From positions 248,001-312,000 of the forward strand of contig NZ_JAEACF010000001.1 of the NCBI RefSeq assembly GCF_016401385.1: a DNA stretch of 64,000 nt, written 5' to 3'. Below, piece after piece: positions 1-64,000 of the stretch. This DNA comes from Fictibacillus halophilus (lineage in GTDB: Bacteria; Bacillota; Bacilli; Bacillales; Fictibacillaceae). The notes beneath the pieces were generated by a model. The model worked only from the letters and a program-made list of their open reading frames with translations. It was not told the origin of the DNA and ran no database searches. A program made the translations under genes and the position numbers. How positions within the stretch are numbered: position 1 is the first letter of the stretch; each line of letters begins with the position of its first letter.

Positions 1-1
1 T

Positions 2-100
2 TATCATATTAGCATCAATACGATGAATGCTATGGGAGCGGGAGCCTATCAGTCAGATCAAGTCCGTTACTTCATCATTTCCCCGGAACTTTTTAACTAA
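2..100 (+). CDS. C-terminal end of an unidentified protein (cut by window start)
   Basis: An open frame runs in from the left edge and ends at TAA 98-100. It gives 32 residues that end in ISPELFN. No start codon is inside the window, so this is the tail of a longer gene. I do not recognise the family. It lies 18 bases before the start of the next gene on the same strand, so the two may be co-transcribed. The call that it is coding rests on the open frame and its position only. Confidence 0.5.
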   Translation, partial: YHISINTMNAMGAGAYQSDQVRYFIISPELFN

Positions 101-118
101 ATAGAGGAGGTCATATAC

Positions 119-889
119 GTGTATCTACCGTCATTTTCACTTAAAGGCAAAACAGCACTCGTAACGGGTGCTGGAAGGGGGATCGGACAAGCGATCGCGA
201 TTGGATATGCAGAAGCCGGAGCGGATGTGATCATTGTATCCAGAACACAATCTGATCTGGAAAAGACAGCACAGTTGATCGAACGTGCAGGAACAAAGGC
301 GTATCTTTTTGAAGCGGACGTTACGAACAAGGATCAGGTGATAGGAATCTTTGAAACACTAGATTCAGAGCAGATCAGCGTCGATGTACTTGTGAACAAT
401 GCTGGAATGAATATCCGATCAAAAGCTTTAGATGTCTCTGATGAGGAATGGGATACGATCATGCACACGAACCTTCGTTCAGCTTTTTGGTTCTCACAAC
501 AAGCAGGGAAACGAATGAAGGAAGCTGGAGGAGGAAAGATCATTACGATTTCTTCTGTTGCTGGACATGTTGCTCTTCGTACAGGTGTAGTATATGCCTC
601 TACTAAAGCTGCTATCATACAGATGACAAAGAACTTAGCACTTGAGTGGGGACAATACGGAATTAATGTGAACAGCATAGGGCCATGGTATTTTAAGACA
701 CCATTAACAGAGAAACTTCTAGCTGACGAGGAATATCTGCAAGATATACTTGCTGTTACCCCGCAAAGAAGAGTAGGAGAACTACCTGACCTTGTGGGAC
801 CTGCGGTATTCTTAGCAAGTGAAGCAGCTGATTATGTGAACGGTCAAACACTTTTTGTTGATGGTGGAATGACCATTCAAGGGTTCTGA
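119..889 (+). CDS. SDR-family NAD(P)-dependent oxidoreductase (gluconate 5-dehydrogenase-like)
   Basis: A classical short-chain dehydrogenase of 256 residues, the usual length. The cofactor motif TGAGRGIG sits at residues 16-23, NNAG near 93, and the catalytic Ser146, Tyr159 and Lys163 (YASTK) are all present. The C-terminus has the typical VNGQTLFVDGGM. The overall pattern (NNAGMNIR, TPLTEKLL) is that of the gluconate 5-dehydrogenase/2-deoxy-gluconate dehydrogenase branch, but the sugar or other substrate cannot be read from the sequence. The start is GTG at 119, eight bases after GAGGAGG (104-110). A conserved reductase role is sure; the substrate is inferred weakly. Confidence 0.92.
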   Translation: MYLPSFSLKGKTALVTGAGRGIGQAIAIGYAEAGADVIIVSRTQSDLEKTAQLIERAGTKAYLFEADVTNKDQVIGIFETLDSEQISVDVLVNNAGMNIRSKALDVSDEEWDTIMHTNLRSAFWFSQQAGKRMKEAGGGKIITISSVAGHVALRTGVVYASTKAAIIQMTKNLALEWGQYGINVNSIGPWYFKTPLTEKLLADEEYLQDILAVTPQRRVGELPDLVGPAVFLASEAADYVNGQTLFVDGGMTIQGF

Positions 890-1020
890 TTAGAAAATGA
901 ATTATTAAACTATATAAATATTTTTCGGAATTTTGTATCTTTCTGTATGAAACCTATCTTTTTCGTTAATAATGTTGCTACACAAGCAGTTCATTTAATG
1001 TTTGAAGGGAGCAACTTATA

Positions 1021-1299
1021 ATGAAAAAGATGGATTTAGTAGATGCAGTTCGAAATGCAACGAGTATGAACAAAAAAGAATCAGCGCTTGCCGTTGATGC
1101 TGTGCTAGATGCGATTACAGATGCTTTGAAAAACGGTGAAAGCGTGCAGCTTATCGGTTTCGGAACATTTGAAACAAGAAACCGTAACGCAAGAAAAGGA
1201 CGCAATCCTCTTACTGGTGAAGAAATTATGATTCAAGCAAGTAACGTGCCAGCTTTCAAGCCAGGTAAATCGCTAAAAGAAGCGGTAAAAGCCGTTTAA
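1021..1299 (+). CDS. hup: HU-family DNA-binding protein
   Basis: A 92-residue histone-like HU protein. It has the N-terminal dimerisation helices, then [18 protein letters not shown] (about residues 48-65), which is the conserved beta-arm DNA-binding signature, and a C-terminal [15 protein letters not shown] bends and compacts DNA as a dimer in the nucleoid. The ATG at 1021 follows GAAGGGAGC at a normal distance. The gene stands alone between a 131-base upstream gap and a strong terminator at 1318-1346. It could be the main HU or a paralogue of hbs; the window does not decide. Confidence 0.95.
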
Positions 1300-1317
1300 T
1301 CGTCAGCATATACAAAG

Positions 1318-1346
1318 GACGCTTTCCACTGGGAAAGCGTCTTTTT
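1318..1346 (+). terminator. Intrinsic terminator of the HU gene
   Basis: A perfect 10-bp stem (GACGCTTTCC at 1318-1327, GGAAAGCGTC at 1332-1341) with a 4-base loop, followed by five T. Confidence 0.92.
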
Positions 1347-1470
1347 GTCATATTTAGGCGAAAAATAAACGAATTTGACGTGCGAATCTCCGAAAAAAAT
1401 AAAGGAAAATAGCCCCTTTTATTTAATTTATAGACGTTAAGAAAGTTTTAGTAAAAAAAGGGTGGATAAG

Positions 1471-3315
1471 ATGAAAGTATTGAGTCAGGACGAATTACCT
1501 GCAGTTGCCACTTTAAAAGAAATGATTGATGTCCTGCCCGAATTTGTTTGTTTAAGGTATCCGGATGGAACATGGGCAGAAGCGAACCGGTTCGCTCTTA
1601 ATATTTATGGAATCAACCACGATGAATATAAAGGAAAAAGTCTTGAGGAACTTGAAACAAGACTTTCATATGAAGCAATTGAAAGATGTAACCTTTCCGA
1701 TAAGAGAGCTTGGGAAACAAGAAAACCAATAAAAACCGCTGAAAAGATTATCATGAAGAACGGTCGTAAAGTGATGCTAGAGCTCATCAAGCAACCAACC
1801 TTTACGAGTGATGGTAAACCACAAGTGTTGGTCATCACAGGACGTGATATAACACCTCATAAACAGAAGGAAGAAGAGCTGAGTGTTGCTCTAGACCTTT
1901 TAGAGTCAGTTTTAAAAGGAACAACAGATGCCATTCTCATCATCAATACAAGACAAGAAGTCATTAAGGTGAACGATGCATTCATTCAGATGTTCGGCTG
2001 GGCCGAAGAAGATTTCTCGGAGGATAATGACGATTATCCTGTTATTACACCAGCACACTTGCAAGGTGAATCGAAGGAGATCATTGATCTTTTAAAACAA
2101 GGACAATCCGTTCCGCTTCATGAAACACAGCGTATACACAAAGACGGAACCGTATTTGACGTATCCGCTTCTTTTTCAAACATATGTGACATGGACGGTA
2201 AAATTATGGGGTTTGTAATTGTATACCGTGATATTACTTCTCAGAAAAAAGTAGAGCGTGCTCTACGGGAAAGTGAGGCGAAATATCGTTTGATCGCAGA
2301 ACATTCTACAGATCTGATTACTGTTATTGATCCATCAGGTATTATTCAGTATGTATCTCCATCACATTTGCCTGTACTTGGCTACGAAGATGGTGAGATT
2401 AAAGGTGCTATCCTCGAGATGGTTCATCCCGATGATATGGAGAGTCTCTCTGATCAGTTCATGAGAGCACTTGTAAAAAAAGAACCTTTCCAGTCAGAGT
2501 TCAGGCTGTTGCATAAAAATGGTGATTGGATATTATTGGAGGCGCGCGGTGTTCCAGTAATGACAAAGGAAGGTCATGTCGAGAGCTTAGTTACGTTTGC
2601 TAGAGATGTAACGAAAGCAAAGCAGACAGAAGAACTCATGTTAAAATCAGAGAAGCTATCTGTTCTAGGTGAGCTTGCTGCAGGAGTCGCACATGAAATT
2701 CGAAATCCACTAACTTCACTAAAAGGGTTTACGAAACTTTTAACAGATGCAGACGATGTGATCCGTCTAGAATATTTAAGAATCATGGAGTCAGAATTGA
2801 ATCGAATCAACGATATCGTAGGTGAGCTTATGCTTGTAGCTAAACCACAGGCAGTCAGCTTTGAACATACGAACATTCAAGAATTGATCTATAGTGTAGT
2901 AAGATTGCTAGAAACGCAAGCAATCATGAAAAACATTCAGATTTGGGTAAACATCTCAGATAACATTCCGCTTGTATATGGAGTGGAGAATCAGCTTAAA
3001 CAGCTCTTCATCAATCTATTAAAGAATGCGATCGAAAGTATGGAGAAGGACGGAGAGATCCATATTAAGATCGGAACACGAAACGATTCTGTCCTTCTCG
3101 AGTTAAAAGATCAAGGCTGTGGTATTCCAGCAGAACGTTTAAAAACCCTTGGAGAACCCTTCTATACAACGAAGGAAAAGGGCACGGGATTAGGATTGAT
3201 GGTGTGTTTTAAGATCATTGAAGAGCACGGTGGAGCTATTCAATTTTCTTCGGTTGAGAACGAAGGAACAAAAGTAGAAATAGAACTTCCAACTGCACCA
3301 TCTTCATCGAAATAA
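1471..3315 (+). CDS. PAS-domain sensor histidine kinase (KinA/KinE type)
   Basis: A soluble kinase of about 614 residues with no membrane segment. Three PAS/PAC units occupy roughly residues 15-130, 140-265 and 270-390; PAC-like ends such as VIVYRDIT and VTFARDVT can be seen. The HisKA H-box (GVAHEIRNPLTSLKGF) puts the phosphorylated His near residue 408, and the HATPase part has the N-box NLLKNAIESM, G1 DQGCGIP and G2 GTGLGL. This layout is that of Bacillus sporulation-type kinases feeding Spo0F/Spo0A, but no response regulator lies next to it, so the target is inferred only. I chose ATG 1471, six bases after AAGGGTGG; a GTG at 1462 in the same frame lacks a good ribosome site. Confidence 0.9.
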   Translation: MKVLSQDELPAVATLKEMIDVLPEFVCLRYPDGTWAEANRFALNIYGINHDEYKGKSLEELETRLSYEAIERCNLSDKRAWETRKPIKTAEKIIMKNGRKVMLELIKQPTFTSDGKPQVLVITGRDITPHKQKEEELSVALDLLESVLKGTTDAILIINTRQEVIKVNDAFIQMFGWAEEDFSEDNDDYPVITPAHLQGESKEIIDLLKQGQSVPLHETQRIHKDGTVFDVSASFSNICDMDGKIMGFVIVYRDITSQKKVERALRESEAKYRLIAEHSTDLITVIDPSGIIQYVSPSHLPVLGYEDGEIKGAILEMVHPDDMESLSDQFMRALVKKEPFQSEFRLLHKNGDWILLEARGVPVMTKEGHVESLVTFARDVTKAKQTEELMLKSEKLSVLGELAAGVAHEIRNPLTSLKGFTKLLTDADDVIRLEYLRIMESELNRINDIVGELMLVAKPQAVSFEHTNIQELIYSVVRLLETQAIMKNIQIWVNISDNIPLVYGVENQLKQLFINLLKNAIESMEKDGEIHIKIGTRNDSVLLELKDQGCGIPAERLKTLGEPFYTTKEKGTGLGLMVCFKIIEEHGGAIQFSSVENEGTKVEIELPTAPSSSK

Positions 3316-3368
3316 GGTTTAATGTGTGTAAAATCCGACCACACTGTTCATAAGGGAGTGTGGGAGAG

Positions 3369-3617
3369 ATGAATAAATACCGTATCTTTTTTGTGTATAG
3401 AGTGAAAGATATAAATTATATTCATGTGCATGGGATGAACATGGAAAATAAGAAGTTGTTCACGGTTCTGATTTCCTCTCCAAACGATGAGATGAATCTA
3501 GTGAATCATCACAGTGAGCTTCCTATTGAACTGTTGTCATTGTTGGAGGCAGAGAGCACACGAATTAATTCTGGCCACTATGATCTCGCTCATTGGGAAC
3601 CATATACGTACAGCTGA
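3369..3617 (+). CDS. Small hypothetical protein (82 residues)
   Basis: An unrecognised protein starting MNKYRIFFVYRVKDINY and mixing charged and aromatic residues, with no signal peptide or membrane segment. ATG 3369 has AAGGGAG ten bases upstream; an in-frame GTG at 3360 is an alternative. The gene sits 53 bases after the sensor kinase and ends at a strong terminator (3620-3650). A 7-bp inverted repeat (CCACACT 3339-3345, AGTGTGG 3357-3363) brackets the ribosome site, so translation could be structure-controlled. No function is claimed. Confidence 0.7.
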   Translation: MNKYRIFFVYRVKDINYIHVHGMNMENKKLFTVLISSPNDEMNLVNHHSELPIELLSLLEAESTRINSGHYDLAHWEPYTYS

Positions 3618-3619
3618 AG

Positions 3620-3650
3620 CTCCTTTCATTTTGTTGAAAGGAGTTTTTTT
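3620..3650 (+). terminator. Intrinsic terminator
   Basis: A 9-bp stem CTCCTTTCA (3620-3628) with TGAAAGGAG (3635-3643), a 6-base loop and seven T. It closes the kinase/small protein transcript. Confidence 0.92.
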
Positions 3651-3692
3651 GTGTAAAATGTTCCTAAAAGAATAAAAGGAGAATTTCTGATT

Positions 3693-4136
3693 ATGACGCA
3701 AGACGAAATTGTAGATTTGTTAACAGGCAAAATCAAACTTGTTCGAACTGAACTTGGATATACACAAGACAAGATGGCCGATATATTAGGTATTTCAAAG
3801 AAAACGCTAGTACAGATCGAAAAAGAAAGAATCAAAGCGAGCTGGACTGTAATCGTTGCTATGTGTGCATTATTTCGAAATTCTGACATTCTTAATCATG
3901 CGCTTGGTGGAAATCCGCTTGATGTTATGGAACTAGTCGTCCATGAGTATGTAGCGAGATCTAAAGAAAAAACATGGGGTGGACATGTCTGGTGGAAAGA
4001 GATAGATTCACTTAAAGGCTACCGGCTTCAGCAGAATGTAATCAGTCAGCATTTCCGAATTCTTGATCAAAATGATTATCGGGTATATAGTTCCTTTGAA
4101 GAAAATGAAGCAAGAAAGAGATTGAAAGAGATATAG
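3693..4136 (+). CDS. XRE-family helix-turn-helix regulator with C-terminal extension
   Basis: A 147-residue protein. Residues 10-60 form a Cro/CI-type helix-turn-helix (LGYTQDKMADILGISKKTL for helices 2-3). The rest, about residues 75-147, is an Arg/Lys- and Trp-containing tail (TWGGHVWWKEIDSLKGY) that I do not recognise; it may sense a ligand or mediate dimers. ATG 3693 follows AAAGGAG with a rather long spacing of 11 bases. It stands alone between a terminator and the secreted phosphoesterase gene. It might regulate that neighbour, which is inference from position only. Confidence 0.8.
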   Translation: MTQDEIVDLLTGKIKLVRTELGYTQDKMADILGISKKTLVQIEKERIKASWTVIVAMCALFRNSDILNHALGGNPLDVMELVVHEYVARSKEKTWGGHVWWKEIDSLKGYRLQQNVISQHFRILDQNDYRVYSSFEENEARKRLKEI

Positions 4137-4171
4137 TAAAATAATTTATTCATAAAATGTTTAATGTGCTG

Positions 4172-4200
4172 TTACATGAAATTTACGTTGTGCTGTTACT
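4172..4200 (+). promoter_or_regulatory. Possible PhoP (Pho-box-like) repeats
   Basis: Three TTACN units lie at 4172-4176 (TTACA), 4183-4187 (TTACG) and 4196-4200 (TTACT), spaced 11 and 13 bases apart. Bacillus PhoP binds TTAACA-like repeats at about 11-base spacing. An 11-base direct repeat, TGTGCTGTTAC, also occurs at 4165-4175 and 4189-4199. The downstream gene is a secreted phosphoesterase, which fits, but the match is imperfect. Confidence 0.3.
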
Positions 4201-4236
4201 TTCAAGATGCAAGTTATTTTGAAGGGAGAGTTACAC

Positions 4237-5985
4237 ATGAATTGGAGAACGAAGCTAACAGCACTTGTTATTTCGGGTGCTTTAACGATACCTGCTGGCC
4301 AAGCACATGCCTTCTTGTCTGGTATAGACAAACAAGATGGTGGGATTGGAAACACTGAAAATTATTTGGATCATGTACCTAATTTGGCACTAGATCCAAA
4401 AGTAGATAATGTTATTTATCCACTTATGTCAACTCCGGCAATAAAAAAGAACGGATCAGATCTGACGATTAAGGTGGATACTAAAGATAAAGAACCTGCA
4501 GGATGGGAAGTTTCTTTAAATCCAACTGAAGCAGCGAATATTGATGGAACATTTACTCTTCCTGTAAAAAATGTGCAAAAAGGATCTTCTTATTGGAAGG
4601 ACAGCTCTTCTATTTATGAAGTTACGGTACAAATTCCAGATGAGGTTCCAGAAGAGTTATTTGATCTGCAAGTTTCTTATACTGGGAATGGAACGCGTAT
4701 TACAGATGATGAACCAAACTCGGTAAAGGTAGTTAAAGAGTTCAAGAAAGAATTTAAGTTTATGCATCTAACGGATATTCATGTTGGCTCTCCACGTAAT
4801 ATTGCAGACCCTGCTAATATTACTGAAGCTGGATTGTGGCACCCAGATCGAACGAAACGTTGGTTATATCTCCAAAAAACGATTAAACAAGTGAATTTGT
4901 TAAAACCAGATTTTGTGGTGATGACTGGTGATTTAATGTATGGTCAGATGAATCCGAAAGAATATATCTATGAATATGAAGAAACATACCGCATGCTGAA
5001 GCAGTTTGATGTTCCTGTGTATATCGTCCCAGGGAACCATGATTATTATGCACAAGATGCTACACTAACTGATGGTGCTAAGTATTGGGAACAATATTTC
5101 GGTCCCCAGTATTTCTCATTTGATTATGGACCATATGCTCACATGATCGGATACAACTCTTTTGATTGGCACAAGTTTGATAGACAAGGCCACGGATCCG
5201 TATCTGTTCCAACTTGGGGTGGACAAATACGTGATGAGCAGATGGAGTGGATTAAAAAAGATTTAGCAGATAACAAATCCAGTGCACAACCTGAACAAGT
5301 AAGGGGATTATTTTCTCACCATAATCCATTATGGCGTGATCGTGACATATGGCCGTCAACAGATCCGCATGTAAACGAGTATTGGAAAGAATACGATGCT
5401 AAGCATGATCCTCAGCATTTAACAACACTCATAAAAGGTGAGGCGCTCGGTATTAAATACGATCAGCAATGGCATGGTGAAGGATCTCATGAACTGATTG
5501 ATATAATGAAGCAGAACAACGTTAATATATCTTTGCATGGACATACGCACATCGATAACATTACAGAGCAAGACGGTATTTTGTATTCCACGACTGCTTC
5601 TATTGAATTATCAGCTAAACCATGGGTAGGCTATCGTTTGTTTGAGAAGAATGCAGCTGATAATAAATTTAGTTCATACGTATATGAAGGTCCAGATCGA
5701 TCCATGCCGGTTTATCAAAATGGGAATACGTCAGCTGGAGTTGTTTCATTTGAAAATAAGTTTCAACTGCCAAACGATGGATCTCAAGTTACCCAAACAG
5801 CTACAATTACGAATCGTTTAAATAAATCTTTGACCGTTAATATCCCATTCTATATGAAACAAGGCACCTACACGCCTTCTGTTGGTAAAGTAGTTGAAAC
5901 ACAATTATATGGTTCGAAACAGTTCGTAGAGGTGCAAGTAACCATTCCACCAAATACGGTAGAGAATGTAGAATTAAAAAGATAA
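4237..5985 (+). CDS. Secreted calcineurin-like metallophosphoesterase
   Basis: A 582-residue exported enzyme. The signal peptide starts MNWRTKLTALVISGALTI and should be cut after AHA near residue 25. The metal-binding blocks of the family are complete and in order: LTDIHVG, MTGDLMYG, VPGNHDYY, SHHNP and LHGHTHID. An N-terminal beta-rich part (about 40-170) and a C-terminal beta-rich tail (about 490-582) flank the catalytic core. It should hydrolyse phosphomono- or diesters outside the membrane; the substrate is unknown. ATG 4237 follows AAGGGAGAG; an upstream in-frame ATG at 4207 has no ribosome site and would block the signal peptide. Confidence 0.88.
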   Translation: MNWRTKLTALVISGALTIPAGQAHAFLSGIDKQDGGIGNTENYLDHVPNLALDPKVDNVIYPLMSTPAIKKNGSDLTIKVDTKDKEPAGWEVSLNPTEAANIDGTFTLPVKNVQKGSSYWKDSSSIYEVTVQIPDEVPEELFDLQVSYTGNGTRITDDEPNSVKVVKEFKKEFKFMHLTDIHVGSPRNIADPANITEAGLWHPDRTKRWLYLQKTIKQVNLLKPDFVVMTGDLMYGQMNPKEYIYEYEETYRMLKQFDVPVYIVPGNHDYYAQDATLTDGAKYWEQYFGPQYFSFDYGPYAHMIGYNSFDWHKFDRQGHGSVSVPTWGGQIRDEQMEWIKKDLADNKSSAQPEQVRGLFSHHNPLWRDRDIWPSTDPHVNEYWKEYDAKHDPQHLTTLIKGEALGIKYDQQWHGEGSHELIDIMKQNNVNISLHGHTHIDNITEQDGILYSTTASIELSAKPWVGYRLFEKNAADNKFSSYVYEGPDRSMPVYQNGNTSAGVVSFENKFQLPNDGSQVTQTATITNRLNKSLTVNIPFYMKQGTYTPSVGKVVETQLYGSKQFVEVQVTIPPNTVENVELKR

Positions 5986-5994
5986 GTAAGAAAA

Positions 5995-6028
5995 ACACCT
6001 GAGCAGAAATTTGCTCAGGTGTTTTTTT
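5995..6028 (+). terminator. Intrinsic terminator of the phosphoesterase gene
   Basis: A perfect 11-bp stem ACACCTGAGCA / TGCTCAGGTGT with a 6-base loop and at least six T. Confidence 0.93.
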
Positions 6029-6091
6029 ATTGATGGTAGATAAGTTAAGAAACTCTATAAATGACTAGTAGTTTTATTATCATTTTGAGAC

Positions 6092-6119
6092 TAAAACATT
6101 TGAAATTCTTAACCGATAA
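6092..6119 (+). promoter_or_regulatory. Sigma-D-like (motility) promoter for cheW-mcp
   Basis: TAAA at 6092-6095 and ACCGATAA at 6112-6119, with 16 bases between them. The Bacillus sigma-D consensus is TAAA-N14-16-GCCGATAT. The site lies 60 bases before a cheW-like gene followed by a chemoreceptor, just the kind of genes sigma-D controls. Confidence 0.65.
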
Positions 6120-6179
6120 AAAGAAGAGGACTTATGTCTATAGTTTAATGAAGAAATACCTAGAAAAGGAGCAAGTGAG

Positions 6180-6620
6180 ATGTCACTTAGCACTCAAACT
6201 TTAAAGATTGTTGTAATTACAGCTGGTGTTGAACAATATGGGCTGTCGATTGAACACGTGGCTTCAATTGAGCGCGTTCTGGAAATAACACCTATGCCAG
6301 AGATGCCTTCAGATGTATTAGGAATCATTCATTTAAGAGGGAAAGTTATTCCGATCATTGATTTTGGACAGCTGATCGGCAAAGGAAAGACTGAAATCAT
6401 AGATCAAACTAGAATCGTTATTTTGCAGAACGAAGAAAGTTTTTTAGGACTTTTAACTGAAGCTGCAACCGATGTTATTGATATCGAAGTAGATTCCATA
6501 CAATCACCAGGAAGTTTTCGTTCAAAAGAGGACTCGTTAATACAAGGAGTCTCTAAGCAGGATGATCACCTAATCATTGTGCTAAATTGTCCTGTTATTT
6601 TTAGAAACAGAAATTTATAA
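6180..6620 (+). CDS. CheW-like chemotaxis coupling protein
   Basis: A 146-residue single CheW domain: the early IEHVASIERVLEITPMPEMP, the signature VLGIIHLRGKVIPIIDF near residues 45-62, and a final VLNCPVIFRN. CheW proteins link chemoreceptors to the kinase CheA at the membrane. The ATG follows AAAAGGAGC. Only 10 bases separate it from the chemoreceptor gene, so the two form an operon and probably a dedicated receptor-coupler pair. It lacks the receiver domain of CheV. Confidence 0.88.
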   Translation: MSLSTQTLKIVVITAGVEQYGLSIEHVASIERVLEITPMPEMPSDVLGIIHLRGKVIPIIDFGQLIGKGKTEIIDQTRIVILQNEESFLGLLTEAATDVIDIEVDSIQSPGSFRSKEDSLIQGVSKQDDHLIIVLNCPVIFRNRNL

Positions 6621-6630
6621 GAGGTGACGT

Positions 6631-8319
6631 ATGAAACTGACGTTGAGAAAAAAGCTAGTAGGATCTTTTTTAACGATTGCCGTACTTTTTGCTGCAACTT
6701 GCGGTGTTTTCTTTTACTTTTTAAAAGATATGCAACATACATATAGTGAACTATTAGACAGAAGAACGGTAATCTATAACAATGCTAAAGAGATTGAACT
6801 TCAAGCGACCGTGCAAAATAATAGTGTTCGCGAGTACTTGCTCGAGCAATCGACTGAAAGCAAACAAAAGTTGACCGACGCAAATCAAAGGATTAATACA
6901 CTCGTAAATGACACGATGAAACTGGTTAAAGTTAAAGCAGATAAAGATAGACTTGAGAAGATTTATTATCTAAACAATGATTACAAAACTGAATCAGACC
7001 GCGTTCTGCAAAATTCAATGAGTAACATGGAAGCTGCAAATGAATATGCGAAAAGCACTCTTTTTCCACTAGGCAGAGAAATGCGAGCTGTTACAGAAGA
7101 GATGGGTAAGAGGCAAGCAAATCTAATGGCTGAGGGCAGGGTAGTCGTTGCAGACGAAGAGAAGTTTGTTGTCTCTCTCATCACAATTTTAGGAATCGTT
7201 ATTGTTGTGTCTGCAATTGTAATCGGTTACACGATTTCGCTCATGATCTCTAGACCTGTGGTGAGAATGTCCAAGATGCTAAATGATATTGCAGACGGTG
7301 ATCTGACCATGGATCCGATCTCGGTAAAAAATAAAGATGAGATTGGTATGCTCGCGGATGGCATCAACCATATGGGAACAAACCTTGCAACCTTAATTAG
7401 ACAAGTAAGAGCCACAGCAGAACAAGTGGCAGCATCTTCTGAAGAATTAACGGCTTCGGCTGAGCAAACGAGTATGGCAACAGAACAAATCGCAACAACG
7501 ATTGGTGAAGTGGCAGGTGGATCTCAAGAACAAGTTCGAACAGTAGACGATATTGTTGAAGCCATGAACCAGCTTTCTGCAGGCATTCAACAGATTGCAG
7601 TTAGTATGCAGAACATGTCTGAAGCATCATCTCGTTCTATGCATGTAGCAGAAGGTGGCAATGATACGATTCAAAAAACGATCGGCCAAATGGATGCAAT
7701 TCATACTTCTATGGACAGCACTTCTCAAGTTGTAAAGGATCTTGGTGAACAGTCTCAGGAAATTACAAATATTGTTGACGTGATCACGGATATTGCAGGT
7801 CAGACCAACTTGCTAGCACTGAATGCAGCGATCGAGGCAGCACGTGCAGGAGAACAAGGCAGAGGTTTTGCAGTAGTTGCAGATGAAGTTCGAAAGTTAG
7901 CAGAGCAATCTTCAGCGTCTGCATCTCAGATTGGTCAACTGATTACTAGCATTCAGGAACTTACTGAAAAAGCTGTTACCGCAATGAATAACGGTGCGAT
8001 AGAAGTAAATGACGGTAGGGAACTCGTCTATCAATCAGGAGAAGCCTTTAAAAGTCTGTACGAAACAGTTGCAGAGGTTTCTAATCAAGTAAGCGATATC
8101 TCAGCCGCAACAGAGCAGATGACAGCTAGTACAGAACATGTCGTTGGCTCGATCGATGTGATCTCTTCGATGGCAGAAACAGCAGCTTCGTCCACGCAAG
8201 AAGTTTCTGCTTCTGCAGAAGAACAGCTAGCAAGCATGGAGGAGATCTCGTCTTCATCAAATGCACTTTCACAGCTGGCTGAAGAGATGAATGAAGCTAT
8301 AAATAAATTTAAAGTGTAA
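6631..8319 (+). CDS. Methyl-accepting chemotaxis protein
   Basis: A 562-residue transmembrane chemoreceptor. TM1 is at about residues 9-31, TM2 at about 178-202, and between them lies a helical sensor region of about 145 residues that resembles the four-helix-bundle (4HB_MCP) type. A HAMP linker follows (about 203-256), then the long coiled-coil signalling domain whose hairpin tip reads [20 protein letters not shown]. The ligand is unknown. The ribosome site AGAGGTGA is well placed. It is transcribed with the cheW-like gene and ends at the terminator 8338-8366. Confidence 0.95.
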
Positions 8320-8337
8320 AATTTGACGGAAAGTGAA

Positions 8338-8366
8338 GCCATCCAGCTAAAATGGGTGGCTTTTTT
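8338..8366 (+). terminator. Intrinsic terminator after the chemoreceptor gene
   Basis: GCCATCC (8338-8344) pairs with GGGTGGC (8354-8360), one G-T pair, followed by six T. Confidence 0.85.
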
Positions 8367-8428
8367 GTTTGAAATCAAGTTTTGGCTGAAGAATGATTAT
8401 TTTTAAGGTAAAGTGCGTGATCTAAAAA

Positions 8429-8573
8429 GGTGTAGGAGTGCTTTATCGGTGGTAAGAGAGTAGTTTTAGGTGAAAAGCAGTAACCTCCAGGTGGTCATAG
8501 AGCATTTACCGGTGATCAATCATGATTTTCAGTTGGTAGTAGGTGATTTAGCGGCGAACGTGTAACAGAATAT
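8429..8573. repeat. Degenerate 21-bp tandem repeat array (intergenic)
   Basis: GGTG or close variants recur at 8448, 8469, 8490, 8511, 8532 (GTTGGT) and 8553 (GGCGAA), exactly 21 bases apart, with a possible earlier copy at 8429. The units share little beyond GGTGRT and a central A-rich part, so the array has decayed. No open frame covers it. It fills most of the 300-base gap between the chemoreceptor gene and the next minus-strand gene. Confidence 0.55.
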
Positions 8574-8630
8574 AAAACCACGTACTGTAAATTTCATAAT
8601 ATTCTTCTACTATAAATAAAAAGGCCAAAC

Positions 8631-8660
8631 AAAAAAGCAGCTCTTCAAAAAGTGCTGCTT
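8631..8660 (-). terminator. Intrinsic terminator for the minus-strand YbjQ operon
   Basis: Read on the minus strand, AAGCAGC (8660-8654) pairs with GCTGCTT (8641-8635) and runs into a T-tract (8636-8631). Confidence 0.85.
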
Positions 8661-8675
8661 ATTATACAAAATAAT

Positions 8676-8906
8676 TTACTCTTCTTTATAAAACCGATCA
8701 CCCGTATCTGGATTATAATAGACGCGTTCTCTTTTTCCTGAAGTAGGATCGATAGATATCTCATCTGTCCAAATATAGCCTGAGGGCACTTTTGTTTCAC
8801 TTTTTTTGTATCGTTTATCAAAATAAAGCCAAGAGATGATGCCTAAGACAATTAAGAAGAGGATAGACAGAACCTGCCAGCCGATAAGGATGTTTATGAT
8901 ATTCAT
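8676..8906 (-). CDS. Small single-pass membrane protein, unknown function
   Basis: A 76-residue protein with one N-terminal membrane helix (about residues 5-28), then a charged cytosolic or outer tail ending YYNPDTGDRFYKEE. I do not recognise a family. Its start codon overlaps the stop of the upstream YbjQ gene by four bases (ATGA), so the two are translationally coupled and probably work together. A terminator follows at 8660-8631. Confidence 0.75.
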   Translation of the reverse strand: MNIINILIGWQVLSILFLIVLGIISWLYFDKRYKKSETKVPSGYIWTDEISIDPTSGKRERVYYNPDTGDRFYKEE

Positions 8907-9223
8907 TGTTTTTCAATGACAACAACTGTTCCATAAGCAACAATCTCGCTCATATTATTGCCCATCTCACCAGAATCAAAGCGCATCATGATGATTGCGT
9001 TGCCACCCATCTCCGTAGCATTCTTAACCATACGGTCAACTGCTTGCTTACGGGCATCTTCAAGCATGCTCGTATACTCTTTGATCTCTCCGCCCATTAT
9101 GCCTCGCAGTCCTGCCATAATGTCGCCTCCGATTCCACGAGCACGTACGACAACTCCAAAAGCAGAACCTTTTACTTCCTTCACATCATAGCCTTTTATA
9201 TTCTCAGTGGTAACGACGATCAT
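8903..9223 (-). CDS. YbjQ-family (putative heavy-metal-binding domain) protein
   Basis: A 106-residue YbjQ/UPF0145 protein. The family signature is clear: MIVVTTENIKGYDVKEVKG at the start, then GGEIKEYTSML, ARKQAVDRMVKNATEMGGNAII, and a final YGTVVVIE. The family forms beta-rich pentamers; its biological role is not settled. The start follows AAGGAGG. It heads a two-gene operon with the small membrane protein at 8676-8906, which suggests membrane recruitment. Confidence 0.9.
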   Translation of the reverse strand: MIVVTTENIKGYDVKEVKGSAFGVVVRARGIGGDIMAGLRGIMGGEIKEYTSMLEDARKQAVDRMVKNATEMGGNAIIMMRFDSGEMGNNMSEIVAYGTVVVIEKQ

Positions 9224-9287
9224 GAAAAACGCCTCCTTGGTTTGTGATAACTCTATTTACGAATCATACAAGCCTATCGTTTCATTT

Positions 9288-10664
9288 CTATATTATGATC
9301 TTACCTGGGTTTAAAATGTCGTTTGGATCCAATTGTTTTTTTATAGCTAACATGATGGGAAGTGTGTCAGCATGTTCTTTAGCCAAATATTTTGCTTTTC
9401 CGATTCCAATACCGTGCTCTCCTGTACAAGTACCGCCTTTTTGAAGAGCATAGTCCACTATACGAGTGTTCACCGTATCTGCTTTTTCGCGCTCTTCTAT
9501 AATCGAGCTATCATACATCAAAATGGCATGAAAATTTCCATCCCCTACATGACCGAGCACTGCACCTGGAACACCCACCTCATCCATCGTTTTTCTCGCA
9601 TGTACGATTGCTCCAGATAATTCAGAGAGTGGAAGGCAAACATCCGTGAACATCATTGATTTTCCAGGATAGCCATGTTTAAATGCATAAGCTAAATGGT
9701 GTCGGGCTTCCCAAAGCTTGGCACGAGCTTTTGAATCACGTTCCTCTACCCATTCTAGACCTCCAAAGCTCTCAAGCAACTCCTTAGTTAGTGCTGCTTC
9801 ATATGTAACACTTGCTGGATTGCCTTGAAACTCTAGAAATAAGGTAGGTGCTTCCGTATACGCCGTATCACTATTGTGGTTCACTTGGACGATCGAACGT
9901 TCATCGACTAACTCCATCCTCGCGATTCCGGTGCCAGAGCCAAGAACCGCACTTGCTGCTTCAACTGCCGTTTGAACAGATGGAAATGTGCACCTTGCTG
10001 CAAGAACGGATTCAGGAATGCCGTATACTTTTAATGTAATCTCAGTAAAAACCCCGAGAGTACCTTCTGAGCCTACAAACATGGAGGTCAAGTGATAGCC
10101 GGCTGACGATTTAGCAGCCATTCCGCCAGTTTGGATGACTTTTCCATCAGCTAGTACTACTTGAAGATTTCTGACTTGGTCGCGCATGATTCCATATTTT
10201 ACGCTTGTTGTTCCGCTTGCATTCGTAGCTGCCATCCCACCGATCGTAGCATCTGCTCCAGGATCGACTGGAAAGAACAAACCGAATTTTTTTAAGGCTA
10301 GGTTAAGCTGAGTACGTGTAACGCCAGGTTGTACTTTTACTAAAAAATCATCTGGACGAATCTCCAGTACTTCATTCATTTCTTGAAAGTTAAGAGAGAT
10401 GCCACCTTTTATGGGTATACAGTGACCTTCAAGACTGGAACCGGCTCCGTAAGGCACGACAGGGATTTTGTTTTCATTTGCGAATTTTAATATAGAAGAA
10501 ATTTCATCGGATGAATTAGGGTATACAACTACATCAGGAGAAACAGGGTGGTGATAAGATTCATCATGGCTATGCTGCCAAAGGATCGTTTCATTTTGTG
10601 TGGCACGTTTTTCAGAAGTTATTTTCTGCATTTCAAGCAAAAGGTCTGACTTTGTCATTTCCAA
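9288..10664 (-). CDS. FAD-binding oxidoreductase, D-lactate dehydrogenase/glycolate oxidase GlcD type
   Basis: A 458-residue flavoprotein. The N-terminal PCMH-type FAD domain shows VPYGAGSSLEGHC (about residues 70-82) and PVDPGADATIGGMAATNASG. The C-terminal FAD-oxidase domain has the conserved metal/substrate sites GHVGDGNFH and CTGEHGIGIGK. Members oxidise D-lactate, glycolate or other 2-hydroxyacids and pass electrons to a quinone or cytochrome. No GlcE/GlcF subunits are beside it, so a stand-alone D-lactate dehydrogenase (LDHD-like) is more likely. Start TTG 10664 lies ten bases after AAGGAG; an ATG at 10658 is 16 bases away and less well placed. Confidence 0.9.
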   Translation of the reverse strand: MEMTKSDLLLEMQKITSEKRATQNETILWQHSHDESYHHPVSPDVVVYPNSSDEISSILKFANENKIPVVPYGAGSSLEGHCIPIKGGISLNFQEMNEVLEIRPDDFLVKVQPGVTRTQLNLALKKFGLFFPVDPGADATIGGMAATNASGTTSVKYGIMRDQVRNLQVVLADGKVIQTGGMAAKSSAGYHLTSMFVGSEGTLGVFTEITLKVYGIPESVLAARCTFPSVQTAVEAASAVLGSGTGIARMELVDERSIVQVNHNSDTAYTEAPTLFLEFQGNPASVTYEAALTKELLESFGGLEWVEERDSKARAKLWEARHHLAYAFKHGYPGKSMMFTDVCLPLSELSGAIVHARKTMDEVGVPGAVLGHVGDGNFHAILMYDSSIIEEREKADTVNTRIVDYALQKGGTCTGEHGIGIGKAKYLAKEHADTLPIMLAIKKQLDPNDILNPGKIII

Positions 10665-10782
10665 AGAAACACACTCCTTATACGTATGAGTTAACTTCTA
10701 TTTTACATGAACGAAGCTAAAAATCCTTTTTTAACATGAAATTACGTATATATGCCCAAACTAACAAGTGAGGTGAAGAACG

Positions 10783-11352
10783 ATGATAAAATGTAGGATA
10801 AACAAATGGCATGTTATACTGATCATATTATGTATTTCGATAGTCGCTACAGGCTGTGGAAACAACGACAGCCAAAACCAATCCGAGGGGAGAGAGCAAC
10901 CGGTGATAGGTGATGGTAAAGAAGACACTAAGAACCAACAAAGTCCTAAGGATGGCAAAGAAGAGCGATCTGGACAAGATGGTCAGAACGGCATCGTTGC
11001 TGGGAACATGGAAGGCACGATTAAGGTTCAAGAACAGCAGAACGCAAAAGGTATATTATTTCGATATGAATTAAAAAATCAAACAGAAAAAGAAAAGGTG
11101 TTCCAATTTTCATCTAGTCAAAAATTTGATTATGTGATTAAAGACAAGAGTGATAAAATTGTTTACCAATACTCTAAAAACCATATGTTCATGCAGGTTC
11201 TTACTTCATTAAAATTGAAACAAGGAGATGTATTTAAGCAGGATATTTTAGTGAACAACCTTGAGCCAGGGTCTCATACACTTGAAGTATGGTTGACTCC
11301 AACCGGGGAAACAGAAGATTACAGACAAAAAATCACTTTTAATTGGAACTAA
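10783..11352 (+). CDS. Lipoprotein with BsuPI-like domain
   Basis: A 189-residue exported lipoprotein. The signal peptide ends in a lipobox (VATGC, Cys near 25), followed by a Gln/Lys/Asp-rich linker (about 30-75) and a beta-sandwich of about 110 residues. The domain pattern (FRYELKNQTEKEKVFQF, SSQKFDYVIKD, LEPGSHTLEVWLTP) resembles the BsuPI intracellular proteinase-inhibitor domain. Whether it inhibits a protease is not known. GAGGTG precedes ATG 10783. It is a single-gene transcript with its own terminator. Confidence 0.82.
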   Translation: MIKCRINKWHVILIILCISIVATGCGNNDSQNQSEGREQPVIGDGKEDTKNQQSPKDGKEERSGQDGQNGIVAGNMEGTIKVQEQQNAKGILFRYELKNQTEKEKVFQFSSSQKFDYVIKDKSDKIVYQYSKNHMFMQVLTSLKLKQGDVFKQDILVNNLEPGSHTLEVWLTPTGETEDYRQKITFNWN

Positions 11353-11360
11353 TTTGGGGA

Positions 11361-11389
11361 AGAGATGAGTTAAGAGCTCATCTCTTTTT
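11361..11389 (+). terminator. Intrinsic terminator after the lipoprotein gene
   Basis: AGAGATGAG (11361-11369) pairs perfectly with CTCATCTCT (11377-11385), then four T. Confidence 0.9.
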
Positions 11390-11416
11390 GTTATTTTTAA
11401 CAGTCAAACAAAATAC

Positions 11417-11485
11417 TTGAAAGTCAAAAAAGGTCAAAGTATAATATGATTAAAGGCGAAAGGTCAAAGAAAGTCAAAGTCAAAC
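11417..11485 (+). promoter_or_regulatory. clpE promoter with two CtsR operators
   Basis: A sigma-A promoter, TTGAAA (11417-11422), 17-base spacer, TATAAT (11440-11445), carries a CtsR operator in its spacer: AGTCAAA (11422-11428), three bases, GGTCAAA (11432-11438). A second operator, GGTCAAA (11462-11468), three bases, AGTCAAA (11472-11478), lies in the early transcribed region, followed directly by another GTCAAA. The CtsR consensus is RGTCAAA-N3-RGTCAAA. This predicts tight repression that is lifted by heat or protein stress. Confidence 0.9.
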
Positions 11486-11605
11486 TTTTAATAATCTGAC
11501 CAAGGCACCTTAATCATATAAGTTGCGTAACGAAATGCATACCGTTATAATCGCAAATACTTTATACAAATTTTCAAAAAAAAATCTTAATAGGGGGTTA
11601 CAAGT

Positions 11606-13750
11606 ATGCGTTGTGAACAATGTGAAGTTAATCCTGCTACGATTCAAATGAGTATCTCTATGAATAAGGAAAAGAAACAATTTGTGCTCTGCTCTAATTG
11701 TTACCATAAAGTAAAACAAGAAATGACTACTGGAGGGGGAATGAACATGAATTTTTCTTCTTTCGATGATATTTTTCAACAGATGATGAATGGTCAAGCA
11801 TTTGCAGACCAAGCTAATAGTCATCAGCATCAACAAACTCAAAACGGAAAACGAGGCGGAGGCTTCTTAGATAAATTTGGCCGTAACTTAACAGATGCGG
11901 CAAAGGCAGGAATCATCGATCCGGTCATCGGGCGTGATCAAGAGGTGCGTCGTGTCATTGAAATATTGAATCGCCGTACAAAAAATAACCCGGTGTTAAT
12001 AGGGGAGCCAGGTGTAGGTAAAACTGCAATAGCTGAAGGCTTAGCTACTAAAATTGTAGAAGGCAATGTTCCGGCAAAGCTTCTGAACAAAGAAGTCTAC
12101 TTGTTAGATGTTGCTTCACTCGTTGCAGATACTGGTGTAAGAGGGCAGTTTGAAGAAAGAATGAAACAACTCATTGCCGAACTTCAAAAACGCAAGAACG
12201 TAATTCTCTTTGTGGACGAGGTTCATCAGATTGTAGGAGCAGGCTCTGCTGAAGGATCAATGGACGCAGGAAACATTTTAAAGCCAGCACTCGCTCGCGG
12301 TGAACTGCAGATGGTTGGTGCTACAACCCTTAAAGAATACCGCCAGATCGAAAAAGATGCAGCCCTAGAACGACGCTTCCAGCCTGTTATCGTTAACGAA
12401 CCAACTACGGATGAAGCGTTTGAAATTCTTAAAGGACTTGCGACTCGGTATGAAGATTATCACCAAGTTAAATTTACAGAAGAAGCTTTAAAAGCTTGTG
12501 TTACTTTATCGCATCGTTATATTCAAGACAGATTTTTGCCAGATAAAGCAATCGATCTTATGGATGAAGCAGGTTCAAAGAGCAATCTTCAACATATTAC
12601 GATCGAAAAATCATCTATTGAAGAGCGCCTAGAGGAACTCGTTAAAGAAAAAGAAAAAGCTGCAGCAGATGAAAACTATGAACTCGCAGCTAAGCTTCGA
12701 CAAGAAGAATTATTACTCGATGAGAAACTTAAAACACAAGAAGAAGATAAAAAGGCAGCGATTGTTCAAGTAGAAGACATCCAACTTATCGTTGAACAGA
12801 AAACAGGAATTCCAGTTCGTAAACTACAAAGTGATGAACAGTCTAAAATGAAAGAGCTTGCTGCAAAACTTTCAGCTCAAGTAATCGGACAAGATGAAGC
12901 GGTGGAAAAGGTAGCAAAAGCAATCCGCAGAAGTCGCGCAGGAATAAAAGCGAAAAAACGTCCGATCGGTTCCTTCTTATTTGTAGGACCAACGGGTGTA
13001 GGTAAAACAGAATTAACGAAAACATTAGCTAAAGAAATCTTTGGTGATGAAGAAAGCATGATTCGTCTCGACATGAGTGAATACATGGAAAAGCATGCCG
13101 TATCCAAGTTGATCGGTTCTCCTCCAGGATATGTGGGTCATGAAGAGGCTGGACAATTGACAGAACAAATCCGCCGTAAGCCATACAGCATCTTGCTGCT
13201 TGATGAGATCGAAAAAGCTCATCCAGACGTACAGCACATGTTTCTTCAGATCATGGAAGACGGTAGACTGACTGACAGCCAAGGCCGTACAGTAAGTTTT
13301 AAAGATACTGTGATCATCATGACAAGTAATGCGGGTTCAGCTGTAAAACAGACAAAGAAACTTGGTTTTAATACAGAAGAGGTTGAAAAAGAGACGCAGA
13401 TTTTAGACTCATTAGGCGGCTATTTCAAACCAGAGTTTCTTAACCGTTTTGATAGCATCGTACAATTCCAGTCTTTAAAAGAAGATCACCTTGTGAAGAT
13501 TGTTGATTTGATGCTGGAAGAGCTTTCTGTTCAACTTGAAGAACAAAACATCTCGATCTCAGTAACTTCTGCAGCTAAACAAAAACTTGCTAAACTAGGT
13601 TATCACCCGGCTTTCGGAGCAAGACCACTTCGTCGTATCATTCAAGAACACATTGAAGATAAAATTGCAGATGTTCTCTTAGATGATGAGAATGTAGGAA
13701 AGCTAACAGTAAATGTTTCTGAAGGACAGATTGTTGTGAAAAAAGCGTAA
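11606..13750 (+). CDS. clpE: ATP-dependent Clp protease ATP-binding subunit ClpE
   Basis: A 714-residue HSP100 unfoldase. The N-terminal C4 zinc finger that marks ClpE is present (Cys3, Cys6, Cys29, Cys32). AAA1 has Walker A GEPGVGKT near residue 133, a UVR-type coiled coil lies at about 335-375 ([26 protein letters not shown]), and AAA2 has Walker A GPTGVGKT near residue 460. It hands aggregated or regulatory proteins to ClpP. The start follows AGGGGG. Two CtsR boxes control it, as in B. subtilis. It is monocistronic with a terminator at 13799-13838. Confidence 0.96.
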
Positions 13751-13798
13751 GGCTAGTCAAGGGTTGCTATAAAGAAGGTTCGAAGCAACAGCTAAAAC

Positions 13799-13838
13799 TA
13801 AAAACCTTGCTTGGAGACTATCTCCAGCAAGGTTTTTG
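13799..13838 (+). terminator. Intrinsic terminator of clpE
   Basis: AAAACCTTGCT and AGCAAGGTTTT form a long stem around GGAGACTATCTCC, which itself can pair, followed by a T-rich tail. Confidence 0.9.
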
Positions 13839-13888
13839 TTTTACTATTGATAAATAGGGTCTTTTGAGCATTTAAATAAATTTATCCG

Positions 13889-13915
13889 AAAAAATAAGCC
13901 ATGCCTCTGCATGGC
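13889..13915 (-). terminator. Intrinsic terminator of the holin-like toxin transcript
   Basis: On the minus strand GCCATGC (13915-13909) pairs perfectly with GCATGGC (13904-13898) around a 4-base loop and is followed by TTATTTTTT. It lies 30 bases after the toxin stop codon. Confidence 0.8.
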
Positions 13916-13944
13916 AGAATGATAAGAAACAAAACTCTCTGTCT

Positions 13945-14028
13945 TTATGAATTATCTTTGGAGCGGATTATGGTAAGAACAAGCATTGAAAAACCAATCA
14001 TGAGCGACATCGCTTCAAATACTGTCAT
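13945..14028 (-). CDS. Putative holin-like toxin (TxpA/Hol-Tox-type type I toxin peptide)
   Basis: A 27-residue hydrophobic peptide beginning MTVFEAMSLMIGFSML and ending in a charged RSKDNS. The start MTVFEA-x-xLMIGF matches the putative holin-like toxin family (TxpA, YonT-like), whose members begin with MTxxExLxLMIxFG and insert in the membrane. An ideal AAGGAGG (14042-14036) sits seven bases before ATG 14028. A sigma-A promoter lies upstream (14130-14102) and a terminator downstream (13915-13889), so the gene has its own transcript of about 200 bases. The 5' leader has TCCTT, which could pair with AAGGA of the ribosome site, as in known type I toxins. Family assignment is by eye. Confidence 0.75.
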   Translation of the reverse strand: MTVFEAMSLMIGFSMLVLTIIRSKDNS

Positions 14029-14101
14029 CCCCATCCCTCCTTACAAATTAGGAGCAAGACTCGTACAGAAACTAGAGAAGGAAAAGTATTGTGTATTTAC
14101 C

Positions 14102-14130
14102 ATTTTATCCTGATTTATAAAATGAAACAA
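14102..14130 (-). promoter_or_regulatory. Sigma-A promoter of the holin-like toxin gene
   Basis: On the minus strand, TTGTTT (14130-14125) and TAAAAT (14107-14102) are separated by 17 bases. Transcription would start near 14095, giving a 5' leader of about 65 bases. Confidence 0.6.
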
Positions 14131-14274
14131 GAATCGGAAAGACTATTTCTAATTACTTTATTTAGGTAAATAGGATTATTTTACCAATATTATTTTGGAG
14201 CAGAAAACGAATTCATATTTAATTTTTGCCGGGGTGGACTAAAAGACCTATAAAAAAATCAATTATAAATACAT

Positions 14275-14355
14275 CTAGATAACAGGTGTAGCCAGGAATA
14301 TCGCGAAAAGAAATATAAACAGACACAGAACGTAAAGCAAGCATTTTTTTTTCAT
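14275..14355 (-). CDS. Possible small hydrophobic peptide (26 residues)
   Basis: A short frame with a Lys-rich start (MKKKCLLY) and then an almost wholly hydrophobic stretch up to ATPVI and TAG. ATG 14355 lies nine bases after AAGGGG. It resembles a lone membrane helix and lies 250 bases upstream of the holin-like toxin gene on the same strand. No family is recognised and no clear terminator follows, so this is a tentative call. Confidence 0.35.
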   Translation of the reverse strand: MKKKCLLYVLCLFIFLFAIFLATPVI

Positions 14356-14444
14356 TCTTTTCATCCCCTTGTGTATATCAATGTATAAAAAAATGATATT
14401 CTTCATGACTATTATTCAAGGAAAATTTTAAGGAGGATTAATCG

Positions 14445-15074
14445 TTGGACACATCTTATGTTTGGTATGTAAGTTATGGATCTAATCTAATGGAGCATCG
14501 TTTTTTATGTTATATACTTGGCGATCAGCCAGAAGGTTCTACTCAACGGGAGAGAGGCTGCAGAAATCCAGCAATGCCTCTGAAGAACGGTAAAGCAGTT
14601 CTGCCATATCCCCTTTACTTTGCAAGAGAGCGAACAAAATGGGGAGAAGGTGGAGTTGCTTTTATCGGACATGAAAAAAACGAAGCATATGAGACGTATG
14701 GTAGAAAATATTTGGTCACTGTTGAGCAATTTTTAGATGTTACAGCTCAAGAAAACAGCTGTGATGAGATAGAAGCTGATTTGGAGGAGGTTATCAAAAA
14801 AGGACATATCCACTTTGGTCAAGGATGGTATAGTCGAATGGTCTATCTAGGTGAGGATCAAGGATATCCCATGGTTACTTTCACTTGCAACCTTGATATG
14901 CATGAACAGGATTTGAATCCACCACCAGCCACTTATCTCATTACGATTGCAAAAGGGCTTAGTCAGATAGGTCTATCTTGCGGTGAAGCGGTAAAATATT
15001 TTGCTCAAACCCCTGGAATTGCAGGTCGAATGAAGGATGATGAGATTGAAAATATAATTAAAATGTATTTTTAG
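14445..15074 (+). CDS. Gamma-glutamylcyclotransferase-like (YGSN) protein
   Basis: A 209-residue protein. The N-terminal VWYVSYGSNLMEHRF matches the YGSN substrate-binding loop of the gamma-glutamylcyclotransferase/AIG2 fold. The rest is more divergent, with PLYFARERTKWGEGGVAFI and a Leu/Ile-rich C-terminus. Members release pyroglutamate from gamma-glutamyl compounds or act on related amides; the true substrate here is open. TTG 14445 follows AAGGAGG at normal spacing. It appears to be transcribed alone. Confidence 0.72.
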   Translation: MDTSYVWYVSYGSNLMEHRFLCYILGDQPEGSTQRERGCRNPAMPLKNGKAVLPYPLYFARERTKWGEGGVAFIGHEKNEAYETYGRKYLVTVEQFLDVTAQENSCDEIEADLEEVIKKGHIHFGQGWYSRMVYLGEDQGYPMVTFTCNLDMHEQDLNPPPATYLITIAKGLSQIGLSCGEAVKYFAQTPGIAGRMKDDEIENIIKMYF

Positions 15075-15212
15075 CATGACAAAAGCAAGATAACTTGTCC
15101 AACCACCGGCTAATTTACCGATTAAAGGGTTGAACATAGGCCCAGCGGTATACGTCTAATGGAACTTACGAGATTTAGAAATCGATGAGATAATAAAGTC
15201 CCCTATACATAT

Positions 15213-15248
15213 AGAGGTGCTTCCTTCAGAGAAGCACCTCTTTTTTTA
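15213..15248 (+). terminator. Intrinsic terminator, 140 bases after the YGSN gene
   Basis: AGAGGTGCTTC (15213-15223) and GAAGCACCTCT (15231-15241) form a perfect 11-bp stem followed by seven T. The 138 bases between the stop codon and the stem hold no plus-strand gene; on the minus strand they carry a short protein-like frame (see findings). Confidence 0.9.
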
Positions 15249-15364
15249 TTGATTTTTTCTTATCTAAAGGTTTTTTGTAATTTGGGCAGTAGTTAATTTC
15301 CATTCCATGCGACCGCTTTCTGTGGAGCAAGCGTTGAGCCACATTCTGTACGATTAATATTAAA

Positions 15365-15553
15365 TTATGCATTCATTCTTATTTGTTTAATGGAGATGAT
15401 CGTAGCAGAGCAATTGAATTGATCGGCGATCAGCTCCTTTACTTGTTTGTGGAGATTGGCTTTGCTGGGATAAATATTTAAAATCACGATGTTTCCTTCT
15501 GTAATTCTTTCCTCACCATGACTAAGCTGGAAATCCACTACAATTTTAGCCAT
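15365..15553 (-). CDS. Small hypothetical protein (62 residues)
   Basis: Starts MAKIVVDFQLSHGEER and ends ISIKQIRMNA; a mixed beta/alpha pattern with no membrane segment. ATG 15553 lies seven bases after AAGGAG; a further upstream in-frame ATG (15571) lacks a ribosome site and in fact overlaps this one. No family is recognised. It stands alone, between a plus-strand terminator and the divergent penicillin-acylase gene. Confidence 0.65.
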   Translation of the reverse strand: MAKIVVDFQLSHGEERITEGNIVILNIYPSKANLHKQVKELIADQFNCSATIISIKQIRMNA

Positions 15554-15754
15554 CTTAATTCTCCTTTTCATTTATGTCATAGACTGCTTGTTGAGGTATT
15601 CGACATTTTCCTGAAAATCCTGTCTTTAAATAGAGAAATTAGGCGAAAAGTATTGAGGTTTTTCAATACATTTACTTTTATCAAATTTTTACAGGGGAAA
15701 TCCGTCATATTATAGAATGTAATTAGGAAGATTGTAGTGGCAGGGGGTCTATAG

Positions 15755-18157
15755 GTGGAGAGTACGCTTCAGAAAAAAAAGTCTGTTAAACGATTATCAT
15801 GGAAGAAAAGTTTAGTTATCATCGGAATTGCTATAGTCGTGATTCTTGTAGCGGCAGCAGGTACTGCCTATTTTTTGCTTCAAAAAAGTAAGCCCGTAAT
15901 AAATGGGACAATACCGCTAACCGGACTCCATGCAACGGTAGATGTTTACAGAGATAGAGATGGGGTTCCCCATATTGAAGCAAATTCGATGAAAGACCTA
16001 TTTATGGCTCAAGGATTTGTAACGGCTCAGGACAGGATGTTTCAAATGGATTTAAGCAGAAGACAAGCATCAGGAATGCTCAGTGAGGTTATTGGGGAAA
16101 AGACACTGACTCGTGATAAGTTTTTTAGAACACTTGGTTTGAGAAGAGCAGCGGAAGCCTCTTATGGTGAGTATTCTAAAGAAATGAAACAATATCTTTC
16201 ATGGTACGCAGATGGTGTGAACGCTTATATGGACCAAGCGAAGAAAAATAACACGCTACCTATTGAATTTTTGCTCGTTGGGTATGAGCCAGAGAAATGG
16301 ACCCCGGTTGATTCGCTCGTAATCGGTAAATATATGGCTTTCGATCTTGGGGGACATTGGGAAGGACAAGCGTTTCGATATTATTTAACAGAAACGTTCT
16401 CAAAAGAAAAAGCTCTGGATTTATTTCCAGGATATCCGAAAGACGCACCATCCATATTAGAAGATCTGCAAACAGAAGGTATTGATTTTGAGAAAAGTTT
16501 CGCAGGATCCGTTATACCAAACTATCATAATGGAAGTAACAATTGGGTAGTTGCGGGCAAGAAGACGAAATCTGGTAAGCCGCTTCTTGCCAACGATCCT
16601 CACCTTTCACTAGGTACGCCTTCTATATGGTATCAGGCCCATCTAAAAGCTCCAGATTATGAAGTTTCTGGTGTTATATTTGCAGGAATACCTGGTATCA
16701 TTGTGGGCAATAACAAGACGATCGCATGGGGTGTTACGAACGTTGGTCCAGATGTTCAAGAACTATATGTAGAAAAAAGAAATCCAAAGAATCCATATGA
16801 ATTTCAATACTTGGCAAACTGGGAAAAAGCTGATGTCGTTAAAGAGAGAATTAAAGTAAAGGATAAAGTAGATGTGGATCATGAAGTTGTTATCACGAGA
16901 CACGGACCTGTTATTTCAGAGTTTGCACATCACGATAAACCAGGTACAGCCCTTTCATTAAAGTGGACAGCTCTTCAACCTTCAAAAGAGCTCGAGGCTG
17001 TCATTATGATGAACCGCTCTAAAAACTGGAATCAGTTCGAAAAAGCGCTCCAATCGTTTCATACCCCTGCGCAGAATTTTGTTTTTGCTAGTACAGATGG
17101 AACGATTGCATACAAAGCAAACGGGTTGATCCCTATTCGCAAACAAGAGTATACGTCACTTCCTGTTCCAGGATGGACAGATCAATATGAATGGGAAGGC
17201 TACATCCCATGGAATGAACTGCCAACAAGTGTTAATCCTGAAAAAGGATATATAGCGACTGCGAACAATAAAGTTACTGCTGATTCCTATCCTTATCATA
17301 TTTCGGATACATTTGCTCAACCTTATAGACAACAACGAATCGTAGAAGTTCTTGAAGGGAAAGAAAAGCTTACGGCAACAGACATGCAATCCTTGCAATT
17401 CGATCAAAAAAACAAGCAAGCAGAAGAAATGCTGCCTATTTTGATGCAACAGGTTATGAAAAAACCATTGAACGATAAGGAAAAGGAAGTCATCTCACTT
17501 CTGAAAAAATGGAACAATGTTGATAGTAAGAAAAGTGCTGCTCCATTAATCTTCCATATCTGGATGAGTCATTTTAGTGATGAGTTGTTTAAGGAAGAGA
17601 TCAGTGAAGAGATGCTGAAGATGTTTGATGGCAGAGAACAAGTGGTGGACGAACTGATAAGAAAGGCGAACTCTGGGGATCCAGGTCCATGGATTAGAGA
17701 AAATGGCGGGTTAGAAAAAGTTACCCAACACTCTTTTGAATCGATGATAACTTTTCTATCAGAAAAATTTGGTGAAGATCCATCAAAGTGGGAATGGGGA
17801 AACTTTCATACGTTAACATTTGAACATCCACTTGCTGCGATTAAACCATTACATCTATTGTTTAATCCTGGTACTCAAAGTATGGGCGGAAGTAGAGTGT
17901 CAGTCGGTGTAGCTGGCTGGGACCGTGAAACGGGTAGCATTACTCACGGGGGAGCTTGGCGAATGGTGATTGATATGTCTGATACATCGAGAGCGTTTCA
18001 TGTGGTAGGGCCAGGTCAATCTGGTCATGTGCTGAGCCCTTGGTATGAGGATCAGGTTGAAGATTGGGCAACAGGAAAGTATCACGAAACCGTTCTAGAT
18101 CAGAAAAAATGGCCGAAGGATCAGCATCTCGTTTTGCAGCCAAAAGTAGAAAAATAA
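15755..18157 (+). CDS. Penicillin acylase family protein (Ntn hydrolase)
   Basis: An 800-residue membrane-anchored acylase. A single N-terminal membrane helix (about 20-42) follows a basic start. The alpha-chain part is about 43-260, and the nucleophile is Ser261 in NGSNNWVV; autocleavage between Gly260 and Ser261 would make the active alpha/beta dimer. Family blocks such as ANDPHLSLGTPSIWYQ, GVTNVGPDVQELYVE and GGSRVSVGVAGW are present. Relatives cleave penicillins, acyl-homoserine lactones or other N-acyl amides; the substrate is unknown. GTG 15755 follows CAGGGGG. It is monocistronic. Confidence 0.92.
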   Translation: MESTLQKKKSVKRLSWKKSLVIIGIAIVVILVAAAGTAYFLLQKSKPVINGTIPLTGLHATVDVYRDRDGVPHIEANSMKDLFMAQGFVTAQDRMFQMDLSRRQASGMLSEVIGEKTLTRDKFFRTLGLRRAAEASYGEYSKEMKQYLSWYADGVNAYMDQAKKNNTLPIEFLLVGYEPEKWTPVDSLVIGKYMAFDLGGHWEGQAFRYYLTETFSKEKALDLFPGYPKDAPSILEDLQTEGIDFEKSFAGSVIPNYHNGSNNWVVAGKKTKSGKPLLANDPHLSLGTPSIWYQAHLKAPDYEVSGVIFAGIPGIIVGNNKTIAWGVTNVGPDVQELYVEKRNPKNPYEFQYLANWEKADVVKERIKVKDKVDVDHEVVITRHGPVISEFAHHDKPGTALSLKWTALQPSKELEAVIMMNRSKNWNQFEKALQSFHTPAQNFVFASTDGTIAYKANGLIPIRKQEYTSLPVPGWTDQYEWEGYIPWNELPTSVNPEKGYIATANNKVTADSYPYHISDTFAQPYRQQRIVEVLEGKEKLTATDMQSLQFDQKNKQAEEMLPILMQQVMKKPLNDKEKEVISLLKKWNNVDSKKSAAPLIFHIWMSHFSDELFKEEISEEMLKMFDGREQVVDELIRKANSGDPGPWIRENGGLEKVTQHSFESMITFLSEKFGEDPSKWEWGNFHTLTFEHPLAAIKPLHLLFNPGTQSMGGSRVSVGVAGWDRETGSITHGGAWRMVIDMSDTSRAFHVVGPGQSGHVLSPWYEDQVEDWATGKYHETVLDQKKWPKDQHLVLQPKVEK

Positions 18158-18243
18158 AAAATGGTAGACTCTTGTCTCTGTCAAAATAACAGGTTGGACA
18201 TATGGTGTAGAGAAGGCAAAAACAAGCTGGGAGGTTTACCCCA

Positions 18244-18534
18244 TTGTCATACCAAACATATCACCTGTGCCGTAGTTATTTAGGCAGATCGGTATATATT
18301 GATTGTCATTGTGGCACAAGATATCATGGTGTTCTTAAGCACGTAGATGAGAGTAAAGCGTATATTTTACCGTATAGTTCAGAAGGTCAGGACGAGAGCA
18401 GCAACCGCTTCTTTTTTGCACCTGCATTAGTAGGACTAACACTAGGAACCATCGCCGGTCTAGCGCTAGCACCACGACCGTACCCAATCTATCCTGTCTA
18501 TCCGCCATATCCATATCCACCGTATCCGTATTAA
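18244..18534 (+). CDS. Hypothetical protein with Pro/Tyr-rich tail
   Basis: A 96-residue protein. Residues 10-45 (GRSVYIDCHCGTRYHGVLKHVDESKAYILPY) form a small beta-barrel-like pattern, then comes a hydrophobic stretch (FFFAPALVGLTLGTIAGLAL) and a repeating tail of Pro-Tyr (YPVYPPYPYPPYPY). Such tails occur in Bacillus spore-coat and cell-surface proteins, so a spore or surface role is possible but not shown. TTG 18244 is eight bases after GGGAGG. Confidence 0.7.
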   Translation: MSYQTYHLCRSYLGRSVYIDCHCGTRYHGVLKHVDESKAYILPYSSEGQDESSNRFFFAPALVGLTLGTIAGLALAPRPYPIYPVYPPYPYPPYPY

Positions 18535-18541
18535 GTTTTAT

Positions 18542-18590
18542 AAGACTGAGTTCATACTACACATTAAGTGTAGATGGATCAGTCTTTTAT
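18542..18590 (+). terminator. Intrinsic terminator after the Pro/Tyr-rich protein gene
   Basis: AAGACTGA (18542-18549) pairs with TCAGTCTT (18579-18586), with an inner hairpin CTACAC...GTGTAG, and a T-rich end. Confidence 0.8.
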
Positions 18591-18865
18591 TTTGCTCTTT
18601 ATGGATGGTTGTTTTCTAAGAGACTTCTAATGGAGTAAAGTTTGCATGAGGCACACCACACGTCACATGGAAGCGAGCGTTTCAGCGGAAAACAACTTCT
18701 TTTAAAGAGCAACAATGTATACGAAAACCGCCTTATAAAATAAACCTTTTTTACAAAAATGAGCAGGAAATGAAGAAGAAGAGAGGGAATTTAACGAATA
18801 CATAAAATTAAAAATGAATATAAATCTAGCAAATGATCACGAATTTTTTACGAGGGGGTAGTGGT
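18591..18865. other. Intergenic region with a degenerate GC-richer segment
   Basis: No gene is seen here. The segment 18640-18700 (around CATGGAAGCGAGCGTTTCAGCGG) is richer in G and C than its surroundings and resembles, in reverse, the stretch near 15311-15340 (CCGCTTTCTGTGGAGCAAGC). Both look like decayed copies of a family of short intergenic elements common in Bacillaceae; that link is by eye. Confidence 0.3.
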
Positions 18866-19204
18866 ATGAAGCTCGCGTTTTTGTTTCACCCAGTAAAAGA
18901 TTTACAAGAGTCACAGCAATATTATGAAGGGCTAGGCATGACTGAAGCCTGGCGTGAAGGTAATCAAGTACTAGGGATGTCGATGAAAGATTGTGAAGTG
19001 CAGCTGATGATAGAAGAAGATGAGCATGATCTAGGACCAGGCGGAGTGTTTTTAGTAGATAGTGTAGATGACTTCTATCATGAACATGAGGGAAAGCTGA
19101 ATTTTGTTAAATTACCTTGTACAATTCCTCCAGGAAGGTATGCGATCTATCGAGATGCAACAGGGAATCCCATCCGAATTATTGATTCTACGAATAAAGA
19201 CTAG
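18866..19204 (+). CDS. VOC (glyoxalase/bleomycin-resistance fold) family protein
   Basis: A 112-residue single-domain protein starting MKLAFLFHPVKDLQESQQYY and ending TGNPIRIIDS, the beta-alpha-beta-beta-beta pattern of one VOC half-site unit pair. Family members bind a metal and small molecules (glyoxalase, dioxygenase, fosfomycin or bleomycin resistance); the role here is unknown. ATG 18866 follows GAGGGGGT; the longer in-frame start at 18833 has no ribosome site. Confidence 0.82.
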   Translation: MKLAFLFHPVKDLQESQQYYEGLGMTEAWREGNQVLGMSMKDCEVQLMIEEDEHDLGPGGVFLVDSVDDFYHEHEGKLNFVKLPCTIPPGRYAIYRDATGNPIRIIDSTNKD

Positions 19205-19214
19205 ATATATTTGA

Positions 19215-19250
19215 AAAAACACCATCCAATTTCTCATGAATGGTGTTTTT
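19215..19250. terminator. Terminator between convergent genes
   Basis: AAACACCAT (19217-19225) pairs with ATGGTGTTT (19240-19248), with A and T runs on both sides, so it could serve both the VOC gene and the minus-strand gene at 19279. Confidence 0.75.
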
Positions 19251-19278
19251 ACTTGCTTTTTTTGAGGTAAAACAATTG

Positions 19279-19530
19279 CTAGTGATAATATTCATCGTCT
19301 TCGTTTAAAGCAGGATCATGCAAATCCCCAACGAAATTTAATAAACTGTCACCTTCAAAGTAAAAAGGTTCTGTATCCTCTAGCCAGCTTCTGTATTCTT
19401 GAAAATCTTGATTAAAGTCTCCCGAAAAGAAACGGTGTGCTACCTCGTTTGTTAGTGTATCAATGATCACGATTCCTCTGTAACTTTGGCGATCGGGTTC
19501 ATCATAATCGCATGCTATGTAATAGGCCAT
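19279..19530 (-). CDS. Acidic hypothetical protein (83 residues)
   Basis: Starts MAYYIACDYDEPDRQSYRG and ends in an acidic, aromatic tail (PALNEDDEYYH). No signal peptide or membrane helix is seen. ATG 19530 is preceded by AAAAAGGAG at normal spacing. The family is not recognised. Confidence 0.7.
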   Translation of the reverse strand: MAYYIACDYDEPDRQSYRGIVIIDTLTNEVAHRFFSGDFNQDFQEYRSWLEDTEPFYFEGDSLLNFVGDLHDPALNEDDEYYH

Positions 19531-19713
19531 AATTTTTACTCCTTTTTAAGTCATACTCATAATGTTGCAATTTAGTTCTTTTTTCATACCATTATTTTTC
19601 AGTTTCTTCATAAATTGAATGCATAAGCAATAAAACTCTAACATGGAGTTAAAACGCTCTTTACATTTCGCTAGTAAAATAAAAAATGAAGAGGACTGAA
19701 AGAGGGTCATACA

Positions 19714-19965
19714 ATGAAAACTTACTTTATGGTACAAGAAAAAATCAGACCTACTTGGATTCATGAGATGGTGGTTAAAGCGAATGAGTTTGAACAATGC
19801 CAGATCTTTTTTGAATGCAATACGTTAAGAATCAATGCAAAAAGCCACCTTAGTATGAGTCTTTTAAATGGCATGCAAGGGGTCTGTTGCGTTTCTGCAA
19901 CTGGAGAGGATAGCAGGGGTGCAGTTGATGCATTACGCAGTTTAGGAACAGGTTCATTATCATAA
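19714..19965 (+). CDS. HPr-like protein lacking the phosphorylated histidine
   Basis: An 83-residue protein with the HPr fold pattern. The best-kept block is LRINAKSHLSMSLL (residues 39-51), matching KVNAKSIMGLMSL of HPr/Crh, followed by ATGEDSRGAVDALRSL, matching AxGxDExxAxxxL. Aligning the helix ANEF with ANRF of Crh places Arg12 where HPr has His15, so PTS phosphotransfer should be impossible; the Ser46-equivalent (Ser44) is kept. It may act as a regulatory HPr relative like Crh, which also lacks His15. This is inference from a hand alignment. Confidence 0.75.
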   Translation: MKTYFMVQEKIRPTWIHEMVVKANEFEQCQIFFECNTLRINAKSHLSMSLLNGMQGVCCVSATGEDSRGAVDALRSLGTGSLS

Positions 19966-19983
19966 AAATATGTAAGATAAATT

Positions 19984-20014
19984 AAAAAAAAGCAGCCATT
20001 CGACTGCTTTTTTT
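19984..20014. terminator. Bidirectional terminator
   Basis: AAGCAG (19990-19995) and CTGCTT (20004-20009), flanked by an A-run on the left and a T-run on the right; serves the HPr-like gene and the convergent minus-strand gene. Confidence 0.8.
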
Positions 20015-20171
20015 ATTTGTTATTTTTAGGTTTAACAGTTGATCGGCTATCATGAAATTTCTTTTTAATATAGACATCTACAACTACCGACCGTGCTTGT
20101 TCAGCCTCTTTGTGCTCTTCGCGCGCTTTTTGCTCAAGCATCTCAATTTCCCTTTTATTATGCTGTGTCAA
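20013..20171 (-). CDS. Small charged hypothetical protein (52 residues)
   Basis: A short frame encoding a highly charged protein; from residue 11 it reads MLEQKAREEHKEAEQARSVV and it ends STVKPKNNK. Helix-rich, no membrane segment. TTG 20171 lies nine bases after AAAGGTGG. An internal ATG (20141), eight bases after AAGGG, is an alternative start giving 42 residues. It ends right at the bidirectional terminator, which supports it as a real gene. No family recognised. Confidence 0.5.
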   Translation of the reverse strand: MTQHNKREIEMLEQKAREEHKEAEQARSVVVDVYIKKKFHDSRSTVKPKNNK

Positions 20172-20423
20172 TTTTCTTGTCCACCTTTCTGCTGCTCACA
20201 CATTTCGTGTTATTCCCGCAAAAGAGATGAACAGGGCCCTATTCCTCTAAAAAGGAGTAATCATTAAAAAGATATGCTGCGACTCCTGTTTATATGTGTT
20301 CTATCTTGTAAAACACCTTGATTCTCAGGTGATTTATTCGCATTCATGGGGCAATGGATTAGCACTAGACTCATTGATTTTGTAAGGACGTTACATCTAA
20401 AGAAAACAACAAAACCATTTATA

Positions 20424-20462
20424 CAAAAAAAAGAGGTGCGGATTTCATACCCGCACCTCTTT
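20424..20462 (-). terminator. Intrinsic terminator of the YjcZ-type gene
   Basis: On the minus strand AGAGGTGCGG (20460-20451) pairs perfectly with CCGCACCTCT (20441-20432), followed by a run of T (20431-20425). Confidence 0.9.
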
Positions 20463-20477
20463 ATGCTGCACATAAAA

Positions 20478-20651
20478 TTAGCAGTCTTTGCCTTTATATG
20501 CCCACGAACAGCCAACAATTATGAGAAGGACAAATAGAACTACTATGATCGCAAAACTCTTGCCATAACCTCCGCCACCACAATAACCATATCCGCCACC
20601 ATATACTGGTGCGTTTGCAAGTGAAGCATTTACCGGTGAATTTGCATACAT
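20478..20651 (-). CDS. YjcZ-family sporulation protein (57 residues)
   Basis: A small Gly/Tyr-rich protein. A variable N-terminus is followed by [17 protein letters not shown] and then the hydrophobic family core [16 protein letters not shown] (about residues 35-50) and KGKDC. These peptides belong to the YjcZ family and are made in Bacillus spores. AAGGAGGAG precedes ATG 20651. It has its own terminator. A second, shorter member lies at 58344-58460. Confidence 0.85.
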
Positions 20652-20831
20652 TCTAAAAACTCCTCCTTAAAAGTGTACTTTCGACTTCGATACATTATAT
20701 GTAAACTCCAGAAAGCGTGTATGGACAAATGATTAGATTTTGAGGAAATAGGCAGATGTAATAATTGAAAAGAAATTGTGATGTTACGATTGTGTGGAAA
20801 TGGGGTAAATGTAAGCAAGGAGGCGTTATTC

Positions 20832-21137
20832 ATGCAAACTACAACTCAAACTCAAACTCAAATGAAAACAACGAGTAAATTATTGAAAACACAATCATGG
20901 GCCTTGATTGGTCTAGGTACAGGAGCGTTAGTATGGCTCTCCTTCAAACCAAACCGTATTAAAACAAAAATGAAATTTAAAGATATGAAACGCAGAGTTC
21001 GCCCTCATCACATTGATCGTACGCAACTACCTATCAATAAAGCAGGCCACCCTGATCCAATGGATGTTGATGACAACAAGATGGTTGAAGAAGGGGCTAT
21101 GTACTCTGTCAACTACTACAATGATAAAAAAGGTTAA
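20832..21137 (+). CDS. Small membrane protein, unknown function
   Basis: A 101-residue protein. A Thr/Gln-rich start (MQTTTQTQTQMKTTSK) precedes one membrane helix (SWALIGLGTGALVWLSF, about 24-40), then a basic segment (KPNRIKTKMKFKDMKRRVR) and a polar C-terminus. ATG 20832 is eight bases after AAGGAGG; a longer in-frame start at 20778 has no ribosome site. The family is not recognised. It has its own terminator. Confidence 0.75.
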   Translation: MQTTTQTQTQMKTTSKLLKTQSWALIGLGTGALVWLSFKPNRIKTKMKFKDMKRRVRPHHIDRTQLPINKAGHPDPMDVDDNKMVEEGAMYSVNYYNDKKG

Positions 21138-21165
21138 AAGGATGGGAGTCGCCCATCCTTTTTTC
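21138..21165 (+). terminator. Intrinsic terminator
   Basis: AAGGATGGG (21138-21146) pairs with CCCATCCTT (21152-21160) and a T-tract follows. The stem begins directly after the stop codon. Confidence 0.92.
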
Positions 21166-21393
21166 TTTGTTTTAAAGCCTTTAAGAACACTGCATTAATA
21201 GTGGAATTGCTAGTTTTACGGCTAAGAAAGTACGCGAATGCGGCTGAATCTTGAAACATATTGGTTGAAATTATGGGTCTTTCTGACGATACGTCATGTA
21301 AAAAAATGTCCGCTTTTGTAAGATTACTTCTTCTTTTGGTGAATCTATTTTCAAGAATAAGAAAAGCAGTCATAATAAGCGAGAGGTATAAAA

Positions 21394-21588
21394 ATGACAC
21401 AAGAGGAGCGGATTTTCGTGGAGAAAAAAGAATGGAATAACTCTCTTCTCATGGAATGTATTAAAGAAAAAAAAGAGAAGCTGGTAGAGGTTGCTGATCG
21501 CAATGGATTAACCAGCAATGAAACGGTAAAATGCAGTCAAGAGTTAGATGTTTTGCTAAATGTGTATCAAAGACAATTTTCATTCTAA
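21394..21588 (+). CDS. Spo0E-like aspartyl-phosphate phosphatase
   Basis: A 64-residue helical-hairpin protein with the Spo0E family signature SQELDVLLNVYQ (residues 49-60). Proteins of this type remove phosphate from Spo0A-P and delay sporulation. GAGAGGT precedes ATG 21394. It converges with a minus-strand gene whose stop codon abuts its own. The phosphatase family is clear; whether Spo0A is the target in this organism is inferred. Confidence 0.85.
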   Translation: MTQEERIFVEKKEWNNSLLMECIKEKKEKLVEVADRNGLTSNETVKCSQELDVLLNVYQRQFSF

Positions 21589-21783
21589 TTATCGTTTATT
21601 GAAGATGAGTTCATCTGTTAGTTGATCGATACGAAGTAGGATCGCTTTTTTTGTTACCAAAGGATAATTACAGTGAAACTCTGATAAAAGTTCACGTATC
21701 TCCTGAATCAGGGTAAATTCTTGTTCAGGCATAGATTTAGATGATTCGCTTTTAGTCTTAAATTGAATCAGATTGTCCTTCAC
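21589..21783 (-). CDS. Hypothetical helical protein (64 residues)
   Basis: Starts MKDNLIQFKTKSESSK (GTG start at 21783, five bases after GGGGTG) and is mostly alpha-helical, ending RIDQLTDELIFNKR. No membrane segment. It converges with the Spo0E-like gene with no space between stop codons. The family is not recognised; the call rests on the ribosome site and open frame. Confidence 0.5.
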   Translation of the reverse strand: MKDNLIQFKTKSESSKSMPEQEFTLIQEIRELLSEFHCNYPLVTKKAILLRIDQLTDELIFNKR

Positions 21784-21937
21784 ATCAACACCCCATTTTT
21801 AAATTGTGTTGGATACTACTTCCATAGAAGGATTTAAATACCTTCTAAAAGTCGAAATGTTTCCTTTCTACAGCAGAATGTGACAATATCTTTTTAGGGA
21901 ACAAAATTTGGCTTTAAAATGGGAGGCTATTAAACAG

Positions 21938-22774
21938 ATGACAACAATTAAATCATTGCAAGATACGACTGTCTTACACAATGGAGTTGAGATGCCATGG
22001 TTTGGACTTGGTGTATTTAAAGTTGAAGATGGACAAGAAGTAATCGATTCTGTTAAATGGGCAATCGAAGCGGGATATAAGAGCATTGATACAGCAGCTA
22101 TCTACAAAAATGAAGAAGGTGTTGGACAAGCTATAAAAGAAGCGGGTGTTCCTCGCGAAGAATTGTTCATCACAACAAAAGTTTGGAACGCTGACCAAGG
22201 CTATGAGTCAACACTTGCCGCTTTTGAAGAGAGTATGAACAAGCTTGGTCTTGAATATCTTGATCTATATTTGGTTCACTGGCCGGTAAAAGGAAAGTAC
22301 AAAGAAACGTGGCGTGCACTCGAAAAGCTTTATAAGGATGGAAAAGTAAAAGCGATCGGTGTGTCGAACTTCCAAGTTCACCACCTAGAAGACATCTTGG
22401 CAGTTTGTGAGATCAAACCGATGGTCAACCAGGTAGAATACCATCCGCGTTTGGCACAAAAAGAGCTTCTCTTATTCTGTAAAGATAACAACATCCAACT
22501 GGAAGCATGGAGCCCGCTAATGCAAGGTGAGTTGCTAAATGAGCCATCATTGGTGGAACTAGCGAAGAAGCACGGAAAATCTGTAGCACAAATCATCCTT
22601 CGTTGGGATGTTCAAAACGGCGTTGTAACGATTCCGAAATCTGTAAAACAACACCGTATCGTAGAGAATGCAGATATCTTTGATTTTGAATTATCTCTAG
22701 AAGATATGGCGAAAATTGATGCGTTAAATGAAGATCGTCGCATCGGTCCAGACCCAGACAACTTCGACTTTTAA
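21938..22774 (+). CDS. yvgN: Aldo/keto reductase, glyoxal/methylglyoxal reductase YvgN type
   Basis: A 278-residue AKR with the TIM-barrel motifs and a full catalytic tetrad: Asp51, Tyr56 ([13 protein letters not shown]), Lys81 and His114 (LVHWP). The sequence is very close to B. subtilis YvgN throughout ([46 protein letters not shown]). YvgN uses NADPH to reduce glyoxal and methylglyoxal. ATG 21938 was chosen because it matches the family start; GGGAGGC lies about 12 bases upstream. An in-frame TTG at 21908 is possible but unlikely. Confidence 0.92.
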
Positions 22775-22777
22775 GAA

Positions 22778-22796
22778 GGGGTCTGACCCCAAACAA
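22778..22796. repeat. Short palindromic repeat GGGGTCTGACCCC, copy 1
   Basis: The palindrome (22778-22790) plus AAACAA follows three bases after the yvgN stop codon. The same 18 bases (GGGTCTGACCCCAAACAA) recur at 38319-38336. Confidence 0.7.
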
Positions 22797-22817
22797 ATAC
22801 AAAAATTCACATTTCGT

Positions 22818-22851
22818 CCACGTGGAATCTACAGATTCTACGTGGTTTTTT
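22818..22851 (+). terminator. Intrinsic terminator of yvgN
   Basis: CCACGT-GAATCT and AGATTC-ACGTGG form an interrupted 12-bp stem (22818-22845) followed by seven T. Confidence 0.85.
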
Positions 22852-23002
22852 TATTTCTTAGATATTCGAGAATAAACCTTAGGAATGTTGTATCACTCAA
22901 TTATTAAGGGTATAAGCTTAAGTAAACGGTTGTACGTACATAATGAGTAGGAGTAAATAGTCATCAAACATATTTTAGATTATTTAAAACAAAACAATAT
23001 AG

Positions 23003-23057
23003 TTACTTGACAAAAGTAAGTGATGAATTATATACTTAACTTACAAAAAATAAGTTA
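23003..23057 (+). promoter_or_regulatory. Promoter with TACT-N7-AGTA box (YodB/CatR type) and a second palindrome
   Basis: TTGACA (23007-23012) and TATACT (23031-23036), 18 bases apart. Over the -35 lies TTACTT-N5-AAGTAA (23003-23019), which contains TACT-N7-AGTA, the consensus of the quinone-sensing DUF24/HxlR regulators YodB and CatR. A second perfect inverted repeat, TAACTTA-N7-TAAGTTA (23037-23057), covers the expected transcription start. Either could be an operator for thiol- or quinone-responsive repression of the genes that follow. Confidence 0.7.
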
Positions 23058-23083
23058 CATGATATTGAAAGGATGTTTTGAAT

Positions 23084-24034
23084 ATGACGATGCATACAGA
23101 TGGAATTCACCATATAACTGCGATTGTTGGTAATCCTCAAGAAAATGTAGATTTTTATGCTGGTGTTCTGGGGCTTAGACTTGTAAAAAAAACTGTAAAC
23201 TTTGATGACCCAGGAACGTATCACCTTTATTTTGGTGACGAAGGAGGAAGCCCGGGAACGATCATGACGTTTTTTCCTTGGCCGGATGCTTATAGGGGAA
23301 GAGTAGGTTCAGGTCAGGTTGGAACTACATCCTTTGTTGTACCAGAAGGTTCTTTACCTTTTTGGGAAGAAAGGCTTGTGAAATTCTCCGTAGAGTATAA
23401 AAAGACTGTCCGCTTTCAAGAAGAATATCTAGAATTCCACGATCCTCATGGATTGCGTCTAGAAATTGTAGCAAGACAAGAAGGTAAGAATAGTGAATGG
23501 TCATTTGGCGAGGTTACTGCTCAACATGCAATTAAAGGCTTTGGAGGAGCGGTACTACTTTCAGCGGCTCCACAGGAGACAGAACGAGTCCTTACAGAAG
23601 TGATGGGGTTAGTAAAAGTGGGGCAAGACGGAGATTACATCAGGTTTCACGCAAAAAGTGATATTGGAAATGTAATTGATATCAAACTATCTCCTGAAGC
23701 AAGAGGAGTGAGTGGAGTAGGAACGGTTCACCATATCGCCTGGCGAGCTTCTTCTTATGAAGAACATGAACAATGGCAGCAACATGTGAAACAAAGGGAA
23801 TTTCAAGTAACAGAAATCATTGATAGACAATATTTTAACGCTATTTATTTCCGTGAAGAAGGCGGAATACTTTTTGAAATCGCAACTGACCCACCAGGGT
23901 TTACACGTGATGAATCAGAAGAAGAGTTAGGAAAGAAACTATTACTTCCACCATGGCTTGAGCCTCACCGAGAACAGATTGAGAATCATCTACAACCCGC
24001 TGAAGCAAGAATTTTAAAGGAGGATATCCGATGA
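23084..24034 (+). CDS. Ring-cleaving dioxygenase (two VOC domains; MhqA/MhqE/MhqO type)
   Basis: A 316-residue extradiol-type dioxygenase made of two VOC repeats. Metal ligands appear as His in DGIHHITAIVG (residues 7-17), His in TVHHIAW and Glu in ILFEIATDPPGF. The MhqA/E/O paralogues of B. subtilis open the ring of hydroquinones and are induced by quinones through MhqR. Here the promoter instead carries a YodB/CatR-like box. ATG 23084 follows AAAGGA; an in-frame TTG at 23078 is too close to it. The gene overlaps the next hydrolase gene by four bases. Confidence 0.88.
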   Translation: MTMHTDGIHHITAIVGNPQENVDFYAGVLGLRLVKKTVNFDDPGTYHLYFGDEGGSPGTIMTFFPWPDAYRGRVGSGQVGTTSFVVPEGSLPFWEERLVKFSVEYKKTVRFQEEYLEFHDPHGLRLEIVARQEGKNSEWSFGEVTAQHAIKGFGGAVLLSAAPQETERVLTEVMGLVKVGQDGDYIRFHAKSDIGNVIDIKLSPEARGVSGVGTVHHIAWRASSYEEHEQWQQHVKQREFQVTEIIDRQYFNAIYFREEGGILFEIATDPPGFTRDESEEELGKKLLLPPWLEPHREQIENHLQPAEARILKEDIR

Positions 24035-24639
24035 TCCATCTATTTAAAAAAGGCACAGATGTAAACAAGCCTGTACTCTTGTTATTACACGGTACTGGAG
24101 GAAATGAGAACGACTTACTTTCCTTAGCAGAAATGATCTCACCAGAATCATCCGTATTGAGCGTTCGAGGAAATGTTTCTGAAAACGGTATGCCGAGATT
24201 TTTCCGCCGGCTAGCAGAGGGAGTCTTTGATGAAGAAGACTTAATCTTTCGTACAAAAGAGCTTTATGAGTTTATCGAAGAAGCAGCAAAAAAGTATGAA
24301 TTTAACCGTGATCAAGTAGTAGCTGTCGGCTATTCGAACGGCGCTAACATTGCAGGAAGTTTAATTTTCCACTATGAAAATTCATTAAAAGGAGCCATCC
24401 TTCATCATCCGATGGTACCTAGACGCGGAATTGAGCTTCCGAAGCTAAACGGACTTCCTGTATTTATCGGTGCGGGAAAAAACGATCCAATCTGTTCACC
24501 TCAAGAAACTGAAGAGTTAGAGCACCTGTTGAACAATGCTGGGGCAAAAGTACATCTGAAATGGGATAACATGGGGCATCAGTTATCAAGAGCTGAAGTA
24601 GAAGAAGCGGCTGAATGGTTTAACAAACACTTGCTATAA
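24031..24639 (+). CDS. Phospholipase/carboxylesterase family hydrolase (MhqD type)
   Basis: A 202-residue alpha/beta hydrolase. The oxyanion motif LLLHGTGGNENDL is near residue 17, the nucleophile is Ser102 in GYSNG, and Asp152 (GKNDPIC) and His183 (MGHQLS) complete the triad. B. subtilis MhqD is the partner of the dioxygenase MhqE in quinone detoxification. AAAGGAGG is ideal, and ATGA links it to the dioxygenase stop, so they form an operon. Confidence 0.9.
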   Translation: MIHLFKKGTDVNKPVLLLLHGTGGNENDLLSLAEMISPESSVLSVRGNVSENGMPRFFRRLAEGVFDEEDLIFRTKELYEFIEEAAKKYEFNRDQVVAVGYSNGANIAGSLIFHYENSLKGAILHHPMVPRRGIELPKLNGLPVFIGAGKNDPICSPQETEELEHLLNNAGAKVHLKWDNMGHQLSRAEVEEAAEWFNKHLL

Positions 24640-24769
24640 GTCATTGTTGTTAAAGTTAAGTCACATCCTAAGACAAATAGATCATTCAGATCGATAATTG
24701 TTACGATTAATTCATTCATAAGAATATATGCTCATCATACAAAAAACTGAGTAAAGTGGGTGAAGATTC

Positions 24770-25381
24770 TTGAAGTCCATCGATCCTCAAGATTTATCGA
24801 TAAAAGAGAATTATAAGTTTCTAACCGGAAGCATTATTCCTAGACCGATTGCGTTCGTTACGACCCTTTCATCAGAAGGAGTGCTTAACGCTGCTCCATT
24901 TAGCTATTTTAATGCATTAACTTCCAATCCTCCTTTAATCGCCATCTCCATTGGGAGGAAGGATGGTATTCAAAAGGATACGTCCCGGAATGCAGAAGAG
25001 CTAGGAGAATTCGTCGTTCACATTCCAGACGAAACGTATATAGAAGCTGTAAACCTAACCGCTGCTAACCTTGAGCCAGATCAAAGCGAGGTTGAACTTG
25101 CTAATTTGACGAAGGCTCAATCGGTAAAGGTGGATGTTCCAGGCATCGCTGAATCGAAAATACGCATGGAATGTGTAGTTGAACAGATCATTCCTCTTGG
25201 AGGTACACCAGACAAACCATCCACTGATCTGTTAATCGGAAGAGTTGTTCATTATCATATCTCAGATGAACTCTATCAGGATGGAAGAATAGATGCTGAT
25301 AAGTTAAGGCCAGTTGGCAGATTAGCAGGATCGAATTACGTAAAGCTTGGAGAGACTTTTTCGCTAGAACGGCCAGAATAG
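24770..25381 (+). CDS. Flavin reductase family (FMN-binding) protein
   Basis: A 203-residue flavin-reductase-like split-barrel protein (YwrF-like). Signature stretches are GSIIPRPIAFVTT (about 20-32), LNAAPFSYFNALTSNPPLIAISIG and the late RPVGRLAGSNYVKLGE. It probably binds FMN and uses NAD(P)H to provide reduced flavin or to reduce quinones. TTG 24770 follows GGGTG. It is 130 bases after the MhqD-like gene; the shared theme is quinone or oxidative stress, and co-transcription is possible. Confidence 0.87.
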   Translation: MKSIDPQDLSIKENYKFLTGSIIPRPIAFVTTLSSEGVLNAAPFSYFNALTSNPPLIAISIGRKDGIQKDTSRNAEELGEFVVHIPDETYIEAVNLTAANLEPDQSEVELANLTKAQSVKVDVPGIAESKIRMECVVEQIIPLGGTPDKPSTDLLIGRVVHYHISDELYQDGRIDADKLRPVGRLAGSNYVKLGETFSLERPE

Positions 25382-25386
25382 TTTTT

Positions 25387-25414
25387 AACCTTCCTCGTTA
25401 GAGGGAGGTTTTTT
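25387..25414 (+). terminator. Intrinsic terminator
   Basis: AACCTTCCTC and GAGGGAGGTT pair around GTTA (25387-25410), then a T-tract. Confidence 0.92.
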
Positions 25415-26027
25415 GTTGTTTTCAATTGATTTACGAGATGAACCTTGTCAAAAAACGACACTAGATAGAGTCCGAAATTCAATTATTTTTACAAACGATC
25501 ATACTTAGAATATTCGATTACTATTTTTTTAATAGGTAGATATAACGTTTTTTCCGACATAAGACCTGCATCTAATAAAGGAACAATGTCTCACTAATGA
25601 ATTCGTAAAGCTTCCTGAATCACTGCCATCATAAAATCACAATGAAAATATTGGAAGTAATCTAGTTTCTTTTTAATACGAAAAAAGGGACTGAGTCCTC
25701 AATTTTACGGCGCCTTATTTTATATTACAAAAACAAGTAGTTATGTACCGTGCCATAAGTTTTACAATCTAGGAAAAATAAATGTAAAGAAAAAAATGGC
25801 TAATCAAAAGTCACGGGTTAGTAGATTAGCAGTCATACAAAGGATTTATTTTCCAATTACTAGTACTTTTCGCGACAAATTATTACATAATTTTACAGAG
25901 TCGTTCCGTTAACCTTTATATAACAACAAAGAATTACTATATTTTCATAAAAAGTACAGGAGGTGTGACAGAATTCTTGCTAGGTTAGATCAACCAAAAA
26001 CAAATAGACCAGGGAGGGAAAAGTTAC
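25415..26027. other. 613-base intergenic region before the large protease gene
   Basis: No plus-strand gene is seen. A palindrome GGGACTGAGTCCT lies at 25687-25699. On the minus strand a short protein-like frame (RIKKKLDYFQYFHCDF..., ending LRIH and stop, about 25590-25700) follows it; it has no start codon with a ribosome site and may be the relic of a gene or mobile element. The last 100 bases are AT-rich and should carry the protease promoter, and GGGAGGG precedes the protease start. Confidence 0.4.
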
Positions 26028-29000
26028 ATGAGTAAAAAACGAAGAAAAGTACGATGGCTATCCGTATTTTTAGCTTTTTTAATGATTGTTCCAATGATGT
26101 TCCCATCTCAATCGAATGCTGCAACTACTAAAGGTAAGGCTTCTACTTCAGCTAAAGAGGCAGCATTAGACGGTAAGACGAGCAAGGTTGCAAAGAAACT
26201 GAACGAGCAATTCAGCAAGAAGGATAAAGTTACATTCCTCATTAAGTTCAAAGAACAAGTAGATACGGCTGCAGTGGCAAAAAAAGCTGCTAAAGAAGCT
26301 AAATCTCAAAAACTTTCTTCTAATCAAACAAAATTAATGAAACGTTCTACGATCGTTTCCACACTTCGCGCCAATGCGCTTGAAACTCAACAGCACACGA
26401 AACAATACTTAGAAAAACAAGAAAAAGCAGGTAAAGCTGAAAAAATCCAATCTTTCTATGTTGTTAACGGTATGGCCGTAACGGCTACAAAAGAAGTAAT
26501 GGAAGAGATTGCAGCTTTCCCAGAAGTTGAAAAAGTACTTCCGAATGAAACAAGACAGCTTATTCAACCCGTAAGTTCTGTAAAGCTGCCAGAAAATCAA
26601 CTTCCCAAATCATCTCTACAGGTTCAACCGAAAAACGATACTTCTTCTATTGAATGGAATATCGAACGTGTAGGTGCTCCTGAGGTTTGGGGAATGGGTA
26701 TTGATGGAGCTGGTACAGTTGTTGCCAATATCGATACAGGTGTTCAATGGAACCACCCCGCACTAAAAGAAAAGTATCGCGGATACAATCCTCAAAATCC
26801 AGATGCAGCAGATCACCAGTTCAGCTGGTTCGATCCTGTTGGTAATCAAGCTACTCCATATGATGATGATGGACATGGTACACATACGATGGGAACAATG
26901 GTAGGTGCTGAACCGAACGGAGGCAATCAGATCGGTGTTGCTCCAGGAGCAAAATGGATTGCTGTAAAAGCATTTTCTGCTTCAGGTGGATCAGATGTTG
27001 ATCTTCTTGAAGCCGGTGAGTGGATCTTAGCGCCAAAAGATGCAGAAGGTAATCCGCACCCTGAAAAAGCGCCAGATGTTGTAAACAACTCATGGGGTGG
27101 CGGAGCAGGACTTGATGAATGGTACAGAGAGATGGTTCAAGCTTGGCGATCTGCTGAGATTTTCCCGGAATTCTCTGCAGGTAACACGACGATCTTTAAC
27201 CCAGGTGGGCCTGGATCAGTTGCAACTCCAGCAAACTATCCAGAATCTTTTGCAACAGGTGCAACAGATATCAATAACACTTTAGCAAGTTTCTCACTTC
27301 AAGGACCTTCTCCATATGACGAGACAAAACCTGAAATCTCAGCACCGGGAGTGAATATCCGGTCAGCGGTTCCTGGAAGTGCATATGAAGGTGGTTGGAA
27401 TGGTACGTCAATGGCCGGACCACACGTTTCAGCAGTAGTTGCTTTATTGAAGCAAGCTGATTCGAGTCTGACTGTTGAAGAGCTTGAAGAGATCTTGTTG
27501 AATTCAGCCACTCCTCTTACAGATGCGACTTTCCCTGAATCTCCGAACAATGGATATGGACATGGACTTGTGAACGCATTTACAGCCGTATCCTCAGTAG
27601 TAACTGGATTAGGAAGAATTGAGGGAACTGTAACGAAACAAGGAGAGGATAGTGAAGCTCCTTCTATCACACATGAGGGACCTACTGAATCTTACAAGGA
27701 GATGCCATTAAATCTTGAAGCCGAAGTGTCAGATAACATTAGTGTCACTTCTGTTACATTAAGCTATCAGAATGAAGACGGAAGCTGGACTGACGTGGCT
27801 GCAGAACGTACAGGTGGAGATTATAAGTCAGGTACGTATAGCGCTTCTATTCCAGGATCAGCATTAACAGGTGATTCCATCGTCTATAAATGGACAGCTA
27901 TTGATTTTGGAGGAAGTTCCGTTTCAACAGATAACTACACAGTAACACTGTTACCTGGAATTTCTTCAGGATACAGTGAGGATTTTGAAGGAAATCCTAC
28001 AGGCTGGACATCTTTTGGAGCAAATAACAGCTGGGAGCATGGTGTACCGACAAGCGGACCTGGTGCAGCATTCTCTGGTGAAAAAGTATATGCTTCAAAT
28101 CTTGCTGGAAACTATGCGAACAGCTCTAACATGACACTTGTTATGCCTCCAGTGGATCTTCCTGAAGGCAACACTTACCTTCAGTTCAAACAGTGGCACG
28201 ATCTCGAACGTAACTATGATTATGGACATGTGTTTGTTTCAACGGATATGGAAAACTGGACGCAAAAGCTACGCGTTAATTCCACTTCTGGAGGATGGAT
28301 TGACGGAGAAGTCAATCTAAGTGAATACGCAGGACAACGCATTTACGTTGCGTTCAATGTAACTTCTGATGGTTCTGTCGTGAAGGCTGGATGGTATTTA
28401 GATGATGTAAAACTGCATGACCAACCGATTACACCGGCAAATAAAGCAAAACTTAGCGGATCTCCAGCGGTTGAAAAAGCACCAATGTCTCAAGCAAAAC
28501 CAAAAGTAGATCCATCAAAAATTAAGCCGATGAAACCTTCTTCTGAAAAAGAACCTGCGAAAGATGGCGATGCTGCACCACTAGCTCTTCCGATGCGTGC
28601 GGAAGTTAGTGTCCTAGAAACAGGACGTTCTGTTTATACGAATCCTCAAGATGGTTCGTATAGCTTAACGCATGCGGCAGGCACATACACTGTCCAAGCA
28701 GAGGCGTATGGTTTCCGTTCGCAAACACAATCAGTCACACTTGAAGCAGACGGAACGGCCCGTGCAAACTTTACACTAGAAGAAATTCCAAGAGGAACAG
28801 TGTCAGGTACGGTTACGAATGAAGTGACAGGAGAACCGATCGCAGGAGCTACCGTGATGCTCATGGAAGATGCTGCAATTGCACCTGTTCAAACGAATGA
28901 AGATGGTACGTATGAAATCTCTGCATATGAAGGCGAATACACGCTAAAAGTACTTGCACCTTCTTATTATGGAGAAGAAGTTTCTGTTACCGTTACTGGC

Positions 29001-30377
29001 GGCGAAACAACAGATCAAGACATCGCGTTAAAACCTTTCATCGGTTACCCAGGAGAGATTGGGTATGACGATGGTACAGCTGAAAATGCTCGTGCATGGA
29101 ACGCTGCAGGAAATGCTTGGGCAGTAAAAATGTCACTCGCAAATGGTAATGAAAAAGCAGCTGTAACAGGAGGACTGTTCCGATTCTGGGATACAGAATG
29201 GCCAGTACCGGGTGGAACAGCATTCCAAGTAGCTGTATACGATGCAAGTGGACCGGATGGGACACCAGGTAAAAAGCTCGCTGGGCCGTTTGATGCTACA
29301 GCATTACGTAATGGAGAGTGGACGCATGTTGACTTAAGTCAGCACGGCATCATGGTAGAAGGAGACTTCTATATGGTGTACATCCAAAACTTTGCGAACC
29401 CGAACACACCAGGACTGGCAACAGATGAAGATGGAGAGTGGTCCGGTCGAAGCTTTCAAAGCTTGAGTGGGGCGTGGTCTCAATCTCCAGAAGAAGAAGG
29501 TAACTATATGATCAGAGCGACTGTAAATTATGAAGTAACTGCACCATCTATTACTTCTCCAGTCGATGGGTCGTTTACAAATGAAGAAAATGTAACAGTA
29601 ACAGGTAATGCAGCTCCAACAACTACGGTCGAAATCTACAAAGATGGAGAAGAAGTAGCAACTGCCGAAACGACGGATGAAGGCACGTTCTCTGCTGAAG
29701 TTACGCTAGAAGAGGGCGCTAATACGTTGACAGCAAAAGCAGTAACAGATAGTGGTTCAACAGATGAATCAGCTCCGGTAACAGTGACACTTGATCAAAC
29801 AAAGCCAAAAGTGAGTATCACATCACCGGCTGACGGTATGAAAACAAACCGTGAATCTGTAACCGTAAAAGGTACAGTTGATGAAACCAACCTTGATTGG
29901 GTAAAAGTTAACGGACAAAAAGCGCAAGTTGACGAAGACGGCAACTATAGTCACCGCATGCTTCTAAACGAAGGAGAAAATGTGATTAAAGTGGTCGCGC
30001 TTGATAAAGCAGGAAATCGTCACTCAAAGACTGTAACCGTTTATGCAAAGTTCGAAGCTCCAGTAGTTGAGAACTTGAAACCAGACACAGACAAAGAGCT
30101 GAAGAGCGGGGAGTCTGTGAAAATTGAATTTGACAGTGAGCCAGGATTGGATGCCGTATTCGTGATCCATATGCCTCTGACAAATGCAGGAGGAGTAACG
30201 AACGCAACAGAGCTTCCGATGCGTGAAACGTCTGAGGGACATTACGAAGGCTATTACACAGCAACGACAAACGTTAAAGCACCAGGTGCTGTGGTTGAAG
30301 TGATTGCTTCGGATGATTACGGCAACAAAACAAGCGAACGAGCAACAGGCAAGCTTTACATCAACGCAAAAAAATAA
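26028..30377 (+). CDS. bpr: S8 subtilisin-family protease, bacillopeptidase F-like (1449 residues)
   Basis: A very large secreted serine protease. A basic signal peptide (MSKKRRKVRWLSVFLAF..., cleaved after SNA) is followed by an I9 propeptide (about 60-185) and the peptidase S8 domain with Asp236 (NIDTGVQW), His283 (GHGTHT) and Ser461 (GTSMAGPH). Next come an MAM/M6-like beta-sandwich (GYSEDFEGNPTGWTSFG, about 650-790), a Lys/Pro linker, carboxypeptidase-regulatory-like repeats (about 855-1005), a further beta domain, and two or three big-type beta repeats near the end (about 1170-1350). No LPxTG or S-layer anchor is seen, so it is probably free or loosely attached. Order and length match bacillopeptidase F. 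Confidence 0.92.
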   Translation: MSKKRRKVRWLSVFLAFLMIVPMMFPSQSNAATTKGKASTSAKEAALDGKTSKVAKKLNEQFSKKDKVTFLIKFKEQVDTAAVAKKAAKEAKSQKLSSNQTKLMKRSTIVSTLRANALETQQHTKQYLEKQEKAGKAEKIQSFYVVNGMAVTATKEVMEEIAAFPEVEKVLPNETRQLIQPVSSVKLPENQLPKSSLQVQPKNDTSSIEWNIERVGAPEVWGMGIDGAGTVVANIDTGVQWNHPALKEKYRGYNPQNPDAADHQFSWFDPVGNQATPYDDDGHGTHTMGTMVGAEPNGGNQIGVAPGAKWIAVKAFSASGGSDVDLLEAGEWILAPKDAEGNPHPEKAPDVVNNSWGGGAGLDEWYREMVQAWRSAEIFPEFSAGNTTIFNPGGPGSVATPANYPESFATGATDINNTLASFSLQGPSPYDETKPEISAPGVNIRSAVPGSAYEGGWNGTSMAGPHVSAVVALLKQADSSLTVEELEEILLNSATPLTDATFPESPNNGYGHGLVNAFTAVSSVVTGLGRIEGTVTKQGEDSEAPSITHEGPTESYKEMPLNLEAEVSDNISVTSVTLSYQNEDGSWTDVAAERTGGDYKSGTYSASIPGSALTGDSIVYKWTAIDFGGSSVSTDNYTVTLLPGISSGYSEDFEGNPTGWTSFGANNSWEHGVPTSGPGAAFSGEKVYASNLAGNYANSSNMTLVMPPVDLPEGNTYLQFKQWHDLERNYDYGHVFVSTDMENWTQKLRVNSTSGGWIDGEVNLSEYAGQRIYVAFNVTSDGSVVKAGWYLDDVKLHDQPITPANKAKLSGSPAVEKAPMSQAKPKVDPSKIKPMKPSSEKEPAKDGDAAPLALPMRAEVSVLETGRSVYTNPQDGSYSLTHAAGTYTVQAEAYGFRSQTQSVTLEADGTARANFTLEEIPRGTVSGTVTNEVTGEPIAGATVMLMEDAAIAPVQTNEDGTYEISAYEGEYTLKVLAPSYYGEEVSVTVTGGETTDQDIALKPFIGYPGEIGYDDGTAENARAWNAAGNAWAVKMSLANGNEKAAVTGGLFRFWDTEWPVPGGTAFQVAVYDASGPDGTPGKKLAGPFDATALRNGEWTHVDLSQHGIMVEGDFYMVYIQNFANPNTPGLATDEDGEWSGRSFQSLSGAWSQSPEEEGNYMIRATVNYEVTAPSITSPVDGSFTNEENVTVTGNAAPTTTVEIYKDGEEVATAETTDEGTFSAEVTLEEGANTLTAKAVTDSGSTDESAPVTVTLDQTKPKVSITSPADGMKTNRESVTVKGTVDETNLDWVKVNGQKAQVDEDGNYSHRMLLNEGENVIKVVALDKAGNRHSKTVTVYAKFEAPVVENLKPDTDKELKSGESVKIEFDSEPGLDAVFVIHMPLTNAGGVTNATELPMRETSEGHYEGYYTATTNVKAPGAVVEVIASDDYGNKTSERATGKLYINAKK

Positions 30378-30396
30378 AAAATAAAATTTAATTTTT

Positions 30397-30428
30397 CCGG
30401 TCTCTTTCCTTGCGAGAGGCCGGTTTTT
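30397..30428 (+). terminator. Intrinsic terminator of the protease gene
   Basis: CCGGTCTCTT (30397-30406) pairs with GAGAGGCCGG with two G-T pairs, then five T. Confidence 0.9.
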
Positions 30429-30545
30429 GCGTGGTTTTAGTACCAAGTCATATAATAAGTTCACAATTCGACAAATATAGGTGGATGCTAAATTCAAAAT
30501 GTGTGATAAGATAGGGAAGATGTGAAGTTAAAGGAGACTGATTTA

Positions 30546-31568
30546 ATGAGCGAACATTCGAAGTACGACATTCGTGAATGGAAGAAAAAATTAGCACCAT
30601 TTGAGCGCCCGCGTATATCAGCAAGTGTTTGGCAGTTAGTTAATTCAGTAGGACCATTCTTGATCTTATGGGTATTGGCTTATTTGAGTTTAAATATATC
30701 ATTTTGGTTAACGCTGCTCTGTGCAGTGCCAGCAGCCGGCTTTTTAGTTCGAACCTTTATCATTTTTCATGATTGCACACACTATTCTTTTTTCAAAAGC
30801 AGAAAAGCCAATCAGATTGTAGGGATTTTTACAGGCCTGTTTACGTTCTGTTCGTATGAACAGTGGAAGAATAGCCATGCAACACACCATGCAACGAACG
30901 GAAACCTTGAAAAACGTGGGGTTGGTGATGTATGGACAATGACGCTTCAAGAGTACGCAGAGGCTTCTTGGTTTAAGCGATTACAATACAGAACTTACAG
31001 AAATCCGATCGTGCTCTTCTTGATCGGACCACTATATATTTTCTTAATCGATTATCGATTTAATGCAAAGAATGCTTCTAAGAAAGAAAAAGTGCATGTT
31101 TGGTTAACGAATATCGCACTAGTCACAATCGTATTGGCTGTTGGATTTACGATTGGCTGGAAAGCTTTCTTATTGGTTGAACTGCCGATCTTCTACATTG
31201 CAACGTTCTCCGGAGTTTGGTTGTTCTATGTTCAGCATCAGTTTGAAGATGGTTATTTTGAACATAACGAAAAGTGGAACTATGTGGAAGCCGCTCTTAA
31301 AGGAAGCTCCTTCTATAAGTTGCCAAAAGTATTACAATGGTTTACAGGGAACATCGGATTTCACCATGTGCACCACTTGAACTCTCGTGTGCCTAACTAT
31401 CACTTGGAAAAAGCACACAAAAGTGATCCGCGACTTCAAGATGTACCAACGCTTACTCTTCTTACTAGCTTAAAATCGTTAACGTTTAAGCTATGGTGTG
31501 AGCAGTCTAAGAAGTTTATCGGAAATCGTGATATTCGTAATTTCATTCGCAAAAATAGAGCAGCATAA
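30546..31568 (+). CDS. des: Membrane fatty acid desaturase (Des type)
   Basis: A 340-residue acyl-lipid desaturase. The three His boxes that bind the di-iron centre are HDCTH (His75 on), HATHH (near 112) and HHVHH (near 273), and four to six membrane helices surround them. B. subtilis Des puts a Delta5 double bond in phospholipid acyl chains after cold shock. Start ATG 30546 lies at normal distance from AAAGGAG; the longer in-frame GTG (30522) precedes the ribosome site and is rejected. No DesK/DesR genes are adjacent, so cold regulation cannot be read here. Confidence 0.92.
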   Translation: MSEHSKYDIREWKKKLAPFERPRISASVWQLVNSVGPFLILWVLAYLSLNISFWLTLLCAVPAAGFLVRTFIIFHDCTHYSFFKSRKANQIVGIFTGLFTFCSYEQWKNSHATHHATNGNLEKRGVGDVWTMTLQEYAEASWFKRLQYRTYRNPIVLFLIGPLYIFLIDYRFNAKNASKKEKVHVWLTNIALVTIVLAVGFTIGWKAFLLVELPIFYIATFSGVWLFYVQHQFEDGYFEHNEKWNYVEAALKGSSFYKLPKVLQWFTGNIGFHHVHHLNSRVPNYHLEKAHKSDPRLQDVPTLTLLTSLKSLTFKLWCEQSKKFIGNRDIRNFIRKNRAA

Positions 31569-31578
31569 AAACATTAGA

Positions 31579-31627
31579 AGTCACTACTCGCTACGTTAAT
31601 TAAAAACGTGCGGGGAGTGGCTTTTTT
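31579..31627 (+). terminator. Intrinsic terminator of the desaturase gene
   Basis: A long, slightly imperfect hairpin from AGTCACTAC to GAGTGGCT with an inner ACGTT/AACGT stem, then six T. Confidence 0.85.
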
Positions 31628-31941
31628 GCTTGGACTGTACTCGTTAGACCTTGTTGCTCCTCGAAAGTAGTTGTCTACTGCTCCAGGTTGGTCGCTTTCT
31701 CGCCGTATACTTTGCTTAGAAGTTTCACAGGTGGTAGGCAAGCACCTTCCACTCCAATCAACCCTCAATGAAGAAATAGAAAGGAGCTTTACTTGTTACT
31801 TGGAATTCCGTTTTCGAAATTTCAACAAATCCAGGTAATTCTGAAACAACTCAGACGCGCATCTTCCTATAGGCACCTTTTGCATACATACTTTCATAGT
31901 ATACTTACACAATGACTCCACAGGAAAGAAGGAGATATAGG
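31628..31941. other. Intergenic region, no gene seen
   Basis: Between the desaturase terminator and the ParB-like gene. The segment 31680-31760 (TGGTCGCTTTCTCGCC..., GGTAGGCAAGCACCTTCC...) is GC-richer than its flanks and resembles decayed short intergenic elements also seen near 15311 and 18650. The promoter of the next gene probably lies at 31880-31910 (CATACT, TATACT). Confidence 0.3.
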
Positions 31942-32424
31942 ATGAAGTTGAATGTTCAATATATTCATCTATCTAAAATTAAGCCAGATTATACAATAAA
32001 ATTAACGGATCATGTGAAGATGCTTAAAAATAGAATGTGGGACTCTATGCATATGCTTGTAGTTAAGAGAGATAAGGAAGATGGATTCAGTATTATTAGC
32101 GGAAATGACCGTTATGAATTTTTAACAAAGCACACAAAAAATAAATATGCTCTATGTATGGTCGATGAAAATCCTAGAAAAACAGACATGAAGAATTGGT
32201 TACAGAACTTAAGAGGAGAGGGGAAGAAACAAGATAAGAAATTTATTAAGAAGATGAGTCCAGCTGCACTGTCAATTATCAAGCGTTTCGTAAAAGAGAA
32301 TCCACGTTTTCGTGAACTGCCTCTTAGTAAACAGCTAAAAGTGCTTTTACTTGCTGTTCGATACAAAAAAACAGTAATAACTTCAATGAAGTCAAAAGTA
32401 ACGGATTTATTGCATAACGACTAA
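31942..32424 (+). CDS. ParB-like nuclease-fold (sulfiredoxin-like) domain protein
   Basis: A 160-residue protein. Residues 1-75 resemble the ParB N-terminal fold: VQYIHLSKIKPDY, then a region where MLVVKRDKEDGFSIISGNDRYEFL stands in the place of the ParB xPIxVxxxxGxYxIIxGxxRYxA motif. The rest is a Lys-rich helical tail. There is no helix-turn-helix of true ParB, so plasmid partition is unlikely. ATG 31942 lies after AAGGAG; the in-frame ATG at 31912 is before the ribosome site. Function unknown. Confidence 0.6.
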   Translation: MKLNVQYIHLSKIKPDYTIKLTDHVKMLKNRMWDSMHMLVVKRDKEDGFSIISGNDRYEFLTKHTKNKYALCMVDENPRKTDMKNWLQNLRGEGKKQDKKFIKKMSPAALSIIKRFVKENPRFRELPLSKQLKVLLLAVRYKKTVITSMKSKVTDLLHND

Positions 32425-32430
32425 TATAAC

Positions 32431-32468
32431 AAACCAAGCACCTCATTTTAATCTGAGGTGCTTGGTTT
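32431..32468. terminator. Terminator between convergent genes
   Basis: A perfect 15-bp inverted repeat, AAACCAAGCACCTCA / TGAGGTGCTTGGTTT, loop of eight. It lacks long U-runs but should stop both transcripts. Confidence 0.75.
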
Positions 32469-32694
32469 AGTTCATATCCCATAAATCACTTAGTTTAGTA
32501 GTAGGATCCACTTTTTTAACCGCATATAAAATTTTTCTTATACAAATCATTCTTGGATTTTTATTTGGATTGTAGGCAAGCTCTTCTATCGTTTGTCTTT
32601 CGATACCAGACGTTCGGGTTAACCAATCAGTATCTTTATTATGTTGTTTGAGCCACATACCTAGTTTGCTGCGTTTCTGCTCCACTCTGTACAT
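32467..32694 (-). CDS. Small XRE-like helix-turn-helix regulator (75 residues)
   Basis: A phage-repressor-like protein: MYRVEQKRSKLGMWLKQHN, then the helix-turn-helix DWLTRTSGIERQTIEELAYN, and a C-terminal ILYAVKKVDPTTKLSDLWDM typical of XRE-type domains. It should bind DNA as a dimer. I use the ATG at 32694; GGGGG upstream at about 12 bases is long, and a TTG at 32700 or ATG at 32712 are alternatives. It is convergent with the ParB-like gene. Confidence 0.7.
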   Translation of the reverse strand: MYRVEQKRSKLGMWLKQHNKDTDWLTRTSGIERQTIEELAYNPNKNPRMICIRKILYAVKKVDPTTKLSDLWDMN

Positions 32695-32966
32695 ATTCAA
32701 TGATACCCCCAAACATTTTATTCACACATTTTATCTCTATAATTATGGGGTACCCGTATAGAATAACAATTAAACCTAAATACTTGCATATGAATAAGTC
32801 TTTTATACTAAAAAGACTCTCTAATCTACAGAATACGTCAAAATCAGCTCTTTTCATTGAAGGATTTGTAGGTAAATAAACCTAAAATTCTATTAAGTAT
32901 ATTTTTTGAAAATTATTTTAATTTTCGGAGGTATAACTTATAGTGGAAATAAGGTGGTGTTCAGTA

Positions 32967-33392
32967 ATGGAGGATGTCAGAGATCTGCTGCAGAATTTGA
33001 GTAGAAAATATGAGACGTTGCAAAAGAACAGCTGTCGTTTGGTAGAAGAAGATTTAACATTAGCACATAGTCATATCCTTTATGAAATCAGTAAACACTC
33101 AAAGCCTTCTATGCAGCACATTGCAGATAACGTTGGTGTAGACATTACGACATTCAGCAGGCAAGTTAAATCACTAATAAGAACAGGTCTTGTTGAAAAA
33201 AGAGTGAATCCAAATGACAAAAGAATTTCTTTCCTTCTATTAACAGAAAAAGGTGTTCATACGATATCTCACTTGAATACGATTTTAAGCACACGGCTAA
33301 ATCAAAATATTAAAGGACTCTCTGAATTTGAAAGAAACACGATCATACAAGCTTTAAAAATATTAACTAAATCATTAAGTACGACTAAATAA
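32967..33392 (+). CDS. MarR-family transcriptional regulator
   Basis: A 141-residue winged-helix protein. The recognition part is MQHIADNVGVDITTFSRQVKSLIRTGLVEKR and the wing is RVNPNDKRISFLLLTEKG, both typical of MarR. These regulators repress efflux or stress genes until a ligand or oxidant binds. ATG 32967 lies nine bases after AAGGTGG; a GTG at 32943 is a weaker option. Its targets are not evident; its own neighbours are a 40-residue gene and methyltransferases. Confidence 0.9.
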   Translation: MEDVRDLLQNLSRKYETLQKNSCRLVEEDLTLAHSHILYEISKHSKPSMQHIADNVGVDITTFSRQVKSLIRTGLVEKRVNPNDKRISFLLLTEKGVHTISHLNTILSTRLNQNIKGLSEFERNTIIQALKILTKSLSTTK

Positions 33393-33395
33393 GAA

Positions 33396-33427
33396 AGAGT
33401 ATCTGCTAAAATCAGATACTCTTGTTT
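33396..33427 (+). terminator. Intrinsic terminator of the MarR gene
   Basis: AGAGTATCTG pairs perfectly with CAGATACTCT around CTAAAAT; the downstream T-run is short. Confidence 0.8.
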
Positions 33428-33465
33428 AATAAAGAAATTATATGATGGCGATATCTTTATCTTTT

Positions 33466-33588
33466 TTAATGTTTGTCTTTCCTTGCTGAAAGAAGAAAAT
33501 GCACAAGCAGCTGTTGAAGATGCTGATCTTGTATGTTTTTCTTTGTGAAATGACGTTTCACAAGATGACGGATGATCACTTCACTCAT
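33466..33588 (-). CDS. Small basic peptide, 40 residues, unknown
   Basis: A short frame on the minus strand starting MSEVIIRHLVKRHFTKKNIQ and ending LLSARKDKH. His- and Lys-rich and helical. AAGGGAGGAA sits eight bases before ATG 33588, a very good ribosome site, and the stop TAA is at 33466. No family is recognised. The promoter is not obvious. Confidence 0.55.
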   Translation of the reverse strand: MSEVIIRHLVKRHFTKKNIQDQHLQQLLVHFLLSARKDKH

Positions 33589-33741
33589 TTTCTATTCCTC
33601 CCTTCTTAGTTTTCTCCATAATTCTCTCTCAATCGATAAATATCCTCTTAATTGTCGAAACAATAGTACAGCTTTCCTAGGAACGTATCGGATAAAGTGA
33701 AAACAGGACATTTGAAGGGGGATGACAAACTTTTTTTAATA

Positions 33742-34530
33742 CTAAACAATTTTCTTTTTGGCAAGAAATAATGCAACTGCATGTTTTTTAGAGATTACAC
33801 CTGAATTTTGTTCCAGAATCGCGTTTTTGATTGCTTCATAGAGAGCTTCTTTACGTTCAGGAGACAATATTTGGTGACCTGAATGTGTGTTCAATAGTCC
33901 TACATATTCATCGGCTGTATAGGTTTGGTTCCACGTATAAGTATGTGTACACAAATCTTGAAAGGCTCCTGACTGCAGCGTCAGTTTATTACGCTCTTCA
34001 ATAAATTCAGCTAGGGTAGGAACCTTGCTGTCTTCTAAATGTGGAGCAAAGGATTCATACGCATTTCGAATGGACTGGTAGACGGGTTCATGAGAAGGAA
34101 TGTGAACAAACCAAAAGAGCGCAAGAACGCCACTATCTTTTAACAGAGAAGCGGCTTTTTTATACCCAGTCTCATGAGGAATAAAGTGAAAAGCAGTCCC
34201 AGAATAAACAAGGTCAAATTTGACTTTTTCTTGATTATTCCATTCTTCAAAACTAGAGTTGATCACTTGAAGAGATGGATACGGTGAAAACTTTTTTCGA
34301 GTCAGCTCAGCTAAGTTTTGTCCATATTCAATACATGTAACTTTCGAGAGGCCGTGTTTTACAAAACCTTCTGTAGCTTTACCAGTCCCGCTTCCTACCT
34401 CCAAAAGAGTGTGATTTACATCAAGGTTTGCAAAACGAATAATATCTTCAAAAAGCTCCTTTGGATAAGTTGGTCGGTATTTTTCATACGAATCAGCAAC
34501 AAGGTTAAACGATTGTTTAAGCGAAGTCAT
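33742..34530 (-). CDS. Class I SAM-dependent methyltransferase
   Basis: A 262-residue methyltransferase. Motif I is LLEVGSGTGKATEG (about residues 39-52), the acidic post-I residue is in CIEYGQNL, and DLVYSGTAFHFIP is motif IV. The N-terminus FNLVADSYEKYRPTYP is common in small-molecule methyltransferases of the UbiE-like type. The substrate is unknown. ATG 34530 follows GGGAGC; the longer in-frame start would read through the terminator of the upstream gene and is rejected. Confidence 0.88.
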   Translation of the reverse strand: MTSLKQSFNLVADSYEKYRPTYPKELFEDIIRFANLDVNHTLLEVGSGTGKATEGFVKHGLSKVTCIEYGQNLAELTRKKFSPYPSLQVINSSFEEWNNQEKVKFDLVYSGTAFHFIPHETGYKKAASLLKDSGVLALFWFVHIPSHEPVYQSIRNAYESFAPHLEDSKVPTLAEFIEERNKLTLQSGAFQDLCTHTYTWNQTYTADEYVGLLNTHSGHQILSPERKEALYEAIKNAILEQNSGVISKKHAVALFLAKKKIV

Positions 34531-34593
34531 TAAAATCAGCTCCCAATAATTTAAGGAAAATGATACCAAAAGAAAGGCGGGTTGAATAGAGGA

Positions 34594-34623
34594 AGGAAAA
34601 AAGGTGCGGATCCGGCAACACCT
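34594..34623 (-). terminator. Terminator after the FkbM-type gene
   Basis: On the minus strand AGGTG (34623-34619) pairs with CACCT (34606-34602) outside a CGGATCCG palindrome, followed by six T. It begins right at the stop codon. Confidence 0.65.
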
Positions 34624-35438
34624 CAACTTTGTTTTAAATTAAAGGAAGTAGTTGTAAAAAGTAGTTCTATCGGATTATCATTCTTTAAAAGAGCTTGAAC
34701 TAATTTTGATTTTTCAATTCTCTCTGAAGATGAAAGATAAATATAATCATACATATCTAAGCTTTGAATAAGTTTTTTTACTTTTTTAAAATAGGCTTTT
34801 TGTAGTTTCTTTTCTGAAGAATTAGGACATCTCTTTTTCATCGAGCTTTTTAAAAATTCGGGATGAAGAGATAGATAAAGGGGGGGCTTGTACCGTTTTA
34901 AATATTTCCGCATAGCGGGTATGAGTAGATATTCTCCGCCTTCAATATCCATTTTGATAAGTGACAAATCCGTAATCTGATAATCAGACACCAAGTCTTT
35001 AAGGGTGCTTACGGAAACAGGTTGAAAATCATCCGACAATGATCGAACTAAACTTGAACTAGAATCACCAAATCGTGTTCTTTTATATAAGTTCATCGTT
35101 CCTGACTTAAAAGACATAGCTTTGTTTATAGTCGTGATTTTCTCTTTGAGTTCTTGATTCAACTCAATATTCGCCTTCAATGCTTCATAGGCTACTGGAT
35201 CTGGTTCAACGCCAAACGATTGTTTTGCTAGACTCGCTGCATAGAGTAGAGTTGGCCCGATCCAAGAGCCGATATCTAAATAATTTCGATCAGGATGTAA
35301 GAAATGATCCAAGACTTCAAATGTAAAGTCTTCCCAATGATTGGGAAACACAGTGTGCCAAAAGTATGCAAACTGTTTATCGTCAGACACATTAAAGGAT
35401 ACATCATTTTTTGTAACGTTCTTCAAATCATCCACCAA
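34623..35438 (-). CDS. FkbM-family methyltransferase
   Basis: A 271-residue SAM methyltransferase. Motif I NYLDIGSWIGPTLLYAA (about residues 51-67), FGVEPDPVAYE and IKMDIEGGEYLL (about 162-173) match FkbM proteins, which O-methylate sugars, polyketides or surface polymers. The start is not certain: TTG 35438 and GTG 35435 are both possible, and no strong ribosome site is visible. The 5' end could be shorter. It lies upstream of another methyltransferase gene on the same strand but a terminator separates them. Confidence 0.82.
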   Translation of the reverse strand: MVDDLKNVTKNDVSFNVSDDKQFAYFWHTVFPNHWEDFTFEVLDHFLHPDRNYLDIGSWIGPTLLYAASLAKQSFGVEPDPVAYEALKANIELNQELKEKITTINKAMSFKSGTMNLYKRTRFGDSSSSLVRSLSDDFQPVSVSTLKDLVSDYQITDLSLIKMDIEGGEYLLIPAMRKYLKRYKPPLYLSLHPEFLKSSMKKRCPNSSEKKLQKAYFKKVKKLIQSLDMYDYIYLSSSERIEKSKLVQALLKNDNPIELLFTTTSFNLKQS

Positions 35439-35648
35439 CTTCCATTTAAAAAAGCTGCCACAAGCTGTTAGAGCTTGGTCAACTATATATCATTATATGT
35501 ATACACGGTACTTAAGGAACTTCATTTGCTGTTAATCTCTCAAAATATAAAAAAATGTTTGTTTAACCCTTATTAAGATCAATACCTTGTTCTAAAATTT
35601 TTGTCCCTTTACATAACATGAGGTATTACATGAAACAGGGGGGATGAA

Positions 35649-36350
35649 ATGAGAAGTTATTTGAGGTGGTCAAAAATACCTTATCCGGGTGAGAGCAATC
35701 CCCCGACTCCTGTAACCCCAGAAGCAGGTAATTGGCCGATGTTTTTCATTGCTCGAGATGGTAATAGATTTTTGGATCCATTTCGAAACCAAATCACATG
35801 GAGAATCAAGGATCCAAATTCAATTAATTGGGCCAATGAACTTCAAATTGTGCAACAGGTGATGCAGCAGATAACGCCTGAACAGATACGCATTGCACAA
35901 ATGTGGGCTGCAGGAGAAGTGAATAAACAGATCATTCCAATCGTATTTCAAATGATGGAAACATATGGACTTGCTTCAACAAGAGCGGCCAGATTTTTAG
36001 CGTTTTATCAAGCTGCAATCAATGATGCTTTCGTCATAACGTGGCATTTTAAATATCTTTGGGATGTAGCTCGTCCTTGTCAATACGACCGAAACTTAAA
36101 GACAGTTTTAATGACTCCGAGTTTTCCAGGATATCCTTCCGCACATGCCGTTATGGCGGGTTGTACGGAACCCATATTGAGCTATTATTTTCCTCAAGAA
36201 AGAAACCGCATTCACTTTCTTATGGAAGAGTGCGCGATGTCTAGATTATATGCAGGTGTCCATTTTAAAGTAGATAATGATGAAGGATTATCACTTGGAA
36301 GACAGCTCGGTGATATCGTAGTGAATTTAATACAATCGCAAAATATATAA
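35649..36350 (+). CDS. Vanadium haloperoxidase/PAP2-type phosphatase family protein
   Basis: A 233-residue soluble protein with the acid-phosphatase/vanadate site: KYLWDVARP (KxxxxxxRP), PGYPSAHA (PSxxSAH-like) and SRLYAGVH (SRxxxxxH) in the right order. It has no membrane helices, so it belongs with bacterial vanadium-dependent haloperoxidase-like proteins more than with lipid phosphatases. It may be a phosphatase or a haloperoxidase; the motif does not decide. ATG 35649 follows AGGGGGG. Single gene with a terminator. Confidence 0.82.
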   Translation: MRSYLRWSKIPYPGESNPPTPVTPEAGNWPMFFIARDGNRFLDPFRNQITWRIKDPNSINWANELQIVQQVMQQITPEQIRIAQMWAAGEVNKQIIPIVFQMMETYGLASTRAARFLAFYQAAINDAFVITWHFKYLWDVARPCQYDRNLKTVLMTPSFPGYPSAHAVMAGCTEPILSYYFPQERNRIHFLMEECAMSRLYAGVHFKVDNDEGLSLGRQLGDIVVNLIQSQNI

Positions 36351-36360
36351 TGAAAGAAGA

Positions 36361-36390
36361 ATAACCGGACGAAAGATGTCCGGTTATTTC
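36361..36390. terminator. Terminator between convergent genes
   Basis: ATAACCGGAC (36361-36370) pairs perfectly with GTCCGGTTAT (36378-36387) with a 7-base loop. It can serve the plus-strand gene and ycgQ. Confidence 0.85.
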
Positions 36391-37245
36391 TCAGTATCCT
36401 CGATACACATACTCTTCTTTTGGTTTCTCGATTTCTTTCCAGTCCTTCACTTTTACATAAGGGATATCGGCTTTAAAGGGTTGATAATATTGGGTTTCTA
36501 TACTCCCTTCAATCTTGATCCATCTGTCATTAGGAAATGATGTGCCTTTTGGGAATTCGACCATCATGCCAAACACACCAGAATCGGCAATACAATGGAT
36601 GATTCCAAAACGTAAAAGAAAAAGTTCGTTTGATTTTGAAGTTTGATCTTCTGCATTGTAAGTAAACCCTTTGAACTGAACCTCTTTTCCGAGAAAAATA
36701 CCAGGTTTATAATAGATACTCTCCATGCCTTTTAGATAATTCTTATCGTTTAGTACAACCTGATTTCCTTTTGTAAAGGGCTTCAGTTCTTGATCCATGA
36801 TTGAATTGTAGCTTTCTTTTCCGTAATAAACACTCGTATCAGGCTTTAAGAACTGGTGCTCACCAAAATCCCCTTCGTTCTCAAGACCTTTAAAGTGGAA
36901 ACCTTTCGTTTTTACGGTTTCAGAATCAAGAGATGCGATAGGAAAGAATAACCCTGAAATAATCGGGAAAATGAGTATACTGTTTACCGTGATATTCTTT
37001 AATCGAGAAGGTTTCTTATGATGATCGTGACCACAATCAGGGGTGCATAAATCATCGTGTTCATGTTCACCATCATCACTCTTTCCATAAATATAGAACT
37101 GAACGAGCGTAAGAAAGCCAAGAATAAATATGGCAGAGAACGAGATATATGAATATTTCATGTTAATATATTTGCTAATATCACCTGTAGCATGCAGGTG
37201 CATGAACAAAAAGGTAAATCCGATTAAAATCAGGATTCGAATCAT
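36391..37245 (-). CDS. ycgQ: TIGR03943/YcgQ family membrane protein with His-rich loop
   Basis: A 284-residue protein. Two N-terminal membrane helices (about 3-20 and 35-53) are followed by a metal-ligand-rich loop (EHEHDDLCTPDCGHDHHKK, about 60-79), a third helix (about 90-107) and a large outer beta-rich domain of about 175 residues. YcgQ is always found beside the permease YcgR; the His/Cys loop suggests a metal such as zinc. The start follows AAAGGAGG, which overlaps the ycgR stop, so the two are translationally coupled. Confidence 0.88.
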   Translation of the reverse strand: MIRILILIGFTFLFMHLHATGDISKYINMKYSYISFSAIFILGFLTLVQFYIYGKSDDGEHEHDDLCTPDCGHDHHKKPSRLKNITVNSILIFPIISGLFFPIASLDSETVKTKGFHFKGLENEGDFGEHQFLKPDTSVYYGKESYNSIMDQELKPFTKGNQVVLNDKNYLKGMESIYYKPGIFLGKEVQFKGFTYNAEDQTSKSNELFLLRFGIIHCIADSGVFGMMVEFPKGTSFPNDRWIKIEGSIETQYYQPFKADIPYVKVKDWKEIEKPKEEYVYRGY

Positions 37246-37260
37246 AGATGTGCACCTCCT

Positions 37261-38172
37261 TTAAAGAAATAGAGATCCGAGTAGAACAAGGATCGTAATA
37301 TATCCAACAAGACTAAACACGAGTTTTTTCTTAAACGCCGCAAGCATCATCAAGACGTTCTTCACATCAAGCATCGGACCATAGACAAGAAACGCAACAA
37401 TTGAACTCATTGTAAACGTGCTTTGAAACGAAGACGCGATAAAAGCATCAGCTTCTGAACAGAGAGAGAGTATAAAGGCTAATCCCATCATTACAAGTGA
37501 AGATGATACTTCACCTTGACCAATCTCAAGGAGCGTTGATGTTTTTACGTAAGTTTGCATACTCGCTGCAATCAAAGCACCGATCACTAAATATTTTCCG
37601 ACAGAGAAGAATTCTTCTACGGCATGCACAAACGTACCTTTCAGTTTGTTGTAAAAAGAAACCTTTGGTGCTGAAACCGTTGCTGCCGTTTCGTTGTTGA
37701 ACGGTGAGCGGGAAACAGCACCTATTTCATTCTTAAGTACTTTTGCATTTTTAAATTGAACGGCAAGAATAAAACCTAATAAAACAGCAACAATCATGGC
37801 AAGAGAGCCTCGATAGATCATAACTTCCCATCTGTTGCCGAACGCAACATACGTTGAAAATAATACGACAGGATTGATGATCGGACCTGTAAGCATAAAA
37901 GGAATGGCCGCAAAAACAGGGACACCTTTTTCAATCAGCTTTCTTGTGATCGGTACGATTCCGCACTCGCACGCAGGAAAGATCGCACCTATAACAGTTC
38001 CAAACAGAACAGCACCTATCTTATTTTTGGGCATAATGCGTGCCACCATCTCCTCAGTGACAAACATCTGTATGACACCAGCAATGAGCACACCGATCAG
38101 AACGAACGGAAGTGCCTCGATGAGGATGCTTATAAATACGGTATTCATCTGTAAAAACGATTTGTCGAGCAT
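37261..38172 (-). CDS. ycgR: Permease of the UPF0718/YcgR family
   Basis: A 303-residue integral membrane protein with about eight helices. The signature FPACECGIVPITRKL (about residues 64-78) is the conserved cysteine site of the DUF318/ArsP-like permease family; FLVYGPMLDVKNVLMML is the matching repeat motif in the second half. It may move a metal or metalloid; the transported species is unknown. ATG 38172 follows TGGAGG. It is the first gene of the ycgRQ operon. I could not find a convincing Zur box upstream. Confidence 0.88.
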   Translation of the reverse strand: MLDKSFLQMNTVFISILIEALPFVLIGVLIAGVIQMFVTEEMVARIMPKNKIGAVLFGTVIGAIFPACECGIVPITRKLIEKGVPVFAAIPFMLTGPIINPVVLFSTYVAFGNRWEVMIYRGSLAMIVAVLLGFILAVQFKNAKVLKNEIGAVSRSPFNNETAATVSAPKVSFYNKLKGTFVHAVEEFFSVGKYLVIGALIAASMQTYVKTSTLLEIGQGEVSSSLVMMGLAFILSLCSEADAFIASSFQSTFTMSSIVAFLVYGPMLDVKNVLMMLAAFKKKLVFSLVGYITILVLLGSLFL

Positions 38173-38318
38173 CCGATAATTCCTCCAACTCTATAAACTA
38201 CCTATCATCATAAAAGATAAACTTTATGAAGTAAATTTAATTTGTAATATCCCCACTATAACGCAAGCACCAAAGGAAAATAAATGACAAATGAAGAATT
38301 AGAAGATAATGGGAAATA

Positions 38319-38336
38319 GGGTCTGACCCCAAACAA
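38319..38336. repeat. Short palindromic repeat GGGTCTGACCCC, copy 2
   Basis: Identical over 18 bases to 22779-22796. It lies between the divergent ycgR and VanW genes. Confidence 0.7.
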
Positions 38337-38376
38337 TTTATTTCCCATAATGAAATTGAGCAAAAGGAGTAAGCAA

Positions 38377-39204
38377 ATGAACCATTTTGACCTGCGGCCG
38401 AAGCGGCGATCGCCTTTACGAATCTCGTTAGGGAAAAAGTATTATACGTTTAGAAGATATATAGAATGGTTTACAGATGAAAAGACTTATGCCAAAACAA
38501 AGAAGAGTGAACAACTTTCCTTTATTCATTTTTCGCATCAGACGATTCTTCTTCGCAAATTAAAAGATGTAGATATGTGGTATCAGCACAACAAAGTTAA
38601 AAACCTCCGAATTGCTATCAAACAATTAAACGGAATCGTAGTCGAACCAGGGGAAACTTTTTCGTATTGGAAAAGCATTGGGACGACAACGCGATCGAAA
38701 GGGTACGTCGATGGTATGGTTTTGTTTTACGGTAAGTTTAAGAAGGGGACGGGGGGAGGGCTGTGTCAGCTATCAAACTTAATCTATTGGATGACATTGC
38801 ATACTCCGCTTTCTGTAACAGAGCGTCATCGTCATAGCTATGATGTGTTTCCAGATTCGAAGCGCACCCAGCCTTTTGGAAGCGGAGCGACTTGTGCTTA
38901 TAACTACCTAGACCTTCAAATTAAGAACACGACTAATCAGACTTACCAGCTTCACCTATACTTAACCGATACTCATCTTGTTGGAGAATGGCGGACAGAC
39001 GAAGAACCTTTGCACTCGTATCAAGTGTATGAAAAAGAACATTGGATCACACCAGCTTACTGGGGTGGATATTTAAGGCATAACTTAATTCATCGCAAAG
39101 TATTTAACCGCCAAAGAAAACAGATCGATGATGAATATGTAACCGAGAACCATGCCATCATGATGTACGAGCCATTACTAGAAGCTAGTCAAAAGAACGC
39201 GTAG
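38377..39204 (+). CDS. VanW family protein
   Basis: A 275-residue protein. The VanW domain covers about residues 60-180: LKNLRIAIKQLNGIVVEPGE, then FSYWKSIG, and GTGGGLCQLSNLIYWM. VanW is linked to glycopeptide-resistance clusters and to envelope functions, but the activity is unknown. No van genes are nearby, so resistance should not be inferred. ATG 38377 follows AAAAGGAG; an in-frame ATG at 38350 lies before the ribosome site. Confidence 0.88.
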   Translation: MNHFDLRPKRRSPLRISLGKKYYTFRRYIEWFTDEKTYAKTKKSEQLSFIHFSHQTILLRKLKDVDMWYQHNKVKNLRIAIKQLNGIVVEPGETFSYWKSIGTTTRSKGYVDGMVLFYGKFKKGTGGGLCQLSNLIYWMTLHTPLSVTERHRHSYDVFPDSKRTQPFGSGATCAYNYLDLQIKNTTNQTYQLHLYLTDTHLVGEWRTDEEPLHSYQVYEKEHWITPAYWGGYLRHNLIHRKVFNRQRKQIDDEYVTENHAIMMYEPLLEASQKNA

Positions 39205-39207
39205 ATA

Positions 39208-39243
39208 AAAACCCTTGGCCCATTTTACGGCCGAGGGTTTATT
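39208..39243 (+). terminator. Intrinsic terminator of the VanW gene
   Basis: AAACCCTTGGCC and GGCCGAGGGTTT form a stem with one mismatch around CATTTTAC. Confidence 0.8.
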
Positions 39244-39259
39244 TAAATTGATTGATTCA

Positions 39260-39964
39260 TTACCTTTCCTTTAAGTGGGTCAGGCCTAAAAGTTCCAACA
39301 AAGCCTCAGGTTTCAACTGTTTTCGTTCATCGGCTGTTTTTAACGTATAAGAGGATAGAAGGGGATCATAATGAATCTCAATCTTTTCCCCGTTCACATC
39401 AACAATCCCAAATTCCTTTTGTAAAGGAGCATCGTCTTTATTTACAGCGTCTTCGTCGACCATTTTTATAAACTGTTCTATCTTATTTTGATCGGTAATC
39501 TTATTGCAGTTAACTGCGTTCTTATTAAGGTAAACGCAAATGCTTCTGGGTTTCTGATCAATCCACATCGTCTTATGCAAAACGGGGTTTAGGTCAAAAG
39601 TAGTCTCAGTTTCGTTAGCATAAGGGTTCCAGCCACCACCAATATGTAGTTCTTTATCATTTTTTTGAAATCTCAACATAAAGCCTCCCGAATCTTCTAT
39701 AGAAGCTTGTTTAAAAACGAGCTTCCAGCCATGATTCGGAAGAGTGTCTCTATAAAATTCATAAATATCATACCAATAGTTTCCCTTTATCAAGTAATGA
39801 TGTTCTTGAAATTCTAATCCATCGTATAGGGGGAGGTCGTTGCGATTCTCAGGAACTATGGAAACGGATGAGTAACGATCTTTTTCTAGCACGTACTTAT
39901 ATATTGCGACACTTGAAATTATCAAAATAATTAAAACAAAAGAAATTACGATTCTGTTTTTCAA
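39260..39964 (-). CDS. Membrane-anchored hypothetical protein (234 residues)
   Basis: An N-terminal membrane helix (about residues 5-23) anchors an outer domain of about 205 residues. It has WYDIYEFYRDTLPNHGWKLV, a pattern seen in Bacillus lipid/surface proteins with a repeated small alpha/beta unit, but I do not name a family. TTG 39964 follows GAGGTGG at about ten bases. Convergent with the VanW gene. Confidence 0.75.
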   Translation of the reverse strand: MKNRIVISFVLIILIISSVAIYKYVLEKDRYSSVSIVPENRNDLPLYDGLEFQEHHYLIKGNYWYDIYEFYRDTLPNHGWKLVFKQASIEDSGGFMLRFQKNDKELHIGGGWNPYANETETTFDLNPVLHKTMWIDQKPRSICVYLNKNAVNCNKITDQNKIEQFIKMVDEDAVNKDDAPLQKEFGIVDVNGEKIEIHYDPLLSSYTLKTADERKQLKPEALLELLGLTHLKER

Positions 39965-40176
39965 TACTACACTCCACCTCTCATAATTACATTATATTTT
40001 AACAGATTAAGGAAATATGAAAGTTATTTATCCATCACTAGGTACCGTTTTTTCATTGTCAAAATAAAAAGCATAGCTTATTGTAGATAAATGCTGCATT
40101 CCTAATAAATGTTTCAAACCCCTGATAAAAGTTAATGAGATTAGGGAAATGATAATAAGAGAAAGAAGGTGTAATC

Positions 40177-41130
40177 ATGGTCCGAACAATCGCTATCATC
40201 GATCATAAAGTAATCATCAATCCACCGTTTAGACAAATCAATGAAATGAAGCCTGATTGGTTCTGGGTGGATTTTGACAGTCCAACTCCGGGTGAAACCA
40301 ATCTATTGCGTACGTTTTTTGACTTTCATCCCCTTGCTGTTGAGGACTGTGTGAATGCCTTGCAACGACCAAAGGTTGAATTTTATGAAAACCACCTGTT
40401 TTATGTGTTGCACGCTCTAGACAATAAGACACTTGAAGCAACTGAGGTTGATATTTTTACAACAAAAAACAGTGTTGTTACGTTTCATAAAACAAACGTT
40501 CCAGAGATTGATTTTGTATGGAAGTATTTAAGTGAACTAGAGACTATTCCACCTGAACTGGGTAAAAATGAACTTCTTCATAAGCTAATGGATAAACTGG
40601 TAGATATGTATTTTCCCATTATGCATGAATTAGAAGAACGGGTAATTTCTATTGAAAGCAATGAAGATGATGAAGCACCAAAAATCATAAACCAGATCTT
40701 TGATATAAGAGGAGATCTCTTAACATTAAGAAAAACAGTTGTACCTATGCGCGAGTTGCTGTATCGAATGCTTGAGTCAAAACGGGTAGGCTTAGATGCG
40801 GAAGAAAGATCGTACTTTCATGATATATACGATCATCTACTGAGGTTGACAGATATGATGACTTCCGCCAGAGAAATGACATCGGATATACGCGATAATT
40901 ACATCTCTCTTAACTCTTACCGTATGAACAATATCATGAAAACCTTAACCGTAATTACAACAATCTTCATGCCGTTAACGTTCATTGCGGGTCTTTATGG
41001 AATGAATTTTGTAAACATGCCAGAGCTTCAAACGAAGAATGGTTACTTTTATGTACTCGGTTTTATGGTCTTATTGGGTGCAAGCATGTCCATTTGGTTC
41101 AAGAAAAAAGGTTGGTTTGAACAAGATTGA
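40177..41130 (+). CDS. corA: CorA-family magnesium/divalent metal transporter
   Basis: A 317-residue channel protein. A large cytosolic alpha/beta funnel (about 1-255) with long helices leads to two C-terminal membrane helices; the pore motif is YGMN (Gly275-Met276-Asn277). It forms pentamers in the membrane and admits Mg2+ or, in some relatives, Co2+ or Zn2+. AAGGTG precedes ATG 40177. No Mg riboswitch was recognised in the 210-base upstream gap. Confidence 0.94.
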   Translation: MVRTIAIIDHKVIINPPFRQINEMKPDWFWVDFDSPTPGETNLLRTFFDFHPLAVEDCVNALQRPKVEFYENHLFYVLHALDNKTLEATEVDIFTTKNSVVTFHKTNVPEIDFVWKYLSELETIPPELGKNELLHKLMDKLVDMYFPIMHELEERVISIESNEDDEAPKIINQIFDIRGDLLTLRKTVVPMRELLYRMLESKRVGLDAEERSYFHDIYDHLLRLTDMMTSAREMTSDIRDNYISLNSYRMNNIMKTLTVITTIFMPLTFIAGLYGMNFVNMPELQTKNGYFYVLGFMVLLGASMSIWFKKKGWFEQD

Positions 41131-41135
41131 GCTTC

Positions 41136-41161
41136 GTTTAAAAAATGGTTAACAGGGGAAC
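41136..41161 (+). promoter_or_regulatory. Sigma-B-like general stress promoter
   Basis: GTTTAA (41136-41141), 14 bases, GGGAAC (41156-41161). The Bacillus sigma-B consensus is GTTTAA-N13-15-GGGTAT. The next gene is a YflT-type general stress protein, a common member of the sigma-B regulon. Confidence 0.7.
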
Positions 41162-41194
41162 CTACTTGTAAAGAAACGTTTGGAGGGAAACCAA

Positions 41195-41626
41195 ATGAAA
41201 AAAGATATCATCGGTACATACACAAAAGAAGAAGAAGCGGTTGGAGCCATCAAAGCTTTGGTCGAAAAAGGTTATCATCCATCTGAAATTTCGATCGTTG
41301 CAAAAGATGATGAAATGATTGATAGCGTTGCAGACGAAACCCATGTGAACGAAAGAAAAATTACAGAAGATGATGCAGATAGTGCAACATACGGCACAAT
41401 CGCTGGCTTTCTGACTGGTATCGGGGGAGGTATCGCCGTTCCGGGATTGGGTACGCCAGGCATAGGTCCACTTCTTGCAGCAGGACCTTTTGCTTCTATG
41501 TTTGATAACGATGAAACGGATATGAAAGAAATTCTTCTAAATATGGACGTTTCTGAAAGTGATGCTGAGAGTTATATGCAAGATCTACAAGATGGCAAGA
41601 TTTTAGTTATGGTTGAACGAAAATAA
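41195..41626 (+). CDS. General stress protein, YflT-type (GSP17M) domain
   Basis: A 143-residue protein: an N-terminal alpha/beta unit (MKKDIIGTYTKEEEAVGAI, HPSEISIVAKD), a Gly/Ala/Pro-rich middle (GTIAGFLTGIGGGIAVPG) that may sit in or at the membrane, and a C-terminal alpha/beta unit. The layout matches the general stress protein 17M/YflT family, proteins induced by heat, salt and ethanol. The start at 41195 follows TGGAGGG. The sigma-B-like promoter upstream agrees with the call. Confidence 0.87.
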   Translation: MKKDIIGTYTKEEEAVGAIKALVEKGYHPSEISIVAKDDEMIDSVADETHVNERKITEDDADSATYGTIAGFLTGIGGGIAVPGLGTPGIGPLLAAGPFASMFDNDETDMKEILLNMDVSESDAESYMQDLQDGKILVMVERK

Positions 41627-41641
41627 CAGTTTGATTTAAAG

Positions 41642-41665
41642 GGCACCTTTTGAAGGTGTCTTTTT
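41642..41665 (+). terminator. Intrinsic terminator
   Basis: GGCACCTT and AAGGTGTC pair with one G-T, loop of three, then five T. Confidence 0.85.
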
Positions 41666-41732
41666 AATATTTTGAAACTTTTTCCATTCTTTAATCGTAT
41701 TTATATATATAAGATACGTGGGGTGTTAATAC

Positions 41733-42254
41733 ATGGAACTCTTCTTAAATGTATTTTTTGGAATCTTGATCGTGATAGGAATCATTGCAGCTGTTTTTTA
41801 CCTTTTGAAAAATGTGAAGGACAAAAAAAGAGCAGTTCCTGTCTATGGACTTTCTTATAGTGGAGAGTATACTCAGAAGAACTTTTGGACACATGAGATT
41901 ATGATTGTGGTCATCATCACACAAGGGTTTGGTTTGTTGAAACTTTCAATGCCCGTTAATGTTTTAATGATTTGCTTACTGGTGTTCCTCACACTGCTTT
42001 ATTTTACTCAAATATGGCGTGGTGCAATCGGTAAGAAAGGCGTTGTATCGGCTACTAAATTTTATGATTGGAATCAGATCGATTCAGTAGATTGGATTAC
42101 AGGAATTCAAGCTGAAAACCCAGGTTACCCGAGCTGGGGGTTAGTTCGCTTTCATACGGGTGAAAGGTATGTAGAATTTGTTATCAAGAAAAAAGCGGAG
42201 GATGAAGTGCGTTCTTTCGTTGAAGAACGGATGAATCTTGCAAAAGCAAATTAG
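41733..42254 (+). CDS. Membrane protein, unknown function (DUF5673-like)
   Basis: A 173-residue protein. Three membrane helices (about 3-24, 52-68 and 73-91) are followed by a C-terminal domain: GKKGVVSATKFYDWNQIDSVDW, PSWGLVRFHTGERYVEFVI and VRSFVEERM. This GxxxGxxxYDWxxI pattern is typical of small membrane proteins with a PH-like tail. GGGGTG precedes ATG 41733. Function unknown. Confidence 0.75.
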   Translation: MELFLNVFFGILIVIGIIAAVFYLLKNVKDKKRAVPVYGLSYSGEYTQKNFWTHEIMIVVIITQGFGLLKLSMPVNVLMICLLVFLTLLYFTQIWRGAIGKKGVVSATKFYDWNQIDSVDWITGIQAENPGYPSWGLVRFHTGERYVEFVIKKKAEDEVRSFVEERMNLAKAN

Positions 42255-42340
42255 TAATTTTATTATGTTTTTTAATAATAATGGTATTCTATCTTTTCCT
42301 AAGAATAAGTTGAATGTAAAAGCGAAAAGGTGGCTTTACC

Positions 42341-42565
42341 ATGAAACCATATGTGAAAGCTGGACTCATTACCGCTGGACTAATCGTTCTGATCAGTACC
42401 TATCTGCTCGGAATGTATGTAGAGAAGTTAAATGTCCAAAGAGAGTCACTTAATATGGATCCGATTCATATCGTTAGCGTATTATTAGGAGCTGCACTTA
42501 TCTTGATCGGATTAAGGATTAAAACTAAAAAAGAAATAGAAACAACTGAGAACAGTGCAAAATAG
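42341..42565 (+). CDS. Small two-helix membrane protein
   Basis: A 74-residue protein with two membrane helices (about residues 6-25 and 44-61) and a Lys/Glu-rich tail. AAAGGTGG precedes ATG 42341. The family is not recognised. It may share a transcript with the gene upstream (86 bases away). Confidence 0.7.
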   Translation: MKPYVKAGLITAGLIVLISTYLLGMYVEKLNVQRESLNMDPIHIVSVLLGAALILIGLRIKTKKEIETTENSAK

Positions 42566-42578
42566 GCACTGTTCTTTT
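42550..42578 (+). terminator. Intrinsic terminator overlapping the stop codon
   Basis: GAACAGTGC (42550-42558) pairs perfectly with GCACTGTTC (42566-42574), then four T. The stem includes the last codons of the gene before it. Confidence 0.85.
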
Positions 42579-42654
42579 ACGTATTTTGTAGAGAGTTCCA
42601 ATCTTTTGTATAATACAGATAGAATATCCAATACATGTGCCAGAGGAGACAATC

Positions 42655-43302
42655 ATGAAATACGAAGATTTTAAAGAAATCGTGCACGGCAGAAGAAGTG
42701 TCCGAAAGTTTACGGATCAAGCAGTTGCTGAAGAAGACATTTATGAAATCATGGATTGCGCTCGTTATGCGCCGAGCGACACGAACTCACAAACGTGGGA
42801 ATTTATCGTAATCCGAAACAAAGATAAAGTAAAGAAAATCGAAGAGATGACGTGGGATGCTATTCATAAATTGGCAGCAAGGGCTGAAGAAAACGGCAAA
42901 ACGAAGGAAGCGAAATTGCTGACGCGCTCTTTCGGTCCTTATGCAACGGCGTTCTCTGGAGCACCCGTATTAATCATCTGTTTAGCCACTCCTTACGAAT
43001 CTAAGTTTCGTGAAAAAATCTTTGATCCGATCGAACTTGCCGAAGAAACAGTCTGGGAAGAAGAAGGAATCAAGAGCAGCTGCTTAGCAATTCAAAACTT
43101 GATGCTCGCAGCCCATGCTCGCGGACTTGGGACTTGCCCAATGACTGGCCCCGTATTGTTGGCGCAAGATGCGATTCGCGACTTCTTACATATTCCATCA
43201 AAGAAACAGATTAACATGGTTATTTCACTCGGACATCCACAAGATCAACCAAAAAAACTCGCGCGAAAAGCAGTAGAAGAAATCGTCACATATGTAAATT
43301 GA
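42655..43302 (+). CDS. Nitroreductase family protein
   Basis: A 215-residue FMN-dependent reductase. The FMN-phosphate motif GRRSVRKFTDQ is near residue 10, PSDTNSQTWEFIVI (about 40-53) binds the flavin ring, and GLGTCPMTGPVL is the later conserved block. Such enzymes reduce nitroaromatics, quinones or act as flavin-linked oxidases; MhqN of B. subtilis is one. ATG 42655 follows AGAGGAG; an in-frame GTG at 42637 precedes it. Confidence 0.9.
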   Translation: MKYEDFKEIVHGRRSVRKFTDQAVAEEDIYEIMDCARYAPSDTNSQTWEFIVIRNKDKVKKIEEMTWDAIHKLAARAEENGKTKEAKLLTRSFGPYATAFSGAPVLIICLATPYESKFREKIFDPIELAEETVWEEEGIKSSCLAIQNLMLAAHARGLGTCPMTGPVLLAQDAIRDFLHIPSKKQINMVISLGHPQDQPKKLARKAVEEIVTYVN

Positions 43303-43330
43303 TGGCGACCGAATTTTGTATGTAAGCTCT

Positions 43331-43371
43331 AAAAAAGCTCGTCCAGCGGCTGACAAGCATGCTGGACGAGC
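43331..43371 (-). terminator. Strong hairpin, terminator-like on the minus strand
   Basis: GCTCGTCCAGC (43337-43347) pairs perfectly with GCTGGACGAGC (43361-43371) around a 13-base loop. On the minus strand it is followed by six T (43336-43331). It abuts the tandem repeat array, so something transcribed leftward through the array would stop here. Confidence 0.65.
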
Positions 43372-43466
43372 GCCATATGAAAAATACGAGCGCCATATGA
43401 AAAATACGAGCGCCATATGAAAAATACGAGCGCCATATGAAAAATACGAGCGCCATATGAAAAATG
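43367..43466. repeat. Tandem repeat, 5 copies of a 20-bp unit
   Basis: The unit CGAGCGCCATATGAAAAATA repeats from 43367, 43387, 43407, 43427 and 43447; only the last base of the fifth copy differs. Each unit has CATATG and GCGCCATATG, giving a weakly palindromic core. Because 20 is not a multiple of three the array has no steady protein frame, so the long minus-strand open frame that crosses it is an artefact. It lies between the nitroreductase and APH-family genes. Confidence 0.95.
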
Positions 43467-43625
43467 GAAGCTCCTCCGCTTTTTATTTTCTCTTGAACGC
43501 CGTTTCTTATCCCTCCATAAGACTTCAGACCTACAAGATAACTTAAGAAAAAAGGATTTTTTTCGACATTTACCGAATATATGCTTCATGAAACGTATTT
43601 TCAATTTTAGAAAGAGGAACTTCTT

Positions 43626-44735
43626 ATGAAAGAGACATTTGACTTGATTGATTATGCACTGCAAAAAAGCGGGTTAGAGGAACTTAAAGATCCGACTCAG
43701 GTTCAATATTTAGGTGAAGGAGCTTGGCATCTTGCTTATTTTGTTCAGCTGCGCACTGGGGATGCTGTGGTCGTACGTTTTCCGAAAACGGAGGCCTATG
43801 GAAGGAACGTTGAGTTTGATGAAGAAGCCATTCACTCAGAATATGCAGGGACTAGAGCATATTATGAGCTAGCTAATCAAGTTAAACCAGGAATCTGCCC
43901 TGCTTTTTTCAACTATCATGTAGAAAAAGACAGAACATTTACCGTTGAATCTTATGCGGGAAAGGCGATCAAGCTTGATCAACTAACGGCTGTAGAAGCG
44001 TTTCATATCGGAGCAGAACTTGGTGAGTTCTTTCGCAAGATGAATGCTGCACATCATGGCTTAAAAGGGTTCGGTTATCTCTCATGGAACGGAAAACATA
44101 TTGAAGGGAAATACCACTCAGATGTTTCAGAATCTATGAAGAAAGAAAACACTGATTACATAAATGATTTTAAGAATTTTATAGATACGTATGAGGGGTC
44201 GATTTCTTCATCAGCTTTAGTTGATCTTCAAGCCTGCATGGAAGATAGAGAGATCGAAAATCATACGGTTGTACTTACTAATCAAGATACATCTCCAGAG
44301 AATATATTGCTGCATTCAGATGGTACTGTCTGTTTGATCGATCCTGTACCAATCTTATATAGCGGAGATTCGCTCGCGGGGAATTTTCTTAATAATTACC
44401 GTACCTTGTTCCCAACATTCTTTAATGCACCGCGTTATGCGCGACATGAATTTGATCGATTTGAAGACCGTTTGAAAAGAATAGCTGATGGATTTTTAGA
44501 AGGTTATTCTAATGGAGATCTAGCTATAAAGCGTCGAGTGAAACAAGAAGAGTTTATTCAACTTACTGATCTAACTGTTCTTCATTGGCATCTGCTTCAG
44601 ACTGATGAATTAACCTCTGAACAGAAAATTCGTTACGGAGAAAGAGAAGCAATTGCCAATCGAATAACGGTACTTGTAAAAAAGATCGAAGAGTTTAAAT
44701 GGTTGGATGAAAAAAGTGGAACAAAATTAGCATAA
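43626..44735 (+). CDS. Aminoglycoside phosphotransferase (APH) family kinase
   Basis: A 369-residue protein-kinase-like fold enzyme. The Gly-rich start LGEGAWHLAYFV (about 29-40), an acidic residue in EEAIHSEYAGTRAYY, the catalytic loop TNQDTSPENILL (Asp near 220, in place of HxDxxxxN) and LIDPVPILYSGD (Mg-binding Asp) can be seen. The family phosphorylates small molecules such as drugs, sugars or choline. The substrate is unknown and drug resistance is not implied. AAAGAGGAAC precedes ATG 43626. Confidence 0.85.
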   Translation: MKETFDLIDYALQKSGLEELKDPTQVQYLGEGAWHLAYFVQLRTGDAVVVRFPKTEAYGRNVEFDEEAIHSEYAGTRAYYELANQVKPGICPAFFNYHVEKDRTFTVESYAGKAIKLDQLTAVEAFHIGAELGEFFRKMNAAHHGLKGFGYLSWNGKHIEGKYHSDVSESMKKENTDYINDFKNFIDTYEGSISSSALVDLQACMEDREIENHTVVLTNQDTSPENILLHSDGTVCLIDPVPILYSGDSLAGNFLNNYRTLFPTFFNAPRYARHEFDRFEDRLKRIADGFLEGYSNGDLAIKRRVKQEEFIQLTDLTVLHWHLLQTDELTSEQKIRYGEREAIANRITVLVKKIEEFKWLDEKSGTKLA

Positions 44736-44823
44736 CCGGCATAGCATGGGCATAATCTTAATTCAAAGCTGACAGTTGAACACTCATTCTATTGTATTAC
44801 TTTTATGATTTTTCAAAAAACGG

Positions 44824-44853
44824 TTGACTTTTTAAAACATCTTACTCTATAAT
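44824..44853 (+). promoter_or_regulatory. Sigma-A promoter of the methionine operon
   Basis: TTGACT (44824-44829), 18 bases, TATAAT (44848-44853). The predicted start lies about 50 bases before the S-box. Confidence 0.75.
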
Positions 44854-44911
44854 CCTATTCAAGAACAAAACAAACATCAGCACGTTAATGTGTTAAACAT
44901 AATTTGAATAT

Positions 44912-45070
44912 CTCTTATCCAGAGAGGCGGAGGGACTAGGCCCGATGAAGCCCGGCAACCAACAAACCACATTTGGTTTGGAAAGGTGCCAATTCCTACA
45001 GATCTTTTTTGATCTGAAAGATAAGAGGAGGACCAAAACCCTCTTCTTAGGAAGGGGGTTTTTCTTTTTT
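44912..45070 (+). promoter_or_regulatory. SAM-I (S-box) riboswitch with intrinsic terminator
   Basis: The aptamer runs 44912-45027. P1 is CTCTTATC (44912-44919) with GATAAGAG (45020-45027). Core conserved pieces are AGAGGCGGAGGGACTAGGCCC, GATGAAGCCCGGCAACC and AAAGGTGCCAATTCC. The terminator is AACCCTCTTC (45037-45046) with GAAGGGGGTT (45051-45060) and a T-tract. AAGAGG of P1 (45023-45028) can pair with CCTCTT (45040-45045) as an antiterminator. With SAM bound the operon is shut off; when methionine or SAM is low it is read. Confidence 0.95.
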
Positions 45071-45212
45071 CCCCTTATCATACTTCACGTACAAACATCA
45101 CTTAGTCACTTATTTCATTTTTAAAATCGAATATAGCAAAAGGGAAAAGCATTAATCTTTATCCCTAGTTTTCCTATAGATTTAATTTGGATAATAAGAA
45201 GGAGCGATTATA

Positions 45213-47003
45213 ATGACAAAATCTTTTGATGGATACGATATTGAAACATTGCTATTACATGGGGGGCAAGCGCCTGACCCAACGACAGGATCACGAGCAG
45301 TACCTGTCTACCAGACTACTTCCTATGTTTTTTCTGATACAGATCATGCGCAAAGCCTTTTCGCACTCGACGAGCCAGGAAATATCTACAGTCGAATCGG
45401 AAATCCAACGGTTGATGTTTTCGAGAAAAGGGTTGCTCTTCTAGAAGATGGGGTTGCAGCTGTAGCTACTTCTTCTGGAATGTCAGCAATCGCGCTTGCC
45501 GTTTTAAACATCGCACATGCAGGAGATGAAATTATTGCAGCTACGAATCTATACGGAGGAACTTACAACCTATTTTCTACTACTCTTCCGAAATACGGAA
45601 TTAACGTAAAGTTTGTAGATGCAGAGGATCCAGAGAATTTCAGAAAAGCGGTTACTCCAAACACGAAAGCATTTTTTGCTGAAACGATCGGTAACCCGAG
45701 TCTTAACGTATTAGATATTGAGGCAGTGGCAGATATTGCGCATGAGAACGGTGTACCTCTAATTATTGATAATACATTTGCAACGCCATATGTAACAAAA
45801 CCGATAAGCTTTGGAGCGGACATCGTAATCCATTCAGCAACAAAGTGGATCGGCGGACATGGAACAGCCATTGGCGGTGTTGTGGTAGACGGAGGACGCT
45901 TTAATTGGAACTCAGAGAAATATCCAGGATTCACTGAGCCAGATAACAGCTATAACGGATTAAGATACGCAAATGACTTTGGAACGTTAGCTTTTGCGAC
46001 TAAATTACGCGTACAGCTGTTAAGAGATTTTGGAGCATGCTTGAGTCCACACAATGCATTTCTTCTTTTACAAGGTTTAGAAACACTTCACTTACGAGTG
46101 GAAAAACATGCGAAAAACGCACAAGAAGTGGCTGAATATCTGGAAAAACATCCAGCGGTAGATTGGGTTTCATACCCTGGTCTTTCTTCGCACAGAAGTC
46201 ATGAGCTTGCTAAAAAATATTTAAGCAATGGTTTTGGTTCGATCGTAAACTTTGGAATCAAGGGTGGGCGTGATGCAGGTCGTAAGGTCATCAACAACAT
46301 TTCATTATGGTCACACGTTGCAAATGTTGGGGATGCAAAATCATTGATCATCCACCCTGCTTCTACCACTCATCAGCAGCTGAGCGGAGACGAATTAGTA
46401 GCAACTGGCGTAACAGAAGAACTTATTCGGTTATCGATTGGACTTGAATCCGTAAAAGATCTTACGAATGATCTTGATCGTGCGATACAAACGGCAACAG
46501 GGATCGGATCGGATAATACGGAGATCACGATTAATGATGAAGGTGTTATCCGCTGGGCATTGCAATCCTCACTATATAGAGCAGTAGAGAACGGTCAGGA
46601 AATTCAGCGTCCCAAAACACTAGCGATTGTTGGACTCAGTTCCAACCCAGCAAGACCTAGCCATAGATTAGCTAGAAAAATGCAGCGTCTTGGCTATAAA
46701 ATCGTTCCTGTTAATCCAAGAGAAACGGAAGTACTTGATGAAAAAGCATATCCAGATTTAAAATCCATTCCGTTTCCGATTGATGTCGTTCAAGTATTTA
46801 GAAGTCCAGAAGCAGCGATTGAGCTTGCAAAAGAAGCAGCGATCACACAGCCAAAAGTGTTCTGGCTACAAGAAGGTGTCATCTCCCCAGAAGCCGCAAG
46901 AATAGCGAAAGAAGCTGGAATTGATGTGGTGCATAACAGATGTACGTATAAAGAAGCACAACGACTAAGAGGTACCATTTCAACGTATGCGTGTGAACTT
47001 TAA
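45213..47003 (+). CDS. metY: O-acetylhomoserine sulfhydrylase (MetY) fused to a CoA-binding domain
   Basis: A 596-residue fusion. Residues 1 to about 430 are a PLP-dependent Cys/Met-metabolism enzyme: YSRIGNPT, SSGMSAIALAV, and the PLP lysine Lys211 in HSATKWIGGHG. They catalyse O-acetylhomoserine plus sulfide to homocysteine and acetate. After a linker, residues about 465-596 form a CoA-binding Rossmann domain (LAIVGLSSNPARPSHRLARK, YKIVPVNPRETEVL, QEGVISPEAARIAKEAG). Ordinary MetY is about 430 residues, so the tail is an addition. It is the first gene of the S-box operon. The role of the CoA domain is unknown. Confidence 0.93.
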   Translation: MTKSFDGYDIETLLLHGGQAPDPTTGSRAVPVYQTTSYVFSDTDHAQSLFALDEPGNIYSRIGNPTVDVFEKRVALLEDGVAAVATSSGMSAIALAVLNIAHAGDEIIAATNLYGGTYNLFSTTLPKYGINVKFVDAEDPENFRKAVTPNTKAFFAETIGNPSLNVLDIEAVADIAHENGVPLIIDNTFATPYVTKPISFGADIVIHSATKWIGGHGTAIGGVVVDGGRFNWNSEKYPGFTEPDNSYNGLRYANDFGTLAFATKLRVQLLRDFGACLSPHNAFLLLQGLETLHLRVEKHAKNAQEVAEYLEKHPAVDWVSYPGLSSHRSHELAKKYLSNGFGSIVNFGIKGGRDAGRKVINNISLWSHVANVGDAKSLIIHPASTTHQQLSGDELVATGVTEELIRLSIGLESVKDLTNDLDRAIQTATGIGSDNTEITINDEGVIRWALQSSLYRAVENGQEIQRPKTLAIVGLSSNPARPSHRLARKMQRLGYKIVPVNPRETEVLDEKAYPDLKSIPFPIDVVQVFRSPEAAIELAKEAAITQPKVFWLQEGVISPEAARIAKEAGIDVVHNRCTYKEAQRLRGTISTYACEL

Positions 47004-47096
47004 AAATAGAATTGCTGATGGAGCACAAGTCAACGACTTTCAAAAGTAACTCACAAAAATAATCATACAAAAAGGGATAAACGTGGAGGGAAATAC

Positions 47097-48086
47097 ATGA
47101 AGAAGATTTGGCAGAAAGCAGCACTGGCTTTAAGCATAGCTGGCGCTTTAGTGTTAGCGGGCTGTTCTAGCAGTGCTAAAGAAGGTGAAAAGCCAGAGAA
47201 GATCAGACTTGATTATGCCTTTTACTCTCCAACAAGTCTGGCACTTAAAAAGTTTGGCTGGGCAGAAGAGGCGTTTAAAAAAGAAGGCATAGAAGTAGAA
47301 TGGGTTCAAAGTCAAGGAAGTAATAAAGCGCTTGAGTTTTTAAATTCAGATAGCGTTGATTTTGGATCGACAGCTGGTGCGGCAGCTTTAATCGCAAAAG
47401 ACAAAGGTGCTCCAATTGAGTCGGTTTATATCTATTCTCAGCCAGAATGGACAGCGCTTGTCGGTGCAGATGGTTCAACGATTAAAGATGTAAAGGATTT
47501 GAAAGGCAAAAAAGTAGCTGCAACGTTTGGTACGGATCCGCACATCTTTTTACTACGAGCACTTGCAGATGCTGGCCTTTCTGCAAAGGATGTACAAATT
47601 GTAAATCTACAACATGCAGATGGGGCGAACGCTCTACTAAAAGGGCAAGTGGATGCTTGGGCTGGTTTAGATCCACATATGGCTAGAACAGAAGTTGAAT
47701 CTGGTGCAACGTATATTTACCGCAATCCAGATTTTAATACGTATGGCACGTTGAATGTACGCTCTGAATTTGCTAAGAACCATCCGAAGCAAGTAGAACA
47801 AGTGATTGAACTATACGAAAAAGCAAGAAAATGGACGATTGAAAATCCAGAGGAAGCAGCAAAACTTTTATCTGAAGAAGCGGGGATTAAAGAAGATGTC
47901 GCAAAAAAACAACTCCAACGAAACAACTTCGAGGAACCTGTTCCAGGATCACAGCATGAAAAAGCTATATCGGCTGCAGGCGAAGTTCTCCAAAAAGAAG
48001 AGATTGTCAAAAAAGATACTAACATCGAAGATCTTGTGAAAAAATTGATCAATCCGAAGTTCGCAGAAAAAGTGATCAACCAATAA
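47097..48086 (+). CDS. ABC transporter substrate-binding lipoprotein (sulfonate/nitrate type)
   Basis: A 329-residue lipoprotein with signal peptide and lipobox LVLAGC (Cys near 23). The mature part is of the SsuA/TauA/NMT1 type (LDYAFYSPTSLALKKFGW, EWVQSQGSNKALEFLNSDSVDFG, LKGKKVAATFGTDPHIFLLRAL). It delivers a small solute, perhaps an alkanesulfonate or another sulfur compound, to the permease next door. No SsuD-like monooxygenase is present. It is the second gene of the S-box operon, which argues for a methionine- or sulfur-related solute. Confidence 0.9.
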   Translation: MKKIWQKAALALSIAGALVLAGCSSSAKEGEKPEKIRLDYAFYSPTSLALKKFGWAEEAFKKEGIEVEWVQSQGSNKALEFLNSDSVDFGSTAGAAALIAKDKGAPIESVYIYSQPEWTALVGADGSTIKDVKDLKGKKVAATFGTDPHIFLLRALADAGLSAKDVQIVNLQHADGANALLKGQVDAWAGLDPHMARTEVESGATYIYRNPDFNTYGTLNVRSEFAKNHPKQVEQVIELYEKARKWTIENPEEAAKLLSEEAGIKEDVAKKQLQRNNFEEPVPGSQHEKAISAAGEVLQKEEIVKKDTNIEDLVKKLINPKFAEKVINQ

Positions 48087-48109
48087 ATGAGAGAGAGGAG
48101 GAAGTGTCG

Positions 48110-48955
48110 ATGATTTCTGAAACACATAAGTGGAAAGTAGCACAGAGAGCTTCCCCTCAAAAGCTCTCTTCATCGAAAGGTTTATTTCAATTAGGTAAAG
48201 GGATTTTGGTAGGTTCGATCCTGCCTATCATTCTATTAGTTGCGTGGGAAATCGCCGCTAGAATGGGACTTCTGGCTGCGCACCTGTTGCCTGCACCAAC
48301 CATTATTTTAGAGAAAATTATTAGTATGTATCAAGATGGATCACTGTTCGGCCATATCTCTATTACACTGACCCGGGTATTCTTAGGATTTACGATTGGA
48401 ACGGGAGCAGCGGTCGTAATTGGCGCGATCGTTGGTTATGCAAAAACAGCAGAAAGACTATTAGATCCGTTGTTTCAAGCCATTCGTTCTATACCTTCTC
48501 TAGCTTGGGTACCGCTCTTTATTCTTTGGATGGGGATCGGCGAACCTTCTAAGATTTCGCTAATCGCAGTTGGTGTATTCTTTCCTGTCTATTTAAATAT
48601 TGTTGCTGGAATTCAAGGTGTTGACCGCAAGCTCATCGAGGTCGGAAGAATTTATCAGTTAACACCCTACCAGCTAACAAAACGCATTATTTTGCCTGCT
48701 GCATTGCCATCGTTTATTACGGGTATGCGTAGCGGTCTCGGGCTTGGATGGATGTTTGTAGTAGCGGCAGAGCTTATGGGAGCAAGTGAAGGACTAGGCT
48801 ATCTGCTAGTAGTAGGTCAGAACACGTACTCACCAGACACCGTCATTGCGAGCATTTTGCTATTTGCAGCTTTAGGTAAAATAACGGACGCAGTACTAAA
48901 ATGGGTCGAACATCGCTCACTAAAATGGCAAGACAGTATAACTAACCAAGGATAG
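48110..48955 (+). CDS. ABC transporter permease (SsuC/TauC type)
   Basis: A 281-residue permease with about six membrane helices, the first near residue 25. The EAA-loop region is GVDRKLIEVGRIYQLTPYQL followed by PAALPSFITGMRSGLGLGWMF, typical of SsuC/TauC. ATG 48110 lies eight bases after GGAGG; an in-frame GTG at 48104 is only two bases away from it and is rejected. It is 23 bases downstream of the binding-protein gene. Confidence 0.92.
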   Translation: MISETHKWKVAQRASPQKLSSSKGLFQLGKGILVGSILPIILLVAWEIAARMGLLAAHLLPAPTIILEKIISMYQDGSLFGHISITLTRVFLGFTIGTGAAVVIGAIVGYAKTAERLLDPLFQAIRSIPSLAWVPLFILWMGIGEPSKISLIAVGVFFPVYLNIVAGIQGVDRKLIEVGRIYQLTPYQLTKRIILPAALPSFITGMRSGLGLGWMFVVAAELMGASEGLGYLLVVGQNTYSPDTVIASILLFAALGKITDAVLKWVEHRSLKWQDSITNQG

Positions 48956-48970
48956 AAGGAGGGGAAACAG

Positions 48971-49702
48971 ATGCTGAAAGTGAATCGTTTAGAACGAACA
49001 TTTAATCAACGTACGGCTGGATTTCAAGACATTAATCTTTCTGTGAAGGAAGGTGAGGTCATTGGGATTCTAGGCACGAGCGGCTGTGGGAAAAGCACAT
49101 TGCTCCGCGTGTTATCAGGTCTCGATCAACAATATGAAGGAACGATTTCAATAGAGAATGGATCGAACAACCAGATCGGTATGATGTTTCAAGAACCTCG
49201 CCTTCTGCCATGGTTGTCTGTAAAGAAGAACATTTCATTTGGTTTGGAAAAAGAAGAGAGACACAGTGATAAATATAAAACGTATTTGGACCTGGTAGGA
49301 TTAACGGATTTTGAAAACCATTACCCGAAAGACTTATCAGGTGGGATGGCACAGCGAACAGCAATAGCACGAGCGCTTATCACTGAACCTGAAATCCTCT
49401 TGTTAGATGAACCGTTCAGTGCGTTAGATGCTTTTACAAAAATGCAGCTTCAAGACCTTCTGTTATCCATATGGCAAAAAAAGAAAACAACGATGATTTT
49501 AGTCACTCACGATATTGATGAGGCGCTCTATCTCTGTGATCGAATTCTCATCTTAAAAGGTCAGCCAGGTGAATTGTACAGCGAAATTGAGGTAGATAAA
49601 GAAAAACCAAGAACCCGAGGAGACGCTTACCTCTCTAAACTAAAAGCACATATCTTAAACTTATTAAACGTTGAAAAGAAAGCAGCAGGTGAACATCAAT
49701 GA
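48971..49702 (+). CDS. ABC transporter ATP-binding protein (SsuB/TauB type)
   Basis: A 243-residue nucleotide-binding subunit: Walker A GTSGCGKST, Q-loop FQEPRLLPWL, signature LSGGMAQR, Walker B ILLLDEPFSALD and the switch His in LVTHD. It drives the transporter formed with the two preceding genes. AGGAGGGGAAAC precedes ATG 48971. Its stop overlaps the start of the ligase gene by four bases. Confidence 0.95.
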   Translation: MLKVNRLERTFNQRTAGFQDINLSVKEGEVIGILGTSGCGKSTLLRVLSGLDQQYEGTISIENGSNNQIGMMFQEPRLLPWLSVKKNISFGLEKEERHSDKYKTYLDLVGLTDFENHYPKDLSGGMAQRTAIARALITEPEILLLDEPFSALDAFTKMQLQDLLLSIWQKKKTTMILVTHDIDEALYLCDRILILKGQPGELYSEIEVDKEKPRTRGDAYLSKLKAHILNLLNVEKKAAGEHQ

Positions 49703-51390
49703 CAAAACTAGTCACCATTGATCCAGTCGGAGGAACACATAATATTTCAGAAGACCAAAGGGATACATCCTTTTCTTGGGAAACTTTTACCGAAAGATTC
49801 AATAGGCGAAGTGATGGTAAGACGAATATGGCGTATGAATGTGTAGACCGTCATGTTGAAGAAGGAAGAGGTGAGAAAACAGCTCTTCACTATATTGACG
49901 ACTCACAGGATATTAAAATTCGTTATAACGAGTTAAAGAAAACGACTGACCAGTGGGCGGCGGTTTTAAAAAAGCATGGTGTAAAGAGCGGAGATTTTGT
50001 TTTTGTCTTCTTGCCAAAACACCATCATTGTCATATCGCAATGTTAGCTGCTATTAAGCTAGGAGCAATTGTGGGTCCATTATTTGAAGCATTCATGTCG
50101 GATGCGGTAAGAGACCGGATCAGTGACTGTGAAGGAACGTTCTTAATCACAGATGAAGAGTTGTATAAGCGAGTACCAAGAGAAGATCTGCCAAGCCTTC
50201 ATACGGTTTTTTTAACAGATGGTGAAGGAGAAAACGGAGAAATCTCGCTTCAAAAAGAATTGAAGAGTGTAGAGAACACAGAGAGTCAGATTGAGTGGGT
50301 AGATCCTGAACATGGTCTAAACATCCACTACACATCCGGTTCTACTGGAAAACCTAAAGGAATCATCCATGCTCATCGAGCGATGGTACAGCAATATCTT
50401 ACAGGTAGATGGGTGTTAGATATTCAAGAAGATGATGTGTATTGGTGCACTGCTCATCCTGGATGGGTGACAGGAACGGTGTATGGCGTTTTTGCACCAT
50501 TATTAAACGGAGCCACCATTGTTGTTCACGGTGGACGATTTAAAGCAGAAACTTGGTATGAAACCTTACAAAAAACAGGTGTAACAGTATGGTATAGTGC
50601 ACCAACTGCATTTCGGATGTTGATGGCAAAAGGAAATCAGCTTCCAGAACGCTATGACCTTTCAAAGCTCCGACACATTTTGAGTGTAGGCGAACCATTG
50701 AATCCAGAAGTCATCTATTGGGGTCAGAACGTGCTTGGAAAAAGAATTCATGATACGTGGTGGATGACTGAAACTGGCGCTCAGCTTATTGTAAACCTTC
50801 CAACAGAGCCGATAAAGCCAGGTTCAATGGGAAAAGCATTTCCCGGCATAACCGCAACCGTATTGGATGAAGACGGAAATGAACTGCCTCCGTATGCCGT
50901 AGGTCATTTAGCGATCAAGGCACCATGGCCAGCAATCATGAGAGAAGTTTGGCAGAATCCTGAAAAATATGATTCGTATTTTAGCTGGGGCGAGTGGTAT
51001 GTGTCTGGAGATCTTGCCATAAAAGACGAAGATGATTATATCTTTTTCCAAGGACGTTCAGATGACATGATTAATTCCTCCGGAGAACGAATCGGACCAT
51101 TTGAAGTCGAAAGCAAACTGATCGAACACAAAGCAGTTGCCGAAGCTGGAGTAATCGGCAAGCCTGATCCGATTCGCGGAGAGATCGTAAAAGCCTTTAT
51201 CGTTTTAAAAGATGGATTTAGAGAGAGTAAAGAGCTTTTGGATGAAATCCGAATCTTTGTTAGAGGTGAATTAGCTGCACATGCTGCACCTCGCGAGATC
51301 GAAATCGTAGAAGAGCTTCCAAAAACAAAGATCAGCGGAAAAATATTGCGAAGAGAGCTGAAAGCCCGTGAGTTACAAAAACTTGCTTGA
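49699..51390 (+). CDS. Acetyl-CoA synthetase-like acyl-CoA ligase
   Basis: A 563-residue ANL-superfamily ligase of the AcsA type. It has the P-loop YTSGSTGKPKG (near residue 212), DTWWMTETG (near 353), WYVSGDLA, and the C-terminal lysine motif PKTKISGKILRR. It likely makes acetyl-CoA from acetate, ATP and CoA. In this operon it would reuse the acetate released by MetY and refill the acetyl-CoA needed by MetX. The neighbouring genes overlap on both sides (ATGA with the ABC gene, 23 bases with metX), so it is a tight part of the unit. The substrate is inferred from family and context. Confidence 0.88.
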   Translation: MTKLVTIDPVGGTHNISEDQRDTSFSWETFTERFNRRSDGKTNMAYECVDRHVEEGRGEKTALHYIDDSQDIKIRYNELKKTTDQWAAVLKKHGVKSGDFVFVFLPKHHHCHIAMLAAIKLGAIVGPLFEAFMSDAVRDRISDCEGTFLITDEELYKRVPREDLPSLHTVFLTDGEGENGEISLQKELKSVENTESQIEWVDPEHGLNIHYTSGSTGKPKGIIHAHRAMVQQYLTGRWVLDIQEDDVYWCTAHPGWVTGTVYGVFAPLLNGATIVVHGGRFKAETWYETLQKTGVTVWYSAPTAFRMLMAKGNQLPERYDLSKLRHILSVGEPLNPEVIYWGQNVLGKRIHDTWWMTETGAQLIVNLPTEPIKPGSMGKAFPGITATVLDEDGNELPPYAVGHLAIKAPWPAIMREVWQNPEKYDSYFSWGEWYVSGDLAIKDEDDYIFFQGRSDDMINSSGERIGPFEVESKLIEHKAVAEAGVIGKPDPIRGEIVKAFIVLKDGFRESKELLDEIRIFVRGELAAHAAPREIEIVEELPKTKISGKILRRELKARELQKLA

Positions 51391-52465
51391 AACTTCGAGA
51401 AAGATAGGGAAGGTTAGAATCGGTGACTTTGCTCTAGAGTCAGGAAAAGTAATTCCGAACGCCGAATTAGCTTTTGAGAAGACAGGTAACGCTAAAGGCC
51501 CTGTTGTCTTACTCTGCCACGCGTTAACTGGAAATCAGTATGCATACGGATCAGAACAAGATCCAGGATGGTGGCGTGGATTAGTTGGTCCTGATCAATA
51601 TATTGACACAAACCAGTTTCAAGTAATCACATTTAATGTGCTCGGAGGATGCAGCGGTTCAACTGGTCCAGCAAAGACGAATCCTGAAACCGGAGAACAC
51701 TATGGAAAGTCATTTCCTTTTGTAACGGTAAGAGATATGGTTCGCGCGCAGCGACAGGCACTTAGCATTTTAGGGATTCCTAGACTTCTTGCCGTCATGG
51801 GAGGTTCACTCGGCGGTATGCAGGCACTTGAGTGGGCTGTGCAGTTTCCGTATTTCTTAGAAAAAGTGTTTATCTTTGCGGCAACTCCTTTTTTAAGTGA
51901 TTATGGCGTCGCTTTTAATAGACTTGCCCTTCACGCGATAGAAAGTGATCCTGTGTATAAGAGTGGCCATTATAAAAGCGATGAGAAATTAGCAGGATTG
52001 GAGATCGCACGTATGGCGGGGTTATTAACATACCGTCAGCCTAAGCTATTTAATGAGAGATTTAATAGAGAGATCAAAGAAAAAAATGACGAAGGTAAAC
52101 CGTTCTTTCAAGTAGATTCCTATCTTACGTATCAGGGGGAAAAGTTGACCAAAAGGTTTGATGTGGATAGCTATGTATCTCTTCTATATGCCATGAACGC
52201 TTTCGATATTGGCGATAAGCTTGGTGGCTGGGAGCGGGCAGCATCACAAATTCAAGCTGAAGTACATGCTTTTGGCTATGAAGGAGACCTTCTATATCCT
52301 CCTGAGGTGATTGAGAATTTTGTAAAACATACTAGATTCGGAACCTACTATTCTATAGAAACAGACTTTGGTCATGATGGATTTTTAGTTGAATTTGAAA
52401 AATGGGGACCACATGTAAGAGAAGCATTGAGACAAGAAGGGAGGCTGCAATATGGCACCTATTAA
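51368..52465 (+). CDS. metX: Homoserine O-acetyltransferase (MetX)
   Basis: A 365-residue alpha/beta hydrolase acyltransferase. NQYAYGSEQDPGWWRGLVGP, LGGCSGSTGP and the nucleophile Ser147 in GGSLGGMQ are characteristic, and GHDGFLVE near the end carries the catalytic His. It moves the acetyl group from acetyl-CoA to homoserine. GTG 51368 lies inside the end of the ligase gene (23-base overlap) and its ribosome site is weak, so translation is probably coupled to the upstream gene. Confidence 0.95.
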   Translation: MSYKNLLETSRKIGKVRIGDFALESGKVIPNAELAFEKTGNAKGPVVLLCHALTGNQYAYGSEQDPGWWRGLVGPDQYIDTNQFQVITFNVLGGCSGSTGPAKTNPETGEHYGKSFPFVTVRDMVRAQRQALSILGIPRLLAVMGGSLGGMQALEWAVQFPYFLEKVFIFAATPFLSDYGVAFNRLALHAIESDPVYKSGHYKSDEKLAGLEIARMAGLLTYRQPKLFNERFNREIKEKNDEGKPFFQVDSYLTYQGEKLTKRFDVDSYVSLLYAMNAFDIGDKLGGWERAASQIQAEVHAFGYEGDLLYPPEVIENFVKHTRFGTYYSIETDFGHDGFLVEFEKWGPHVREALRQEGRLQYGTY

Positions 52466-53723
52466 AGCGGCGCTGCTAGGTTTTGGAACCGTTGGTCAAG
52501 GTGTATATGAAGCACTGAAAACGCATAGAGAACAACTTCAAGCTGTGCTGGGTAAAGAGGTTGTGATCGAAGGGATATTAGTTAAAGATGGAAGAAAAAA
52601 ACGTGAAGTGGATGAACATGTTTTAATAACTACTGATTTTGATGAGATCCTCAATATTGATGGACTAGAGGTCGTGTTTGAAGCAATCGTGGGAGAAGAG
52701 CCAGGTTTTACTTATTTGAGTCGTGCACTTGATAAAGGCTGTCATGTGATCACCGCAAACAAAGTCATGTTTGCGAGACATGGAAGAACATTGCTCGATA
52801 AAGCGGAAACACGTGATCGTTTTGTTGGATTCGAAGCGACAACAGCAGGTGGAACACCAATCATTCGGAGCATCTCTCAGCTTCTTCAAGTGAACGAAAT
52901 TCATGCAGTTGAAGCTATACTTAATGGCACATCCAACTACATTTTAACGAATATGAGGGAAAAAGGTCTTCCCTTTCATGAGGTGTTGAAATCTGCGCAA
53001 GAACTAGGTTATGCAGAGGCTGACCCGACAAATGATATAGAAGGTCATGATGCATTTTATAAGTTAATGATTTTAAGTGAGTTGTCGTTTGGTGAGACGC
53101 CAAAATGGGAGGATGTAGAACGCAAAGGAATAACAGAAGTAACGAGAGAGCAAATCTCGGTATTCAAAGACTGGGGATATAAGGTGAAGCATTTGGCGCG
53201 GATCCGCCGTGACCGCGACCAATTCATTTCATCAGTAAAACCCGTTTTGGTTGACGCAGATCACCCATTATATGGTGTGGAAGACGTTCAAAATGCCATT
53301 ACGATCGATACGAGTCTCGCAGGAAAAGTTACGGTTCAAGGAGCAGGAGCAGGAAAACTTCCAACAGCAAGCGCCATGGTGGAAGACTTGACTTATGTGC
53401 TGCAGCCTCATTCTGTAGTAAGAAAGAAAAAAGTAGAACAGCATGCTGCTAATAGTAGCGAAGACACAAACTTCACATCAGTTGGAGAGTATGTAGTCAT
53501 AGGTTCATCTGTAAGCTTTCATGGAACGGATGACGTACAAATTTTAAAACAAGAAATAAAAGAAGAGCTTGTTTTTCTTCTGATCGAGTGTCAAGTGAGT
53601 ACGGCAACTCTATTAAAAGAAAACCCTGAACTGGCTGTTTATGAGGTGGCGGGAAAGGAGAGGAAAAAAGCGGTTAAGCTAGAACAGAAGGATACATTAC
53701 TTAAAAAAGTAATAAATCTATAG
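52452..53723 (+). CDS. hom: Homoserine dehydrogenase
   Basis: A 423-residue enzyme. N-terminal NAD(P) fold (LLGFGTVGQGVYEAL), HVITANKV, then the homoserine catalytic domain with ILNGTSNYILTNM and GYAEADPTNDIEGHDA. The C-terminal part (about 350-423) does not carry a clear complete ACT domain, although EYVVIGSSVSF-to-end may be a remnant. It reduces aspartate semialdehyde to homoserine. GGGAGG precedes the ATG and the gene overlaps metX by 14 bases. A dedicated copy in the methionine operon is likely separate from the main threonine-pathway hom. Confidence 0.93.
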   Translation: MAPIKAALLGFGTVGQGVYEALKTHREQLQAVLGKEVVIEGILVKDGRKKREVDEHVLITTDFDEILNIDGLEVVFEAIVGEEPGFTYLSRALDKGCHVITANKVMFARHGRTLLDKAETRDRFVGFEATTAGGTPIIRSISQLLQVNEIHAVEAILNGTSNYILTNMREKGLPFHEVLKSAQELGYAEADPTNDIEGHDAFYKLMILSELSFGETPKWEDVERKGITEVTREQISVFKDWGYKVKHLARIRRDRDQFISSVKPVLVDADHPLYGVEDVQNAITIDTSLAGKVTVQGAGAGKLPTASAMVEDLTYVLQPHSVVRKKKVEQHAANSSEDTNFTSVGEYVVIGSSVSFHGTDDVQILKQEIKEELVFLLIECQVSTATLLKENPELAVYEVAGKERKKAVKLEQKDTLLKKVINL

Positions 53724-53756
53724 AATGAAAAAAGCTCCATCAAAGTGGTTATCCGA

Positions 53757-53787
53757 ACATTGCAGAGTGGCTCCTGCGATGTTTTTT
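53757..53787 (+). terminator. Intrinsic terminator of the methionine operon
   Basis: ACATTGCAG (53757-53765) pairs with CTGCGATGT (53774-53782) with one G-T, followed by six T. Confidence 0.85.
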
Positions 53788-53844
53788 AGTGTATGTTTTA
53801 ATGTAATCGAGCAAAAAAACCTCATTTGCAAAATCATACAATCA

Positions 53845-53897
53845 AAGAAAGAAGCTGGCTGAAAGGTCAACAAATGACTGCTTTCAACCAGCTTTTC
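53845..53897 (-). terminator. Terminator of the NAGPA/phosphoesterase gene
   Basis: On the minus strand AAGCTGGTTGAAAG pairs with CTTTCAGCCAGCTT (one G-T), a 15-base loop, then a T-rich tail. Confidence 0.8.
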
Positions 53898-53903
53898 TCT
53901 TAT

Positions 53904-56900
53904 TTACTCTTCTTCATAATCCTCGTTTATTACCGTGAATTCATCGATCAACTCTCCATCAGAAGAAGTAGTCCTAAAGGTGATTTTGTCTTTATCTACT
54001 TTTGCGTGCATGGACACGGCAATGTTATCCATGTTTACAAACTCAAACTTCTCATCAGCTACAGCGTCATAATGCTTGTTACCTGTCGTTCCGGCTACTA
54101 CATATATCGTGCCATTCGTATCTTCTTTTCCGTCTTTCAGTTTCTTTGTTCTGCCATAAGAATGATCGTGGCCCGAGAAAACAAGATCGATTCCAAGTTC
54201 GTCTGCTACAGGAGGAATCTTTTCTTTCATAATCTCGTTACCGCCGAACGGGTTGGTGTAATATGGCGGTTTATGAGTCACAAGAATTTTCCAAGGTTTA
54301 TCCGAATTCTTCATATCTTGTTTCAACCACTCTAGCTGTTGATTTAATATATCAGCATCAGATGTGTATCCAAGTACAGCAATATGCATGTTGTTGTAAT
54401 CCACTGAATAGGTTCCGCCTTTATCTACATCCGGTCCATTCTTCGGTAAGTTTAAGATTGCTTTTGCCAGCGATCCGTCTGCATCACCCATGTACTCATG
54501 GTTCCCTAAGGCCGTAACTAAGTCAGTTGCGCGAATGTTGCTGTACTGACTCAGCGCTGCTAACGAATCATCCCATTGTTTAAACTTAGAAGATTCGTCG
54601 ATCAAATCACCAACGTGAATCATAAATGATAAATCTTTATTGTTGAGATCTCCAAGAATTTTATTAAAGTGAGTAAGGTCGGAAGGTGATTGTGTATCCC
54701 CTAGTACCGCAAACTCAAAGCTTTGCATCCTTTTTAATGTTGTGAATTCCATGAACTCTGACCAATGATCTCCATCACCAACACGGTATACATAAGTAGT
54801 GTCTTGCTGTAATTTCTGCAGCTCTACTTTATTAACACGCACTATACCGTTTTTCTTGATGTCCAATTCTCCTGAAAACAATTGGTTACTTCCACTTGCT
54901 TTTTGAGTCTTTAATGACGCCATGCCTTTTTGCTCATAGTCTTTCTTTTTTGCATACTGCACAACTGCTGATTGATCACCTGCAAGAGGGCTCGACATCC
55001 AAGTAAACCCCTTCGTCTGATAAGGGTTACCTGTTGGAGTCGATATCATATTCTTAAATTCTGTTTCGGTCGCAAGTGCTGGGTATGTTTGTGTGTTGAT
55101 CTTAAAGGAATACTTGCCATCCTTAACTGCATACAGCGTAATCTTTTTCACTTCACCTGTAAAAGAATCCACCGACAAAGTTCCGTTGAGATCTGTTTTT
55201 CCAAAGGAGACGGGATCGTTCTCACCATCGATATGTGCAAACAGTTCAGCATCTACAACGGGCTCATCTTTATTATCTTTTACCGAAAGCTTTGTTGGTT
55301 TTCCTAATAAAATTGGCTCATGTGTCAAACTGATTGCTGCTTTTACTGGGACACGAGCTGGATTCATGGAAAACGTAGAAATAAAGTTTTCCGCTTTCGG
55401 CTGACTAAAAATCATACTTCCTTCTAACATTTCATACTTCATTTCGCTGCCTTCCTTTGTGGATGCAGGAATATCTAACTGTATCGTTGCAACATCTGCC
55501 ATTGAAGATGTTTCACCGTTGTTGATTAGATTAAGAGTTAAGATTCCGGTTTCTGAATCGTAATTTGAAGTACTGTCCTGAAAAGGTTCAGAAAACACAA
55601 CATTTTTAACCGGAAATCCTTTATCCATCTGCATACGAATAGCAGCAGAAGTAATCTCATCCGTATGTGTCATTTTCACTCCGAGATTAAAGGTATCACC
55701 TAAATATGCTTCTTCTTGTGACTTTACAAGTTCAATCTTTGCTGATCCTGTATTTACCGAAAAGTAGCTTGTATGAACAGCTTGATTTCCGAATTTATCG
55801 GGAACAATCAACGTTACATTGTGTGTTCCATCTGCCCAGCGATAACCACTTAATGAAACGGATCCGTCCATGTCATAAGAAAAGTGTCCTTCTGCTTCTG
55901 CATAATTCTTACCATCTACGAGTATACGGATTTTGTCCCAATCAATACCAGTTTTATAAGGATCTTCTTCATATTCGTTCACTCTTGCCGTGATGGTTAC
56001 ATCATTTTTTGTAAAAATCTTGTCGTCCGTGCTAACAGATTGAATGACAGGAGGGTAGAGGTCATCCACCTTTTCACCGTAAACGGCACGAATGTTATCA
56101 ACATAGATGGATCCTTTTGTCATAGGGCCAGTGATTCCAGATTTCGTAGACATCAAGCGAATCGTTTGTGTTCCTGATAACTTGAACGGACCTGTAAACG
56201 ATGATGGAATCTCCGCCTCGATGTATTTCCAGCCTGTCCAGTCGATTCCCGGCTTTTCACCTGTTAGATTGATCGTCTGATTTTTTCCGTTACCATCTAC
56301 AATCAGCATTCTTAGCCAATATCCTTGTGCCTCTGGCGTTCCATATACCCACATGCCAAAGCTTGAAGGATTACCTTCAACAGGAGTATTTAATCCAGGT
56401 CCTGCATAAACACCGAGCGTTGTTCCTGTTTGCGCACTTGAAAAATCAAAATCCAGCTTTAATGACTGATTGTCAAAGCGTACTTGATCTGGGAATTCGG
56501 AAAGTGATAAGGTTCCTTTTTCTCCACGTCCTGCAGTGGACGTTTTCCAGCTGCCTAATGCATCCTCAAAGTTATGAAGTACGATAGGAAGCTGTCCAAC
56601 AGATACGTTTAAATTTGCTTCAAGAGGTGTGCCTTTTAATCGAGCCGTGATGGTTCCTTTCACATTTTGATCACCCGTATGAAGAATTCCTTTTTCATCA
56701 ATGGTTCCCATACCATCTGGAATATCAAATGCAATATCATGAAGGTTCCACTTCACATTTCTTTTTTGAAATCTTGCTACGAGATCTATCTCTTTTTTAC
56801 TGTTTTTAGCTACAGTTAATTCAGAAGAACCAAAGAATAATTCATTCGGTGTCTCGATTTCAATGATGCTTTTTCCAACTTCTATACCATTATGTTTTAA

Positions 56901-58010
56901 CAGAATATGAAATTGACCCGTTTTTCCACTTGAGACAAAAGTTCCGTCTTCATTAATGGATCCAAACGAAGGATCAGATACTTCCCATGCTAACCCTGAT
57001 TGTGGGAGTGGTGCAGAAGCTTTAGACTTGTCCATCCCTTTTGCGTCAAAATCAATCGTTGAGCCAGGAGTGAACGATTTGTCATAAGGTTCGATGTGGG
57101 CAGAATGAAAGACATGATCAGAAGGCTCTTTTGTAACAACAAGCCAAGAGTTGGCTACACTTCTTTCATTTCTGTCAGAGGGCTGGTTGTCCACTTCTAT
57201 TACATCTTCACCAAGTTTGCGGGTAGTAAAAGTAGAGGAGCCGCCTCCGTCAAGATTGAGAGCGTGAACAGCGCCATGATCAATCATTAATTGAGCTAAG
57301 TCTTTCATTGAAATACCTGATGAATAGGGTTCTTGTCTGCCGTCAATGACAACAAAGAAAACATCACCGTCTTCTTTAATACCAACTGCTGTACGTGGCT
57401 CTTTATCCTGACCGGTTTGAGGAGTTTGATAGATTTGGCTGTTTCTGACTAGGATCGCGTTACCGCCGAGAGCTTCTTGAAGATCGGTTTTCATTGATTC
57501 GAATTCTGTAGAATTACCGATAACAGCGTTTCCGTCCTTCTTTATCCCAAAAAAGTTCCATGATCGCCCGCTTGTCCCTTTAATAGCGCGCCCGTCTTTA
57601 TAAACCACGCCATGTGGTTCCCCGGTAGCCATGTTATAAAAATCAGCGTTTACTGCTGCAACTACTTGGTGATTCTCTCCATTGGCCGCATTCGCTTGTG
57701 CTCTTACAGGCTGTAGGCTAAATGCATCTTCATCATTAGGTGTTCCGGCTTCAATGGCAACATTCGGATTATGTACATCTACTTCAACTACAAAACTCTC
57801 AATCTTTTTACCTTCTTTACTTTCAAAGCTGTATTGCTTTTCTTCTACACCAGGCGCAATATTTGCGCGGTACTCATTAATGGGGGTTTGTACAACTTCA
57901 GAAACGAGATCAAATTCACCTAATGCAGACGTTCTAAAGGGTGATAATGTGCTGCTCACTAAAATGAGGGCAAGGGCAGACGGCAACAGCTTTTTCCAAT
58001 AAAATTTCAT
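53904..58010 (-). CDS. Secreted phosphodiester glycosidase (NAGPA) - metallophosphoesterase fusion
   Basis: A 1368-residue exported protein. The signal peptide begins MKFYWKKLLPSALALILV and is cut near TSALG. Residues about 95-300 are a phosphodiester glycosidase (NAGPA) domain (VVAAVNADFYNMATGEPHG, RTAVGIKEDGDVFFVVIDGR, ALNLDGGGSSTF). Several Ig-like, carbohydrate-binding-like and cohesin-like beta domains follow to about 950, then a purple-acid-phosphatase-like N-terminal domain and a metallophosphoesterase domain with LGDTQ, VGDLIDE, LGNHEYMG, THKPPY and SGHDHSYGR (about 1070-1368). It may process sugar-phosphate polymers such as teichoic acids. ATG 58010 follows CAGGAGG. Confidence 0.9.
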   Translation of the reverse strand: MKFYWKKLLPSALALILVSSTLSPFRTSALGEFDLVSEVVQTPINEYRANIAPGVEEKQYSFESKEGKKIESFVVEVDVHNPNVAIEAGTPNDEDAFSLQPVRAQANAANGENHQVVAAVNADFYNMATGEPHGVVYKDGRAIKGTSGRSWNFFGIKKDGNAVIGNSTEFESMKTDLQEALGGNAILVRNSQIYQTPQTGQDKEPRTAVGIKEDGDVFFVVIDGRQEPYSSGISMKDLAQLMIDHGAVHALNLDGGGSSTFTTRKLGEDVIEVDNQPSDRNERSVANSWLVVTKEPSDHVFHSAHIEPYDKSFTPGSTIDFDAKGMDKSKASAPLPQSGLAWEVSDPSFGSINEDGTFVSSGKTGQFHILLKHNGIEVGKSIIEIETPNELFFGSSELTVAKNSKKEIDLVARFQKRNVKWNLHDIAFDIPDGMGTIDEKGILHTGDQNVKGTITARLKGTPLEANLNVSVGQLPIVLHNFEDALGSWKTSTAGRGEKGTLSLSEFPDQVRFDNQSLKLDFDFSSAQTGTTLGVYAGPGLNTPVEGNPSSFGMWVYGTPEAQGYWLRMLIVDGNGKNQTINLTGEKPGIDWTGWKYIEAEIPSSFTGPFKLSGTQTIRLMSTKSGITGPMTKGSIYVDNIRAVYGEKVDDLYPPVIQSVSTDDKIFTKNDVTITARVNEYEEDPYKTGIDWDKIRILVDGKNYAEAEGHFSYDMDGSVSLSGYRWADGTHNVTLIVPDKFGNQAVHTSYFSVNTGSAKIELVKSQEEAYLGDTFNLGVKMTHTDEITSAAIRMQMDKGFPVKNVVFSEPFQDSTSNYDSETGILTLNLINNGETSSMADVATIQLDIPASTKEGSEMKYEMLEGSMIFSQPKAENFISTFSMNPARVPVKAAISLTHEPILLGKPTKLSVKDNKDEPVVDAELFAHIDGENDPVSFGKTDLNGTLSVDSFTGEVKKITLYAVKDGKYSFKINTQTYPALATETEFKNMISTPTGNPYQTKGFTWMSSPLAGDQSAVVQYAKKKDYEQKGMASLKTQKASGSNQLFSGELDIKKNGIVRVNKVELQKLQQDTTYVYRVGDGDHWSEFMEFTTLKRMQSFEFAVLGDTQSPSDLTHFNKILGDLNNKDLSFMIHVGDLIDESSKFKQWDDSLAALSQYSNIRATDLVTALGNHEYMGDADGSLAKAILNLPKNGPDVDKGGTYSVDYNNMHIAVLGYTSDADILNQQLEWLKQDMKNSDKPWKILVTHKPPYYTNPFGGNEIMKEKIPPVADELGIDLVFSGHDHSYGRTKKLKDGKEDTNGTIYVVAGTTGNKHYDAVADEKFEFVNMDNIAVSMHAKVDKDKITFRTTSSDGELIDEFTVINEDYEEE

Positions 58011-58077
58011 CTTTTCCTCCTGTAAAAATAATTTTTGATACATGAGTTTCGGGCTACAGGTTTACAATAATGGAAAA

Positions 58078-58105
58078 ATATTAATGTAATGTTAGGAATT
58101 TGTAA
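58078..58105 (-). promoter_or_regulatory. Possible PhoP (Pho-box-like) repeats
   Basis: On the minus strand TTACAA (58105-58100), TAACAT (58094-58089) and TAATAT (58083-58078) recur at exactly 11-base intervals, 70 to 95 bases before the start of the phosphodiester-glycosidase gene. This is the spacing of PhoP-binding repeats (TTAACA-like). Match is partial. Confidence 0.35.
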
Positions 58106-58181
58106 TATATGTATATAGTTATACTAGAAAACTAAAGTGGTCGTTACAATAGGGCGAAAGTTCTCTTGTAGCTATACATAT

Positions 58182-58214
58182 AAAGACCTGCACACACAAG
58201 AGCGCAGGTCTTTT
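58182..58214. terminator. Terminator-like hairpin between minus-strand genes
   Basis: AAAGACCTGC (58182-58191) pairs with GCAGGTCTTT (58204-58213). With A and T runs on both sides it can work in both directions; on the minus strand it could end the YjcZ transcript. Just beyond lies a CT-rich stretch with TCTCTCTC repeats at 58210-58250. Confidence 0.7.
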
Positions 58215-58343
58215 CTCTCTCTATTTTTCTCTCTCTAGGTTCTCTCTCTGTTATCATACGAGGGGTTGTTAAAGCAAAAGGTTTTAATGCAATTGATCAC
58301 ATCGGATGAATCAGTAGTGATTTCCAATCAGGAAATGAACTGA

Positions 58344-58460
58344 TTAGCACCAGCCGTGTCCGCCACCGTAACCACCGCACCAACAACACCCAACGATGAT
58401 TAACAAGATAAATAGAACTACGATTAAAGCAAAGCTGTTTCCGTAAGACTTATATCCCAT
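58344..58460 (-). CDS. YjcZ-family sporulation protein (38 residues)
   Basis: A small peptide MGYKSYGNSFALIVVLFILL followed by a cysteine- and glycine-rich end (CCWCGGYGGGHGWC). This matches the YjcZ family core NSFALIVVLFILLIIVG. AAGGAGGTGG precedes ATG 58460. It is a shorter paralogue of the gene at 20478-20651. Probably made late in sporulation; a sporulation promoter was not identified. Confidence 0.88.
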   Translation of the reverse strand: MGYKSYGNSFALIVVLFILLIIVGCCWCGGYGGGHGWC

Positions 58461-58666
58461 TTAACCCACCTCCTTCTTTACAATGACAGAATATTAGAGG
58501 TACAAGTTAAAGGTTTGGGCGGAATTAGCCCATTTTTTCGGGACAAGAGCGGAAGCCTTATTTTATGGAAGAAAATATTTACCAAAATGTGGTTTGTTGT
58601 ATAATTACACTAGAACTAACTAAGTTGATCGAATTTTATGAACAAAACTTTATTGGAGCTGATAAC

Positions 58667-59212
58667 ATGTACGGTGTAATTGCTTATTTAGACAGTGAGA
58701 CTGAACAGAAGATAAATGATCTCAGGGATGGACTTGGAAAAGAAGGAATCGTGGGTCATGGTATGCGACCACATGTGACACTTAGTACGCATCCAGACAT
58801 TGATATTGAGTCTTTCATAGTATCTTTCCAGAATTACTTTAACGACATTGGTGCTGTACCTCTTTTCTTTCCAACCCTAGCCATATTCCTAAACAGCGGA
58901 ACTTTATATGCAGCACCAACTAAAAACAGTGTGCTGACAGATTTTCATCAGCGATATCATGACCAATTTAAGAAAGAGATAAATCAACAATCATTATATA
59001 TTCCTGATTATTGGGTGCCTCATTGCACGCTAGTAATGAACTTATCACATGAAGACTTAGTTAAAGCGTTTGATTATTCAGCAAGGAACTTAGAGCCTTT
59101 TCATGCAACGATTGAAAGTGTCGCACTTATACAACTAACGTATGAAGCAGATATATGCATAGATGTGAAGGATATTCTGACAGTGAAATTGAAAAAAGGT
59201 GACGTGAATTGA
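58667..59212 (+). CDS. 2'-5' RNA ligase/2H phosphoesterase family protein
   Basis: A 181-residue two-histidine phosphoesterase. The two HxTL motifs are HVTLST (about residue 35) and HCTLVM (about 124). Members hydrolyse cyclic phosphodiesters or ligate RNA; the Bacillus members are mostly unassigned. ATG 58667 lies after TTGGAGC, while the in-frame ATG at 58565 has no ribosome site. Its last codons are 73 bases before mscL. Confidence 0.85.
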   Translation: MYGVIAYLDSETEQKINDLRDGLGKEGIVGHGMRPHVTLSTHPDIDIESFIVSFQNYFNDIGAVPLFFPTLAIFLNSGTLYAAPTKNSVLTDFHQRYHDQFKKEINQQSLYIPDYWVPHCTLVMNLSHEDLVKAFDYSARNLEPFHATIESVALIQLTYEADICIDVKDILTVKLKKGDVN

Positions 59213-59285
59213 TATCGGATGACGTTTGAAAGTAGATGCTGTATGGTTATACATATACTAGTCATACAGAAAGGAATTAGGGTAC

Positions 59286-59747
59286 ATGTGGAACGAATTT
59301 AAAACATTTATTATGCGTGGCAACGTGATCGATCTTGCCATCGGTGTAATCATCGGAGCAGCATTTAGTAAAATCGTCACTTCACTCGTTGATGATGTCA
59401 TCATGCCTCCGATTGGTCTTTTACTTGGAAAAGTAGATTTCAGTAATCTCTACATAAATTTAGGAAAAGGCGACTATGCCACCTTAGCAGATGCCCAGAA
59501 AGCGGGAGCGGCGACACTTAATTACGGATTATTCATAAACACGCTGATCAACTTTTTTATCATTGCTTTAGTCATATTCTTAGTAGTGAAGCAGATTAAC
59601 CGTCTAAAGAGGAAAGAAGAAGTAAAGGCGCCGGATACAAAAGAATGCAAATATTGTTTATCTACAATCCCATTGAGAGCCGTTAAATGTCAAAGCTGTA
59701 CGGCAGATTTAAATGATGACGCTGTTGTGAGACAGTCCTCTGAATAA
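59286..59747 (+). CDS. mscL: Large-conductance mechanosensitive channel MscL with zinc-ribbon tail
   Basis: A 153-residue channel subunit. [25 protein letters not shown] is the N-terminal helix and pore-lining TM1; TM2 is at about 76-98. After the normal C-terminal helix a segment [19 protein letters not shown] (about 119-138) adds two CxxC pairs, a zinc-ribbon pattern beyond the usual length of 120-130. It opens under membrane tension to protect from osmotic shock. ATG 59286 follows AAAGGAATTAGGG. Confidence 0.93.
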
Positions 59748-59762
59748 GGGGGCTTTTTTTTA
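59732..59762 (+). terminator. Intrinsic terminator of mscL
   Basis: AGTCCTC pairs with GGGGGCT using G-T pairs; it overlaps the end of the gene and is followed by seven T. Confidence 0.7.
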
Positions 59763-59840
59763 TTGTTGTAAAAGTTTAAAGAAGCAGTTGTGCTACAATT
59801 AATACATAAAATCTATTGGGAAATAAGGGTAGGTGAAACC

Positions 59841-62129
59841 ATGACTGATGCTGTTAAGATCTCTGTTCGGTCTTTAGTTGAATATGTATACCGTTCGGGT
59901 AGTATCGAATCTGGCTTTAAGTCAACCTCATCCTTAGTAGAAGGAACGAAAGCTCATCAAACGATACAAAAAACATATGAAGAGAGTGACCTGGCAGAAG
60001 TATTTCTACAAACGAGCTATCTCCATAATAATCTTGAATATTGGGTAGAAGGCCGATGTGACGGTCTTCTTTTGCGTAATGATACAGTCACGATCGACGA
60101 GATCAAATCAACTGCGCGAAATCTAAGTGAGATTACAGATGAATCCTATCCTGTTCACTGGGCTCAAGCAAAGGTTTATGCCTACATATACATGGAAAAA
60201 GAAAATATAGAGAAAGTTACGGTACAGCTTACGTATGTACATGTTGATTCTGGTGAGCAGAAGAAATTTCAAGAGAATGTTACGTTTACAGAGCTAGAGA
60301 ATTTCATGTGTCAACTTATAAAAACGTATGCACCATTTGCCGAGTTGCGTCTTGAAAATCAGCAAAAAAGGAATAAAAGTATAGAAGATCTAGCTTTTCC
60401 ATATCCGTCATATCGCAATGGCCAGCGTAACTTTGCTGGTGCAATCTATAAAACGATTTTGGATAAAAAGACATTATTTGCGAATGCGCCAACTGGTACA
60501 GGAAAAACCATTTCGACACTTTTTCCAGCTGTTAAAGCGATCGGACAAGAAAAAGCAGAAAAGATTTTTTATTTAACAGCAAAAACACTGAACCGAAAAA
60601 ACGCAGAAGAAGCACTTTTGTTGATGAAAGAGAATGGACTGTTTCTCCAAAGTACGACCATCACGGCTAAAGATAAAGTATGTTTTAAAGAAGAAACCCG
60701 TTGTGAACCTTCGTATTGTGAGTTTGCTGATGGATATTTTGACAGAATTAATGGAGCAGTACTTGATATCTTGAAAAATGAGACGGTGATGGATCGAGCA
60801 GTAATCTCTGAATATGCACAAAAGCACAAAGTTTGTCCGTTTGAATTTTCTGTAGATCTTGCGTATGCATCAGACAGCGTAATCTGTGATTATAATTATG
60901 TATTTGATCCGAGAGTCTCTTTCAAAAGATTGTTTGAAGAACAGAAAAAGCGTACGGTTCTCCTTATGGATGAGGCGCACAATCTAGTAGATCGTGCGCG
61001 CGGCATGTATTCAGCAGAAATCTCGAAATCTTCATTCTTACAACTTGCCAGAGAATATAAGGGAAAGCATGACGGGGTTTGGAATACGGCAAAAGCAGTC
61101 AATCACGAACTTTTATTAATAAAAAAAGAACACGAAGACAAAGATGTTGCTGTAGCAGATTTGCAGGAAAAATTACTAGAAAGTTTAGAAGCTTTTTTAA
61201 TTCAGGCTGAGCAAGTCCTAGCCAGTGGTGGTAGTGATGAACAGCTATTAGAGGCTTTTTTTGAAGCGCTGCAATGGGTTAAGATTTCACAATTTTACGA
61301 TGAACGATTCGTTACGTTCATCTCCACGTTTAAAAGTGAAGTCAAAGTTCGCCTGTTTTGTATGGACCCATCACAGCTTCTTTTTCAGACCGGTAAAAAA
61401 TACGGTTCACGTATATATTTTTCAGCAACACTCTCACCGCTATCGTATTTTCGAGAAATGCTTGGAGGGGAGGAAGACGATTACATCATTCGGATGCCTT
61501 CTCCTTACGAAAAAGAGCAGCTGGATGTGTTTGTTCAACCTCTGTCTACACGATTTAGAGACCGGGAAAAAACGATAGATCCAATTGTGGGTATGATCAA
61601 AGACTTGGTCGTTAACAGACCAGGCAACTATCTTGTTTTCTTTCCATCCTATCGGTATATGACAGATATATATGAACGAATGATAGAAGAAGATCAAGCC
61701 TTCAACCTTATTATTCAGCATCCTGCCATGAAAGAAGAAGAGCGGGAGACATTTTTATCTCATTATGAGTCTGTAAGTGAGAAGTCGCTTGTTGGGCTGG
61801 CAGTCATGGGAGGCATCTTCTCAGAAGGAATTGATCTAAAAGGAGATAGACTTACAGGTGCGGTAATCATTGGTGTAGGATTGCCACAAGTAGGATTAGA
61901 GCGTGATACGATGAAGGATTATTTTCAGCGTGCAGGTAAGAATGGTTACGACTTCGCATACGTGTATCCAGGCATGAATAAAGTGCTGCAGGCAGGGGGC
62001 CGTGTTATCCGGTCAGAAGAAGATAGGGGTACGCTCGTTTTAGTGGATGACCGTTTTTTAACGAGAAAGTATGTAGAGATGCTGCCAGAAGAGTGGCGGG
62101 ATTTTGTGGTGTTGAATCGGTTGTTTTAG
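59841..62129 (+). CDS. DinG/Rad3-type ATP-dependent DNA helicase with Cas4-like N-terminal segment
   Basis: A 762-residue XPD/DinG-family superfamily 2 helicase. Residues 1 to about 170 (YWVEGRCDGLL and IDEIKST) show a PD-(D/E)xK (Cas4/RecB)-like nuclease core. Walker A is APTGTGKT near residue 216, then four cysteines typical of a 4Fe-4S cluster domain (VCFKEETRC, SYC, VCPFEF), the Walker B LLMDEAH near 376, and late motifs GIFSEGIDLKGD and QAGGRVIRSEED. It likely unwinds DNA 5'-3' in repair. ATG 59841 follows AGGTG; an upstream ATG would be out of place. Confidence 0.88.
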   Translation: MTDAVKISVRSLVEYVYRSGSIESGFKSTSSLVEGTKAHQTIQKTYEESDLAEVFLQTSYLHNNLEYWVEGRCDGLLLRNDTVTIDEIKSTARNLSEITDESYPVHWAQAKVYAYIYMEKENIEKVTVQLTYVHVDSGEQKKFQENVTFTELENFMCQLIKTYAPFAELRLENQQKRNKSIEDLAFPYPSYRNGQRNFAGAIYKTILDKKTLFANAPTGTGKTISTLFPAVKAIGQEKAEKIFYLTAKTLNRKNAEEALLLMKENGLFLQSTTITAKDKVCFKEETRCEPSYCEFADGYFDRINGAVLDILKNETVMDRAVISEYAQKHKVCPFEFSVDLAYASDSVICDYNYVFDPRVSFKRLFEEQKKRTVLLMDEAHNLVDRARGMYSAEISKSSFLQLAREYKGKHDGVWNTAKAVNHELLLIKKEHEDKDVAVADLQEKLLESLEAFLIQAEQVLASGGSDEQLLEAFFEALQWVKISQFYDERFVTFISTFKSEVKVRLFCMDPSQLLFQTGKKYGSRIYFSATLSPLSYFREMLGGEEDDYIIRMPSPYEKEQLDVFVQPLSTRFRDREKTIDPIVGMIKDLVVNRPGNYLVFFPSYRYMTDIYERMIEEDQAFNLIIQHPAMKEEERETFLSHYESVSEKSLVGLAVMGGIFSEGIDLKGDRLTGAVIIGVGLPQVGLERDTMKDYFQRAGKNGYDFAYVYPGMNKVLQAGGRVIRSEEDRGTLVLVDDRFLTRKYVEMLPEEWRDFVVLNRLF

Positions 62130-62239
62130 TTTAGATATGTGAATTTGTTTGTGTTTTGCGTGAGGGTTGTCGAAAAGCCTATAAACGTTCATGAACTATA
62201 ACCTAACTCTCACACCAAATTCGCCTTCACTTAACCATT

Positions 62240-62277
62240 AAAAAACACTTGGAGTCAAAGCTCCAAGTGTTTTTTTA
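62240..62277. terminator. Bidirectional terminator
   Basis: AAACACTTGGAG pairs perfectly with CTCCAAGTGTTT around TCAAAG, with A and T runs outside; used by the helicase gene side and the minus-strand methyltransferase. Confidence 0.9.
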
Positions 62278-62970
62278 ACGTCTAAACAACCCTGCATTTA
62301 AAAATGGTAAACCGAATGTATCTGCTTGCTGCGTCATTTCCTTCATCTTCCGTAATTCAACCTCTTTAAAGTCAGAAAAAACTTCTCGCATCCGCTCAAA
62401 CGTATAACCTAATCCGCCTTGCATCGAGCGATCCTTGTACACGTCCATGTCAGGTATATCTAATCCCATACCCACTGCATCAAAGCATGTAATTGCGAAG
62501 TGCCCGCCTTCTTTTAAACAGTTGTTTAAAAGGTTCAAATAACTAACACGACGATGTGGAGGCACGTGATGGAAGCAACCAGAATCATAGATAAGATCAT
62601 ACTCCTTGTGTGGTAGGTTAATCTCAAAGATACTTCCTTGTATAAATTTCACTTCAACGCCTTTTTCAATAGCGCGTTCACGAGCCCAATCTAGTCCCTC
62701 GCTCGAAAGATCTACAGCATCCACTTCGAACCCGAGCTGAGCTAAGAAGATTGCATTTCGACCAGGGCCGCATCCAAGTTCTAACACTCGGCCAGGCTTT
62801 ATTAAGCCACGTTCCACATAGTTCACAAGGTTTTCATCTGGTGCGTCCACGAAAAAAGGAACCTTCTTATTTCTGTCTTCATAAAAAGAGTTCCAGAACG
62901 CTCCCTCATCCCGTAAAAGAGAATCTAGCATGTTATAAACATGTTCATTTTTCGTAATTAAATTTGTCAA
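62275..62970 (-). CDS. Class I SAM-dependent methyltransferase
   Basis: A 231-residue methyltransferase. Motif I is VLELGCGPGRNAIFLA (about residues 62-77), VDAVDLSSEGLDWA is post-I, and YDLIYDSGCFHHVPP is motif IV. The end (FERMREVFSDF) fits the Bacillus TPMT-like small-molecule methyltransferases. I used TTG 62970, eight bases after AAAGGCGG; the longer ATG at 63006 has no good ribosome site. The substrate is unknown. Confidence 0.87.
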   Translation of the reverse strand: MTNLITKNEHVYNMLDSLLRDEGAFWNSFYEDRNKKVPFFVDAPDENLVNYVERGLIKPGRVLELGCGPGRNAIFLAQLGFEVDAVDLSSEGLDWARERAIEKGVEVKFIQGSIFEINLPHKEYDLIYDSGCFHHVPPHRRVSYLNLLNNCLKEGGHFAITCFDAVGMGLDIPDMDVYKDRSMQGGLGYTFERMREVFSDFKEVELRKMKEMTQQADTFGLPFLNAGLFRR

Positions 62971-63086
62971 ATGACCATCCGCCTTTCTCATTAAAAGTGA
63001 GTCCATGATTGACTGAGTTGTCTACCTCTATTTTACCAAAAATAGGGTATAATGGGGTGGTTCACATAAAAAAAGAGGGGTGAAAA

Positions 63087-63608
63087 ATGGATAAAATAGC
63101 GATTACAGAAGGGGTAACTTTCATGAAAGCAGGTTTAGCTGAAGTGAAAGGGATAGCAAGAGTCTGCAGAGAAGGATGGCGTGCAACTTATGGTTATTTA
63201 GAAGATGAAGTGTATGTGAACAGAGTCATTGAAGAGTATTATAACGAGAGAAGAATTGAAACCGAAGTGACCGAGTTCAGCAAAGGCTGGCATGGATACT
63301 TTGTAGCAAAAGAAGATGGAGAAGTAGTAGGTGCGATCGGCGGTGGAACGATTAGTGAAGAGATAGGTGAAATCTTTGTATTCTACATGGATCCGAACAA
63401 GAGAAACCGAGGAATTGGATCAAAGCTATTACACTATTACACTGATTATCAAAAGGATTTAGGTATTAAGGAACAATGGCTATCCGCGCAAAAAGATAAT
63501 GAAAAAGCTATTCCTTTCTACGAAGCAAAAGGATTTGTAGCACAATCAGAAAAGATCAGTGAATCAAGTGACAATTACATATCAATCCGATATAAGCGGA
63601 ACATTTAA
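63087..63608 (+). CDS. GNAT-family N-acetyltransferase
   Basis: A 173-residue acetyltransferase. The acetyl-CoA motif PNKRNRGIGSKLL (about 109-121) and AIPFYEAKGFV are clear. The acceptor (an amine, amino acid or protein) is unknown. ATG 63087 follows GAGGGGTG. Convergent with the methyltransferase at the window end. Confidence 0.9.
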   Translation: MDKIAITEGVTFMKAGLAEVKGIARVCREGWRATYGYLEDEVYVNRVIEEYYNERRIETEVTEFSKGWHGYFVAKEDGEVVGAIGGGTISEEIGEIFVFYMDPNKRNRGIGSKLLHYYTDYQKDLGIKEQWLSAQKDNEKAIPFYEAKGFVAQSEKISESSDNYISIRYKRNI

Positions 63609-63633
63609 GCCCCTCATAAGAGGAGCTTTTTCT
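63609..63633 (+). terminator. Intrinsic terminator of the GNAT gene
   Basis: AAGCCCCTC and GAGGAGCTT pair with one mismatch around ATAA, followed by four to five T. Confidence 0.75.
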
Positions 63634-64000
63634 AATCTACAATTGTTTTCTTGCGCAAGAGCAGTGATTGAAAATCTAATCCACCACCAGCTTCTGGAAC
63701 GATGTGAAAGTCTATCACCTCAAAAAGAGGAGATACCACTTTTAATAAATTTTCATCTGTATAAAACGAAAAGAAACGCTTAGGTATGTATGAATCTTCT
63801 TCCCACACGCCTTCTGAATCTTTCCCACCGTAAACACCCATGTAAAACAATCCATCCTGAGTGAGGACGGTATGAATGTTTTTAAGCACTGCAGGAAGAC
63901 TGACCTTCGGGACATGAAGCAGCGTGTTCATGGCCCATACAGACTCAAAAGATTCTGACTCGAAATTCAACGTATAATAATCCATGATTTTAGCTTTTAA
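63632..64000 (-). CDS. Class I SAM-dependent methyltransferase (5' end outside window)
   Basis: The frame is open to the right edge of the window. The visible 122 residues contain ESESFESVWAMNTLLHVPK (motif IV-V region of a UbiE-type methyltransferase) and FYMGVYGGKDSEGVWEEDSY. Motif I must lie beyond position 64000, so this is the C-terminal part of a gene. An internal ATG at 63985 should not be taken as the real start. Confidence 0.8.
   Translation of the reverse strand, partial: LKAKIMDYYTLNFESESFESVWAMNTLLHVPKVSLPAVLKNIHTVLTQDGLFYMGVYGGKDSEGVWEEDSYIPKRFFSFYTDENLLKVVSPLFEVIDFHIVPEAGGGLDFQSLLLRKKTIVD

Follow-up and report, generated by a model that had tools for sequence, protein, structure and literature searches.

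We lean towards the reading that a methionine operon of the soil bacterium Fictibacillus halophilus carries an acetate:CoA ligase dedicated to the pathway, probably shielded from AcuA, which would return the acetate released by MetY to MetX. The operon lies in a genome of 3.92 Mb, at positions 44824 to 53787 of the window, the stretch of 64,000 nucleotides that was analyzed. On the forward strand, a promoter-like site is followed by a SAM-I riboswitch, its terminator, the genes for MetY, SsuA, SsuC, SsuB, the ligase, MetX, and Hom, and a terminator-like hairpin. All of these parts are of known families; what is apparently new is how they are combined, together with the ligase clade and the fusion of MetY to a CoA-binding domain.

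The sigma-70-like promoter TTGACT-18-TATAAT (44824 to 44853, 11 of 12 matches) and the terminal hairpin (53755 to 53784, from the hairpin scan) bracket the region, in which promoter-like sites were no more frequent than in shuffled sequences (16 versus 18.2) and terminator-like sites numbered 11 versus 7.2 in shuffles. The SAM-I (S-box) aptamer (44912 to 45027) was assigned to RF00162 both by its score (94.3 bits, gathering 44.4) and by the terminator of its expression platform (45035 to 45062, a 12-pair stem and then a T-run), at which the fold of the whole stretch was no better than that of shuffles (z −0.30). Gene families were assigned by Pfam and NCBIfam profiles. MetY (45213 to 47003; PF01053), an O-acetylhomoserine sulfhydrylase, is followed by an SsuA-like substrate-binding lipoprotein (47097 to 48086; TIGR01728, 246 bits, cutoff 163.5), an SsuC-like permease (48104 to 48955; PF00528), and an SsuB-like ATPase (48971 to 49702; PF00005), the last two below equivalog cutoffs (188 versus 347 and 210 versus 395 bits). 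Then come the AcsA-like acetate:CoA ligase paralogue (49699 to 51390), the homoserine O-acetyltransferase MetX with a GTG start (51368 to 52465; NF001209, 362 bits, cutoff 331; TIGR01392, 340 bits, below the cutoff of 500), and the homoserine dehydrogenase Hom (52452 to 53723; NF004976, 363 bits, cutoff 205).

Open reading frames, RF00162, and family profiles agree with the preliminary description in placing one SAM-I riboswitch ahead of MetY, SsuA-C-B, the AcsA-like ligase, MetX, and Hom. The gene overlaps given there were exact, namely, 4 bases between SsuB and the ligase (ATGA at 49699), 23 between the ligase and MetX (at 51368), and 14 between MetX and Hom (at 52452); the remaining intergenic gaps are 93 (MetY-SsuA), 17 (SsuA-SsuC), and 15 (SsuC-SsuB) bases. 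The fixed stoichiometry that had been read from the overlaps was set aside as a weak argument, since gene order around the ligase differs between relatives, and the overlaps support translational coupling at most.

MetX acetylates homoserine with acetyl-CoA, and MetY swaps the acetyl group for sulfide, releasing acetate. In the proposed cycle, low SAM would cause the riboswitch to allow transcription of the whole operon, Hom would provide homoserine for O-acetylation by MetX at the expense of acetyl-CoA, and MetY would then exchange the acetyl group for sulfide or a thiol. Of the two products, homocysteine and free acetate, the ligase would convert the latter with ATP and CoA back to acetyl-CoA for MetX. 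For each homocysteine, one acetate would be released and one acetyl-CoA used, and closing the cycle would cost two ATP equivalents. Canonical AcsA would be unreliable for recycling, since AcuA tethers it and acetylates it with acetyl-CoA, which would explain why the operon uses a ligase of its own. This acetate loop, already proposed in the preliminary description, is favored because the ligase scores above the AcsA cutoff, keeps the acetate pocket, and is tied to MetY or the SAM riboswitch in many genera, while the acetate flux itself we infer. The preliminary description had missed the fusion of MetY to a CoA domain, the changes related to AcuA, and how strongly the ligase is associated with SsuACB, the source of the main rival reading.

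The ligase scored 808 bits against NF003313 (acetate--CoA ligase AcsA, cutoff 729) and 502 bits against TIGR02188, below its cutoff of 725. A search of its own genome with the ligase gave seven synthetase matches including itself, the closest other one being a canonical AcsA, 56% identical and encoded elsewhere in the genome. This canonical acsA adjoins acuA, whose product is a full-length match to Bacillus subtilis AcuA (329 bits to 9g7f_C). The second, canonical acsA had been left out of the preliminary description. Two strong ligase matches were present in 17 of 18 Fictibacillus genomes and one in the remaining genome (G007), and other genera of the family had a single match, at the canonical AcsA score, in each of 16 genomes. 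Among 397 related genomes, the ligase was found in 69, spanning 27 genera; this count was obtained from 72 genomes at threshold by subtracting six with the canonical copy alone, which left 66, and adding three with lower-scoring ligases from MetY loci (G051, G185, and G228), and further subthreshold ligases may be missed. Borderline matches of 744 to 752 bits (G279, G243, G306, G164, the second copy in G230, G367, and G142) were canonical AcsA with the R/D/PX4GK residues described below.

In a quick tree of 100 rows, retained from 109 matched sequences after removal of duplicates, a single branch (SH-aLRT 100) set 69 operon-type rows apart from 31 of AcsA type, the labels denoting the better-matching query, not the gene context. 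The operon ligase is a clade separate from canonical AcsA. Long branches were seen for L060, L096, L108, and L052.

Residues V257, T258, V330, and W355, which we take to form the acetate pocket from work on Salmonella enterica Acs, are kept in the ligase; of 69 genomes, 68 have the pocket VTVW and one has ITVW (V257I). Since the pocket tryptophan is present in every one of the 69, a longer-chain acyl substrate was disfavored. A predicted structure of the ligase had a pLDDT of 81. The nearest solved relative by sequence is B. subtilis AcsA (PDB 9g79/9g7f, 739 bits), which has the acetate pocket, catalytic lysine, and length in common with the ligase. The two differ in that the ligase has K for R108, H for D255, and an acetylation motif longer by one residue, and in that it is encoded in a SAM-riboswitch methionine operon, whereas B. 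subtilis AcsA is encoded beside acuA. Given 56% identity to AcsA and the same pocket, the ligase might be a redundant second AcsA, duplicated into the operon and merely adding to general acetate assimilation; this is very unlikely, as its changes are fixed clade-wide, it occurs in 27 genera of the sample, and riboswitch control is kept even where the ligase stands alone (L102).

Ligase and AcsA groups were separated by 22 alignment columns at >85%. Three changes define the ligase clade, namely, K107 (50017 to 50019), aligned with R108 of B. subtilis AcsA, H253 (50455 to 50457), aligned with D255, and a lengthened acetylation motif PX5GK with K548 (51319 to 51342), which corresponds to K549; R108 and D255 are reported contacts of AcuA. 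All three were present in 69 of 69 ligase genomes, whereas R/D/PX4GK was found in 38 of 38 AcsA genes of 37 genomes and the ligase forms in none of these (duplicates removed). In a partly overlapping named set, the ligase forms occurred at 34 of 34 ligase loci and the AcsA forms in 47 of 47 AcsA-type genes at 46 loci, and AcuA was encoded beside 34 of the 46 AcsA-type loci versus 0 of the 34 ligase loci. Three marks of an AcuA-regulated AcsA, PX4GK, R108 with D255, and an acuA neighbor, are absent from the ligase. The distant acetate ligase 8rpk has D and the PX4GK spacing as in AcsA but M at the R108 position, so R108 is not universal in acetate ligases; H253 and PX5GK look derived, and K107 may or may not be.

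According to the available part of the report on the cryo-EM AcsA-AcuA complex (PMC11910552), main-chain atoms of the AcuA C terminus form hydrogen bonds with R108 and D255 of AcsA, with weaker contacts to A303, F283, and R282, and the K549 loop of AcsA enters the AcuA active site. PX4GK is described as the acetylation motif of the AcsA family in the accessible part of a second study, in which AcuA needed the six residues before the lysine to acetylate MenE, but these residues alone did not suffice (PMC11619455). As it is without two AcuA contacts and the PX4GK spacing, the operon ligase probably escapes AcuA binding and acetylation and would stay active when AcsA is shut off. In the same portion of the cryo-EM report, the complex was broken by a change of AcsA K549 or by deletion of the AcuA tail, and mutations elsewhere in the interface made no significant difference (PMC11910552); loss of two contacts, therefore, need not abolish AcuA binding. 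Because of these mutants, single contacts look less decisive, and our confidence is lower both in the recycling reading and in the single recycling module considered below.

K107 and H253 line the CoA site and may reflect altered catalysis, not escape from AcuA. That the K/H/PX5GK changes tune CoA binding or docking, for instance to the CoA domain of MetY, and are unrelated to AcuA is a real possibility, if short of the likelier one, and would be compatible with acetate recycling. It is favored by the overlap of the AcuA tail with the CoA site of AcsA and by the breakage of the complex through lysine or tail changes only, both in the available text of PMC11910552, as well as by the co-occurrence of the ligase with the MetY-CoA fusion. 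However, the same changes are kept in eight ligase genomes without an intact fusion, and the inserted residue sits in the loop bearing the acetylated lysine.

The unusual length of MetY is due to a C-terminal CoA_binding_2 domain (PF13380, 129 bits, cutoff 22.8; residues 468 to 581, at 46614 to 46955), a fusion omitted from the preliminary description. Its catalytic part belongs to the TIGR01326 subfamily (670 bits, cutoff 495) and scored 702 bits against the equivalog NF006096, below the cutoff of 726. With residues 430 to 596 as query, 304 relatives were found, and all 120 listed among them have both MetY and the CoA domain in 477 to 636 residues. Many columns of the domain are invariant across 32 fused proteins. 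In the predicted structure, block means of pLDDT were 76 to 95 over residues 461 to 570, and the model of the fusion was poor overall (mean pLDDT 67) and supports no domain placement. Foldseek with this model gave only MetY-type chains among the 50 matches listed; these solved chains have 368 to 429 residues, compared to 596 in the operon MetY, which shares its catalytic domain with the Thermotoga maritima O-acetylhomoserine sulfhydrylase 7kb0 (TIGR01326) and adds the CoA_binding_2 domain. The CoA-binding proteins 1iuk, 2duw, and 2d59 (PF13380) match 119 to 124 residues of the query and are single-domain proteins, in contrast to the fused domain of the operon. The CoA domain probably senses CoA or acetyl-CoA and would match sulfhydrylation to the CoA pool. 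Only tentatively, and with some doubt, can the fusion and an AcuA-insulated ligase be regarded as one acetate/CoA recycling module, a closed acetyl cycle outside general acetate control, in which the CoA domain would gate MetY by the CoA:acetyl-CoA ratio or pass CoA to the ligase.

In the 397 genomes, ligase and fusion were both present in 61, ligase only in 8, fusion only in 4, and neither in 324 (phi 0.89; 24/3/2/106 by genus); the three ligases found via MetY loci slightly favor this association (58/8/7/324 without them), and the p-values of all these tables are inflated by shared ancestry. The link between ligase and SsuACB transporter was nearly as tight (both 66, ligase only 3, transporter only 15, neither 313; phi 0.86). 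The ligase-fusion link held among transporter-positive genomes (58/8/1/14), and the ligase-transporter link held among fusion-positive (58/3/1/3) and fusion-negative (8/0/14/310) genomes. SsuACB probably supplies an organosulfur source to the methionine pathway.

The ligase might instead act on a compound imported by SsuACB or a derivative of it, such as a sulfur-bearing short acid, in sulfur scavenging, and be a neighbor of MetY only via shared methionine supply. This reading draws on the transporter being present in 66 of 69 ligase genomes, on the ligase following ssuB in the mapped transporter loci, including 14 genomes with MetY elsewhere, and on a locus (L090) where SfnG, an FMN reductase, and the ligase stand behind their own riboswitch next to MetY. 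It is nevertheless unlikely, with the acetate pocket unchanged, the ligase present where no SsuA orthologue was detected (G084, G375, G247, Salimicrobium, Siminovitchia, and Salinicoccus), and the transporter present without the ligase in 15 genomes. Among these 15, seven members of a single genus have MetY-MetX-SsuACB and are devoid of both CoA domain and ligase, one (L092) has fused MetY-SsuACB-MetX-Hom, and three have monooxygenase-like genes nearby, identified by eye, the rest being without such neighbors. The ligase as an obligate transporter partner was rejected in its strict form, as each occurs without the other.

MetY, SsuACB, and the ligase stood together in 52 of 69 ligase genomes (41 by gene map, including this window, and 11 Fictibacillus genomes by coordinates alone). 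At one such locus (G157), MetY is split. SsuACB-ligase without adjacent MetY was found in 14 of 69 genomes, five of them with a distant Cys/Met-type PLP enzyme (33 to 36%) upstream; one locus had MetY-ligase without transporter (L065) and another the ligase alone behind a riboswitch (L102). The MetY-ligase-MetX neighborhood that the preliminary description proposed to search for recurred as MetY-SsuACB-ligase, but MetX was the next gene 3' of the ligase at just 4 of the 40 such loci mapped outside the genus. Apart from the window, 27 ligase loci were scanned for a SAM riboswitch, and 26 had one upstream (8/8, 10/11, and 8/8); none was detected at L084, where the operon is present.

SsuACB is missing from the MetY-ligase loci of Salimicrobium, Siminovitchia, and Salinicoccus, and no SsuA orthologue was found genome-wide in these or in Bacillus timonensis (best identity 27%). 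The ligase is retained in all four, either with MetY or as the only gene behind the riboswitch, as it is in G084 and G375, which likewise gave no SsuA orthologue. At least four genera have ligases that stand under SAM riboswitches without SsuACB. A MetY gene was present in each of the 10 named genomes checked; it is fused in four and unfused (69 to 73%) in five, and the tenth has a full-length match of 59%. A MetY-like match (E ≤ 1e-150) was present in 346 of 397 genomes and the ligase in 69; a dedicated ligase is thus not generally needed, since most MetY-bearing genomes are without it.

The acetate formed in the O-acetylhomoserine route is generally regarded as nothing more than a by-product. 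The operon's own copy of an acetate-activating enzyme, changed where canonical AcsA is recognized and switched off, and the neighboring MetY-CoA fusion suggest that this soil bacterium reclaims acetate released during methionine synthesis. SAM riboswitches are described in the available part of PMC3766115 as regulators of cysteine and methionine metabolic and transport genes in Bacillales; the operon has the same riboswitch class, and acetyl-CoA synthetase, of which the operon has one, occurs 0 times in the main text of that paper. Acetate supplementation enhanced O-acetylhomoserine production according to the title of PMC8922893, the available part of which includes strains with plasmid-borne acs genes, B. 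subtilis acsA among them. In the open-access literature searched, no description was found of the operon combination, of the ligase clade, or of the MetY-CoA fusion. The fusion gives PF13380 a concrete pathway context, and the pair of ligase and AcsA paralogues allows the choice of targets by AcuA to be tested directly. If the recycling reading is true, the operon would be a natural case of a central enzyme that was duplicated and had its posttranslational brake removed for one pathway.

Directly upstream of the methionine operon, a 369-residue protein is encoded at positions 43626 to 44735 of the window, and it had no match in either Pfam or NCBIfam. A 20-base unit is repeated five times in perfect copies at 43366 to 43465, and the minus strand encodes, at 53904 to 58043, a protein of 1379 residues that contains domains of the phosphodiester glycosidase and metallophosphatase types. 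In Hom (52452 to 53723), the family match ends at residue 365 of 423 and no ACT domain was detected by Pfam; feedback control of this enzyme may be different.

In the MetY-CoA fusion, MetY carries a C-terminal CoA_binding_2 domain. MetY and the CoA domain read as two neighboring open frames in loci L106, L197, and L179 (Bacillus sp. NTK071 and Paenisporosarcina sp. OV554), which may reflect a frameshift or a true separation. Another MetY type carries a weak and diverged CoA_binding_2 domain of about 51 bits (L109, 4461 to 6212; L110, 4845 to 6605).

Two loci of one genus, L084 and L085, share the same MetY-SsuACB-ligase operon. Because no SAM riboswitch scored above gathering in L084, the one of the two covered by the scan, a different regulator may be in place at this operon. 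In locus L090 (4038 to 7863), a SAM riboswitch is followed by genes for the dimethylsulfone monooxygenase SfnG (565 bits versus a cutoff of 383), an FMN reductase, and the AcsA-like ligase, and a MetX-MetY-CoA pair adjoins this group.

The F. halophilus genome contains 14 SAM riboswitches. Among loci L009 to L012, L015, and L016, one precedes a second, unfused MetY gene, divergent from cysH. Others precede genes for a MetN-like ATPase, MtnW, and an NtaA/DmoA-type FMN monooxygenase, the last divergent from an acyl-CoA dehydrogenase-like gene, a likeness judged by eye, with no NCBIfam match at 1e-60. Given the genes found behind these riboswitches, organosulfur scavenging in F. halophilus seems to be under SAM control.
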